A stretch of DNA of 36,871 nt, from the IMG/VR virus record IMGVR_UViG_3300043331_001774, positions 1 to 36,871 of that record, one strand, 5' to 3'. Below, in pieces: positions 1-36,871 of this stretch. This DNA comes from a virus. The stretch's first letter is position 1; every line of letters begins with the position of its first letter. The notes under the pieces were generated by a model, which had not been told where the DNA came from, did not search any database, and saw nothing but the letters and a program-made list of their open reading frames with translations. The translations under genes and the position numbers were made by a program.

Positions 1-2
1 GG

Positions 3-191
3 TCGAGATCGTCCCGTCTATGGGGCTTCCGCTTCATCGGAGATCGCTTCAATGCGCCACCCGATCTCAGCGGAGTTCGTCTCAATGGTGCTGAGCGTTT
101 CATGTGGAACCTGACGGTGAAACAGCAGAATGGCGGGGCTTTCGCCGCCCCCTCTACCCGTATAAACTATTCCGCGCCGCTTCGGGGCTGA
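3..191 (+). CDS. possible C-terminal end of a gene entering from the left
   Basis: The + frame starting at base 3 is open from the window edge to a TGA at 189-191 (62 residues) and has protein-like composition. It would be the tail of a gene that begins outside the window. A GC-rich hairpin follows 10 bases after the stop, as expected at a gene end. Other frames here are also open: a minus-strand frame at 18-239 and a shorter one at about 154-249. Third-position GC, counted by hand, is about 63% both for this frame and for the 18-239 minus frame, so it does not decide between them. I prefer the + frame because it matches the direction of the next genes. No family was recognised. Confidence 0.25.
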   Translation, partial: SRSSRLWGFRFIGDRFNAPPDLSGVRLNGAERFMWNLTVKQQNGGAFAAPSTRINYSAPLRG

Positions 192-200
192 ATAGCCAGC

Positions 201-226
201 GGCCCGGGGACCGAAGCCCCCGGGCC
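201..226 (+). terminator. GC-rich hairpin, terminator-like without T tract
   Basis: A perfect 9-bp stem, GGCCCGGGG (201-209) with CCCCGGGCC (218-226), encloses an 8-base loop. It lies between the possible upstream gene end (191) and the first confident gene (258). No run of T follows, so it may be a U-tract-less actinobacterial terminator, an attenuator or a processing hairpin. A weak TATAAA-like box at 161-166 lies upstream, but no matching -35 box is visible. Confidence 0.4.
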
Positions 227-257
227 ACCAACCGTTCAAGTGGGGTCATCGTAGCAG

Positions 258-665
258 ATGGCTGAGTGCGTACGTTGCCACAAACCGTTCGCCGGTACGC
301 CCTGGCGCTACGGACCGGACGGCCGGGAACACGTTGATTGTGACGCAGAGCCGTACCGGGAGTACCCGGTGCAACAGCACGCCCGCATCTACAACATCGG
401 GCCGGGAGCGCCGAAGGTCTACACCGATCGCACCCGGGGCAAGCCGCCACGCAAGAAGCGGCGGAAGCAGCGTCGATCAGCGCCACCGCGCCGACCCCGG
501 CCCACTCCCCTGCGCCAGCGCAAGGGTGGTTGGAGCAGACCGTTCGTCGCCAAGTTCAAGGGATCCCGGTGCTCCAACTGTGGCTTCACCATCGAGATTG
601 GGGCTGAGGCGCAGCTCCGCAACGTGGACGAGGGGGTGGAGTACCGCCATCTGCTTTGCCCCTGA
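258..665 (+). CDS. small basic protein with two zinc-knuckle-like cysteine clusters
   Basis: This is a 135-residue protein of unknown function. The N-terminus has CVRC (residues 4-7) followed by an HVDC motif near residue 26. The C-terminus has CSNC (about 105-108) followed by HLLC near the end. Each half could therefore bind one zinc ion, with CxxC plus H/C as ligands. Between them lies a strongly basic, proline- and arginine-rich stretch (about residues 60-95) that could contact nucleic acid. ATG start at 258; the GTAG preceding it is only a weak ribosome site. It is the first confident gene of the rightward block. Zinc binding and nucleic-acid contact are inferred from composition; no named family was recognised. 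Confidence 0.7.
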   Translation: MAECVRCHKPFAGTPWRYGPDGREHVDCDAEPYREYPVQQHARIYNIGPGAPKVYTDRTRGKPPRKKRRKQRRSAPPRRPRPTPLRQRKGGWSRPFVAKFKGSRCSNCGFTIEIGAEAQLRNVDEGVEYRHLLCP

Positions 666-881
666 ACACCCGGTGACACCGATCCGGGATCAAGAAGCAC
701 CGTCCGCGTGGGGCTACGAGTGGACGGCGAGCCTGCCCCCCGACGACAAGTCGGTACGTACACGGGTCAGAGCCGGGTCCTCGTGCTGGCGATGAAGGCC
801 GTCAGTAATGCGGTGAAGATGCAGCGCTGGAAGATGCGTGAGGATCACGGGACAACCCCTATCCGCTCCGATGCAAGTTCC

Positions 882-910
882 GGGGGTCCGCACCGGCCCC
901 CCGGACCCCC
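882..910 (+). terminator. 8-bp GC hairpin, terminator-like
   Basis: GGGGGTCC (882-889) pairs perfectly with GGACCCCC (903-910) around a 13-base loop. No T tract follows. It sits 50 bases before the start of the 960 gene and just upstream of a second hairpin, so it may end transcription of the first gene or set up attenuation. Confidence 0.4.
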
Positions 911-921
911 CTCGTGTCCTC

Positions 922-938
922 GGCCCGCGGAGCGGGCC
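922..938 (+). terminator. 7-bp GC hairpin ahead of the 960 gene
   Basis: GGCCCGC (922-928) pairs perfectly with GCGGGCC (932-938) around the triloop GGA. It ends ten bases before the GGAG ribosome site at 948-951 of the next gene. It could be the second half of a tandem terminator or a structure that influences translation initiation at 960. Confidence 0.4.
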
Positions 939-959
939 TCGCTCAATGGAGATTGTTCA

Positions 960-1199
960 ATGCCGTCTTACGCGCGCCGCCCGAAGCAAGGTGACCGGCG
1001 GTCCCCACGCACGCCGCGCGACACTCCACCGCCCGCATCGACCAGCGCCGGAACGATGACGCGCATCCGGCTTGTTGACGCCGACGGCGAGACCATCGGA
1101 ATCATCTGGACCGCCGGTGACGCCGACGACGACTACATCAGGTCGCTGATCCCCGACGGTGTGAAGGCGATGGTGGCGCGGAACATTTGGCCCGAGTAG
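960..1199 (+). CDS. hypothetical small protein
   Basis: This is a 79-residue protein of unknown function. The start is ATG 960, chosen because GGAG at 948-951 lies eight bases upstream; the frame is open further upstream but runs through two hairpins. The first 35 residues are basic and rich in proline, arginine and threonine and are probably disordered. The C-terminal 45 residues look folded and acidic: they begin with an internal MTRIRL, then an acidic stretch with repeated D, and end NIWPE. An internal ATG near 1056 could start a shorter form of about 47 residues. It precedes the putative helicase loader by 47 bases. Confidence 0.6.
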   Translation: MPSYARRPKQGDRRSPRTPRDTPPPASTSAGTMTRIRLVDADGETIGIIWTAGDADDDYIRSLIPDGVKAMVARNIWPE

Positions 1200-1212
1200 C
1201 TGTGGATACCGA

Positions 1213-1239
1213 TGGGTAGAATGGCCGTGAGCAGGAAGG
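1213..1239 (+). promoter_or_regulatory. -10-like box and strong ribosome site before the 1247 gene
   Basis: TAGAAT at 1217-1222 fits the actinobacterial -10 pattern TAnnnT. It lies in the only spacer between the 960 and 1247 genes. A purine-rich ribosome site, AGGAAGG (1233-1239), follows and is seven bases from the GTG at 1247, which fixes that start. No convincing -35 element is visible, so the promoter part is tentative while the ribosome site is clear. Confidence 0.35.
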
Positions 1240-1246
1240 TTGCGTC

Positions 1247-1552
1247 GTGACCGACAGCGAAGTGCACGAGATGCTGGCGATGCTCCTGCGCCGCTATCCG
1301 GCCTTCCCTGATCACGAGCCCGAGCGGTGGGTGCAGAGCTTCGCCCTGGCCGATGCCCAAGTGACCTTCGCCGCGGTGGCACATTGGTGCCAGAAGTACC
1401 CGGTGTGGCCGACGATCGCCGAGCTGCACGAAGTGATCTACCGCATGACCGAGGGGATGTTGCGCGGCAAGGCGCGGATGTGGGATGCCTACGTGGCCGA
1501 GTGCGCGCGTCAGGGTCGGGAGCCGACGCTGGAGTTCCTTCAGCCCGCGTAA
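1247..1552 (+). CDS. putative helicase loader/inhibitor, G39P-like
   Basis: This is a 101-residue protein that resembles the SPP1 G39P-type loader and inhibitor of the phage replicative helicase. That family is short and helical and tends to carry an N-terminal tyrosine-proline segment, a central tryptophan helix and a later YP-PTIAEL-like turn. Here one sees RRYPAF (about 16-21), ERWVQSF (about 26-32), KYPVWPTIAELHEVI (about 50-64) and a helical tail. Such proteins bring the hexameric helicase to the origin complex and detach on loading. No helicase gene is in the window, so the partner would be elsewhere or from the host. The GTG start is set by AGGAAGG seven bases upstream. The assignment rests on motif layout only. 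Confidence 0.5.
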   Translation: MTDSEVHEMLAMLLRRYPAFPDHEPERWVQSFALADAQVTFAAVAHWCQKYPVWPTIAELHEVIYRMTEGMLRGKARMWDAYVAECARQGREPTLEFLQPA

Positions 1553-1570
1553 GCCCAGCGTACGAGCCCC

Positions 1571-1643
1571 TTCCCCCCGCCTCGGGGCGGCTACGCTTAG
1601 GGGGTACGCCCCGCCGGGGGCCGAAACTGAAAGGAACATCAGG
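1571..1643 (+). promoter_or_regulatory. promoter/leader cassette, copy A
   Basis: This spacer reads TTCCCC, then the stem CCGCC (1577-1581), loop TCGG and GGCGG (1586-1590), then directly CTA with the -10-like TACGCT (1592-1597) and GCTTAGGGG. A second small stem can form either as GGGG-TACG-CCCC (1601-1612) or as CCCC-GCC-GGGG (1609-1619). These exclude each other, as in an attenuator. The cassette ends in AACTGAAAGGA, which supplies the ribosome site for the TTG start at 1644. The same arrangement recurs at 3731-3790. Promoter function is inferred. Confidence 0.5.
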
Positions 1644-2081
1644 TTGAAACAACAAAGAAAGCCGGTGCGCGACGCCGACCGGGATTATCCCTGGCCGGTC
1701 AAGATTCACAAGCGCCACGCCGACAAAGGCATCCCGCGCGATCAGTGCAAGTGCGCGATCGCCCTGGCCATCAACGAGACGACCACCAAGCGCGGCAAGC
1801 CCGCCCGGGCCGCCGTTGGCAAGACCATCGTGCTGTTGGAGTACTCCGACGAAATCGTGCGTTACGTGCTCGACGAGAACGGCGAAGCCCTCGTCACGAA
1901 CTTCGACGAGCACGAAAGCTTCCCCCTGGTCAGTGTCCGCTTGAAGTCGCCGAACCCAGCCCGTCGCTTGGGCGCTCGACCTCGCCAGAATCGCAGTGAT
2001 GCGAGCTGGAAGCGGGGGCCCCATGAGCGGCCCTTCCAACCACCGACGCGCTGGGTTCACCTTTCCCAGGGGGGTAGCTGA
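1644..2081 (+). CDS. conserved small phage protein, unknown function
   Basis: This is a 145-residue protein started by TTG at 1644. AAGGA (1631-1635) lies eight bases upstream, and the region above it is a structured leader rather than coding. Residues 15-45 hold a pattern of the type V-I-x(3)-H-x(3)-G-x-P-x(2)-C-x-C-x-I-A-L-A-I. I have a general impression of this pattern from short actinophage proteins that have no assigned role. The middle is predicted strand-rich, and the last 45 residues are basic and probably disordered. The stop overlaps the next ATG by one base (TGATG). Function unknown. Confidence 0.6.
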   Translation: MKQQRKPVRDADRDYPWPVKIHKRHADKGIPRDQCKCAIALAINETTTKRGKPARAAVGKTIVLLEYSDEIVRYVLDENGEALVTNFDEHESFPLVSVRLKSPNPARRLGARPRQNRSDASWKRGPHERPFQPPTRWVHLSQGGS

Positions 2082-2188
2082 TGACCGACGACCTGTACCG
2101 CTTGATCTGCTGCGCGCTGGGCCAGCACCGGCGGGTGTTCCGGTTCCGCCGCGGGCGGCGCTGCCTTGACTGTGGAGGTGATGCGTGA
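2081..2188 (+). CDS. 35-residue cysteine-rich peptide, zinc-ribbon-like
   Basis: This very small gene runs from ATG 2081 to TGA 2186-2188. It carries CC at residues 10-11, H at 16 and a C-terminal CLDCG (about 28-32), with five arginines between. The layout suits a single small zinc-bound hairpin. Support for it being real is the one-base overlap with the previous stop, a G-rich ribosome site (AGGGGGG around 2067-2074) and its own stop overlapping the next ATG at 2188. Zinc binding is inferred from the cysteine spacing. Function unknown. Confidence 0.55.
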   Translation: MTDDLYRLICCALGQHRRVFRFRRGRRCLDCGGDA

Positions 2189-2550
2189 TGAGGAGCATCA
2201 CCGTCGAGAAGGCGCGGTTGGTCGACATGCTGCAACAGAACCTCGCCGTGCACATGGGCAAGTACGACGTGGCGATGGAGCGCTACCAAGCCAAGGTGCG
2301 GGAGTGGTTCGAAGAGAACCTGGCCCGGATCATGTCCGGTGACTTCATCCACGTCCAGCGGGTGTGCCCGTACCCGGTGCCCGAGAAGCACGACGAGGAC
2401 TACGTGCGGGCGTTGGACATGCTGGCGTGGGACCTCGGCGACACCTACGAGCTCACCGAGAGCGACTTCCAGATGTACGTCAACGACGACTGGGGTTGGG
2501 CCCGCACCTTCGCTGCCAACACGGCGAGCTACTTGGTGGAGCAGGCATGA
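2188..2550 (+). CDS. conserved phage protein of unknown function
   Basis: This is a 120-residue protein. The start is ATG 2188, chosen because GGAGGTG (2174-2180) is seven bases upstream; a GTG three bases earlier sits too close. The first half is a long amphipathic helix region with an H-x(3)-Y pattern (about residues 21-26). The second half has P-x-P-x(2)-HDEDYVRALDMLAWD (about 66-81), then an F near residue 92 and DDWGW. This matches my memory of a small protein family common in actinophages and lacking a known role. It is followed by an ATGA overlap with the SLOG protein gene, so the two are probably translated together. Confidence 0.65.
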   Translation: MRSITVEKARLVDMLQQNLAVHMGKYDVAMERYQAKVREWFEENLARIMSGDFIHVQRVCPYPVPEKHDEDYVRALDMLAWDLGDTYELTESDFQMYVNDDWGWARTFAANTASYLVEQA

Positions 2551-2951
2551 TCGTCGGCTTCACCGGAACCCGGCGGGGGATGACCCCGTTGCAGACAGCC
2601 GCGCTCAACGCGGCGCTGTTGGAGTACGCGCCGGAGCTGTTCGTCCACGGCGGCTGCCACGGGGCCGACGCCGAGGCCGACGCCGTTGCCTACATGCTGG
2701 GCATCGCCCGGCGGGCGCGCCCTGGCCCGGACTCCAACCACTGGCAGGAGGGAGCGGAGGTGATGGAGCGCAAGCCGAATCTCGATCGCAACTTGGACAT
2801 CGTGGCCGACGCCGACGTGCTGGTCGCCGCACCGTCCAACTACACCGACATCCCCCGCGGCAGCGGGACTTGGCACACGGTCCGCGCGGCCCGCTCCACC
2901 GGCACGCCGATCCACTTCCTGTGGAACGATGGGAGCGTGACCCGTGAGTGA
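2547..2951 (+). CDS. SLOG-fold nucleotide-binding protein
   Basis: This 134-residue protein has the marks of the SLOG/DprA-like Rossmann superfamily, whose members bind nucleotides such as ADP-ribose derivatives or cleave nucleoside bonds. An N-terminal strand with GFTGTRRGMT (4-13) forms the first loop. HGGCHGADAEAD (34-45) is the family-type glycine/acid motif. RNLDIVADADVLVAAPS (81-97) and RGSGTWHTVRAAR (104-116) form the far side of the pocket. The usual minimal domain length is matched, and no transmembrane or effector domain is attached. The ATG 2547 start overlaps the previous stop. A defence-signal sensing or scavenging role is possible but unproven; a nucleoside deoxyribosyltransferase-like enzyme is the alternative. 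Confidence 0.7.
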   Translation: MIVGFTGTRRGMTPLQTAALNAALLEYAPELFVHGGCHGADAEADAVAYMLGIARRARPGPDSNHWQEGAEVMERKPNLDRNLDIVADADVLVAAPSNYTDIPRGSGTWHTVRAARSTGTPIHFLWNDGSVTRE

Positions 2952-3270
2952 ACGCCCGATGGTGTTGTGCGTGGCGCTGGAGGGCCTCGTCGCCCCGCGG
3001 GAGCTGTTCCCCGAAGGGTCGGAGGTCCGCTGGTGCCACCTGTGCGCCGAGGAGGTATTGGTAAGCCCCAGCGGGCTGGAGTTCATCGAGAAGGAGGGCG
3101 CGCTGCCGGTGTGCCTGGAGTGCGCCGCCGGACTGCCTGAGGGCCCGGTGGACTTCGCTCCGGGGGCGCGCGAAGAGTTGCGCAAGGAGGGCACGACCGA
3201 TGCCGAGATCAAGCAAGCGATGGCGATCGCCAAACACGATCTCGCCCGCCGCCGAGCGCGTCGAAGGTAA
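2944..3270 (+). CDS. small zinc-ribbon-like protein
   Basis: This is a 108-residue protein with WCHLC (about 30-34) and VCLEC (about 56-60), a CxxC pair spaced as in a zinc ribbon. A helical tail rich in K and E follows, ending in a cluster of arginines. The GTG start at 2944 is supported by GGGAG (2931-2935) eight bases upstream and overlaps the end of the SLOG gene by eight bases. A structural zinc site is inferred from the cysteine spacing. The basic tail suggests contact with nucleic acid. Function unknown. Confidence 0.6.
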   Translation: MSERPMVLCVALEGLVAPRELFPEGSEVRWCHLCAEEVLVSPSGLEFIEKEGALPVCLECAAGLPEGPVDFAPGAREELRKEGTTDAEIKQAMAIAKHDLARRRARRR

Positions 3271-3282
3271 GGCAGGCAACGC

Positions 3283-3636
3283 GTGGCTCGTCGGGGCTCG
3301 TCCAGGCGTGATTCGGTTGGGCAAGGCAAGGCGGGCGCGGACGAAGCCCGCCATCAGTGGGCCAGGATCATCGCGGAGGCTGAAGGTCGTGCACGGCAGG
3401 TCTACAACTCACCGAAATGCGTCGAGTGCGGAATGCTCATCACGACTCGCGGCCCCCACGCGACGCGACATGAAAGCTGCGAGTCCGGCACGTTGGCCGG
3501 AACGATCTGTATCTGCCCCGGCGGTTGTAGCCGAACCGCATGGGGCGACCAGGGGCGCTGCGACCCAAGCTGCGTCCCCTGTCATCGGCGGCGCGGACGG
3601 CCCCTAGCCAAGAGGGGGTCGAATCGCGTACGCTGA
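3283..3636 (+). CDS. cysteine-rich small protein
   Basis: This is a 117-residue protein of unknown function. After a basic N-terminus it has a helix (about 20-40), then a C-terminal half with nine cysteines: CVEC (45-48), then CES, CIC, GGC, RCDPSCVPC. A histidine-rich stretch (GPHATRHES) sits between them. This could hold two or three zinc ions. The GTG start at 3283 is backed by a weak AGG (3274-3276). Another frame is open across the same bases but lacks the cysteine pattern. It is the last gene before a structured spacer. Confidence 0.5.
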   Translation: MARRGSSRRDSVGQGKAGADEARHQWARIIAEAEGRARQVYNSPKCVECGMLITTRGPHATRHESCESGTLAGTICICPGGCSRTAWGDQGRCDPSCVPCHRRRGRPLAKRGSNRVR

Positions 3637-3646
3637 AGCGGGTTGT

Positions 3647-3703
3647 GCGCCCCGGGTGCTCAGGTGGTTTGTAGTTCCTTTCGACCTGGGTTACTCGGGG
3701 CGC
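3647..3703 (+). ncRNA. nested inverted-repeat leader element
   Basis: GCGCCCCGGGT (3647-3657) pairs with ACTCGGGGCGC (3693-3703): ten Watson-Crick pairs and one G-U. Inside, CAGGT (3661-3665) pairs with ACCTG (3684-3688) around an 18-base pyrimidine-rich loop. The element lies wholly in the spacer between 3636 and 3791. A -10-like TACGCT at 3629-3634 lies just upstream, so it could be part of a 5' leader for the recombination genes. It lacks the arms of a tRNA and has no following T tract. Structured RNA is inferred from the pairing; no known riboswitch class was recognised. Confidence 0.4.
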
Positions 3704-3730
3704 TCCCGTCATCTACCAGGGCTTTCCCCT

Positions 3731-3790
3731 TTCCCCGCCGCCTGGCGGCTAGTAGGCTTACGGGCGTCGTTGGTAACAGAAAGGGACTCC
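3731..3790 (+). promoter_or_regulatory. promoter/leader cassette, copy B
   Basis: This is the second copy of the arrangement at 1571-1643. TTCCCC (3731-3736) leads into the stem CCGCC (3735-3739), loop GCCT and GGCGG (3744-3748). CTA and the -10-like TAGGCT (3753-3758) follow, overlapping GCTTACGGG. The copy ends with AACAGAAAGGGA, the ribosome site for ATG 3791. The stem sequence is identical in the two copies and both loops are four bases. It heads the operon carrying the ERF gene. Promoter function is inferred. Confidence 0.5.
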
Positions 3791-4309
3791 ATGAGCTTCG
3801 ATTACGCGACGCCCGAAGACGTGATGGCGCAGCTGCTGCTCGACTTGGAGCGGTTGAAGCCTGACCAGTGGGAAGCCGGGGAATTGGGGGACCAAGCCCG
3901 GCGGTTGCACTTGGTACGGCGGGCGCTCGACTACCTGCGCGGGGTGGCCGACCTGCTGGAGATGGGCGTCGCCAGCGGGATGCGCGCCGACCTAGAACAG
4001 GTGCCCGGCCTTGGTGACGTGTACCGCACCGAGGAATTGCGCTCGACGTGGCTGGACGACAGCAGCCCGTCCAGGATGCGCGACGACCTGGCCCACGCCG
4101 TAGCCAACAAGCTGTCCATCGACTTGATCACCGGGGAGGTCGACCGCGGCAAGCGGGCGTTGATCTTGGAGGCGATCCGTATCGCCTACGAGGCCATCCC
4201 GTCGTTCAGCAATCTGAAAGTACAGGGGAGGAAGGCCCTCGGCCTGCGGATGGACGACTACCGCACCTTCGACAAGGTCCACAAGGTCAAGATCCAGGAG
4301 GCGTTGTGA
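3791..4309 (+). CDS. hypothetical protein upstream of the ERF annealing protein
   Basis: This is a 172-residue, mostly helical, mildly acidic protein. ATG 3791 is the start because AAAGGGA lies directly upstream; the frame is open further up but that part is the structured leader. It has a long helical middle (residues about 30-65), an acidic central part and a basic C-terminus ending in VHKVKIQ. No cysteines, membrane segments or catalytic motifs stand out. As first gene of the segment leading to the ERF recombinase, it may take part in the same pathway. I do not recognise a family. Confidence 0.6.
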   Translation: MSFDYATPEDVMAQLLLDLERLKPDQWEAGELGDQARRLHLVRRALDYLRGVADLLEMGVASGMRADLEQVPGLGDVYRTEELRSTWLDDSSPSRMRDDLAHAVANKLSIDLITGEVDRGKRALILEAIRIAYEAIPSFSNLKVQGRKALGLRMDDYRTFDKVHKVKIQEAL

Positions 4310-4449
4310 TGGCGGGGCCAGGTAGGGAAGGCGGGGTGCCGCCTAGCAGAGCGCGGCCAGGCGCGGCAGGGCGGGCAAGGCGTGGTATGGACAGGATCGG
4401 CCCGGAGAGGTTCGTCTGGGCATGGCAGGGCAAGGCGGGTGCGGCATGA
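4309..4449 (+). CDS. doubtful 46-residue ORF in a G-rich repeat tract
   Basis: An ATG at 4309 overlaps the previous stop by one base (TGATG) and opens a 46-residue frame made largely of G, A, R and P. The DNA is a low-complexity tract of imperfect GGCAGGG and GGGCAAGGC repeats, so the composition may just reflect the repeats. The last 28 bases overlap the ERF gene. The coupling argues for translation and the composition against a folded product. It may serve only to carry ribosomes to the ERF start. Confidence 0.25.
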   Translation: MAGPGREGGVPPSRARPGAAGRARRGMDRIGPERFVWAWQGKAGAA

Positions 4450-5132
4450 TCTTCTCCGAGCCGCACGATCAGGTGATCACCGCCTTCTGGAGCGCCCTGG
4501 GGGCGATCGAGGAAGTCGCCAAGACCCAAGAAGCCGACACCGGCAAGTTCAAGTACCGCTATCCGGCGCTGGGTGACGTGTTGGAGGAGGTGAAGCGGGC
4601 GTGCCGGTTGTTCAAGTTGGAGGTGAGCCAGAACGCCTACGTCGAGGACGGGATGCTGGCGCTGTCCACGTACCTGCTCCACGAGAGCGGGGAGTGGTTG
4701 TCCTTCGCCCCGCTACGGATGCGCCTGGGCAACGATCCCCAGGCGGTCGGGTCAGCGATGACATACTCCCGCCGGTACAGCCTGCTCACTATCTTCGGCA
4801 TCGCCACCGAGGATGATGACGCCCAAGCTGCGCGTAAGGAACAGGCCGCGGCGACGGCGTCCTACCGCAGCGCCGCCGAGGAACGCATCCACAACGAGCT
4901 GGCCGCGCTGCCCCCGGAGCAAGCTCGGACGGTGCGCGATGCGTTCCGGGAGCACTTCGGGCGCGGGCTGAGCGACTTGGCCGTGAATCGCCACGGGGAA
5001 GCGCTCACCTACGTCCTGGAGGAAATCGAGGACATCAAGTTCACCGCCGAGGTCGACACCGCCAAGGCGGGGGACGAACTTGCCGCTGAGAAGGATGACG
5101 AGTTGGCCGAGCAAGGGGAGGGATACGGATGA
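4422..5132 (+). CDS. erf: ERF-family single-strand DNA annealing protein
   Basis: This 236-residue protein is a recombinase of the ERF family, which anneals complementary single strands during phage recombination and genome circularisation. The conserved core is visible: FKYRYPALGDVLEEVKRA (43-60), LSTYLLHESGEWL (81-93), NDPQAVGSAMTYSRRYSLL (104-122), then GIATEDDD (126-133). The glycine-serine-alanine/tyrosine-arginine-arginine segment is the family hallmark. A charged helical tail follows, ending in an acidic stretch that may bind a partner protein. Two starts are possible: ATG 4422 with GGAGAGG eleven bases upstream, or ATG 4446, which begins at MIFSEP. The next gene overlaps by four bases (ATGA). 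Confidence 0.88.
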   Translation: MAGQGGCGMIFSEPHDQVITAFWSALGAIEEVAKTQEADTGKFKYRYPALGDVLEEVKRACRLFKLEVSQNAYVEDGMLALSTYLLHESGEWLSFAPLRMRLGNDPQAVGSAMTYSRRYSLLTIFGIATEDDDAQAARKEQAAATASYRSAAEERIHNELAALPPEQARTVRDAFREHFGRGLSDLAVNRHGEALTYVLEEIEDIKFTAEVDTAKAGDELAAEKDDELAEQGEGYG

Positions 5133-5398
5133 TCGCCCTCGACCTCAGCCTCGATGGCAACGGTGGCTGGCCCGATCTGGAAGAGCGGGACGACGTCATC
5201 TACATCGAAGACGGCACGCTGGCGATCGCCGTGCGGCGCAACGGCACGACCGGCGGAGAACCGTCGATCATGCTCCGTATCGACCTACCATCCGGGCACG
5301 TGGTGATCACCCAAACCTCATGGCGGCTGCTGTCTACGGCGGTCAACGCCATCGCTGCGCAGTACGGGTGGATGGGAGGACAATGGGCACCGTCGTAG
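5129..5398 (+). CDS. conserved small phage protein, unknown function
   Basis: This is an 89-residue, strand-rich protein. The pattern A-V-R-x-N-G followed by PSIMLRIDLPSGHVVITQTSW (residues about 45-65) and a helix with LLSTAVNAI recalls small actinophage proteins of unknown role that end in an E/QTS-x-R/W-L segment. ATG 5129 overlaps the ERF stop (ATGA), so it is translationally linked to the annealing protein. No catalytic residues or metal sites were noticed. Confidence 0.55.
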   Translation: MIALDLSLDGNGGWPDLEERDDVIYIEDGTLAIAVRRNGTTGGEPSIMLRIDLPSGHVVITQTSWRLLSTAVNAIAAQYGWMGGQWAPS

Positions 5399-5703
5399 CC
5401 CGGACGATCAGCACTATGGATGTCTGCCGGGCGTCTGGCCTCAGCTACCGCGTGATCGACTACTGGGTGCGAGTGGGGGCGGTCGAGCCGTCTGTCCCCG
5501 CCCGCGGCTCGGGCCACAGTCGCGAGTGGTCGCCACGAGAGTTCAACATCCTCGTCGCCCTGGGACGGGTGTGGCGGGACCTGAACGAGCTCGGGCTAAC
5601 GATGGGCACCGCGCTGGTACGGCAGCTATGGGTCGAGCTCTACGAGAACGGGGCGGCGTTGATCGCCCTGGACACCGTGATGATTGGAGTGAGTTGTGAC
5701 TGA
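5383..5703 (+). CDS. MerR-like DNA-binding protein
   Basis: This 106-residue protein has a winged helix-turn-helix of the MerR type. MDVCRASGLSYRVIDYWVRVGAVEPS (12-37) gives the recognition helices. A G-x-G-H-S-REWSPREFNIL segment (about 42-57) fits the MerR wing and following helix. The rest is helical, without a ligand domain. Similar short proteins act as repressors or excisionase-like factors. ATG 5383 has GGAGG three bases upstream, which is close; the in-frame ATG 5416 would begin exactly at MDVCRAS and is an alternative. It lies inside the ERF operon and overlaps both neighbours. Its target is unknown. Confidence 0.65.
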   Translation: MGTVVARTISTMDVCRASGLSYRVIDYWVRVGAVEPSVPARGSGHSREWSPREFNILVALGRVWRDLNELGLTMGTALVRQLWVELYENGAALIALDTVMIGVSCD

Positions 5704-5950
5704 TGATTTCGCCGCGAAGACCGCCTACGAAGAGCGGCTGTTCGCCGTGCCCCAGGCGGAGACCCGCATCTACGACCACGCTGTGGCCCTAGTCGCCCAG
5801 GCGCTCGATCAGGTGCGGACGAGCCTGGCTGAGAAGCGCCACGAGCGGGACGAGGTGTTGGCCCCCGAGATCCGCGCGCTGGTGCGCGAAGAGCAGCGTC
5901 TGGAGCGGATGCTGCGGGTCACCAGGGAGCGTGAGGAACCGGAGAAGTGA
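5696..5950 (+). CDS. small coiled-coil protein
   Basis: This is an 84-residue, highly charged protein predicted to be a single long helix or coiled coil (about residues 25-80, dense in E, R, K, L and V). It has no cysteines or membrane segments. The GTG start at 5696 has GGAG (5686-5689) six bases upstream and overlaps the previous stop by eight bases. Its own stop overlaps the next GTG. It could be a dimerising accessory factor; no family was recognised. Confidence 0.55.
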   Translation: MTDDFAAKTAYEERLFAVPQAETRIYDHAVALVAQALDQVRTSLAEKRHERDEVLAPEIRALVREEQRLERMLRVTREREEPEK

Positions 5951-6345
5951 ACGCACGGTCTACGCTCACGAGCGTGACCAGCTTCGGTGACTGGACGCCG
6001 AAGGATTCCTTCGCCCCTCGCTCGCAGCCCGACCCGCGCTACGTCGCCCAGCGAATTCATGAATTGCGCCAGTTTCTGGCCGGGCTGGTGGGCAACCAGA
6101 TCGCCGACTGGACCGACCTGACCCGCGACGAGCAGGACATCGCCGTCGCCCTCGGTGTCCAGCTCACCGTCCACCTGCTCGCCAAGGGGCGCGACGGCTC
6201 AGCGCTGGCGCTGCACGAGGCCCGCCGCTTCCTGCGTGACGAGCCGGAGTGGCGTGAGCTGACCCCGCAGGAAGCGGCGGTCGCCCTGGCGATGGTCGAT
6301 GACGTGGTGCGATGGCTCATCCTGGAGGGGACGGAAATCGCCTGA
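5947..6345 (+). CDS. hypothetical helical protein
   Basis: This is a 132-residue helical protein without recognised motifs. The start taken is GTG 5947, which overlaps the previous stop; GGAG sits only two bases upstream. A second in-frame GTG at 5974 would begin at VTSFGDW and lies just downstream of a TACGCT box (5961-5966), so a shorter form is possible. The C-terminal half is amphipathic and includes a hydrophobic segment near AVALAMVDDVVRWLIL, which is too short and interrupted for a clear membrane helix. The stop overlaps the next ATG by one base. Confidence 0.5.
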   Translation: MNARSTLTSVTSFGDWTPKDSFAPRSQPDPRYVAQRIHELRQFLAGLVGNQIADWTDLTRDEQDIAVALGVQLTVHLLAKGRDGSALALHEARRFLRDEPEWRELTPQEAAVALAMVDDVVRWLILEGTEIA

Positions 6346-6494
6346 TGGAACGACCCCGCTGCGACTATCGCCACGACGACGAACGGATGGCCGACTGGGC
6401 TCTGATCGGCGAGGCGGGCGACTTCTTTGTCTGTGACGAGCACTTTCAACAGCGCACCGACGAGGGCAAGCGCGGCTGGAGCAGAATCGTCTGA
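6345..6494 (+). CDS. 49-residue hypothetical protein
   Basis: This small gene lies between overlapping neighbours: ATG 6345 shares a base with the previous TGA, and its own TGA shares a base with ATG 6494 of the endolysin. GGAGGGG sits about 15 bases upstream. The product begins MERPRCDYRH and includes FFVCDEHF, so a C-H / C-x(2)-H metal site is possible. The chained overlaps are the main evidence that it is translated. Function unknown. Confidence 0.5.
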   Translation: MERPRCDYRHDDERMADWALIGEAGDFFVCDEHFQQRTDEGKRGWSRIV

Positions 6495-7441
6495 TGGGCT
6501 CGATCTATCTCGACTTCCTTGACGACGCCGTCAAGGTTGCCGCCGAGGCCACCGGCTACTCCTGGAAGGTGTACGACTCGTCATGGCTGCACCGGGCGCG
6601 CAGCTCGGGCGGCTACGACACCCTCCCCCTGTGCGTGATGTGGCACCACACGGCCGGGGCCGACAACGCCCAAGGCGAGGCCGATTACATGGTCAAGCAG
6701 GCCGACGCCCGGCCGATCGCCAACATCTGCGTCGACTCCAAGATCGCCATCGTGATGGCGGGCGGGGCGACCAACACCAACGGCTCGGGGGTCAACAGCC
6801 CGATGACGTTCTCCCGCGGCACGGTTGCCAAGGACGACATGAACCGGCGCGCCGTGGGGATCGAAATCTGCAACAACGGGGTCGGCGCGACCTACCCCGA
6901 GAAGCAAATGAACTTCCTGTTCGCCCTCAGCAACGAGATCAACCGGCGCTGTGGCAACCAGCCCACCGACGTGTGCACCCACCAGCACTACGCGCCCGAC
7001 CGCAAGATCGACCCCGCTGTCGCCGCGGCGGTCCAGGGTGTCTGGAAGCCCCGCAGCGTCAACAGCTCGGGCAGCTGGAACGTCGAGGACCTGCGGGCTG
7101 AGTGCAAGCGGCGCTGGGCTGGAACAGCGCCCGGCCCGACGCCCCCACCCACACCGACCGAGGAGGACGACATGGTCTGGCGCGTAGCGAAGTGGGCCGA
7201 AGGCAACGCCTACTACATCGGGGACGGCAACAAGTCGTGGCACGTCCCGAGCGAGATCGACGCCGACGAGGCGGCGTGCATGATGGCGCCGGGGGCGGTC
7301 AACGTCGTGCGCTGCGTCTGGGACAAGGCCGACGACGCCAACTCCGGTCCGCGCATGGTGACGAGCTGGGGCCAGATCAAGGCCACGTGCGGAACCAACG
7401 CCCTGAAGAAGTACGTCGGGGTGAATCCCAAGATTCAGTGA
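6494..7441 (+). CDS. endolysin, N-acetylmuramoyl-L-alanine amidase
   Basis: This 315-residue lysin has an N-terminal Amidase_2/PGRP-type zinc amidase that cuts the bond between muramic acid and the stem peptide. Zinc ligands are expected at the WHHT motif (H51/H52) and at THQHY (H163/H165). A family-type acid position is D173 in DRKIDP. VGIEICNN (121-128) is the central strand that precedes the helix in this fold. A proline/threonine linker (about 211-225) leads to a C-terminal domain of about 90 residues with repeated tryptophans, likely a cell-wall binding or structural module. ATG 6494 overlaps the previous stop. It is followed by the holin candidate, the usual lysis arrangement. No signal peptide is seen, so export through a holin is expected. 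Confidence 0.88.
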   Translation: MGSIYLDFLDDAVKVAAEATGYSWKVYDSSWLHRARSSGGYDTLPLCVMWHHTAGADNAQGEADYMVKQADARPIANICVDSKIAIVMAGGATNTNGSGVNSPMTFSRGTVAKDDMNRRAVGIEICNNGVGATYPEKQMNFLFALSNEINRRCGNQPTDVCTHQHYAPDRKIDPAVAAAVQGVWKPRSVNSSGSWNVEDLRAECKRRWAGTAPGPTPPPTPTEEDDMVWRVAKWAEGNAYYIGDGNKSWHVPSEIDADEAACMMAPGAVNVVRCVWDKADDANSGPRMVTSWGQIKATCGTNALKKYVGVNPKIQ

Positions 7442-7464
7442 CCGCTTGCGGCTGAACTTGACCA

Positions 7465-7794
7465 ATGGCGTCCCACATCCCCCGGCCGCCAGTCAAGACG
7501 ATGACCGACTTCGTCGTCTTCTGCTTCGTCAGCATCGTCGTCATCATCCTCGTCACGTCAGCGGTCGGCGTGGTGGTGATCACGATCGCCGACCCCGACC
7601 GCGATCAGAGCAACGTGATCAACGTGCTCGCCGACATCATGACCACGCTCATCGGCTCGCTGGTCGGCTTCATCGCCGGGAAGGGCAGCGGCCGTAGTGA
7701 GGTGCAGGACGAGATCATCGAGCGTGAGCGCGAGGAGATCATGCGCGACCGCGAGACCATTCAGCGTGAGCGCGAGGAGCGTCTGCAACAGTGA
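7465..7794 (+). CDS. holin candidate with two membrane helices and coiled-coil tail
   Basis: This 109-residue protein has two hydrophobic segments (about 15-42 and 54-72) joined by a short charged loop, then a strongly charged helical tail of E and R (about 78-109). Size, topology and position directly after the amidase fit a class II-type phage holin, which would open the membrane for the endolysin. The charged tail is longer than in minimal holins and may form a coiled coil. ATG 7465 lacks a strong ribosome site. The next gene overlaps by four bases (GTGA). Confidence 0.65.
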
Positions 7795-8543
7795 CCCCGA
7801 AGCAGGGCTTCTGGACGATCATCACGATCGTCACCGTGATCGGGGTCGGTCTGGCGTCCGGCTTGCTCACCAACGCCTATGCGTCGAGCGCCGCAACCAC
7901 GACCACCACGACGGCCGTGGTCCCGGGGGGCGTCCCTGGCCCTCCGGGGCCGCCTGGGCCCACCGGGCCGCCCGGTGAGAGAGGAGCGCAAGGTGAACAA
8001 GGACCGCCTGGAGAACCAGGTCAGCGTGGCCCTATTGGTCCTGTCGGTCGTCCTGGCGTCGATGGCGACCCTGGCGTGGCTGGTCGTCCTGGGCCTGCTG
8101 GACCCACTGGTCCGCAAGGTCCCGCGGGTTCGCCTGGCCCGGCAGGGGAGGACGGAGCTGACGGAGTCGACGGAGCGCCCGGCGACGACGGAGCCACCGG
8201 CGCATCAGGGCCACCCGGGCCTGCTGGTGATCCCGGACCAGTGGGACCCCGAGGACGCACTGGAGACGTGGGGGCTCCCGGTGCAGCAGGAGTACCCGGA
8301 CCCGAAGGGCCTGCCGGACCACCTGGCAGCACGGGTCCGCCGGGCCCACAAGGCGAAGCCGGACCTGCCGGACCACCTGGCGGCGTGGGCCCACCGGGAG
8401 AACAGGGCCCCCCGGGCGATCCGGGACCCGTAGGGCCACCAGGGCTCGGATGCCCCGAGGGGATGGAGTTGGTGACGATCGTCGTCCACCAGCGCGTGCC
8501 CGAGGACACTGACCGGGAGATTCAGGTCTGCGCTAGTCCGTGA
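7791..8543 (+). CDS. membrane-anchored collagen-like protein
   Basis: This 250-residue protein has a hydrophobic segment (8-30) that is a signal anchor or signal peptide, a threonine-rich spacer (35-43), then about 175 residues of collagen-type G-X-Y triplets (about 46-222). It ends in a small tail domain with two cysteines (in LGCPEG and QVCASP). By analogy with bacterial and viral collagen-like proteins, the triplets would form a trimeric rod outside the membrane. The GTG start overlaps the holin stop, so both are co-translated. Its role in a lysis block is unclear: it may span the periphery as a spanin substitute, decorate the host surface or aid virion release. The triplet DNA is low-complexity and opens several other frames. 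Confidence 0.75.
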
Positions 8544-8613
8544 CGAGGGCGATGATGCTCAGCACGAGCGCCGCCACAGCCATCAAGAGCGTCAGGTCAC
8601 CGAGCCGGTTCAT
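8533..8613 (-). CDS. 26-residue single-helix membrane peptide
   Basis: ATG at 8613 (complement) opens a 26-residue peptide beginning [12 protein letters not shown]. It is almost entirely one hydrophobic helix (about residues 7-24) with charged ends. The start overlaps the stop of the S74 tail fibre gene as ATGA, the same coupling used along the operon, which is the main support. It is the last gene of the leftward block and overlaps the end of the collagen-like gene on the opposite strand by 11 bases. It could act on the membrane during lysis or be a small structural peptide; function unknown. Confidence 0.55.
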
Positions 8614-9725
8614 GCCAGCCTCGCTTCCAGTTGGTCGATGCGGTCCAGGGCGTTCCCCAGCGCCGAGAACAGCAGGGGGACGAGCTTGCCGTAGTCGACC
8701 ATCATCGGGTCGATCGCCCCCGAAGGCGTGTAGCCCTCCGGGTTACCGCTGGTGGCGTACGGGGCGACGGTCGAGATGTCCTGGGCGCTGAGCATGTCGA
8801 ACTCCTTGCCGTTGGGGTCATCCCGCCAGCGGCCCCGGAAGGCGAGCCGGGCGAGCTGCTGGGCGCGCCGGGCGGCGTCGGTGATCGGGGCCAGACGCTC
8901 CTTCAGGCGCATGTCTGAGCCCTCGTCGTAGACCACGGTCAGACCAGCGCCCTTCTTGATCGAGCCGACCGGCTGGTCGACGTTTACCTGGAAGGCGATC
9001 CAGCGCGTGCCCTCGACGAAGTTGGAGTTACCCTTCCGCCCCAGGGCCAGGTTGGCCACGGTGAGGTTGCCGCTGTCAACGGTCGAGCGGTAGGTGCCGT
9101 TGACGTTCTGGTGCGCGCCGGGGTCGTTGAGCTCGGGGTTGACTCCCCATGTGAGCCTGCCGGTCATGGTGTCCCCGTCGACCTGGACGTAGTTGCTGGC
9201 GTCGATCGCGGCGATCTTCTCGTCGACGTACCGCTTGGGCGCGGCCTGGTTGGGACCACTGGGCGCATCGGGGTCGGTCATCGTGAAGCGCAGCGCGGTC
9301 AGCCCCGACTGCATCGTCTGGTTCCCCGGCCCCTCCACCGACTTGCGGATGGCGTCGGTCATCGACTGGTCGACGTACGCCTTGCGCGCCGCGTCGGAGT
9401 CGGCAGTCGGGTTGGGCAGGCCGGTGATCTTGTGGTTGGTCATGTCCAACGGGCCGGTCATCGAGTCGCCCGCGTCGTTGACGTAGGTGCTGTCGGCCCA
9501 GCCCTTGGTGATGGCGTGATTGAGGCTCGTCGGCGCGGTGGTGGGCAGGCTGAGCATCCCGGTCATGGTGTCGCCCGACTTCGACACCTTGCTCGCCGCC
9601 ACCGCTTCGACGGCGTTCACGTCGAGGTCGACCGCCTTGGCCAGATCTTCGATGTCGCCCGCCACGTCGATCAGGTCGGCGTCGAGCGGATAGGGGTAGT
9701 TCTGGTTCGGCGTGGTGCCCGGCAT
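8610..9725 (-). CDS. tail fibre with S74 intramolecular chaperone
   Basis: This 371-residue fibre starts at ATG 9725 with AGGAGAG upstream. An N-terminal segment (1-45) probably attaches to the tail. Three repeats containing GDTMTG or GDSMTG (about 51, 86 and 184) are typical trimeric fibre units, alternating with K-x-YVD motifs. The C-terminal 100 residues are an S74 (endosialidase-type) chaperone: GSDMRLKE at 269-276, then a helix, an AQDIS turn, VDYGKLVPLL and a closing coiled coil. In this family the domain folds the trimer and cuts itself off before the conserved Ser, here S270 next to D271. The receptor is unknown. Confidence 0.85.
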   Translation of the reverse strand: MPGTTPNQNYPYPLDADLIDVAGDIEDLAKAVDLDVNAVEAVAASKVSKSGDTMTGMLSLPTTAPTSLNHAITKGWADSTYVNDAGDSMTGPLDMTNHKITGLPNPTADSDAARKAYVDQSMTDAIRKSVEGPGNQTMQSGLTALRFTMTDPDAPSGPNQAAPKRYVDEKIAAIDASNYVQVDGDTMTGRLTWGVNPELNDPGAHQNVNGTYRSTVDSGNLTVANLALGRKGNSNFVEGTRWIAFQVNVDQPVGSIKKGAGLTVVYDEGSDMRLKERLAPITDAARRAQQLARLAFRGRWRDDPNGKEFDMLSAQDISTVAPYATSGNPEGYTPSGAIDPMMVDYGKLVPLLFSALGNALDRIDQLEARLA

Positions 9726-9734
9726 GGTCTCTCC

Positions 9735-10463
9735 TCAGGCTTGGATGACGGCGCGGAACGCGGCGGCGGCAGGGGCGGAGCTGAAGCGGATGGTCACCGT
9801 GTTGGTGTCGGTGCGCTCGATCGCAGTCAAGTCGGCCACGCCCACTTCGATGTTCTCCCACGGCGTCGAGTTGCGGTAGAGCTGGACTGACACGTCGCGG
9901 GTGCCGAGCGTATGGCTGAGCACGACGGCGGTGCTGCCGCCGACATCGGCGTTGTAGCGGGCGGGACCGGCCGGGACCTGCCACGAGCCGTCCGAGCGCA
10001 AGAACTTGGTCAGGTCGATCGTCACCGGCGGCGGCACGGCCCCGCTCTCGGTCTCGGTGAAGTCGAGGATGCTCAGGCTGAGGTCGGTGTCCAACGTCCC
10101 GCCGCCCTCCAGTGGAGCTGTCGTGTCGATCAGGCGCGTCGCCGGAACGGTGCCCTCGGCCTCGGCCGGTGCGGCCCAGGTCCCATCGGAGCGCAGGTAC
10201 TTGGTCAGGTCCACGGTCCCCGGGGACGGCACCGCACCCTTCACGGCCTCGGTGAAGGTTTCGATGTCGAAGGTGCGGTTGGCCGAGAGGTCGCCCCCGC
10301 CCGTGAGCGGCGACCCCGCCGCCGGGAGCACCGTCGTGATCGCCAGCGCCCGTTCTTCGAAGCCGGAGTGGGCATCGGCGATGCCGATCTCGATCTTGTT
10401 CAGGTTGTCGTCGTTGATCGGCTGACCGGAGCCGTTGGTCCAGGTGGTCGGGGTGTAGGTCAT
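9735..10463 (-). CDS. tail fibre protein with duplicated repeat
   Basis: This is a 242-residue fibre. Two similar units of about 70 residues are visible, each with a PLTGGG- or PLEGGG-type strand, a GAVP turn and T(V/I)DLTK(Y/F)LRSDG(T/S)W, followed by a distinct C-terminal beta domain (about 165-242). The repeated LRSDG-x-W pattern is common in phage fibres. ATG 10463 has AAGGAGG close upstream. It lies between two S74 fibre regions and may assemble with them at the tail tip. The sequence does not name a ligand. Confidence 0.7.
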   Translation of the reverse strand: MTYTPTTWTNGSGQPINDDNLNKIEIGIADAHSGFEERALAITTVLPAAGSPLTGGGDLSANRTFDIETFTEAVKGAVPSPGTVDLTKYLRSDGTWAAPAEAEGTVPATRLIDTTAPLEGGGTLDTDLSLSILDFTETESGAVPPPVTIDLTKFLRSDGSWQVPAGPARYNADVGGSTAVVLSHTLGTRDVSVQLYRNSTPWENIEVGVADLTAIERTDTNTVTIRFSSAPAAAAFRAVIQA

Positions 10464-10472
10464 GTGGCCTCC

Positions 10473-10739
10473 TTATGCCGCCAAGAGTGCCTGGACGGTC
10501 GACAGGATCATCGGGTCGGTGATCACGGAGTCGTCCCATCCGGGTCGGCCGATCCCGGCCACGATTGCAGACTCGTAGGCCGCGTCGAAGCCGGGCGAGG
10601 CAGCGAGGCTCCACCGCTGCTGCTGAACCCACGAGTACGGCTCAACGCCCTCGGGTAGCGCCTGGGTGGCCGCGCAAGCCGTGCAACGGCTCAGGAAGTC
10701 CTGATCGGCGGCGAGGGTGGACTGCGTGGCGTAGCTCAT
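10473..10739 (-). CDS. small tail-associated hypothetical protein
   Basis: This is an 88-residue helical protein beginning MSYATQSTLAADQDF, with cysteines in CTACAATQ. Its ATG at 10739 overlaps the stop of the S74 fibre above it (ATGA), so it is part of the fibre transcript. It is too short for a fibre and may be an assembly factor, or a product of unknown role common in tail modules. Confidence 0.5.
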   Translation of the reverse strand: MSYATQSTLAADQDFLSRCTACAATQALPEGVEPYSWVQQQRWSLAASPGFDAAYESAIVAGIGRPGWDDSVITDPMILSTVQALLAA

Positions 10740-11680
10740 GGTGTCTCCAGTTGGGCTTTCAGTTGGGCAACTTCGGCGGTCAGCTCCTGCACCGCGGCGA
10801 CGAGCAACGGGATGAGTTGGGAGGCATCGAGCTGCTGGGAGACGATCGCCCCGGCCGTGGGTGCCATCCCCGCCTCGACATCAGCAGGAGTTGCCACAGC
10901 ATCCTTGGCCCCGGTGACCGCTTGGGGAACAACCTCGGAGACCTCGTGAGCGAAGAAGCCGTCCATCACCTGGCGCGTCGGGTCGGATTTCCAGATCACC
11001 CGGCGAGGCATCAGTCGGCCCAGCCGGTCGAGCGCCCCCGTGATCGGACCCTGGCCCTCTTTCAACCGGTAGTCCGACGACGTGTTGTAGAGCACGGCTG
11101 AGGTCGTGCCGTTGCGGATGATGTTGCCGATGGTGGTGTTGTTCAGCCGGAAGCTGGCGTACTGCGTACCGCTGGCCACCCCGGCCCCGATCTTGTTCCC
11201 GACATAGCAGGCGTTCCCGGCGAGCGAGTTGGTGATGTAGATGTAGACCCCGCCGTCGCTGGTCGGTGGGCGCATGAAGATGCCCACATCAGTGTTGACC
11301 GGGGAGGACTGCCCGAAGCAGAAGTAGTTGTTGGAGAGGAACCGGGCAGTCTCCTTCCCGCTGGCCCAGAACTCGACCACACCGAGCCTCGACTCACCCG
11401 ACGTATTGAGGTGGAGCAACGAGAGCGCGCCGTTGTCCCGGGCCACGATCTCGTTGCCATCAGCGATCAGGTTGAGACCTGCGGTCGGCCCGATCTGCAA
11501 CCCGTGCAGGGTGCTCGTCTCACTCGCATCACCGGTCGAGGTCACACGAATCTTGGGCAACGCGAGATCGCCGCTCATCGTGTCACCGTCCACGTTGACG
11601 TAGCGCGTGTCGCCCTCGGTCCAATCGAGCGGTCCGGGTGGCCCTTCCGGCCCGCGAATGTTGCCCAAGAGTGTCGCCAT
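10736..11680 (-). CDS. tail fibre with collagen-like start and S74 chaperone
   Basis: This is a 314-residue fibre. The first 20 residues (MATLLGNIRGPEGPPGP) resemble the start of the next gene upstream. A GDTMSG repeat at 32-37 follows, then a mainly beta body with many N, S and T residues. From about 200, SSDYRLKE begins an S74 chaperone (S202, D203 being the expected self-cleavage pair), with VMDGFFAHEVSEVVP, an IVSQQLDASQLIPLLV helix and a coiled coil to the end. The start shares one base with the upstream stop (TGATG). It is the second S74 fibre in the operon, so two alternative or nested fibres are likely. Confidence 0.82.
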   Translation of the reverse strand: MATLLGNIRGPEGPPGPLDWTEGDTRYVNVDGDTMSGDLALPKIRVTSTGDASETSTLHGLQIGPTAGLNLIADGNEIVARDNGALSLLHLNTSGESRLGVVEFWASGKETARFLSNNYFCFGQSSPVNTDVGIFMRPPTSDGGVYIYITNSLAGNACYVGNKIGAGVASGTQYASFRLNNTTIGNIIRNGTTSAVLYNTSSDYRLKEGQGPITGALDRLGRLMPRRVIWKSDPTRQVMDGFFAHEVSEVVPQAVTGAKDAVATPADVEAGMAPTAGAIVSQQLDASQLIPLLVAAVQELTAEVAQLKAQLETP

Positions 11681-12144
11681 CAGGCACCGACCAGCTCGTA
11701 CACGTCACCGCTGGACACGTCGAGATAGAGGTCACCGGCGATCGACCCGGAGATCGGCTCGACGGGTGCGCCCGACCCGGTGAACCAGCCGGTGCCGCGC
11801 GGCCCGCTCGGTCCTTGGCTGCCGGTCGCGCCCTGCGGGCCTTGTGGCCCTTGCGCGCCGGGCGGCCCCTGGATGCTCCCGCCGGAGACCCACGCCGTGC
11901 CGTCCCAAATGTGCAGCGAGTCGTCGGCTTCGACGATGTAGGCATCGCCCTGGGCATTGCCGGTCGGGGGTAGGTCGCCGACCGTGGGGACGCTGCCCTG
12001 CATCGTGATCCCGGTGCCAGCCGCGCCCTGTGGACCCTGTGGTCCTTCCGGTCCTGTCGGGCCGGTAGGGCCTTCCGGGCCGGTCGGCCCTTGTGCGCCT
12101 TGGGCTCCTTGCGGTCCCCTGATGTTGCCGACCAGTGCTGCCAT
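11680..12144 (-). CDS. collagen-like tail fibre segment
   Basis: This 154-residue protein begins with the same MA-x-L-x-GNIRGP segment as the following gene. It then has a collagen-type run (about 8-45), a small beta module containing HIWDGTAWV, a second G-X-Y run and a C-terminal module ending GDLYLDVSSGDVYEL. ATG 12144 is taken as start because GGAGG lies four bases upstream; an in-frame GTG three bases earlier is too close to it. It overlaps both neighbours by one base. It probably acts as a rod or linker in the fibre bundle. Confidence 0.7.
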   Translation of the reverse strand: MAALVGNIRGPQGAQGAQGPTGPEGPTGPTGPEGPQGPQGAAGTGITMQGSVPTVGDLPPTGNAQGDAYIVEADDSLHIWDGTAWVSGGSIQGPPGAQGPQGPQGATGSQGPSGPRGTGWFTGSGAPVEPISGSIAGDLYLDVSSGDVYELVGA

Positions 12145-12479
12145 CACCCCTCCAGGGCTAGTTGGTACACGTCGCCCGTCGAAGTGTCGAGGTAGTAGTC
12201 ACCCGGGCTGGCTCCCGCTACCGGCTCCACGGGCGACCCCGGGCCGTCGAACCACTTGGTGCCGTCCTCGCCCGCCGGTCCCGGCACGGCCGCCTTGGCG
12301 TCGACGTACTGCTTGGTGGCCGCCTCCAGTGGCTGCTCGGGATCAGCCGCCAGGGTCAGGCCGCCGGTCATCGTGTCGCCGTCTGCGTTGACGAATCGCT
12401 CATCGCAGCCGGTGCAGTCCCCCGGCGCGGTGGTGCCGATGGACAACAGGTCGGGCCATGGAGGCGTGGTCTGGCTCAT
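12144..12479 (-). CDS. short tail fibre protein, GDTMTG type
   Basis: This is a 111-residue protein with a GDTMTGGLTL unit (about 34-43) and ATKQYVDAK (about 54-62), both typical of phage fibre repeats. Its C-terminal module ends GDYYLDTSTGDVYQL. That module closely resembles the C-terminus of the next gene downstream, so the two are probably duplicates. The start (ATG 12479) overlaps the previous stop (ATGA). Confidence 0.68.
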   Translation of the reverse strand: MSQTTPPWPDLLSIGTTAPGDCTGCDERFVNADGDTMTGGLTLAADPEQPLEAATKQYVDAKAAVPGPAGEDGTKWFDGPGSPVEPVAGASPGDYYLDTSTGDVYQLALEG

Positions 12480-13672
12480 GTCACGGTGTAGGCGAAGTCG
12501 ATGCCGTAGTAAGTGTTGTCGAACGAGGAGTTGGGGTAGGCGTGCAGGACCACCGAGAAGCGCCCGCCCGTCTCGGCGGGGAACGTCACCGCGCCGTCGG
12601 CGGTGGTGCGGGCCGAGTCGAATCCGTGGGGGACGCGATACCAGTTCTCACCGGGCTGATAGGAGAATGCCCGCCGCGCCCCAGCGGGCACGTCGATCGA
12701 GCAGGCCACGTCCTGCGCGCCGTCGCCGTTGAGCGCATCAGGCAGGTCGATCTGGGTGAGCAGCGTGGCCGAGGTGAAGTCGGCGTTCGGCTCCCACACG
12801 TTCACCTTGCGCTCGGAGTAGGTGTTGGTGTTCCCGCCGTGCACGCGGATCGCCGAGATGTGGATGTCGTCGTTGGCGGTGAAGTTGGAGCCGAGCTCGA
12901 AACTGCCGCTGTCGCCGCTTGCCACCGGGTCATCCCATTGCCAGGCGTAGACGATGCTGGGTGCCCCGGCGGGTGGGATAGCCAGCGTGAGACTCTGCCA
13001 GTGAGCCGGATAACCGATCGTGAACGGACCGGGGTCTTCGGTTTGGATCTCGACGGCGTTGTGGGCGACACCCAGCGCGCAACTCGACGCCGTGTGGGCC
13101 GACTGCAATGGGGTCACCGTCTGCGTGTACCCGGCGGGCATCGCGGACCAGGCGATCGTGCCGCTGATCGTGTCTATCCCGGCGACACCCAACCACAGCC
13201 ACTTGCGTAACGCCCCTGCGTCCAACGACGGCGGGTTGGCACTCGTGCCGCCCGAGGTGCTGTTCCCGTTGGCGAACTTGATGTCGGCGGCGACGTCGGT
13301 GACGCCGTGGTCGGTGATCCGCGTGATCGCTACGCAGTAGTCCTGTGTGGCCCCGGACAGGCTCAGGGCATCATTGGCACCGCCATCAGCAACCCGACCG
13401 AACGCCGCCATCTTGTTGCCATTCGTCGGCTGGGTGTGCGTCGTGATCTGGGCGTAGCCGGTGGAGGCCGCCAGGTCCGTGGTGGACGGATTGTCGTTGA
13501 GGCAGATCGCGACGATCAGATCACCGGCGACCACATCGGGTGGAGGAGGCATCGCATTGTTGGTCCCGAGACTGGTGCCGAACTCGGTGTTGGTGGACGC
13601 GATCGACGGGAAGACTTCGTCGCCTCCCTCCTCGATGTGGACCGCCGAGGCCATGATGCCAACAGCAGGCAT
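12476..13672 (-). CDS. tail-tip adhesin-like protein with DUF4082-like C-terminus
   Basis: This 398-residue beta-rich protein has no cytoplasmic enzyme motif. The N-terminal two thirds look like an immunoglobulin or jelly-roll type adhesin with many T, G and A. The last 140 residues (from about 255) have a pattern like the DUF4082 beta-sandwich seen in secreted and carbohydrate-active proteins: a conserved GSNFTANDDIHISAIRVHGG run, VNVWEP and a final TYYGIDFAYT. This suggests surface or sugar binding. ATG 13672 follows directly after the previous stop and has no strong ribosome site. The ligand is unknown. Confidence 0.55.
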   Translation of the reverse strand: MPAVGIMASAVHIEEGGDEVFPSIASTNTEFGTSLGTNNAMPPPPDVVAGDLIVAICLNDNPSTTDLAASTGYAQITTHTQPTNGNKMAAFGRVADGGANDALSLSGATQDYCVAITRITDHGVTDVAADIKFANGNSTSGGTSANPPSLDAGALRKWLWLGVAGIDTISGTIAWSAMPAGYTQTVTPLQSAHTASSCALGVAHNAVEIQTEDPGPFTIGYPAHWQSLTLAIPPAGAPSIVYAWQWDDPVASGDSGSFELGSNFTANDDIHISAIRVHGGNTNTYSERKVNVWEPNADFTSATLLTQIDLPDALNGDGAQDVACSIDVPAGARRAFSYQPGENWYRVPHGFDSARTTADGAVTFPAETGGRFSVVLHAYPNSSFDNTYYGIDFAYTVT

Positions 13673-15436
13673 CTAGGCCGCCAGGTCACCGATCACCACC
13701 CAGTCGTTGGTGGCGATCTTCTTCGCTGTCGCGGCGCTGTATTGGGCGCGCAGCTTCAGCCCCGGCGTGCCGTTGACGGTCGCCCCCGACCCGGCGACGA
13801 ACGTAGGCTGCCCGACCCCGAGCCAGAGGAAGTCGATTTCGGCCCCGACCGCGATCGAGGACGATGCGTTGGAAGGCAGGGTCACGGTAATCGGGGCAGC
13901 ATTTGACAGTGTGACCATCCGGTTCTCATGGGCGGAGTTCGGCGCGAACGCGGTGCTGGTCTCGGAAACGATGATGCGCCGGACCGGAGCCACGTCGGTG
14001 CCGATGGTCAGCCCGAGTGTTGCCCGCATGGCCGTCACGCTGGCGTCGTCGAGCAGGTTGCGGGCGGCGCTTGTGAAGCTGGTCGTATCGGCGGTACCCG
14101 CGCCGGTGAAGTACGGCAACTGGTTGGACGCCGAGGTCAGCCCAGCGAGCGCCTTCAACTCGGGGTCGCCGATCTGGGCTGCCGTCACGGCGTCGTTGTC
14201 GATCGTCAACGTGGTGCCACCGCCGCCCACGGTGATGTCGCCCTTGTCCCCGTCGGGTCCGAGCCCATCTGCTCCGCTCGCCGTGGAAGTGATCGTGATC
14301 GTGCCCGCGGTGTCGTCGTAAGCGAGGTCGATGCCGGTGCCTTCCAGCAGGCCGCCTAGGCCGAGCAGGTCCATGACACCCTCGGCGTCGAGGCCCGTGC
14401 TGGGCGTCTCCCAGGCGACCGCGTAGTCGTCGCTGCTGGTCTTGGTCAGCACTTGCCCGTCCGTGCCCCCGGGGAGCAAGCCCTGAACTGGCGGGGGTTC
14501 GAACACCACCAGCACCGGCACCCCATCGAGCGGTTCGGAACCCGCGGGCGACCCACCCGCGGTGGCGACAGGGATCGAGACCTTGGAGCCGTCGGTGGTG
14601 GGCGAACCGGTGATGTTGTAGCGGTGCCACGAGTCGGCGTTGGAGGCGTACTGGAGGTAGATCGTGTAGACGTCGCTCAGCGTCAACAGGAACGGCGACC
14701 AGTCGATGCCCTGCCGGTCGATGCGGTGAAGGGTCAGGATCGTCGCGTCGGTGGGGGCGTCGTCGTTCACGCACGCCTCGCCGATTGCCACCGTGGTCGA
14801 GGGGGCGGCGCGCCATGTCCATGCGGTGCGCTGGGCATTGCCCCCGGGCGGACCAGGGATGCCCTGGTCACCCTGCTCGCCCTGGACGCCCTGGGGCCCG
14901 GCTTCGCCTTGTGGCCCGGCTGGCCCGGTCGCCCCCGTGTCCCCCACTGGCCCGGCGGGTCCCGTTGGCCCGATGTCGCCCTCGGGGCCTTGGAACGGGC
15001 CGGTGTTGATCCAGGTGATGCCGTTGTAAACGAGGCCGTCGTTGATCGAGCCACCGGTCGTGCCACCCGGACCCGGCGCGTTCGGGTCATCGGCAGTGAG
15101 CACCCACAGGTCGTTCTGCTCGGGCGTCGGGATGGCCTGGATCTCTGTCCACGTGGCCGAGCCTTCGACCTCCAGCCCGGCCCCGGTCGGGCCAGCGGGT
15201 CCCGCAGGCCCCATTGGGCCTGGCGGTCCTGGTGGACCGACGATCACGACATCACACGGGGCGCACGCCTCGGGGATCGTGGGCAGCGCGCCCACCTCGG
15301 CGAGGAACGCCGCCTCCAGTTCCGGCGGGACGTCGTAGCCCGCCATGGTCAGGATGATCTCGGTGGTGGGGATCGCCATCCCTTCGGCCAGATCACGCAG
15401 CCGCAGACCGACCCAACGATCACGCAACGGGATCAT
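13673..15436 (-). CDS. large collagen-like tail fibre
   Basis: This 587-residue fibre starts at ATG 15436, six bases after GGAGG; an in-frame GTG at 15442 touches that site and is less likely. Residues 1-60 form a helical attachment domain. Two collagen-like stretches follow (about 66-88 and 150-200), separated by a small beta module. Next come a beta domain, a fibre segment with repeated [16 protein letters not shown]-type units and a C-terminal beta domain. Glycine triplets are regular. It overlaps the 15420-15746 gene by 17 bases. It is the largest fibre here and probably the main shaft. Confidence 0.75.
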
Positions 15437-15746
15437 GTGCACCCTCCTGTTGGTTGACCGATGGTACGCGCTGAGTTTGGCGCAGTTCGATGACCAGCGC
15501 GTGCAGCTCAGCGACCTCCAGCGTCAGGTTCGCCACCCGGTTGGCCAGGATCTCCTTCACCGCTCGATCGCGATTGACGATCGTCAACAGGTCGTCGTAG
15601 GTGGGCTGCTCGTGCATCAACGGGTGGTCCTTCCCCTGGGAGGTACGGCGCGCCGCCGGGCGACCGGGAATGGATGCGCGCTCGTGACGGTCCGGCTGAT
15701 TGGACAGCCGGTGTAGGGGGTGGGTTGACGGCTGCCGGTCGGTCAC
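15420..15746 (-). CDS. small coiled-coil protein with basic disordered start
   Basis: This is a 108-residue protein. The GTG start at 15746 has GGAGG about six bases upstream. By hand count the first 43 codons have about 81% third-position G/C, against 57% for the competing frame over the same bases, so this frame is the coding one here. Residues 1-43 are basic and polar. Residues 44-95 form a helix or coiled coil (NRDRAVKEILANRVANLTLEV and following). It overlaps the large fibre gene by 17 bases and may be a fibre assembly factor. An ATG at 15617 could start a shorter form. Confidence 0.6.
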   Translation of the reverse strand: MTDRQPSTHPLHRLSNQPDRHERASIPGRPAARRTSQGKDHPLMHEQPTYDDLLTIVNRDRAVKEILANRVANLTLEVAELHALVIELRQTQRVPSVNQQEGAHDPVA

Positions 15747-15861
15747 TCATATCCTCCTTCGCTCGGCGCGAGCGCACGGGTTCGGCCCGCGGTCGACGCC
15801 ACCTCATCCCCGGCGTGGTGGTGACGAATGTGCCGTCCTCTTGCCGTTGCAGATCGCGCAT
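15508..15861 (-). CDS. small ORF whose first third looks coding
   Basis: ATG 15861 has GGAGG seven bases upstream and follows directly after the stop of the large tail protein gene, so initiation is very likely. The first 37 codons have about 76% third-position GC, and the product is basic and arginine-rich. From about 15750 down to the stop at 15508 the frame stays open, but third-position GC falls to about 57% while the overlapping 15420-15746 frame becomes the coding-like one. So the real product may be short and frameshifted into that gene, or it may truly overlap it. Function unknown. Confidence 0.4.
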   Translation of the reverse strand: MRDLQRQEDGTFVTTTPGMRWRRPRAEPVRSRRAKEDMSDRPAAVNPPPTPAVQSAGPSRARIHSRSPGGAPYLPGEGPPVDARAAHLRRPVDDRQSRSSGEGDPGQPGGEPDAGGR

Positions 15862-15863
15862 GC

Positions 15864-17465
15864 TCACCCCTCCGGCAATTCGATGTCGGCCCACTGCAAG
15901 GCGAACCAGTTGGACTCTTGCCCATCGGGGTTGACCACCCGGTAGGTGGTGCCGCCGCCAATCGGGTAGAGGTCGCGGGTCAGCTGCCATTCGAAGCGGT
16001 CCTGTCCGCTAGGCGTGCTCACCTCCGAGACCGTGCCCACCGTCGCCCCACTGAGGTCCTTCACCACTAGGCCGAGCTGGTAGGACTCGCCGTGGACACC
16101 GAGATCGACAGTCCCACTGCCCCACGGAATCAGGATCGGGGTACCAGAGTGGAGGAAGTATTCGTTGGCTGCGCGGAGCCCGCTGGTGGGCTCCGCGCCG
16201 TAGACGTAGATGTAGCCGACCACGGGGCGGGTCTCGGACCACACCGGCTCCTCGTAGTCCACCGACCACGACACGTCGAGGCTGCCGCTGAACGTGCGAT
16301 CGAGATAGAAGTGCAGTTGACCCCCGCTCCGCTCGACCTGGGCGATCATCGGTCCGCCCACCGTGGCACCGATCACCACGGCTTGGGGGTGAACGTCACC
16401 GGTCCAGATTTCCTCGGGGAACACGACCTGGCCCTCGCCGTCGGTGAAGTTCACGGACTGCTGACCGATCTGGCGGTAATACTGCTTGCGCTGCGGCGAG
16501 CTGTCCGTACCTTCGGTCCCTTGCACCGCCGCCAGCACGGGGATGTTGCCACGGTTGAGCTGCCCGTCGGGTAGCCCACGCTTGATTGGTCCGGCGTAGA
16601 GGTGGATGTTGTGCGAGGTGAAGTGGACCTCGCGCTCGGCCAGGTCTTCCTGGAGATCGTCAAGGTGGCCGTCACGCCCTTCTTCCCAGCGCGCCCATAT
16701 GACAACCTCAGGCCGACGCGGGTCCTGGGTGATATCACCGGCGTAGGCCCTGCCCCAGATGGCCGACATGACCTCGACGTCGTTGCGCGGGTGGTCGCCG
16801 AAGCTGTCGGTGAACAGTTCGAAGTATGCCCCGGTACCGAGCCACAGATCGGAGATGCCCGCCTGGTAGTACGGGTCGCCCGCCTCGTCGGTGTAGCCAC
16901 GGTAGGTGTCCTGCCAGTGCTCCAGCCCGAACCCGCCGAAGCCGAGGTTCATGGTGTCGTAGCTCCAGTGGGCATCCATGTTGTATTGCCACGCCTGGTC
17001 CCAGGGCACGTACCCGCCTTCGGGCTTTGGTTGCTGCCCCTTGCCCGGCGTGGTCGAGTAGTAGACCCCCGAGGCTGGGTTGAACAGCAGCTGTCCGGTC
17101 CAGTCCGACCAGATCGCCGTGTAGTCCTGGTCGGGGTTGACGTCGCGGAGGTACGCGTCGTATCCGCTCTCGTTGAACGTCCAGAATGGGCCGTACTGGC
17201 TCTGCGGGTGCCACTGGAGCACCCGGGGGAGCACGTACTTCTCCGACGCCTGGGCCTCGGGATCGTCGATCGTGGTGCCGGGCAGCATCTCGAACTTGTC
17301 GAGCTGGATGAAGGCTTGGAGCTCGGCGTTCTGGTCGTCGATGCTCGCCCCGATCACCAGCGGAGGGTCCTTGGTCTGGATCGGCCACTGAATGCCGGTG
17401 CTGCCTTCGATGGCGGTGATGATCGGCACCCACTGACCCGCGACCTTGGCGTAGAGCACGCCCAT
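15864..17465 (-). CDS. large aromatic-rich tail-tip protein
   Basis: This 533-residue protein of unknown function is unusually rich in tryptophan and tyrosine, especially between about 85 and 240. There are repeated patterns of W and G such as GFGGFGLEHW and SDLWLGTGAYFELF. The C-terminal 180 residues look like a beta-sandwich adhesin. Aromatic richness suits a sugar-binding or receptor-binding surface at the tail tip; no glycosidase motif is clear. ATG 17465 has GAGGGGG close upstream. It is followed immediately by the 15861 gene. Confidence 0.55.
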   Translation of the reverse strand: MGVLYAKVAGQWVPIITAIEGSTGIQWPIQTKDPPLVIGASIDDQNAELQAFIQLDKFEMLPGTTIDDPEAQASEKYVLPRVLQWHPQSQYGPFWTFNESGYDAYLRDVNPDQDYTAIWSDWTGQLLFNPASGVYYSTTPGKGQQPKPEGGYVPWDQAWQYNMDAHWSYDTMNLGFGGFGLEHWQDTYRGYTDEAGDPYYQAGISDLWLGTGAYFELFTDSFGDHPRNDVEVMSAIWGRAYAGDITQDPRRPEVVIWARWEEGRDGHLDDLQEDLAEREVHFTSHNIHLYAGPIKRGLPDGQLNRGNIPVLAAVQGTEGTDSSPQRKQYYRQIGQQSVNFTDGEGQVVFPEEIWTGDVHPQAVVIGATVGGPMIAQVERSGGQLHFYLDRTFSGSLDVSWSVDYEEPVWSETRPVVGYIYVYGAEPTSGLRAANEYFLHSGTPILIPWGSGTVDLGVHGESYQLGLVVKDLSGATVGTVSEVSTPSGQDRFEWQLTRDLYPIGGGTTYRVVNPDGQESNWFALQWADIELPEG

Positions 17466-17475
17466 CAGGACCCCC

Positions 17476-17895
17476 TCAGATCGCAGCCACCCAGCCGGTG
17501 CCGCTCCACACGTACACGGCTACGGCGTTGACGAAGCTGGCCCCGTCCCACACCAACAACGGCGCACGGACGTAGGCGCTGCCATCCCAGTAGGCGGCCT
17601 CGGGCGGAGGCCGAACGAGCGCCACCCGCACCGACTGACGCGCCAAGCGTGGCTCGGCGGTTCCCTGCATCGCCACGCGCACCGACTGGCGGGCCAAGAG
17701 GGCATCGCTGATGGTGCCCTGCATTGCCACCTGTACGGCGACGCGTACCACCCGACCCGGAAGAACCGGCGGGAAGGTCGAGTCGGCGAGCGCGACCCGG
17801 ACCGACTGACGTGGAACTCGTAGTCCAGGCAGGAGCGGGTAGGACTCGGTGAGCGCGACACGACCCGAGTGGCGTGCGTTGCGGGCGTCGGTCAC
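17476..17895 (-). CDS. tail protein with tandem R-Q-S-V-R-V-A repeats
   Basis: This is a 139-residue protein with four or five imperfect units that contain RHSGRVAL, RQSVRVAL, RVVRVAV, RQSVRVAM and RQSVRVAL, spaced about 15-25 residues apart, in the first 95 residues. The last 45 residues have a tryptophan motif (YWDGSAY, LVWDGASF, VWSGTGW) repeated three times, like a small sugar-binding module. The GTG start overlaps the previous stop (GTGA). The repeats suggest a repetitive fold at the tail tip. Function unknown. Confidence 0.6.
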   Translation of the reverse strand: MTDARNARHSGRVALTESYPLLPGLRVPRQSVRVALADSTFPPVLPGRVVRVAVQVAMQGTISDALLARQSVRVAMQGTAEPRLARQSVRVALVRPPPEAAYWDGSAYVRAPLLVWDGASFVNAVAVYVWSGTGWVAAI

Positions 17896-18878
17896 GCAAG
17901 TTCAACCCCCGACTGGAGGCTGTTGACATCGGCGATCGTCCAGGCCGCAGCGGTCTCGGGGTCGAGGACGAGGGCGTAGTCGTGGCTGCGGTAGGTGGTG
18001 GTCAGGAGGGACGCAGGGCTGGCCGTGGTGGAGGAGCGCCGATTGAGCGCCTTCACGTTGAGCGGGTTCACGGCATCCGTGGCGGCGGCGTAGACCGAGT
18101 GGCACACGCCGACGATCGTGCCCGTAGTGTGGAACAGGTCGGTGAGTGTGTAGAGGTCTTGCTCCCCGACGGTGCTGGCTGTGACGTAGTCGGTGGTGAC
18201 CGGCGGCACCTCATCGACCAGCAGGTAGTTGTCGGTGGAATCGCCGTCGCTCCCGATCCAGTCGTTGGTATCGCCGTTGCCATCCGGGTACAGCGTCTCC
18301 ACGAGGATCGGCCCGAGGAAGCTGTCCCCCGCGCCCGACATGAAGTAGAGGTCGTCGACCTGCTGGGTGGCCCCCGAGGAGCCCTCGATGACCAAGGCGT
18401 CGTAGACGGTCTTGGTGCCCGCGTTCTTGGTGTCGACGCCGGTCAGGCTGATCACCGTTGTGCCGTTGACCCGCACGGTGGCCGAGCCGTTGGGCGAGTC
18501 GCCGAGCTTGGCCTGCATCTCGATGTAGTACCAGACGTTGTTGGCGATCAGGCCCGTCACCGACGTACCCAGCGACGTGCTCGACCGCTCAAAGCTGACC
18601 GCACCGCTGGACTCGATCTGGAGGCGGTTGTGGATCTGTGTGGCGTTGTCGGAGTAGAAGTCCATGATCACCGGGTTGGTGCTGATGTTGGTCGTCTTGT
18701 AGGCGAAGCCCACGGTGAAGGTGTCGGACTGGTCGGCGGTCCGCACGTCGTAGACCGCGTTGATGCCACTGGTAGTGGTCTGGATGCAGTTGCCGTAGCG
18801 ACCGGGTTGGTTGGTCGGCGCGGCGACAAGCCGCCAGGACGACAGGTCCTCGCAGCCGTCGATCAGGAGCAGGCTCAT
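17892..18878 (-). CDS. minor tail protein with lectin-like domain
   Basis: This is a 328-residue protein starting at ATG 18878 (ATGA overlap with the gene above). Residues about 10-200 form a beta-sandwich with the alternation typical of concanavalin/LamG-like domains: YDVRT, FTVGFAYKT, VIMDFYSD, then VWYYIEMQAKLG and VRVNGTTVISLTGVDT. The C-terminal part (about 200-328) has a YPDGNGDTNDW motif and a final helix. Such domains are common in actinophage minor tail proteins and probably bind cell-surface sugars. Confidence 0.68.
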   Translation of the reverse strand: MSLLLIDGCEDLSSWRLVAAPTNQPGRYGNCIQTTTSGINAVYDVRTADQSDTFTVGFAYKTTNISTNPVIMDFYSDNATQIHNRLQIESSGAVSFERSSTSLGTSVTGLIANNVWYYIEMQAKLGDSPNGSATVRVNGTTVISLTGVDTKNAGTKTVYDALVIEGSSGATQQVDDLYFMSGAGDSFLGPILVETLYPDGNGDTNDWIGSDGDSTDNYLLVDEVPPVTTDYVTASTVGEQDLYTLTDLFHTTGTIVGVCHSVYAAATDAVNPLNVKALNRRSSTTASPASLLTTTYRSHDYALVLDPETAAAWTIADVNSLQSGVELA

Positions 18879-19348
18879 GGTGATTGGATCCAGACTGCGT
18901 TGAGGGGAATGGTGGTCTCGCCGTAGTCGGCGGCAGTGGGCGGCGTGCTCTTGACCACGATCGGCCAACCCGGACCCTCGGCCCCGGTCGCTCCCGTGGC
19001 TCCGGCGGTTCCAGGTGCACCGGCCGGGCCAGGTGGGCCTGCGGGTCCGGCCGGTCCGGCCGGACCAGCGACGAACACGTCAGCCCCGATCGCCTCCGAC
19101 AGCGCCTCATCGAGTTCGGCGTCGGAGTCGTACCACAGCTCCAATGCCGGGTTCGCGGGTGGCTCGATGCCGATCCACACCTCGTCGCCGGGGTCGACCC
19201 AGGCCGGTTTACCATCCTCGTCGAAGCCGATGACCTTGCCCGGCTCGGGGTTGGGTGGAATCTTCCACCCCCGCGGCTGGTGCTCCAGGCGGGAGATACG
19301 GGTCTCATGGTTGGACAGGTAGCCGGGTAGGTCGTCGCGCTGGCTCAT
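18875..19348 (-). CDS. minor tail protein with collagen-like run
   Basis: This is a 157-residue protein. ATG 19348 overlaps the previous stop (ATGA); the frame is open further upstream but that belongs to the preceding gene. The first 25 residues form a small helix with RISRLEHQPRGWKIPPNP. An acidic part (about 60-90) is followed by a collagen-type run (about 93-128) and a short C-terminal strand. It lies between the baseplate-like gene and the lectin-like gene, so it may link the two. Confidence 0.68.
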   Translation of the reverse strand: MSQRDDLPGYLSNHETRISRLEHQPRGWKIPPNPEPGKVIGFDEDGKPAWVDPGDEVWIGIEPPANPALELWYDSDAELDEALSEAIGADVFVAGPAGPAGPAGPPGPAGAPGTAGATGATGAEGPGWPIVVKSTPPTAADYGETTIPLNAVWIQSP

Positions 19349-20457
19349 GGTTTCACCACATGGTGCTCTCGGGGGGCGGACTGCGCGGTGAAGGTGACGG
19401 TCTCGCCTTGCCCGGCCAGCTCCTCGACCTGCATGGCGTGCAGCCGCTGCCACTCGGTGACCTCACGGCACAAGCGGGTCACGGAGACCTGGAACCACGC
19501 CCCCGGGATGAGGTCTTCGACGCGCCACGGCGCGCCGGGAAGGAGAGTGGTGTTGGCCGGGACGACGATCCCCAGCGGAGCGGGATGGGTGTCGACGAGG
19601 TTCTTCACCGCCGACTCCTGCCAGCTGCGGAGCTGGGCTTCGGTCGGCTTGGTCGACACGTCCTCCTCGGTGGCGTTGTTGATCAGCTTGTCGACGTAGC
19701 CGTAGCTGTTTCGCCCCGTGGCGGGCAGACCGATCTCGTCCACCCCAGCCCAGCCCTGGCCGTTGGTCACCACGCAGCGGGTGTAGAGCTGGTTGCCATA
19801 CTCGACGATGCGCGGGTAGTCGCCGATCCACTCCTCTTGCAATGACTCCAGCCGCTTCCACTCCCAGTGGATGTCCCAGTAGTAGATGTCCCGCCCGACC
19901 ACGGTGTAATCGACGCCGTAGTCCTCGGCGAACTTGTCCACCTCCTCCCACACGTACGCCTGCCAGTCGTTGCACACGCGGGTGTGCCGCGGCTCGCCGG
20001 GGGTGCGGATCGGGTGCAGATGACCGGGCAGCATGTTCCACGGGTCACCCTGGCGGGAGTAGCACTGGTTGAGGAGGATGTCCACGGTGTCCAGCGCCAG
20101 GGTGCTGTTCGGCCAGGTGTGGTCGTAGCCCGGGTAGACCACGGAGCGGGTGGCTTGCCACAGCACGTCTTCGGCGAAGATGCGCAGGTTGTCGTGCTCG
20201 TACTCCAGGCGCACCATCGGCCCCTGCCACACCATCTCGCCGTTGCGGTAGATGTGCAACTCGTTGAGGATCGTGCGTAGCTCTTCCAGGCGCTCGCAGC
20301 ACTCGGTCAACCCGACGACCACCTCGGCCCGGCTGATGTCGTCGCGGACGCGACCCCACCGCGCCAGGGTCAACGGGGTCAGTTCGAACAGTCGCTTGGC
20401 CCCGCCTCGGCTATAGGCGTAGGCGCGATGAGCCCCACAGGTCAGATCGCTAGCCAC
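19345..20457 (-). CDS. minor tail protein, Gp37-like baseplate component
   Basis: This 370-residue protein resembles the siphovirus Gp37-like tail family (seen in ReqiPepy6-type phages), which sits near the tail tip after the distal tail protein. Features are the N-terminal strands around FELTPLTLARWGRVRDDISRAEVV (about 24-47), the HIYRNGEMVWQGP turn (about 68-80), and a long central domain with many W and Y. A terminal WFQVSVTRLCREVTEW segment is followed by an EVEELAGQGETVTFTA-like end. The GTG start overlaps the previous gene by eight bases. Enzyme activity is not indicated. Confidence 0.7.
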   Translation of the reverse strand: MASDLTCGAHRAYAYSRGGAKRLFELTPLTLARWGRVRDDISRAEVVVGLTECCERLEELRTILNELHIYRNGEMVWQGPMVRLEYEHDNLRIFAEDVLWQATRSVVYPGYDHTWPNSTLALDTVDILLNQCYSRQGDPWNMLPGHLHPIRTPGEPRHTRVCNDWQAYVWEEVDKFAEDYGVDYTVVGRDIYYWDIHWEWKRLESLQEEWIGDYPRIVEYGNQLYTRCVVTNGQGWAGVDEIGLPATGRNSYGYVDKLINNATEEDVSTKPTEAQLRSWQESAVKNLVDTHPAPLGIVVPANTTLLPGAPWRVEDLIPGAWFQVSVTRLCREVTEWQRLHAMQVEELAGQGETVTFTAQSAPREHHVVKP

Positions 20458-21442
20458 GAGGGAACAGGAGGTTCGACGGGTACAGGTCCTCGGCAGGGAA
20501 CAGCGGCTCGTCGACCTCGGGGTCCCACACCGACGGGTGGCCCTTCAGCCGATGGGGAACCGGATCGGCCGCGACGATGGTGAACTCCAGCTCCATGAAG
20601 GCGCCCCTGCTCAGCGTGCGGTGGCTCAGCACCGACGGCCCCTCGACGATCGCGCAGTCGTAGAACTGCCACAGGTAGGGGACCACACACGCCTCCGCGC
20701 CACACGTCCATTCGTCCGCCCCGAGGGTCAGCTCGTAGTAGACGTAGACCCAGTGGCACCACTCGTCATCGGTGGGGGGGCCGCTCTTCAGCTCGCCGTA
20801 GGTGGTAGGCCACCACGTGGGCGTGCACTCGTCGGGCCCGGAGCGCAGTTGGAGGTAGGTGTCGACCCAGCACGGCCCGCCGGGCGTCTCCATGTCGTCG
20901 CACGGGCACGGGTCGCGCGGGTCGTCGGCCCGGCAGTCCATCGGCGGGCAGCAGTAGAAGAAGGTGAGCGTGTCGCCCCGGCATTCCGCGGCGCGCTCGG
21001 CGGCGCGCTGCTTGAACCAGTTGAAGCCCTCCTGCAACGCGCACTCGCTGTCGGCCACGGCGATGGCGCGCACGATCATCTCGCGGGGGCGGATGTAGGT
21101 CGTCCCGAGCACGCCGCCGGGGCTGAGGGTGTTGGTCACGCCAATGTCGAGGGTGGCATCCTCGGCCCCCGTGATGTCGATGCCGTAGACGCCGCAGAAC
21201 CCGGCCGAGTCGGGGAAGCGGTTGTTGTACCAAGGCGCGGGGTCGGTCTTGGGCGTCGCGTACAGCACCTTCGCCAAGGCGTACTCGCTGGCGCTGTCGC
21301 AGTCGAGGCAGTCGCTCAACCACCCCAGGCCGAGCGACTGGGCGTAGGTGAGGGCACGCACGTTGTTGACGATCTCGTCGCCGACGTTGGAAGTTGGGTC
21401 GAGGGGGTGACCCTCACCAAGGAGCATCCACCCTACGTGCAC
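20450..21442 (-). CDS. distal tail/minor tail protein
   Basis: This is a 330-residue protein directly after the tape measure gene, the usual place of the distal tail protein. GTG 21442 has GGAGG five bases upstream. The middle (about 155-215) is cysteine-rich (CCPPMDC, DPCPCDDM and PCW), an odd trait for this class, and could form disulfides or bind metal. The C-terminal half has ELTLGADEW and FMELEFTIVAADP segments of the beta type expected in a baseplate ring. Family assignment is by order and general pattern. Confidence 0.65.
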   Translation of the reverse strand: MHVGWMLLGEGHPLDPTSNVGDEIVNNVRALTYAQSLGLGWLSDCLDCDSASEYALAKVLYATPKTDPAPWYNNRFPDSAGFCGVYGIDITGAEDATLDIGVTNTLSPGGVLGTTYIRPREMIVRAIAVADSECALQEGFNWFKQRAAERAAECRGDTLTFFYCCPPMDCRADDPRDPCPCDDMETPGGPCWVDTYLQLRSGPDECTPTWWPTTYGELKSGPPTDDEWCHWVYVYYELTLGADEWTCGAEACVVPYLWQFYDCAIVEGPSVLSHRTLSRGAFMELEFTIVAADPVPHRLKGHPSVWDPEVDEPLFPAEDLYPSNLLFPRG

Positions 21443-21457
21443 TCCACCTCCCCCCGT

Positions 21458-24400
21458 TCATCTAGCCAGTACCGCGGCGCGATTCACGATCTGCTCCGCC
21501 ACGAGCCCCGGATCAGCAGCCCGGGGCGCGACGTTGATCGTGTTGTAAATCTGCTTGGCGGGCTGCTGCTTGTTCGCCCGCAACAGCGCCGCGGTGAGGG
21601 CGGCCGAAGTGACCACCGTGCCTGGTGGCACCAACGTCGGACTCGTCACCAGTCGACGCAATGAGCCGAAGCGGAGGAACTCCGCTCCCGCCTCCCCCGC
21701 CAGCCCCCACCCCGGCCCGATCCGACCCCCGTGCTGAGCAAGGATGTTCGCGCCCAGGTTGGCCCGCAGGCCTTGCTCCTGCTGGAAGACGGTGTTCACC
21801 GTCACCGTGGCGACCTTCCCGTCGAGCTCATTGGCCTTGGCGATCACGTCGTCCAGCTCGGCTTGGGTCGTCGGCACACCTTCGGTCCCGACCGCCAACT
21901 TGGCGGTCTTGCGGTTGATGTCGTCGGTGGTCCCGATGATCCCGTCGAGTCCGGCCATCACCGCCTTCAGCCCCGACACCATGACTGGCGTCGTCACACC
22001 CTTGCCGTCCATCTTCTCGATCGTGAAGTCGTAGTCGCGCAGCCCCTGCTGAGCCGCCTCCTGATTCGCCAGCTCGATCGCCGTGCGGATGTTCTCCGGG
22101 GTGAGGTTGAGGGTCTCGATGTAGGCCTCGGCGGCTTCGCGGTTGTACCCCTGCTGCTCTAGCTGGTCGAGCAGGGCTTCCTTCTGCTTGTTCACGCTGC
22201 GCGCTGCCTGCTCCCAGGTGGCCCCCTCCCGCACCTTGGCCGCGGCGATGGCGATGGCAACGTCCACGCCGTCACGAATCATGTCGCGGTTCTCCAACGC
22301 CGCCTCGGTGTTGCCCTTGATCGCGAACAAGTTCTCGTTCGCCGCCTTGTTGGCCTTCTCCATCGCCGTCTTCGACTCCGCCAGCGCCCGGTTGGCCTCG
22401 TCGCGGGCCGCGGTCAACGCCTCCGTCTTCTCGGGGTCGGTATTGGCGTCCAATTCCTGTTGGGCGAGCTTGGCCTCGTCGACGGCGTCGGCATAGTCGT
22501 TCTGGGCTTTGGCCGCGTCCCCCAGTCGCTCGGCCTGCTCCTCTTGGCGCTCGCCGATCTTGAGCAGGATCACGGCGAAGGCGTCGGTGGCCTCGCTCAG
22601 CTCCATCGCCCCGCCGAACAGTCGGTCCCAGGCCTCTTTGAGGAGATCGGCGGATTCGGCGGCCGCATCGGCCTCCTCGGCGAGACCGTGCATCGCGATC
22701 ACGAGCGGGTCTAGATCCTCGACCGCGTCGCGGAAGTCGAACGCCGTCTTGATGTTGCTGAGCCCCTCGGCCACCGGCTCCAACTTCTCCAACACCTCGG
22801 CCCGCCAGGCCTCCATCTTCCCCTTGACGAAGTCGACCGCTCCGGCTAGCCCGATGAACTCGGAGGTCGCGAAATTCGACCAGTCGGTGATCCCGATCAG
22901 TGGATCGACGCTGCCTTCCAACTCTGGGGTCAACCTGCCGACCTGACCAGCAAGCCACCCGATGCCATCACCGACCGCCCGGATCGGAGCCGTGACGACC
23001 CCGACCAGATCGGCGAAGAGCTCCAGCGGGACGACGGCCGCCTCCACGATGGGGGTCAACGCTTGGATCGCTTCGGCGACGAGCTGGATGAACGGGGCCA
23101 ACACCTCCATCGGGGCGGCGAGATTGACCGCCAGCGGGATCAAGGGGGTGATCGCCTCGATCACCGGGACCAACGCCTCGGCCAGGGCACCCAGCGCTTG
23201 GACCACCGGCGGCAGGATCGTTCCAAGCCGCTCGGCAAACGCCTCCGCGGTCACCCGCACGGCTTCGCCGAGTGGCTCGATCAGCGGCTCGATCGCCTCC
23301 AACGCCGCGGCGAGGTTGGTGCCGATGACATCGGCCAGGTCCTGCAAGGCAGGCATGGCGATCTCCAGCACGTCGCCCAAGCGACTGACCGCCTCGACCA
23401 TCGTGTTGAGAATCCGAGCTCGCCCGACCAGTTCGAACACCGAGCCGAGCACGGGCAGGATTTCCCCGAGGCTCTCGGCCAGGTCTTCGAAACGCTGGAT
23501 CGCCCCCTCGGTGACGAGGTTGTCGAAGAACCCCACCGCCCCTTTGAGCAGCGGGACCAACGCTGCCAGCGCGCGCTGGCTGGTTTCGAAGAACTGGGCC
23601 AGCGCCGTCTGTCCTTCGGCGGATTCCATCCACTCGTCGAAGCGCTCGATGATCTCGGTAAGGCTCTCGATCATCGAGTCGCCGGTGGCCTGCCCGGCCT
23701 CCATCAACGTGAACAGCGCATCACCCACGGCGCGGGTGAGGTCCCACCACTGACGCAGGCTCTCCACGCCCTCCATCAGGAAGTCGCTCAGGCCGCCCGA
23801 CGCCGCTCCGGCTTGGACCATTCCCAACAGGCTCTCGGTGGTGGCCTGGAAGCTCTTCGCCAGCTCTTGGGCCGCGGGGGCAGCGGCTTTGAGGAACGGC
23901 TCGATGACCTGGAACAGCGCTTCGAAGGCCCGCAGCATCGCGTCGGTGATCGGGGCCAGCCCTTCGAAGATCCCGGCGAAGTCGACCTCGGCGGCGAGGT
24001 CGGCGAGGTTGCGGAAGAACTCGTTGAACTGCTTGGCGGTGTCGGCGAGGCCATCGCCGATCGCGGGAATCGCGGTGTCCGACAGCCGGAGAAGTGACTC
24101 GTCCAAGCCCTGGAACAGGTTCTGCTGAACGACCTGCTGAATCCCGTGGAGCTGCGGCTTGATCTCGGCGAAAGCGGTGACGAAGTCCCGCGCCGCCGGG
24201 GCCAGCGCGGCCATCGCCTTCTGGATATCTTCGGCTTGGAGGTTGAAGGATCTTCCTTCGGCCAGGGCGGCAGCGAACTCCTTGGTGACCGCCTCGGTCG
24301 CATCGCCCACGCCCTGCAAGCCAACAGACAGGGTCCCGATCGTCGTGGTGAGTGAGGCCAGTGCCGGGCCCAGCCCCACGACCGCCGCCGACAGCCCACT

Positions 24401-25411
24401 GAAGGCGGACGACGTCAGCGCGACCGCCCCGCCCAGTGTTGCCTCCAGCGCCACCGCGGCTGGTTCGGTGAGCAGGATCACCGCCCCCGCGATCAGCTTC
24501 AGTCGGTTGGAGAACCCGTCGAGGAACGAGTCACCAGCCCCCGAACCGGCCGCGTGCATCCGCTTGTTCACCCCGTCCATCGAGGCGCGGTCGACGTCGA
24601 CGCGTACGTTCACCGCGTCGGCGGCCTCACGCTTGCGCCAGGCCAACATCTCCGCTTCGGCGACGGCGAGCTCGACATCGAGCGGAATGTTGAGCTCGCC
24701 CATGATCGCTTCCATCGCCGCCTTGTCGGCGCGAAGGCGATCCGCCTGGATATCCAGGGCGATCTTCTGCTGGATGACGTCGGCCTCGGTGGCCTCCTTG
24801 AACCCGAGCACCTCCAGCGCGGCATCGTGAAGGTCGGCCTTCACCTGGATCGCGGCCTCCAGGCTTTCGATCTCGGCCCGGAAGGCTTCGCCCTCGGCCA
24901 GCGCCAACGCCGTGTTGAGCTCGACCTGGAAGTCGATCTCGCCTTGGCGCTGCTCGGCCAGGAGCTGCTCGATGTTCAGGTTGACCTGATCGAGGTTGGC
25001 GGTGAAGTCGATCTCGGCGGCGCGGTGCTCTTCGGTCAGCGTGCGCAGCTGGGCGTTGATCCGGGCCAGATCGGCCTGGGACAGCTCGACCTCGATGGCC
25101 AGACGTTGGGCCTCGGCGTAGGCCTCCAGCTCACGGAGTTGGGCCCGAGCCTGGGTGACATCGAGCTCAACGCCGCCTTCGATGGCGAGACCGCGCAGTT
25201 GCGCTTCGATCTGTTGGCGTGCCTCGGCGGTCTCGGCTCGCAGGTCGGCGCTGTTGAAGTCGACGGTCGCGGTGATGTCGTCGAGTTGTTCTTCGATCGA
25301 CTCCTTGGCCGCCTTGCCCGCGGATGTTCCCGCCGAGGTCAGCTGGGCCTTGAGCCGCTTGGTATTGGCGTCGACCGTGACTTCGATTCGCCCCACCGAC
25401 CGGCCAGCCAT
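21458..25411 (-). CDS. tape measure protein
   Basis: This is a 1317-residue protein, the longest in the window. The N-terminal 270 residues are a run of heptad-rich helices (many A, E, L and Q). A glycine- and alanine-rich hydrophobic part (about 290-350) follows, then long helical stretches and a further hydrophobic belt. The C-terminus has a GGRIGPGWGLAGEAGAEFL segment that is typical of tape measure C-termini. Under the common 1.5 angstrom per residue rule it would set a tail of about 200 nm (inference). ATG 25411 has GGAAG about eight bases upstream. It follows the tail assembly chaperones and precedes the distal tail protein. No peptidase motif was noticed. Confidence 0.93.
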   Translation of the reverse strand: MAGRSVGRIEVTVDANTKRLKAQLTSAGTSAGKAAKESIEEQLDDITATVDFNSADLRAETAEARQQIEAQLRGLAIEGGVELDVTQARAQLRELEAYAEAQRLAIEVELSQADLARINAQLRTLTEEHRAAEIDFTANLDQVNLNIEQLLAEQRQGEIDFQVELNTALALAEGEAFRAEIESLEAAIQVKADLHDAALEVLGFKEATEADVIQQKIALDIQADRLRADKAAMEAIMGELNIPLDVELAVAEAEMLAWRKREAADAVNVRVDVDRASMDGVNKRMHAAGSGAGDSFLDGFSNRLKLIAGAVILLTEPAAVALEATLGGAVALTSSAFSGLSAAVVGLGPALASLTTTIGTLSVGLQGVGDATEAVTKEFAAALAEGRSFNLQAEDIQKAMAALAPAARDFVTAFAEIKPQLHGIQQVVQQNLFQGLDESLLRLSDTAIPAIGDGLADTAKQFNEFFRNLADLAAEVDFAGIFEGLAPITDAMLRAFEALFQVIEPFLKAAAPAAQELAKSFQATTESLLGMVQAGAASGGLSDFLMEGVESLRQWWDLTRAVGDALFTLMEAGQATGDSMIESLTEIIERFDEWMESAEGQTALAQFFETSQRALAALVPLLKGAVGFFDNLVTEGAIQRFEDLAESLGEILPVLGSVFELVGRARILNTMVEAVSRLGDVLEIAMPALQDLADVIGTNLAAALEAIEPLIEPLGEAVRVTAEAFAERLGTILPPVVQALGALAEALVPVIEAITPLIPLAVNLAAPMEVLAPFIQLVAEAIQALTPIVEAAVVPLELFADLVGVVTAPIRAVGDGIGWLAGQVGRLTPELEGSVDPLIGITDWSNFATSEFIGLAGAVDFVKGKMEAWRAEVLEKLEPVAEGLSNIKTAFDFRDAVEDLDPLVIAMHGLAEEADAAAESADLLKEAWDRLFGGAMELSEATDAFAVILLKIGERQEEQAERLGDAAKAQNDYADAVDEAKLAQQELDANTDPEKTEALTAARDEANRALAESKTAMEKANKAANENLFAIKGNTEAALENRDMIRDGVDVAIAIAAAKVREGATWEQAARSVNKQKEALLDQLEQQGYNREAAEAYIETLNLTPENIRTAIELANQEAAQQGLRDYDFTIEKMDGKGVTTPVMVSGLKAVMAGLDGIIGTTDDINRKTAKLAVGTEGVPTTQAELDDVIAKANELDGKVATVTVNTVFQQEQGLRANLGANILAQHGGRIGPGWGLAGEAGAEFLRFGSLRRLVTSPTLVPPGTVVTSAALTAALLRANKQQPAKQIYNTINVAPRAADPGLVAEQIVNRAAVLAR

Positions 25412-25414
25412 CGG

Positions 25415-25753
25415 CTACTTCCTCCCAGGTCCGGTTGCAGATGGTAGAGCCTGGGACCGCGGCGGGGAGACGCCCATCGCCGCGGCGAAGGCCATGAACG
25501 ACTGCTCGTCACGCTCCAACTCGGCGTCCGTCACCGGCGCCGAGGCGTACAGCGGCCGCTCCAGCTCGTCGTCGAGCAAGTCCGGGTCCTTCACCCTCGA
25601 CACCACCCAGAAGTAGACCGCATTGAGCAGCCGGTCGAAGCTCAGCCCGAAGTAGTCGACACCGCGTTGAGCCGCTTCGCCGTCGATCGCGCCCCAGTGG
25701 TCTTGCGCGATGAGGATGAGGCGGAGCGCGGCTTGGTAGGGCGCGCGCCCCAC
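25415..25753 (-). CDS. tail assembly chaperone, frameshift extension (GT-type)
   Basis: This frame continues the preceding chaperone after a -1 shift. It starts in-frame at GRAPYQAALRLILIAQDHW and codes for about 112 residues, ending near GPGRK three bases before the tape measure start. In siphoviruses the longer G-T product binds the tape measure while the short one coats it. The open frame has a GTG at 25753 but no ribosome site, which argues against independent initiation. Its protein-like composition begins exactly where the upstream frame turns into a serine- and arginine-rich tail. Confidence 0.8.
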   Translation of the reverse strand: MGRAPYQAALRLILIAQDHWGAIDGEAAQRGVDYFGLSFDRLLNAVYFWVVSRVKDPDLLDDELERPLYASAPVTDAELERDEQSFMAFAAAMGVSPPRSQALPSATGPGRK

Positions 25754-26058
25754 TCCTCGATCAGGTACTCGACGATCTCCGCGATCACCTGAATGTCGAG
25801 GCCGTCGTGCAGTTGGGCCTCGATGAGGTCGTAGTCACGCTGGTCGAGCGTTGCCGCGAGCAGGTCGAACAGCGCCTGCACGGTGCGCACGCCGCCTTCC
25901 AGCCGCGCCGAGAGGAACAGCGCGACCTGGCCTGAGGTGGGAGGGTGCGCGGTCAGCACCCGGAAGTCGTCCTCGTCCACCTCAAATTCGAACTGAATGT
26001 CGACGGCGTTGGGGACGGCAGCCTGGCCCCGCCGCGCGGCGGTGCGAAACTGTTTCAT
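25642..26058 (-). CDS. tail assembly chaperone, upstream frame (G-type)
   Basis: This is a 138-residue helical acidic protein immediately before the tape measure gene. FEFEVDEDDFRVL and PTSGQVALFLSARL (about 23-55) and the final EIVEYLIEEWGARPTK pattern match actinophage tail assembly chaperones. Without a shift the frame ends at 25642 with a low-complexity tail (SASSSSRKTTGARS). ATG 26058 is preferred; an in-frame GTG at 26064 is only weakly supported. The two frames together form one 26058-25415 product when shifted. Confidence 0.85.
   Translation of the reverse strand: MKQFRTAARRGQAAVPNAVDIQFEFEVDEDDFRVLTAHPPTSGQVALFLSARLEGGVRTVQALFDLLAATLDQRDYDLIEAQLHDGLDIQVIAEIVEYLIEEWGARPTKPRSASSSSRKTTGARSTAKRLNAVSTTSG
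25742..25765 (-). other. probable -1 frameshift zone in the chaperone gene
   Basis: The end of the first frame reads GAG GAG TGG GGC GCG. One base back, the second frame reads GTG GGG CGC. The second frame becomes protein-like at this point and the first turns into a low-complexity tail, so the switch is placed here. No canonical X-XXY-YYZ heptamer is visible, so the slip site would be non-standard, possibly around the GTGGGGC run, or may lie slightly downstream. Confidence 0.5.
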
Positions 26059-26076
26059 CGTCACAAGCCCACGAAG

Positions 26077-26535
26077 TTACAGCAGTGGGCCCCAGTCCCC
26101 GGTCTCCTCTCCCACTTCGTTGACCGCGTCCCGCAGGATGTGGCGGCCGAGACGGGCCCCCGTGCCGCCGCCGATGCTGCCGCCGATGGTGCGGATTCGC
26201 CCATCCCACACCGTCCACGAGAAGGTCTGGATGAGCTGGCTGGCGCTGCGCCCTTCTTCGACGTAGACGGCGTGGGGGGCTGTGTTGTAGATGCGGGCGA
26301 CGACGTGGTGCCCCGACGAGCCACGAGCGTCCCCGAACCAAGAACGCTTGAACTCGCCGACGAACCCACCCCGGTGGGTGGCATTGAGCGGGTCATTGAC
26401 CGGCGAGGACAGCTCGCAGATGTCGAGGATCGTCTTGGCTCGCTCAGTCCGCCAGGTGTTTACGGCCCCACCGGGCGTGTTCAGGGCCGAGATGATCGCC
26501 CGGTCGGTGATGCGAACCCGGACCCCTTCGGCCAC
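26077..26535 (-). CDS. head-tail connector, HK97 gp10-like
   Basis: This is a 152-residue protein with a GTG start at 26535 that overlaps the previous stop by one base. NTAPHAVYVEEGRSASQ (about 88-104), followed by a hydrophobic TFSWTVW strand and a GG-rich C-terminal loop, resembles HK97 gp10-like neck proteins. These join the connector to the tail tube. The first 60 residues are helical. No strong ribosome site is seen, as in other coupled genes. Confidence 0.68.
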   Translation of the reverse strand: MAEGVRVRITDRAIISALNTPGGAVNTWRTERAKTILDICELSSPVNDPLNATHRGGFVGEFKRSWFGDARGSSGHHVVARIYNTAPHAVYVEEGRSASQLIQTFSWTVWDGRIRTIGGSIGGGTGARLGRHILRDAVNEVGEETGDWGPLL

Positions 26536-27035
26536 TACGCGTCCACGGCCAGATAGGCCGTCCACTGCCCGCCCACGCAGCCGCCCTCGGGGCCGACCGG
26601 CGTCCACGCCTCGGCGGCGACTTCGACCCCTTGGCAACAACGCAGCGCCCGGTACAGGGCGAAGGCGTCGTCCAACTGCGCGGTAGTGGCTTGCAGCAGT
26701 TGGTCCGGGGAGGGCAGTTCGCCAGTAGGCGGGGTGGGTAGGCAGCGCACACTCCCCACCTCGACCGCCCAGGCCAACGGCGCGCGACAGCCGGACTCCA
26801 GCTCGCTGATGGGGAAGGTGTTGTAGGGGAACACGCCCGAGGGCCGCACCCATCCCATGCCGCAAGCTCCGCCGGGGCACTCCTCGCAGAACTCGTAGCT
26901 CACCGCCGCCCCCGGGTAGACCCCGCACCAGCACGTCGGTCCGGCGGCGGTGGCGGCCAACTCGTTGCACACGCACGCCACCAAGTCGAGCAGGACCGGC
27001 TCGATCACCAAGGGGATGGGCTCGACAATGGTCAC
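26535..27035 (-). CDS. putative head-tail completion protein
   Basis: This is a 166-residue protein rich in cysteine (about ten), with motifs such as CVCNELAATAAGPTCWCG and CEECPGGACG. GTG 27035 overlaps the previous stop (GTGA). It lies between the adaptor and the gp10-like gene, so it is likely a stopper or tail terminator. No fold was recognised, and the many cysteines suggest structural disulfides or metal. Function is inferred from order only. Confidence 0.5.
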   Translation of the reverse strand: MTIVEPIPLVIEPVLLDLVACVCNELAATAAGPTCWCGVYPGAAVSYEFCEECPGGACGMGWVRPSGVFPYNTFPISELESGCRAPLAWAVEVGSVRCLPTPPTGELPSPDQLLQATTAQLDDAFALYRALRCCQGVEVAAEAWTPVGPEGGCVGGQWTAYLAVDA

Positions 27036-27799
27036 GGCGTCGGCGCGACCCAGGTCTGGTAGCGGTGCCGCGCCCAGGGGACGTCGGGAGACCAGACCAT
27101 TGGTGGCACGAGGAGGTGGTTGGGATTGATCGCCGAGGTGTAAGCGTCGACCTCGCGGATGCCCGTCATCCCATCGGGGAACATGGCGGCCGACAGGTTC
27201 ATCGACAAGCCCTGGCGGGCGATCGTGGTGACTCCGGTGGGCAGGCGACACTTGGCGCCGCTGCACGCCCGGGCGAACTCACACGCCAGCACCCCCGCCG
27301 CCCACAGCCCCGCGGCGTCGGGGACGATCCCGGGGACGTAGGTGATCCCGAACGTGCACACTTCGCCCAGCGCGCAGTCCAGGCGCTGGCAGGAAGGGAA
27401 GCACTGGCCGTCCTGACGGACGATGCGATTGCCGTTGTCGACGCGGAACAGCCCGGGGTCGAGCCCGATGCCGTCCATCTCGGCGGCGGTGATCTGCGCC
27501 ACCGGCCCCGGCATGACGATCTCGCACAGACGCTCGCAGCTGCACTTGGGCGCACCGCAGACGTGATTGACCCACCGGCCGTCGACGATCATCGGTTCGA
27601 CCCAGGCGCTGGTGCAGTAGTCGCACGGGTCGCTGAGGCACGGCCTCACGATCACCGGGCAGTTGCCGACCTGGCCCCCGGTCAACGCTCGCAAGGTGCT
27701 CCAGGCCAAGGTCTCCGCCCGATCCTGCACCGTTGGATCGAGCGTCGACCACTCGTCGCAGCAGCCAGGATCAAGCTCCCAGGGCACGCAGGTCGGCAC
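27032..27799 (-). CDS. head-to-tail adaptor protein
   Basis: This 255-residue protein matches a common actinophage adaptor pattern. The N-terminus has GCCDEW (about 12-17), then VQDRAETLAWSTLRALTGGQVGNCPVIVRPC (about 23-53) and a cluster of cysteines (CDYC, CSCERLC). Such proteins sit on the portal and receive the tail. The C-terminal half holds conserved Y, P and G segments up to VPWARHRYQTWV. The GTG start at 27799 has no clear ribosome site. In this phage the adaptor lies after the major tail protein, which is unusual for siphovirus order. Confidence 0.72.
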   Translation of the reverse strand: MPTCVPWELDPGCCDEWSTLDPTVQDRAETLAWSTLRALTGGQVGNCPVIVRPCLSDPCDYCTSAWVEPMIVDGRWVNHVCGAPKCSCERLCEIVMPGPVAQITAAEMDGIGLDPGLFRVDNGNRIVRQDGQCFPSCQRLDCALGEVCTFGITYVPGIVPDAAGLWAAGVLACEFARACSGAKCRLPTGVTTIARQGLSMNLSAAMFPDGMTGIREVDAYTSAINPNHLLVPPMVWSPDVPWARHRYQTWVAPTP

Positions 27800-27813
27800 G
27801 GCCCAAGGCTAGA

Positions 27814-28761
27814 TCAGCTATAGGTGAAGCCACCGACCAAAGTGTCGGTCCCGTTGGGCGTGGTGACTTCGACGTCGGCGGGTCCCGCGGTTCCGGCCGG
27901 GGCGGTGCAGGTGATGCTCGACGCGCTGTTGACCACCACCCCCGTGGCCGCCACGCCGTCGAACTCGACGGCCGTGGCCCCGGTGAAGTTGGACCCGCTG
28001 ATCGTCACACTGGTACCACCAGCCGCCGGTCCCGTGTTCGGCGTGACTGAAGCGATCGCGGGCGGAATGTTGACCACGAGCTCGGCACAACCATCGGTCG
28101 GCTCGGGCGGCTCGACCGTGGTGAACGTGACCAGCAGGTGGTCGTTGGGGTCGAGGGCGTCGGCGAGCGGCTCGGCCGCGCCACCGCCAGCCCCAGCGAC
28201 GACGTCGTACGGGCCGACGCCCCAGCCGTTGCCGTCCTTCGTGCTCGCCCCGGTGATCGTGAAGGTGACGGCGGCGTTCTCGATCGTGAAGTCGCCGACG
28301 ACACCGCCCTGGAGACACGGCAAGAGCAGGTAGCCGAAGGCTCCGCCTTCGCCCGTGCAAGCCACGCCGGGCACGCCCATCCACACTTCCAGGGCGAAGC
28401 CTTCTCCGGCCAGGTTGACGTCGCTGTTCATCCGGAACCCGGCCACCGCTCCGTCGGCATCGAGGTACGACGGCTGCCCGGTGACGATGGAGAACAGGCA
28501 GGGCGAGACTTCGCAGAAGGTGATCTCGACGCCGTAGCCGTTGAACTCGGCCTGTCCGGGGTCGCGCACGCAGGTCTGCCCGTTGGCGTTGGTGACGACG
28601 ATTTCCTCGGGCTCGGTGATGTTGGACGTCAGGGCGACCGAGACGAAGCCGTCGGTGACGACCATGTTGTCCTCACCGGCCAGCGGTGCGCAGCACCCGT
28701 CGACCTTCGTGACGCGCATCGTGCGACCACGGACGAGGGGGAACGACTTTGGGTTGGCCAT
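27814..28761 (-). CDS. major tail protein with Ig-like C-terminal domain
   Basis: This is a 315-residue protein. ATG 28761 has GGAGG five bases upstream. Residues about 1-215 match an actinophage tube protein pattern: RVTKVDGCCAPLAGE, VVTDGFVSVALT, FCEVSPCLFSIVTGQ, ALEVWMG and GYLLLP, followed by GWGVGPYDV. The last 90 residues (from about 225) are an IPT/TIG Ig-like domain with IASVTPNTGPAAGGTSVTI and the FTGATAVEFDG turn. Such tail domains commonly sit outside the tube and bind cell-surface sugars. It lies upstream of the adaptor genes, not after them. Confidence 0.75.
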   Translation of the reverse strand: MANPKSFPLVRGRTMRVTKVDGCCAPLAGEDNMVVTDGFVSVALTSNITEPEEIVVTNANGQTCVRDPGQAEFNGYGVEITFCEVSPCLFSIVTGQPSYLDADGAVAGFRMNSDVNLAGEGFALEVWMGVPGVACTGEGGAFGYLLLPCLQGGVVGDFTIENAAVTFTITGASTKDGNGWGVGPYDVVAGAGGGAAEPLADALDPNDHLLVTFTTVEPPEPTDGCAELVVNIPPAIASVTPNTGPAAGGTSVTISGSNFTGATAVEFDGVAATGVVVNSASSITCTAPAGTAGPADVEVTTPNGTDTLVGGFTYS

Positions 28762-28774
28762 CACAACCTCCGGG

Positions 28775-29548
28775 TCATGTGCACGTGACCTCGACCTGTG
28801 CGGCGAGGCACTCGATCAGCGGGACATAGGTGCGCTCGGCAAGGGCGCGGGGGGGTTCGTAGGTGCCGTCACCAAGGGGCTGCTGGGGCGTGGAGAGTGC
28901 CATCACCGCGCTCCGTAGCAGGGTGATCTGGCCGGTGACGTAGAGGACCAGCGTGGCCGGAGGCGGTTGGCTGACGACATAGTTCGCCACCCGTGAGCCT
29001 TGGCATGTGGTCAGACTGCCATCGAGCCCGGTGCTGATGGCCCCGTTGAGACACCCGCACACCACCACCGGGCGGGGGATCAGAATCGTGGGCACGCCGC
29101 CGTAGACCAACCCGGCGTAGTTCTCGGCCAGACCGATCGCTTCACCGATCGAGAACGGGCCACCCAGGTCGACCGGCGGCAGAGCGGCGATCGCCGCCGT
29201 CACGGCCAGGTCGACCCCGGCCCGTTCGCCGAAGTCCAGACGGTTGCGAGCGCGGGTGAGGCCCTCATCCAACCGTTGCAGGTTGCAGCTGACTCCGGCG
29301 TAGAGCGTGAACGGGTCCCCCACGACCAACCCGGGATCATCGTCGAAGACCTTCGGGCTGGCCGGGTTGAGCGTGCAGTATTCCTCCCACACGTTGATCT
29401 CGGCGCAGGCGTCGGTGACGTACTCGGCACCGAGCATGTCGTGTGGGTCGGTCGAGTCGATGACTCGGGCCGCGCGCAGGACACCCCCCTGCGCCACGTC
29501 GGGCGCAGGGACGGAGACGTAGTTGCGGGCGACCCCCATCGTGGGCAT
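28775..29548 (-). CDS. conserved head-associated structural protein, unknown role
   Basis: This is a 257-residue protein directly after the major capsid gene. It has DPFTLYAGVSCN and ARNRLDFGERAG near the middle (about 77-111), then an alanine-rich helix and a YGGVPTILIPRPV segment (about 146-158). This combination recurs beside capsid genes in actinophages, going by my memory of such loci. It may be a decoration, capsid-linking or head-completion protein. ATG 29548 directly follows the capsid stop; GGAGG lies about 13 bases upstream. No enzyme motif was seen. Confidence 0.55.
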   Translation of the reverse strand: MPTMGVARNYVSVPAPDVAQGGVLRAARVIDSTDPHDMLGAEYVTDACAEINVWEEYCTLNPASPKVFDDDPGLVVGDPFTLYAGVSCNLQRLDEGLTRARNRLDFGERAGVDLAVTAAIAALPPVDLGGPFSIGEAIGLAENYAGLVYGGVPTILIPRPVVVCGCLNGAISTGLDGSLTTCQGSRVANYVVSQPPPATLVLYVTGQITLLRSAVMALSTPQQPLGDGTYEPPRALAERTYVPLIECLAAQVEVTCT

Positions 29549-31393
29549 TTAGGCCCGGCCCTCCTCCCAGGCGGTGCCGTTCCAGTGGATCTCGGTGCCG
29601 TCGGTGAGGACGACCCGCTGACCCGTGGTCCACGCCGTGGCCGGATCGGCCGTGATCGGCCGGGTGTTGGCCTCGTTGAGGGTGTCGACCGGACCGGCGT
29701 CGGTCGGGGTCCACGTGCCCGGGGTGCCTGCGGTAGCTCCGGTGGCAATCACGCCGACCCCACCAGCCGTGGTCAGGCACTCGGTGATGTCATTGGCCGC
29801 CGTGCGACCGCTGACGCAGATCGGGATCGTCAGCTCGCAGGTGTGCGTGCAGCGCTGGACGGCGAGGATGCCTTCCTCCACGAACAGGGCCGTGTAGATG
29901 TTCTGGGCCAGGTTGGTCGAGTCGTACACCGCGTCGAGGTTGATCACGTCGTTGGTGCCCTTGACCCAGGTGCCCGCCGGGTACATCAGCACCCGCACGT
30001 TGGCCGGGAAGTCGACGTTGCAGCCGTCCACGACAAGGTCCTGGAAGTCGAACACCCACTGCACGCTGAGGTTGCGGTCGCTGAGCCAGCTGTTGATGTA
30101 GGCCGCGGCCGACGCCGGGGCCATCTCGCGCATCCCGAGGTCGGCGATCCACAGCGTCCGCAGCCACCACGGGGCGACAACTTCGATGGTCGTGCTCTCA
30201 CCGAGGCGGTGGCGGTAGCGCATCCCCACGGCGACGAAGTTGATCGCCTCCATGTTCAGCGACAGCGAGCCGGTGTCGGCGACGGTCGTGCCGCTTCCGG
30301 CGGCGGCGTCGATCTGGTCGATGACGTACTTGTTGACCTTGTGCTGCTGGGCGACCAGCGCGCCCTCCATGAACCGGCGGACCAGCTCGGGGTAGGCGGC
30401 GTTGGTCAGGAAGGGGGCCGTGACGCACAGGCCGATGGCCTCCAGGCGGATCTCTTGGAAGTCCGGGCAGGTGACCTCGCAGCAGTTCTTCTCACCGGTG
30501 CCCGCCTCGGCCTCGGCGTTGCTGAGGAGGAAGCCGCAGGCCTGGTAGATGTCACCGAAGTCGGGCCCTTCGGTCCAGCGGATGCCCCCCCGGGTGATCT
30601 GCATCTCGGGGATCGAGAGCATCCCTTCGACCGATTCGAACTGGCACAGGTCGTAGAGCGTCTCCGATGGTGCGCACCACCCTCCGGCGGCGACCAGATT
30701 GCCCCCGGGCAGGCGGGATTCGCGCCCGGCCTCCCACACCATCGAGTAGTCATCCATGCCCGAGCCCTGGGCGAGGTCGCCGTAGCCCTCCTTGCGGATC
30801 AGCGCCGCTCCGTAGCGGTGGCGCACGCCGTCCGGCCCGCCGATGCGCTGGGACGGGAAGCCCTTCATCCGCGCGATCAGCGCGGTGGCGGCGGCGGTCA
30901 GACCGTCCAGCGGCGCGCCGGTGGGGAAGCCGGGGACGTCGGCGGCGGCGGTCAGGCTCGCCACCATGCCCGTCGCCCGGGGCACCTGCGGCGCAGGCGC
31001 GGCGGCCGCGGCTCGCCGCGCCGGGGAACGGCCGGAGGCGGCTGGAGTCAGAACCTCGTCAGGGATGATCGCCTCCTCGGTGGGCTCTTCGGGCGCGGGC
31101 TCGGGCTCGACGGGTTGATCCGGCGAGGGCTCTTCGGGCGCGGGCTCTTCGGGTGTCTCGTCGGCCATCTGCGTGTTGAGCGCCTCGGCGCGCTCGCGGC
31201 GGGTCTCCCGATCGCGCTGGACGGCGCGCACCTGGGAAATCAGCGGGGCGATGCGTTCGCCCTCGGCCAGCGCCTCCTCGGGGGAGTCCTCGGTGATCCC
31301 GAGCGCCCGATAGGCGTCGAGTCCCTCGTTGAGCAGCGCCTCCAGCTCGTCAGCGCTCAGCTCGGCGAGGTTCTCCGGCAGTTCGTACGGCAT
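29549..31393 (-). CDS. major capsid protein
   Basis: This 614-residue protein is placed just after the maturation protease and a small gene pair. ATG 31393 is six bases after GGAGG. Residues 1-65 form a helical, coiled-coil start, and about 65-120 are acidic and proline-rich (EEP repeats). Together they fit a scaffold-like delta domain removed by the protease. The middle (about 130-500) should be the HK97-fold body, with FMEGALVAQQHKVNKYVIDQI as its long helix and repeated CE/C motifs. The last 110 residues form an extension of threonine- and glycine-rich strands ending with HWNGTAWEEG, a surface decoration candidate. It is longer than the usual 300-400-residue HK97 capsid proteins. Confidence 0.85.
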   Translation of the reverse strand: MPYELPENLAELSADELEALLNEGLDAYRALGITEDSPEEALAEGERIAPLISQVRAVQRDRETRRERAEALNTQMADETPEEPAPEEPSPDQPVEPEPAPEEPTEEAIIPDEVLTPAASGRSPARRAAAAAPAPQVPRATGMVASLTAAADVPGFPTGAPLDGLTAAATALIARMKGFPSQRIGGPDGVRHRYGAALIRKEGYGDLAQGSGMDDYSMVWEAGRESRLPGGNLVAAGGWCAPSETLYDLCQFESVEGMLSIPEMQITRGGIRWTEGPDFGDIYQACGFLLSNAEAEAGTGEKNCCEVTCPDFQEIRLEAIGLCVTAPFLTNAAYPELVRRFMEGALVAQQHKVNKYVIDQIDAAAGSGTTVADTGSLSLNMEAINFVAVGMRYRHRLGESTTIEVVAPWWLRTLWIADLGMREMAPASAAAYINSWLSDRNLSVQWVFDFQDLVVDGCNVDFPANVRVLMYPAGTWVKGTNDVINLDAVYDSTNLAQNIYTALFVEEGILAVQRCTHTCELTIPICVSGRTAANDITECLTTAGGVGVIATGATAGTPGTWTPTDAGPVDTLNEANTRPITADPATAWTTGQRVVLTDGTEIHWNGTAWEEGRA

Positions 31394-31507
31394 GGCGGCC
31401 TCCGTCACGGACAGATGGGCATGGAACACCAACAACCCGCGAGGGCCGCTCGGCGGCCCGCCTCCGGGGGCTTCGCCCGCACCGGAGGGGTTGAGTTGTC
31501 CGGCACT

Positions 31508-31777
31508 CTACGCCGGGGGTGTCACAGTCTGCAAGGACTCCTCCGGGGGGACGATGTCCTCCAGCGGGTCGAGCCACTCGATCGTGGTCAGGCCGTTGTG
31601 CCCGTGCACCGCTTCCACCGCGGCCACGCCGCCTTGGTAGAAGCACACGCTGGCGGGCCACCGGCTGCACCAGCGCAGGGCGATCACGCCGTCGGAATAC
31701 TGCACTCCTTCGGCGACCACCCCGGTCCCGCTGATGCCGGTCTCGTCGACCGAGCGGACGAGGTGGAAGCGCCTCAC
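31508..31777 (-). CDS. conserved small phage protein
   Basis: This 89-residue protein starts at GTG 31777, overlapping the previous stop (GTGA). FHLVRSVDETGISGTGVVAEGV (about 4-25) and WLDPLED (about 70-76) recall a small family that occurs in many phage genomes between the protease and capsid genes and has no assigned role. It is beta-rich, with two cysteines in RWCSRWPASVCFY. The stop is followed by about 110 bases of spacer before the capsid ribosome site. Confidence 0.6.
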   Translation of the reverse strand: MRRFHLVRSVDETGISGTGVVAEGVQYSDGVIALRWCSRWPASVCFYQGGVAAVEAVHGHNGLTTIEWLDPLEDIVPPEESLQTVTPPA

Positions 31778-31914
31778 ACCTTGATGCGCGTGTAGGTCGC
31801 GCCGGGGTTCTTGCGCACCTCGCTCATCGCCGCGGTGAGTGAGTCGACGGTGGTCTGCTTGCCGTCCTTGGTCGTGACGACGTACTTCGTCTTCTTCCCG
31901 CAGCCACAAGCCAT
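31774..31914 (-). CDS. 46-residue small phage protein, CGCGKK start
   Basis: This gene runs from ATG 31914 to TGA 31774-31776. It begins MACGCGKKTKYVVTTKDG and ends YTRIKV, with a helix between. Two close cysteines and the basic run suggest a metal or nucleic-acid contact. GGAG lies five bases upstream. The stop overlaps the next GTG. A small protein of this layout (C-x-C-KK, short strand pair, helix) is a common actinophage companion of the gene that follows; this is from memory. Function unknown. Confidence 0.6.
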   Translation of the reverse strand: MACGCGKKTKYVVTTKDGKQTTVDSLTAAMSEVRKNPGATYTRIKV

Positions 31915-31927
31915 TGGCGCTCCGTTC

Positions 31928-32017
31928 TCAGCCGAAGTTAGAGACCGTGACGGGCAAGTGGATCAGATGTAAGGGGAAGCCATCGCGGACGTGTCGTTGG
32001 GGCTTCGTTTCACCCAT
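31928..32017 (-). CDS. doubtful 29-residue ORF inside the inverted repeat
   Basis: ATG 32017 opens a 29-residue frame (MGETKPQRHVRDGF and onward) that ends at 31928. It has only a weak ribosome site, and its first base lies in the outer stem of the inverted repeat. The nearby coding density would leave a 110-base gap without it, so translation is possible. Its composition does not decide the matter. Confidence 0.2.
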   Translation of the reverse strand: MGETKPQRHVRDGFPLHLIHLPVTVSNFG

Positions 32018-32026
32018 CACGGTCTC
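31941..32026 (-). promoter_or_regulatory. long inverted repeat after the protease gene
   Basis: GAGACCGTGA (31941-31950) and TCACGGTCTC (32017-32026) form a perfect 10-bp inverted repeat. An inner pair, GAAGCC (31976-31981) with GGCTTC (32001-32006), lies in the loop. On the transcript the first stem arm begins inside the TGA of the protease gene. The whole element would fold into an 86-base stem-loop between that gene and the 46-residue gene. It could be an attenuator, processing site or RNA stabiliser. No T tract follows. Confidence 0.5.
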
Positions 32027-33875
32027 ACTTCTGAGCGTAGACCGCGGTGTCCAGGGCGGCGACCCGGACCGCTCGCATGGTGCTGTCGAGTTGCCGCGCC
32101 CGCGCCGCCCGGCGCTGGCGAGCAGCGATCTTGTCGACCACCAACGTCGCCACGACGTCGGGGTCGATGGCGTTGGGGTCGAGCTGCACCACGCCCACCG
32201 CGACCATCGCTGAGATGTGGTCGGGATCGGCCGCGCTGGCGACCAACTCCGGGCGGGGGATGGGGAAGCCCGGCACGTTGACCGCCAACGCGGCGACGAA
32301 CTCAGCCTTGCCGCCGATCTCCCGCCAGTCGCCACTGATCGTCGCCGCCTGCAAGGCCCGGGCCTGGGCGGCGGTGACGCCGGGGCGCAGCATCCCGTTG
32401 AGCCAGATGCCGTGCTCGTCTTCCCCGGCGGCGACGTCGGCGACCACAGTGCCGGTGTCGTCGTAGTGACGGATCGCTTCTGAGGCGCTGAAGTGCAGCG
32501 GCGGGTGACCGGTGTCCATCGTGATCTGGCCGACCGAGACCAGCCCGCCGTCGGTCATCACGGCCCCGGTGCGGAAATGGTTGTAGCCCCGCTCACTGCG
32601 CGGCGGCTCGACACAGCGGTCGGTGTAGCCCAAGTGGCACGCCCCGAACAGCGCCCCGTGGCCGAAGACGTGCTTGGTGTCGTACTCGACGGTGAACGGC
32701 GTCGCGGCGGAGAAGCCGGGGTCGGTGAAGTAGGCCAGCGGGGGCATCACCTCGTCGAGGTCCTCGGCAGCTTCGAAGGCGGCGGTCACGGCTTCTCCTT
32801 CCGGGGATTGGGCGGGGATGCCCGAGGCGTGTGGCCCCTGGCCAGGCCAAAAGCCAAGGGCCACGTAGTGCAGATTGGCACACGTCCCGGCCAGCCACTC
32901 CGGGTTCTTGACGTACTTGGCAAGCTGGCGGCGGCAGCGGTTGAAGTCGCCCGGCTGGCCCCAGCGGATCTTGGCCGCCCCTTCGCCGCGGGCCCAGTAG
33001 TTGCGCAGGCGCTGAGTGTCGCGGGGGTGGGTGAGCCAGCCGGGAGCATCGCGTGTGTTGACCACCGGAGCCGCGGTGAGGTCAGCGGCCAACGGCTCCG
33101 GCGGGTCGGCGGCAGCGGTCCATGAGTCGGGGATCAAGTCGGCATGGCCCAACGCCCGCGCCCGCTTGCGAATGTGGCGCTTGGCCGCGTCGGGGTCCTT
33201 GGCCCGTCCGATTGCCTGGATCGCGTTGCGGAGGTCTTCGGTGTCGGCGATCGGGAAACTCCCGTCAGGCATCGCCGTGCCCCGCTTGGCCATCGCCCGG
33301 CGCTGTTCGGCGGTGTAGGCGCGGGCGACCAGCGCCGAAGAGCCGCTCGCGGTCGCGAAGGCGTTGATCGTCGTGGGGACGTAGAAGTTGCTCGTCGGCG
33401 GAGCGGCGACGGCGGAGTCAGCGGGCGACAGACCCGCCGTCGCCGCGAGCGCCAAGTGGCAGCGGCAGTTGATCCAACCCTCGGGTGGGCCGACGGGCTG
33501 GCCCGGGTAGTCCAGCGGAACGCCCCCGACGATGAACGGATGCCCGGCGCGCTGGGTCACACCCTCCAGGGGGCGGTGGAGCTCGCGCACGTCCTCGTCG
33601 CGCATTGTCCGCCAGGTGACCTCGGTGCCCGCAGGCTGGGCGGCCAAGAAGGCGGCGTTGCGGGCGGCCGTGGCGACCAACTCGGCGACGCGGCCGGGAT
33701 CGGCTTCGTCGGTGGTGTGGACCCAGGCACCCTCCATCTGTCCCAAGAAGTTGTCGGCCCGCTCGGCCGGTCCACCGGCGGTGAGGAACGCTTCCCGAGC
33801 GATGCGATTCAGCTCCGACGTGCGGGCGGGCTCGTCCAGCTCCATCGCCAGCTCGATCTGTTCGATCACGTCCAT
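32025..33875 (-). CDS. MuF/capsid maturation protease fusion
   Basis: This 616-residue protein has at least three parts. Residues about 1-150 are MuF/SPP1 gp7-like, with the hallmark WRTMRDEDVRELHRPLEG (88-105) and GWINCRCHL (133-141). Residues about 185-255 hold the RRAMAKRGTAMPDGSFPI / AKDPDAAKRHIRKRARALG module found in many actinophage head proteins. Residues about 280-350 hold an extra helical block. Residues about 400-550 are the maturation protease pattern: FGHGALFGACHLGYTDRCV, FRTGAVMTDGGLVSVGQ, TGHPPLH, then RPGVTAAQARALQAATISGDWR. The Ser in ISGDWR and the histidines are candidate catalytic residues. ATG 33875 is six bases after GGAG. Confidence 0.82.
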   Translation of the reverse strand: MDVIEQIELAMELDEPARTSELNRIAREAFLTAGGPAERADNFLGQMEGAWVHTTDEADPGRVAELVATAARNAAFLAAQPAGTEVTWRTMRDEDVRELHRPLEGVTQRAGHPFIVGGVPLDYPGQPVGPPEGWINCRCHLALAATAGLSPADSAVAAPPTSNFYVPTTINAFATASGSSALVARAYTAEQRRAMAKRGTAMPDGSFPIADTEDLRNAIQAIGRAKDPDAAKRHIRKRARALGHADLIPDSWTAAADPPEPLAADLTAAPVVNTRDAPGWLTHPRDTQRLRNYWARGEGAAKIRWGQPGDFNRCRRQLAKYVKNPEWLAGTCANLHYVALGFWPGQGPHASGIPAQSPEGEAVTAAFEAAEDLDEVMPPLAYFTDPGFSAATPFTVEYDTKHVFGHGALFGACHLGYTDRCVEPPRSERGYNHFRTGAVMTDGGLVSVGQITMDTGHPPLHFSASEAIRHYDDTGTVVADVAAGEDEHGIWLNGMLRPGVTAAQARALQAATISGDWREIGGKAEFVAALAVNVPGFPIPRPELVASAADPDHISAMVAVGVVQLDPNAIDPDVVATLVVDKIAARQRRAARARQLDSTMRAVRVAALDTAVYAQK

Positions 33876-33876
33876 C

Positions 33877-35643
33877 TCATGCTCCAATCGCCAGAGGACG
33901 ACTGTCCAACAGCGCCCCCAGCACCACCATCGAGTGTGGGCGGTGCGAGGTCAACAGTCCCCGCACGTAGAAGTCCAACGTGTCGATCACCCCTTCGACG
34001 TCGTCGGTGTAGGGGGCCAGCACTTCGGCGGCGCAGCCCCACGCCCCGGCGACCAACTTGTCGGCTTCGCCGGACAGGCTGCGGTAGACGTCGGTGGCGG
34101 TCATCGCCGTGGTATCGGTGCGGGGGTGCATGTTGCGCAGTCGATTGCCTGCCCGTTCCAGCGCCCGGAAGACCAACACGTTGCACGCCGCCGCCAGGCC
34201 CGGCTCGGTGTTGCCACGCTCGCGCCCGCGCTCGATCATCGGCGGGTTGCGGGGATCGGTGAACGCCGGGGCGGTGTCGGTGCGCAAGTGGTCGGGCGGG
34301 CCTTGGGGAGTGGGGTTCGGCTCGTCGGCGCTGATCGGCGTGCCCAACAGCCTGGCCGCGGCCTGGGCCAGTTCGGGGCTGGTGGCTCCGGTGGCGAGCT
34401 TGCGCAGCAGCCACACTTCCAGCTCCTTGGGGCTGGGGGCGTCGGACGGGTCGAAGCCCGTCTCCCGGAGCAGCGCCGCTCCGGACAGCTCGCCCCGGTC
34501 GTACAGCTCGATTGCCTGCTCGCTGCGGTTGGGCCGTAGGCGGATCGCGCTGGTGTCGGCGAGAACGAAGAAGTCCTCCACGTCGGGGACCAGCCCGGCC
34601 AGCGCCGGGCGCAGGTAGGCCGTCGTCAGCGCGCTGACGATCACCTCCAACTCCGGCTCGATCTGAGCCTTGACCGCGGACTCCTCGGCCAGCCAGGCGT
34701 TCCAGTGGTTGGCGTCGGCCACGCCCAACAGCACCTCGGGCGGCACGTCCAAGCCCAAGGCCAGCCGCTTGATCGCGGCTTCGCGCATCGCCACGGCGTT
34801 GGCGTCGAGCTCGGTCCAGAACTTCACGTGGTCGTTCTTGCCCAAGCTGTCCGTCGGGACCATCGCCACGATCGGCACCACGGCGGCGGCGTTGCCGGGC
34901 TCTTCGATCGGGGTGAGCATGGCTTCGCCCAACAGGCCCATGAAGTTGTCGGCTTGGGTGGCGGCGGGGTCGGCCCCCGGCGGCGTGGGGAACTGGACCT
35001 CGTTGGAGAGGAACAGGATCCCGGCCCCGGCCAGCCGCGAGCGCAACTGGGCGGCGATGTGGCGGTCCAAGCTGACGATCTGGGCCAGCACGCCCAAGTT
35101 GGAGTGCACCGGGCTGTCGGCGCGGGTCGGGTCGCGGGGGTGTGGTGTCCAGATGCGGATCACCAAGTCACCGGAGGCCAGCTCGGTGCGTCCGCCTTCG
35201 GTGCCGAAGTCGGCGTAGAGCACCTTGCCCTGTTGGCTCACGCGACCGCTCGACAGCACGCTCCAGCGGTCGCCGCGCTCGCGGTTGATCACGTAGCTCT
35301 CTCCGGCCATGGTCAGGTGGACGCCTTGGGACTGGAGGAACTCGGACTGGCCTTGGGGCCCGCCGTAGAAGGCCTCGACCGCTTCGGCGGCGGGGCCACG
35401 CTCGACCGGGACGATGCTGTGGCCCTTGCGTCGGCCTGCCACCAGCCGGGCCCGGCTCATCACGTTGCCCTTCCACGTGGCGACGTAGCGCAACTCGCCG
35501 ACCGTCTCCCAATAGGCCCACGCCTCGCCCTGCCAGCCTTCGGCGCGCCCGGCCATGCGACGACTGGGGGTGGGAAGCTGGACCGCCGATGCGATGAACC
35601 CCGGTGGTGGTTTGGCCTCGGTGACTTCTCGTGCCCGCGCCAT
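33877..35643 (-). CDS. portal protein
   Basis: This 588-residue protein has the actinophage portal pattern. It starts with AYWETVGELRYVATWKGNVMSRARLVAGR (about 43-71) and a beta-rich clip region with SGDLVIRIWTPHPRDP. A long helical stem follows with NDHVKFWTELDANAVAMREAAIKRLALGLDVPPEVLLG (about 285-322). The C-terminal crown helices end near PLAIGA. Twelve copies would form the ring through which DNA enters, with the terminase docked below. ATG 35643 has no good ribosome site. The stop lies just before the protease start. Confidence 0.87.
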   Translation of the reverse strand: MARAREVTEAKPPPGFIASAVQLPTPSRRMAGRAEGWQGEAWAYWETVGELRYVATWKGNVMSRARLVAGRRKGHSIVPVERGPAAEAVEAFYGGPQGQSEFLQSQGVHLTMAGESYVINRERGDRWSVLSSGRVSQQGKVLYADFGTEGGRTELASGDLVIRIWTPHPRDPTRADSPVHSNLGVLAQIVSLDRHIAAQLRSRLAGAGILFLSNEVQFPTPPGADPAATQADNFMGLLGEAMLTPIEEPGNAAAVVPIVAMVPTDSLGKNDHVKFWTELDANAVAMREAAIKRLALGLDVPPEVLLGVADANHWNAWLAEESAVKAQIEPELEVIVSALTTAYLRPALAGLVPDVEDFFVLADTSAIRLRPNRSEQAIELYDRGELSGAALLRETGFDPSDAPSPKELEVWLLRKLATGATSPELAQAAARLLGTPISADEPNPTPQGPPDHLRTDTAPAFTDPRNPPMIERGRERGNTEPGLAAACNVLVFRALERAGNRLRNMHPRTDTTAMTATDVYRSLSGEADKLVAGAWGCAAEVLAPYTDDVEGVIDTLDFYVRGLLTSHRPHSMVVLGALLDSRPLAIGA

Positions 35644-35655
35644 CGGAACGGGAGC

Positions 35656-35838
35656 TTAGACCTGCGCCTCCACGGTGCCGACCCACAAGGCCACCGCGCC
35701 GTCGCCGGTCGTGGTCATCGGCTCGGCGGTGATGGTGACGAACTTCGGCTCGCGGTCGCTGAACGCAGTCAAGATGCGGTTGGCCCCGTTCTCCAGCTCT
35801 TCCTGGGTCGTGCCGTACACGTCGAAGTGGACCCGCAT
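35656..35838 (-). CDS. 60-residue hypothetical protein between membrane protein and portal
   Basis: ATG 35838 shares a base with the previous TGA (TGATG). The product MRVHFDVYGTTQEELENGANRILTAF and onward has a strand-helix-strand layout with no cysteines. It resembles small conserved proteins in this position of actinophage genomes (from memory). The single-base overlap supports it. Function unknown. Confidence 0.6.
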   Translation of the reverse strand: MRVHFDVYGTTQEELENGANRILTAFSDREPKFVTITAEPMTTTGDGAVALWVGTVEAQV

Positions 35839-36191
35839 CACTCGCGGCTTTCCGGGGGCAGGTCGCGCACGCACAAGAAGGCGGTCATCCACGCCACCGC
35901 CAGCCACCCGTTGACGATCCACCACAGCCAGTGGTTCCACTCCGCCCCCGGCCAGGCGATCAGGCTGGCGAACCACAGCACCGCCGGTAAGGCGAAGTAA
36001 ACGCTGACGCACCACGGGCACTCGACCAGCGGTTGCCAGTCGACGCTGGCCCGGTCGTCGTACCACTCGCGGGCGCGCTTGATCGGAGGCCAGTCGTCGT
36101 CGACCACCAGCCTCACCGCCCGCGTCACCGCCAACACGCCGACGATCACGGCGAGGATGAAGGCGAGCTCGTTGTCGGGGTGGACGATCAC
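35838..36191 (-). CDS. membrane protein with C-P-W-C motif, DUF1360-like
   Basis: This is a 117-residue protein with about three hydrophobic helices (residues 8-28, 62-80 and 88-108). GTG 36191 has AGGAG six bases upstream and overlaps the previous stop (GTGA). LVECPWCVSVYFALPAVLW holds the CxxC pair that marks DUF1360-like proteins, which occur near phage terminase and portal genes. A membrane protein in the packaging region is odd and may serve superinfection exclusion or surface modification; this is inference. Confidence 0.6.
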   Translation of the reverse strand: MIVHPDNELAFILAVIVGVLAVTRAVRLVVDDDWPPIKRAREWYDDRASVDWQPLVECPWCVSVYFALPAVLWFASLIAWPGAEWNHWLWWIVNGWLAVAWMTAFLCVRDLPPESRE

Positions 36192-36355
36192 TTGGACTCC
36201 TTGGACTCGACGTTGATCTTCAGCGCGATCAGATGGGCCCGCGCCGCTTTGGCCGTGGGGTGGCACTTCTCCACCACCCACTTTCCATTCCGCTGGACCA
36301 ACACCGGCGTCCCCGGGCAGCCGTAGCTGCCGGGGTCACCCAGCTTGTACGGCAC
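36188..36355 (-). CDS. 55-residue conserved phage protein
   Basis: GTG 36355 (complement) opens VPYKLGDPGSYGCPGTPVL, followed by K-x-HPTAKAARAHLIALKINV, with Y, G and C at positions typical of short proteins found in many actinophage head genes and sometimes fused to head proteins (from memory). The stop overlaps the next GTG (GTGA). The start overlaps the end of the terminase by 20 bases. The role is unknown; a zinc or head-assembly function is possible from the C and H residues. Confidence 0.6.
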   Translation of the reverse strand: MPYKLGDPGSYGCPGTPVLVQRNGKWVVEKCHPTAKAARAHLIALKINVESKESK

Positions 36356-36871
36356 GCAGCCTCGCTTCCCGCCGCGCCGCCAGCGACTGCGGCGTGGCGA
36401 TCGAGACCGTGCCCCCCCGGCCGATCAGCGCCGTCGCCGCGTGGACCAAGGCGTCCAGGCGGTTGGGTGAGTCGCGGTCTTCGTAGGGGGCCCACGTGGT
36501 CAGTTCGGTCTCCAGGTCGGCGAACACGCCCACGTGGTGCACGCGGCCTTGCTCGTACAAGGCGACAATGGGCTCGGCCCGGATGGCCTTGCCCCGGCGG
36601 GAGTGCACCTTGAGCACCCGCTTGTCCACCCCCGCTGAGCGCAGCGTCGACGTGACCATGTCCCCGCCGTAGTTGGTCTCGGCGATGATCGCGTCGGCTT
36701 GGTGCTCTTGGTAGTCGGCGTCGGCGGCGTTGGCCCACCCTTGCGGGCTGTAGCGGCCGGACCGGTCGCTGAGCACATACAGGTGGTCGTGGGCGAAGCC
36801 GACCGTGATGATGCCGGTCTCGTCGTTGTGGGGCTTGGCCCCGCCCGCCGGGTCGACCCCCACCACCACCC
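36336..36871 (-). CDS. terL: terminase large subunit, C-terminal nuclease part
   Basis: This partial gene is cut by the right window edge; about 178 residues remain. The RNase H-like nuclease that cuts the DNA concatemer is visible. Catalytic acids are expected at GVDPAGG (D6 counted from the first methionine in view), AETNYGGD (E64 and D70) and the DRDSPNRLDALVHA helix (D139 or a neighbour). The ATPase half lies outside the window. It is the first gene of the leftward virion block, upstream of the portal. The small terminase is not in the window. Confidence 0.88.
   Translation of the reverse strand, partial: VVVGVDPAGGAKPHNDETGIITVGFAHDHLYVLSDRSGRYSPQGWANAADADYQEHQADAIIAETNYGGDMVTSTLRSAGVDKRVLKVHSRRGKAIRAEPIVALYEQGRVHHVGVFADLETELTTWAPYEDRDSPNRLDALVHAATALIGRGGTVSIATPQSLAARREARLRAVQAG

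Follow-up and report, generated by a model that had tools for sequence, protein, structure and literature searches.

A collagen-stalk protein family associated with the lysis genes of uncultured phages, and a candidate gene nested within its collagen repeat

Analysis of the window, a 36,871-base stretch of DNA that comprises a whole virus record, confirmed 7791-8543 (+) as a real open reading frame (ORF) which starts with GTG and codes for a collagen-stalk protein of 250 aa, relatives of which are carried by around 100 uncultured phages and mostly adjoin lysis genes. A lysis-linked, exported role for the protein is well supported by the genomic data, consistent with the lysis or host-surface role that had been predicted from gene location and membrane anchor; its more specific assignment as an accessory lysis protein resembling LysZ or the spanins, with an external C-terminus and the collagen serving as an adjustable spacer, is given a little better than an even chance. 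Because the window portal protein matched phages nearly all from Actinobacteria, at identities under 60%, the host is likely to be an actinobacterium. The relevant features of the window are as follows.

6494..7441, + strand: endolysin, an N-acetylmuramoyl-L-alanine amidase (Amidase_2; Pfam PF01510, E 3e-13; PHROG endolysin families)
7465..7794, + strand: holin-like protein of 109 aa with two hydrophobic segments and a charged C-terminus (ORF; neighbour family common to 32 loci)
7791..8543, + strand: collagen-stalk protein, membrane-tethered (or exported), 250 aa (ORF list, Pfam, hydropathy)
7815..7871, + strand: N-terminal hydrophobic segment of the collagen-stalk protein, residues 9-27 (mean Kyte-Doolittle 2.05)
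7929..8450, + strand: 58 GXY triplets without interruption, residues 47-220 (Pfam Collagen)
8451..8540, + strand: tip domain, residues 221-250, CPxG...VHQRxPxDxD...VC, with a predicted beta-hairpin between both cysteines (tip motif, structure prediction)
8610..9725, - strand: tail-fibre gene in convergent orientation, bounding the lysis operon (ORF list, PHROG)

The original prediction of a membrane segment, a GXY stalk and a two-cysteine end was borne out in each of its parts, the cysteines being C221 and C247, while a Thr-rich linker was found between the membrane segment and the GXY run, and no second hydrophobic segment was detected in the window protein. The collagen-like character of the stalk was evident from a Pfam Collagen (PF01391) match with an E value of 1.6e-28 and a score of 98.7 bits against a cut-off of 27.2; given the 0.286 nm rise per residue of a collagen triple helix, the stalk would be ~50 nm long if triple-helical. 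The tip, the cysteines of which may be joined by a disulphide, was modelled by AlphaFold2 as a beta-hairpin with a mean pLDDT of 88 (about 95 within the strands), and neither comparison with known families and structures nor a fold search with the 36-residue hairpin (best E 2.8) returned a match.

Co-translation with the holin candidate, also anticipated, was upheld by the 4 nt (GTGA) that the holin-like and collagen ORFs share, both being preceded by the Amidase_2 endolysin; the holin-like protein itself matched no curated family in Pfam, PHROG and other profile searches. Tail-fibre genes (8610-12147) follow on the - strand, convergent with the collagen gene, which sits in a lysis operon opposite to the tail operon, rather than being encoded with structural genes as tail fibres are. 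Two more collagen-repeat proteins (11680-12147 and 13673-15442, both -) are located in the tail operon in an ordinary context, and an ERF-superfamily protein (4422-5132, +; Pfam E 3e-20) is coded for upstream of the lysis genes.

Full-length blastn and tblastn searches against catalogued phages returned no match; as the collagen repeat had probably been masked in the query, the tip was searched alone, and tblastn against 50,697 catalogued phage records again returned no match, even at E 10. A collagen-similarity search yielded mostly ordinary fibres, the loci of which were adopted as the control set, and a single locus (L078) with the same cassette: its endolysin has two PG_binding_1 domains and matches VanY below threshold, its holin-like gene codes for 89 aa, and its collagen protein has an N-terminal transmembrane (TM) segment and the C-terminal end CPAGF...C. 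Searching with two holin-like proteins provided ten loci, in most of which a TM-collagen gene directly followed the holin-like gene. A permissive tip pattern was dropped because its matches were mostly due to chance. Two DNA patterns were written for the tip alone, making no reference to membrane segment, collagen or gene neighbours; they hit 61 and 38 viral contig stretches, around 97 contigs in all, and when deployed as exact patterns gave no match in 84,980 prokaryote genomes. The same gene order recurs among relatives of the window endolysin and of the holin-like gene, which argues that the arrangement is not a matter of chance: two endolysins 69% and 61% identical to that of the window (L304 and L305, respectively) both have a TM-collagen gene downstream. 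Among a further series with a related endolysin (L307-L322), several on short contigs, a collagen gene was not always nearby.

After removal of identical copies, the family consisted of 87 proteins, 82 of which had an N-terminal hydrophobic segment above the cut-off, with four of the remaining five truncated by contig ends and the fifth (L286) slightly under the cut-off at 1.36. All intact copies open with a membrane segment, and a collagen stalk is missing from very few, the range being 0-58 triplets; of the loci that first failed the collagen filter, L261 proved to have a very short stalk, L218 and L237 to have zero triplets, and the others to be cut contigs. The latter two consist of membrane segment and tip without a stalk. 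Since the membrane segment and tip are constant while the collagen varies to this extent, the collagen is best read as a spacer. If triple-helical, the stalks of window-type (HQR) and other non-PGGQ members would measure 20-50 nm (median 30), and those of the PGGQ type 5-56 nm (median 13); because length varies more than tenfold, a strict wall-spanning ruler is unlikely.

The charges flanking the hydrophobic segment display a positive-inside bias that favours an N-in/C-out topology in 74 genes as against one. A check for a signal-peptidase site had been proposed alongside the claim of a membrane anchor; residues 29-31 of the window protein, AYA, fit a possible site for signal peptidase I, which means that the supposed anchor could be a cleaved signal peptide. 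An A-x-A sequence follows the hydrophobic segment in 39 of 85 relatives, somewhat enriched over the 29 found in shuffles, and on this basis some members may be secreted. That the N-terminal segment is a signal peptide whose removal leaves an unanchored collagen trimer to bind the wall is nevertheless considered unlikely, as many members lack A-x-A and as in two fusion proteins (L112 and L265, described below) the segment is internal and almost directly abuts the collagen. Lipobox-like sites were recorded in only four relatives and are absent from the window protein.

Whether the same gene stands beside holins in other phages was assessed in the motif-fetched loci with enough upstream sequence (n = 70) by recording any TM-containing ORF that ended between -40 and +25 of the collagen-gene start. 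A membrane gene ended at that start in 48 of the 70 family loci as against one of 65 control phage collagen ORFs, and the two genes overlapped by 1 or 4 nt in 33 family loci but in none of the 65 controls; a later set of family genes gave a comparable arrangement in 11 of 17. These upstream genes fell into two main families, one with two TM segments (32 loci, the window among them) and the other with a single TM segment and a charged C-terminus (24 loci). Endolysin-like clusters were present in 41 of the same 70 loci. Pfam searches near 40 family loci detected CHAP (9), Amidase_2 (5), M23 (4), GH25 (2) and other wall hydrolases, compared with Amidase_3 (2) and NLPC_P60 (1) near 30 control loci. 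On the question of linkage to lysis or to fibre genes in relatives, which had been posed as a refuting test, the constant neighbour was a small membrane (holin-like) gene, with hydrolases common nearby and rare near the controls.

Collagen-like proteins in phages are usually assigned to tail fibres, the PHROG hits of the window protein are mostly to tail families, and some family loci lie directly downstream of tail-collar genes, all of which could be taken to indicate a virion fibre that merely adjoins lysis genes. The PHROG hits, however, reflect similarity of the repeat, lysis genes are often located just downstream of tail-collar genes, ordinary phage collagens are set apart by lacking such an N-terminal membrane segment and a membrane gene at their start, and the window gene occupies an operon separate from, and convergent to, the tail genes; a virion fibre is consequently regarded as highly improbable.

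Further evidence of partnership was provided by L112 and L265, in which a member of the one-TM neighbour family (hmmsearch E 3e-12) forms the N-terminal part of a fusion with the TM-collagen protein, suggesting that the one-TM and collagen products act together. Both of these loci have an amidase-like gene immediately upstream and a small two-TM protein downstream of the fusion. Physical partnership of this kind, together with co-translation with the membrane gene, would also suit a regulator or partner of the holin, the exported domain sensing or restraining the co-translated holin and thereby timing it, much as T4 RI acts on its holin via an exported domain. Such a role is rated as rather unlikely, given that touching a holin needs neither a long outward stalk nor a conserved distal tip, and that two distinct membrane partner families accompany the one architecture. 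An exported stalk with a conserved tip, and motif matches confined to viral contigs, could also be accommodated by surface display, in the form of receptor masking or a block to superinfection late in infection; but expression coupled to a holin-like gene would be late for exclusion, and the partner in the fusions is a lysis-type membrane protein, making surface display a decidedly poor prospect.

According to the favoured accessory lysis role, the N-terminal helix would cross the cytoplasmic membrane with the N-terminus inside, and the exported part would form a collagen triple helix with the conserved beta-hairpin tip at its outer end, reaching into the wall or past it. The co-translated small membrane lysis protein is the probable partner. 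Following the action of the endolysin, the collagen protein would then help the last envelope layers to yield, as LysZ or the spanins do, with the stalk serving as an adjustable spacer and the tip, through a putative target, as the working part. Architecture, family, neighbourhood, fusion, charge bias and the variation in stalk length are read directly from the sequences; the triple helix, the disulphide, the topology, the tip target and the part played in lysis are inferred.

A second candidate gene was recognised in the +1 frame of the collagen region, where collagen fixes only every third residue and the frame is for that reason free to encode a one-TM protein.

7993..8433, + strand: candidate nested +1-frame gene of 146 aa opening at a GTG, with basic residues after its single membrane segment
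7980..7986, + strand: Shine-Dalgarno-like (SD-like) AGAGGAG, 6 nt before the nested GTG
8035..8091, + strand: membrane segment of the nested ORF (mean hydropathy 2.52)

The Arg codon AGA, part of the SD-like sequence, was used for 2 of the 276 arginines counted across 11 other ORFs of the window. Synonymous shuffles gave the nested segment a mean hydropathy of 0.91 (sd 0.35), below the observed value (p 0.0007). Among window-type genes about 15%, that of the window being one, contain within the collagen region a +1-frame ORF that codes for a membrane segment, more than synonymous shuffling would lead one to expect. A first shuffle test with no requirement for a start or SD-like site differed only weakly between family (8 of 54) and controls (4 of 65) at p<=0.01. 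When start, SD-like site and membrane segment were all required, non-PGGQ genes gave 8 of 41 against 0.25 expected, in a first set that includes the genes that prompted the test and in which the positives L280, L284 and L286 are mutually related; the PGGQ type gave 2 of 33 (0.22 expected) and the controls 0 of 64 (1.0 expected). The idea that hydrophobic +1 ORFs are a mere by-product of collagen composition was rejected, in that start codon plus SD-like site separated family from controls; a family-wide enrichment of T at third codon positions in the nested region was likewise rejected. In the +2 frame the same test detected nothing. Most positives have their nested start between codons 17 and 21 of the collagen region. 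One hit (L344) came from a hold-out of 17 new genes, where about 0.03 was expected; this rate is below that of the first set. One PGGQ-type gene (L253) also has a hydrophobic +1-frame ORF.

Conservation was compared in three pairs, picked after the segments had been seen: the +1 peptides were identical at 16 of 22 positions in L295/L344, 13 of 22 in L284/L286 and 12 of 22 in L280/L286, as against 6, 2 and 1, respectively, of 14 non-glycine collagen residues. These +1 identities were higher than expected from synonymous-codon nulls, with p values of 0.0002 to 0.0004, and from composition shuffles, for which p was 0.0002 to 0.0014. Better conservation of the +1 product than of the collagen residues in two phage groups points to a nested gene, the presence of which in some lineages is considered probable. 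In L280, L284 and L286 the +1 ORF reaches its stop as soon as the membrane segment ends, whereas that of the window is longer. Conservation between the window and L305 was not significant (p 0.16), and the nested ORF is absent from most family genes, including the close relative L304; for the window phage itself the prospects of a nested gene are about even. Evenly poised, too, is the wider proposition that the collagen repeat hides a second lysis gene, such that one DNA stretch would yield both a tethered collagen lysis protein and a small holin-like protein.

In this family, for which searches of profile libraries, prokaryote genomes and catalogued phage records gave no match, collagen forms the stalk of an apparent lysis protein, unlike its usual tail-fibre assignment. 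A literature search, mostly at abstract level and with subscription journals thinly covered, found no description of collagen-like proteins with lysis cassettes, holins or spanins. Few proteins are known that complete envelope breakdown after the endolysin in phages of Gram-positive soil bacteria, and the family offers a concrete candidate for that step. Collagen genes may additionally serve as a natural test bed for overlapping genes: the collagen frame strictly fixes glycines only, so that constraint on the other frame becomes directly measurable.

With regard to known systems, collagen-like tail fibres have the Pfam Collagen repeat in common with the window protein but differ in gene neighbourhood, as the single control with a membrane gene at its start illustrates. 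The spanins are alike in performing an accessory lysis step outside the membrane, and lambda Rz/Rz1, two lysis genes within one DNA stretch, are paralleled by the nested ORF; here, however, no lipoprotein partner was seen, a collagen stalk bears a hairpin tip, and the hosts are probably actinobacterial. The window protein has neither the lipoprotein signal nor the second TM segment bridging two membranes by which spanins are recognised. LysF1a and LysF1b of mycobacteriophages Girr and NormanBulbieJr combine a two-TM and a one-TM protein in one lysis cassette (PMC13056207), and both the one-TM neighbour family and the nested ORFs described here similarly have one TM segment followed by basic residues; LysF1b differs in being predicted as N-out-C-in without an exported domain, and a scan of the neighbour proteins against its Pfam family returned no match. 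LysZ of Corynebacterium phages CL31 and Cog (McKitterick, Lyerly and Bernhardt, doi 10.1073/pnas.2606687123, as reported in PMC13056207) is lysis-associated and has one TM segment in an N-in-C-out orientation; its proposed action is on envelope glycans, outside the membrane, and its deletion leads to small plaques, a phenotype relieved by the absence of a membrane-anchored glycan. The window protein resembles it in having a single membrane segment, a C-terminus placed outside by hydropathy and charge bias, and a location in a lysis cassette, whereas collagen forms no part of LysZ as described there, and the tip motif has no match among the 50,697 catalogued phage records. LysZ is the nearest described analogue, the likeness being one of possible mode of action and no evidence of family membership.
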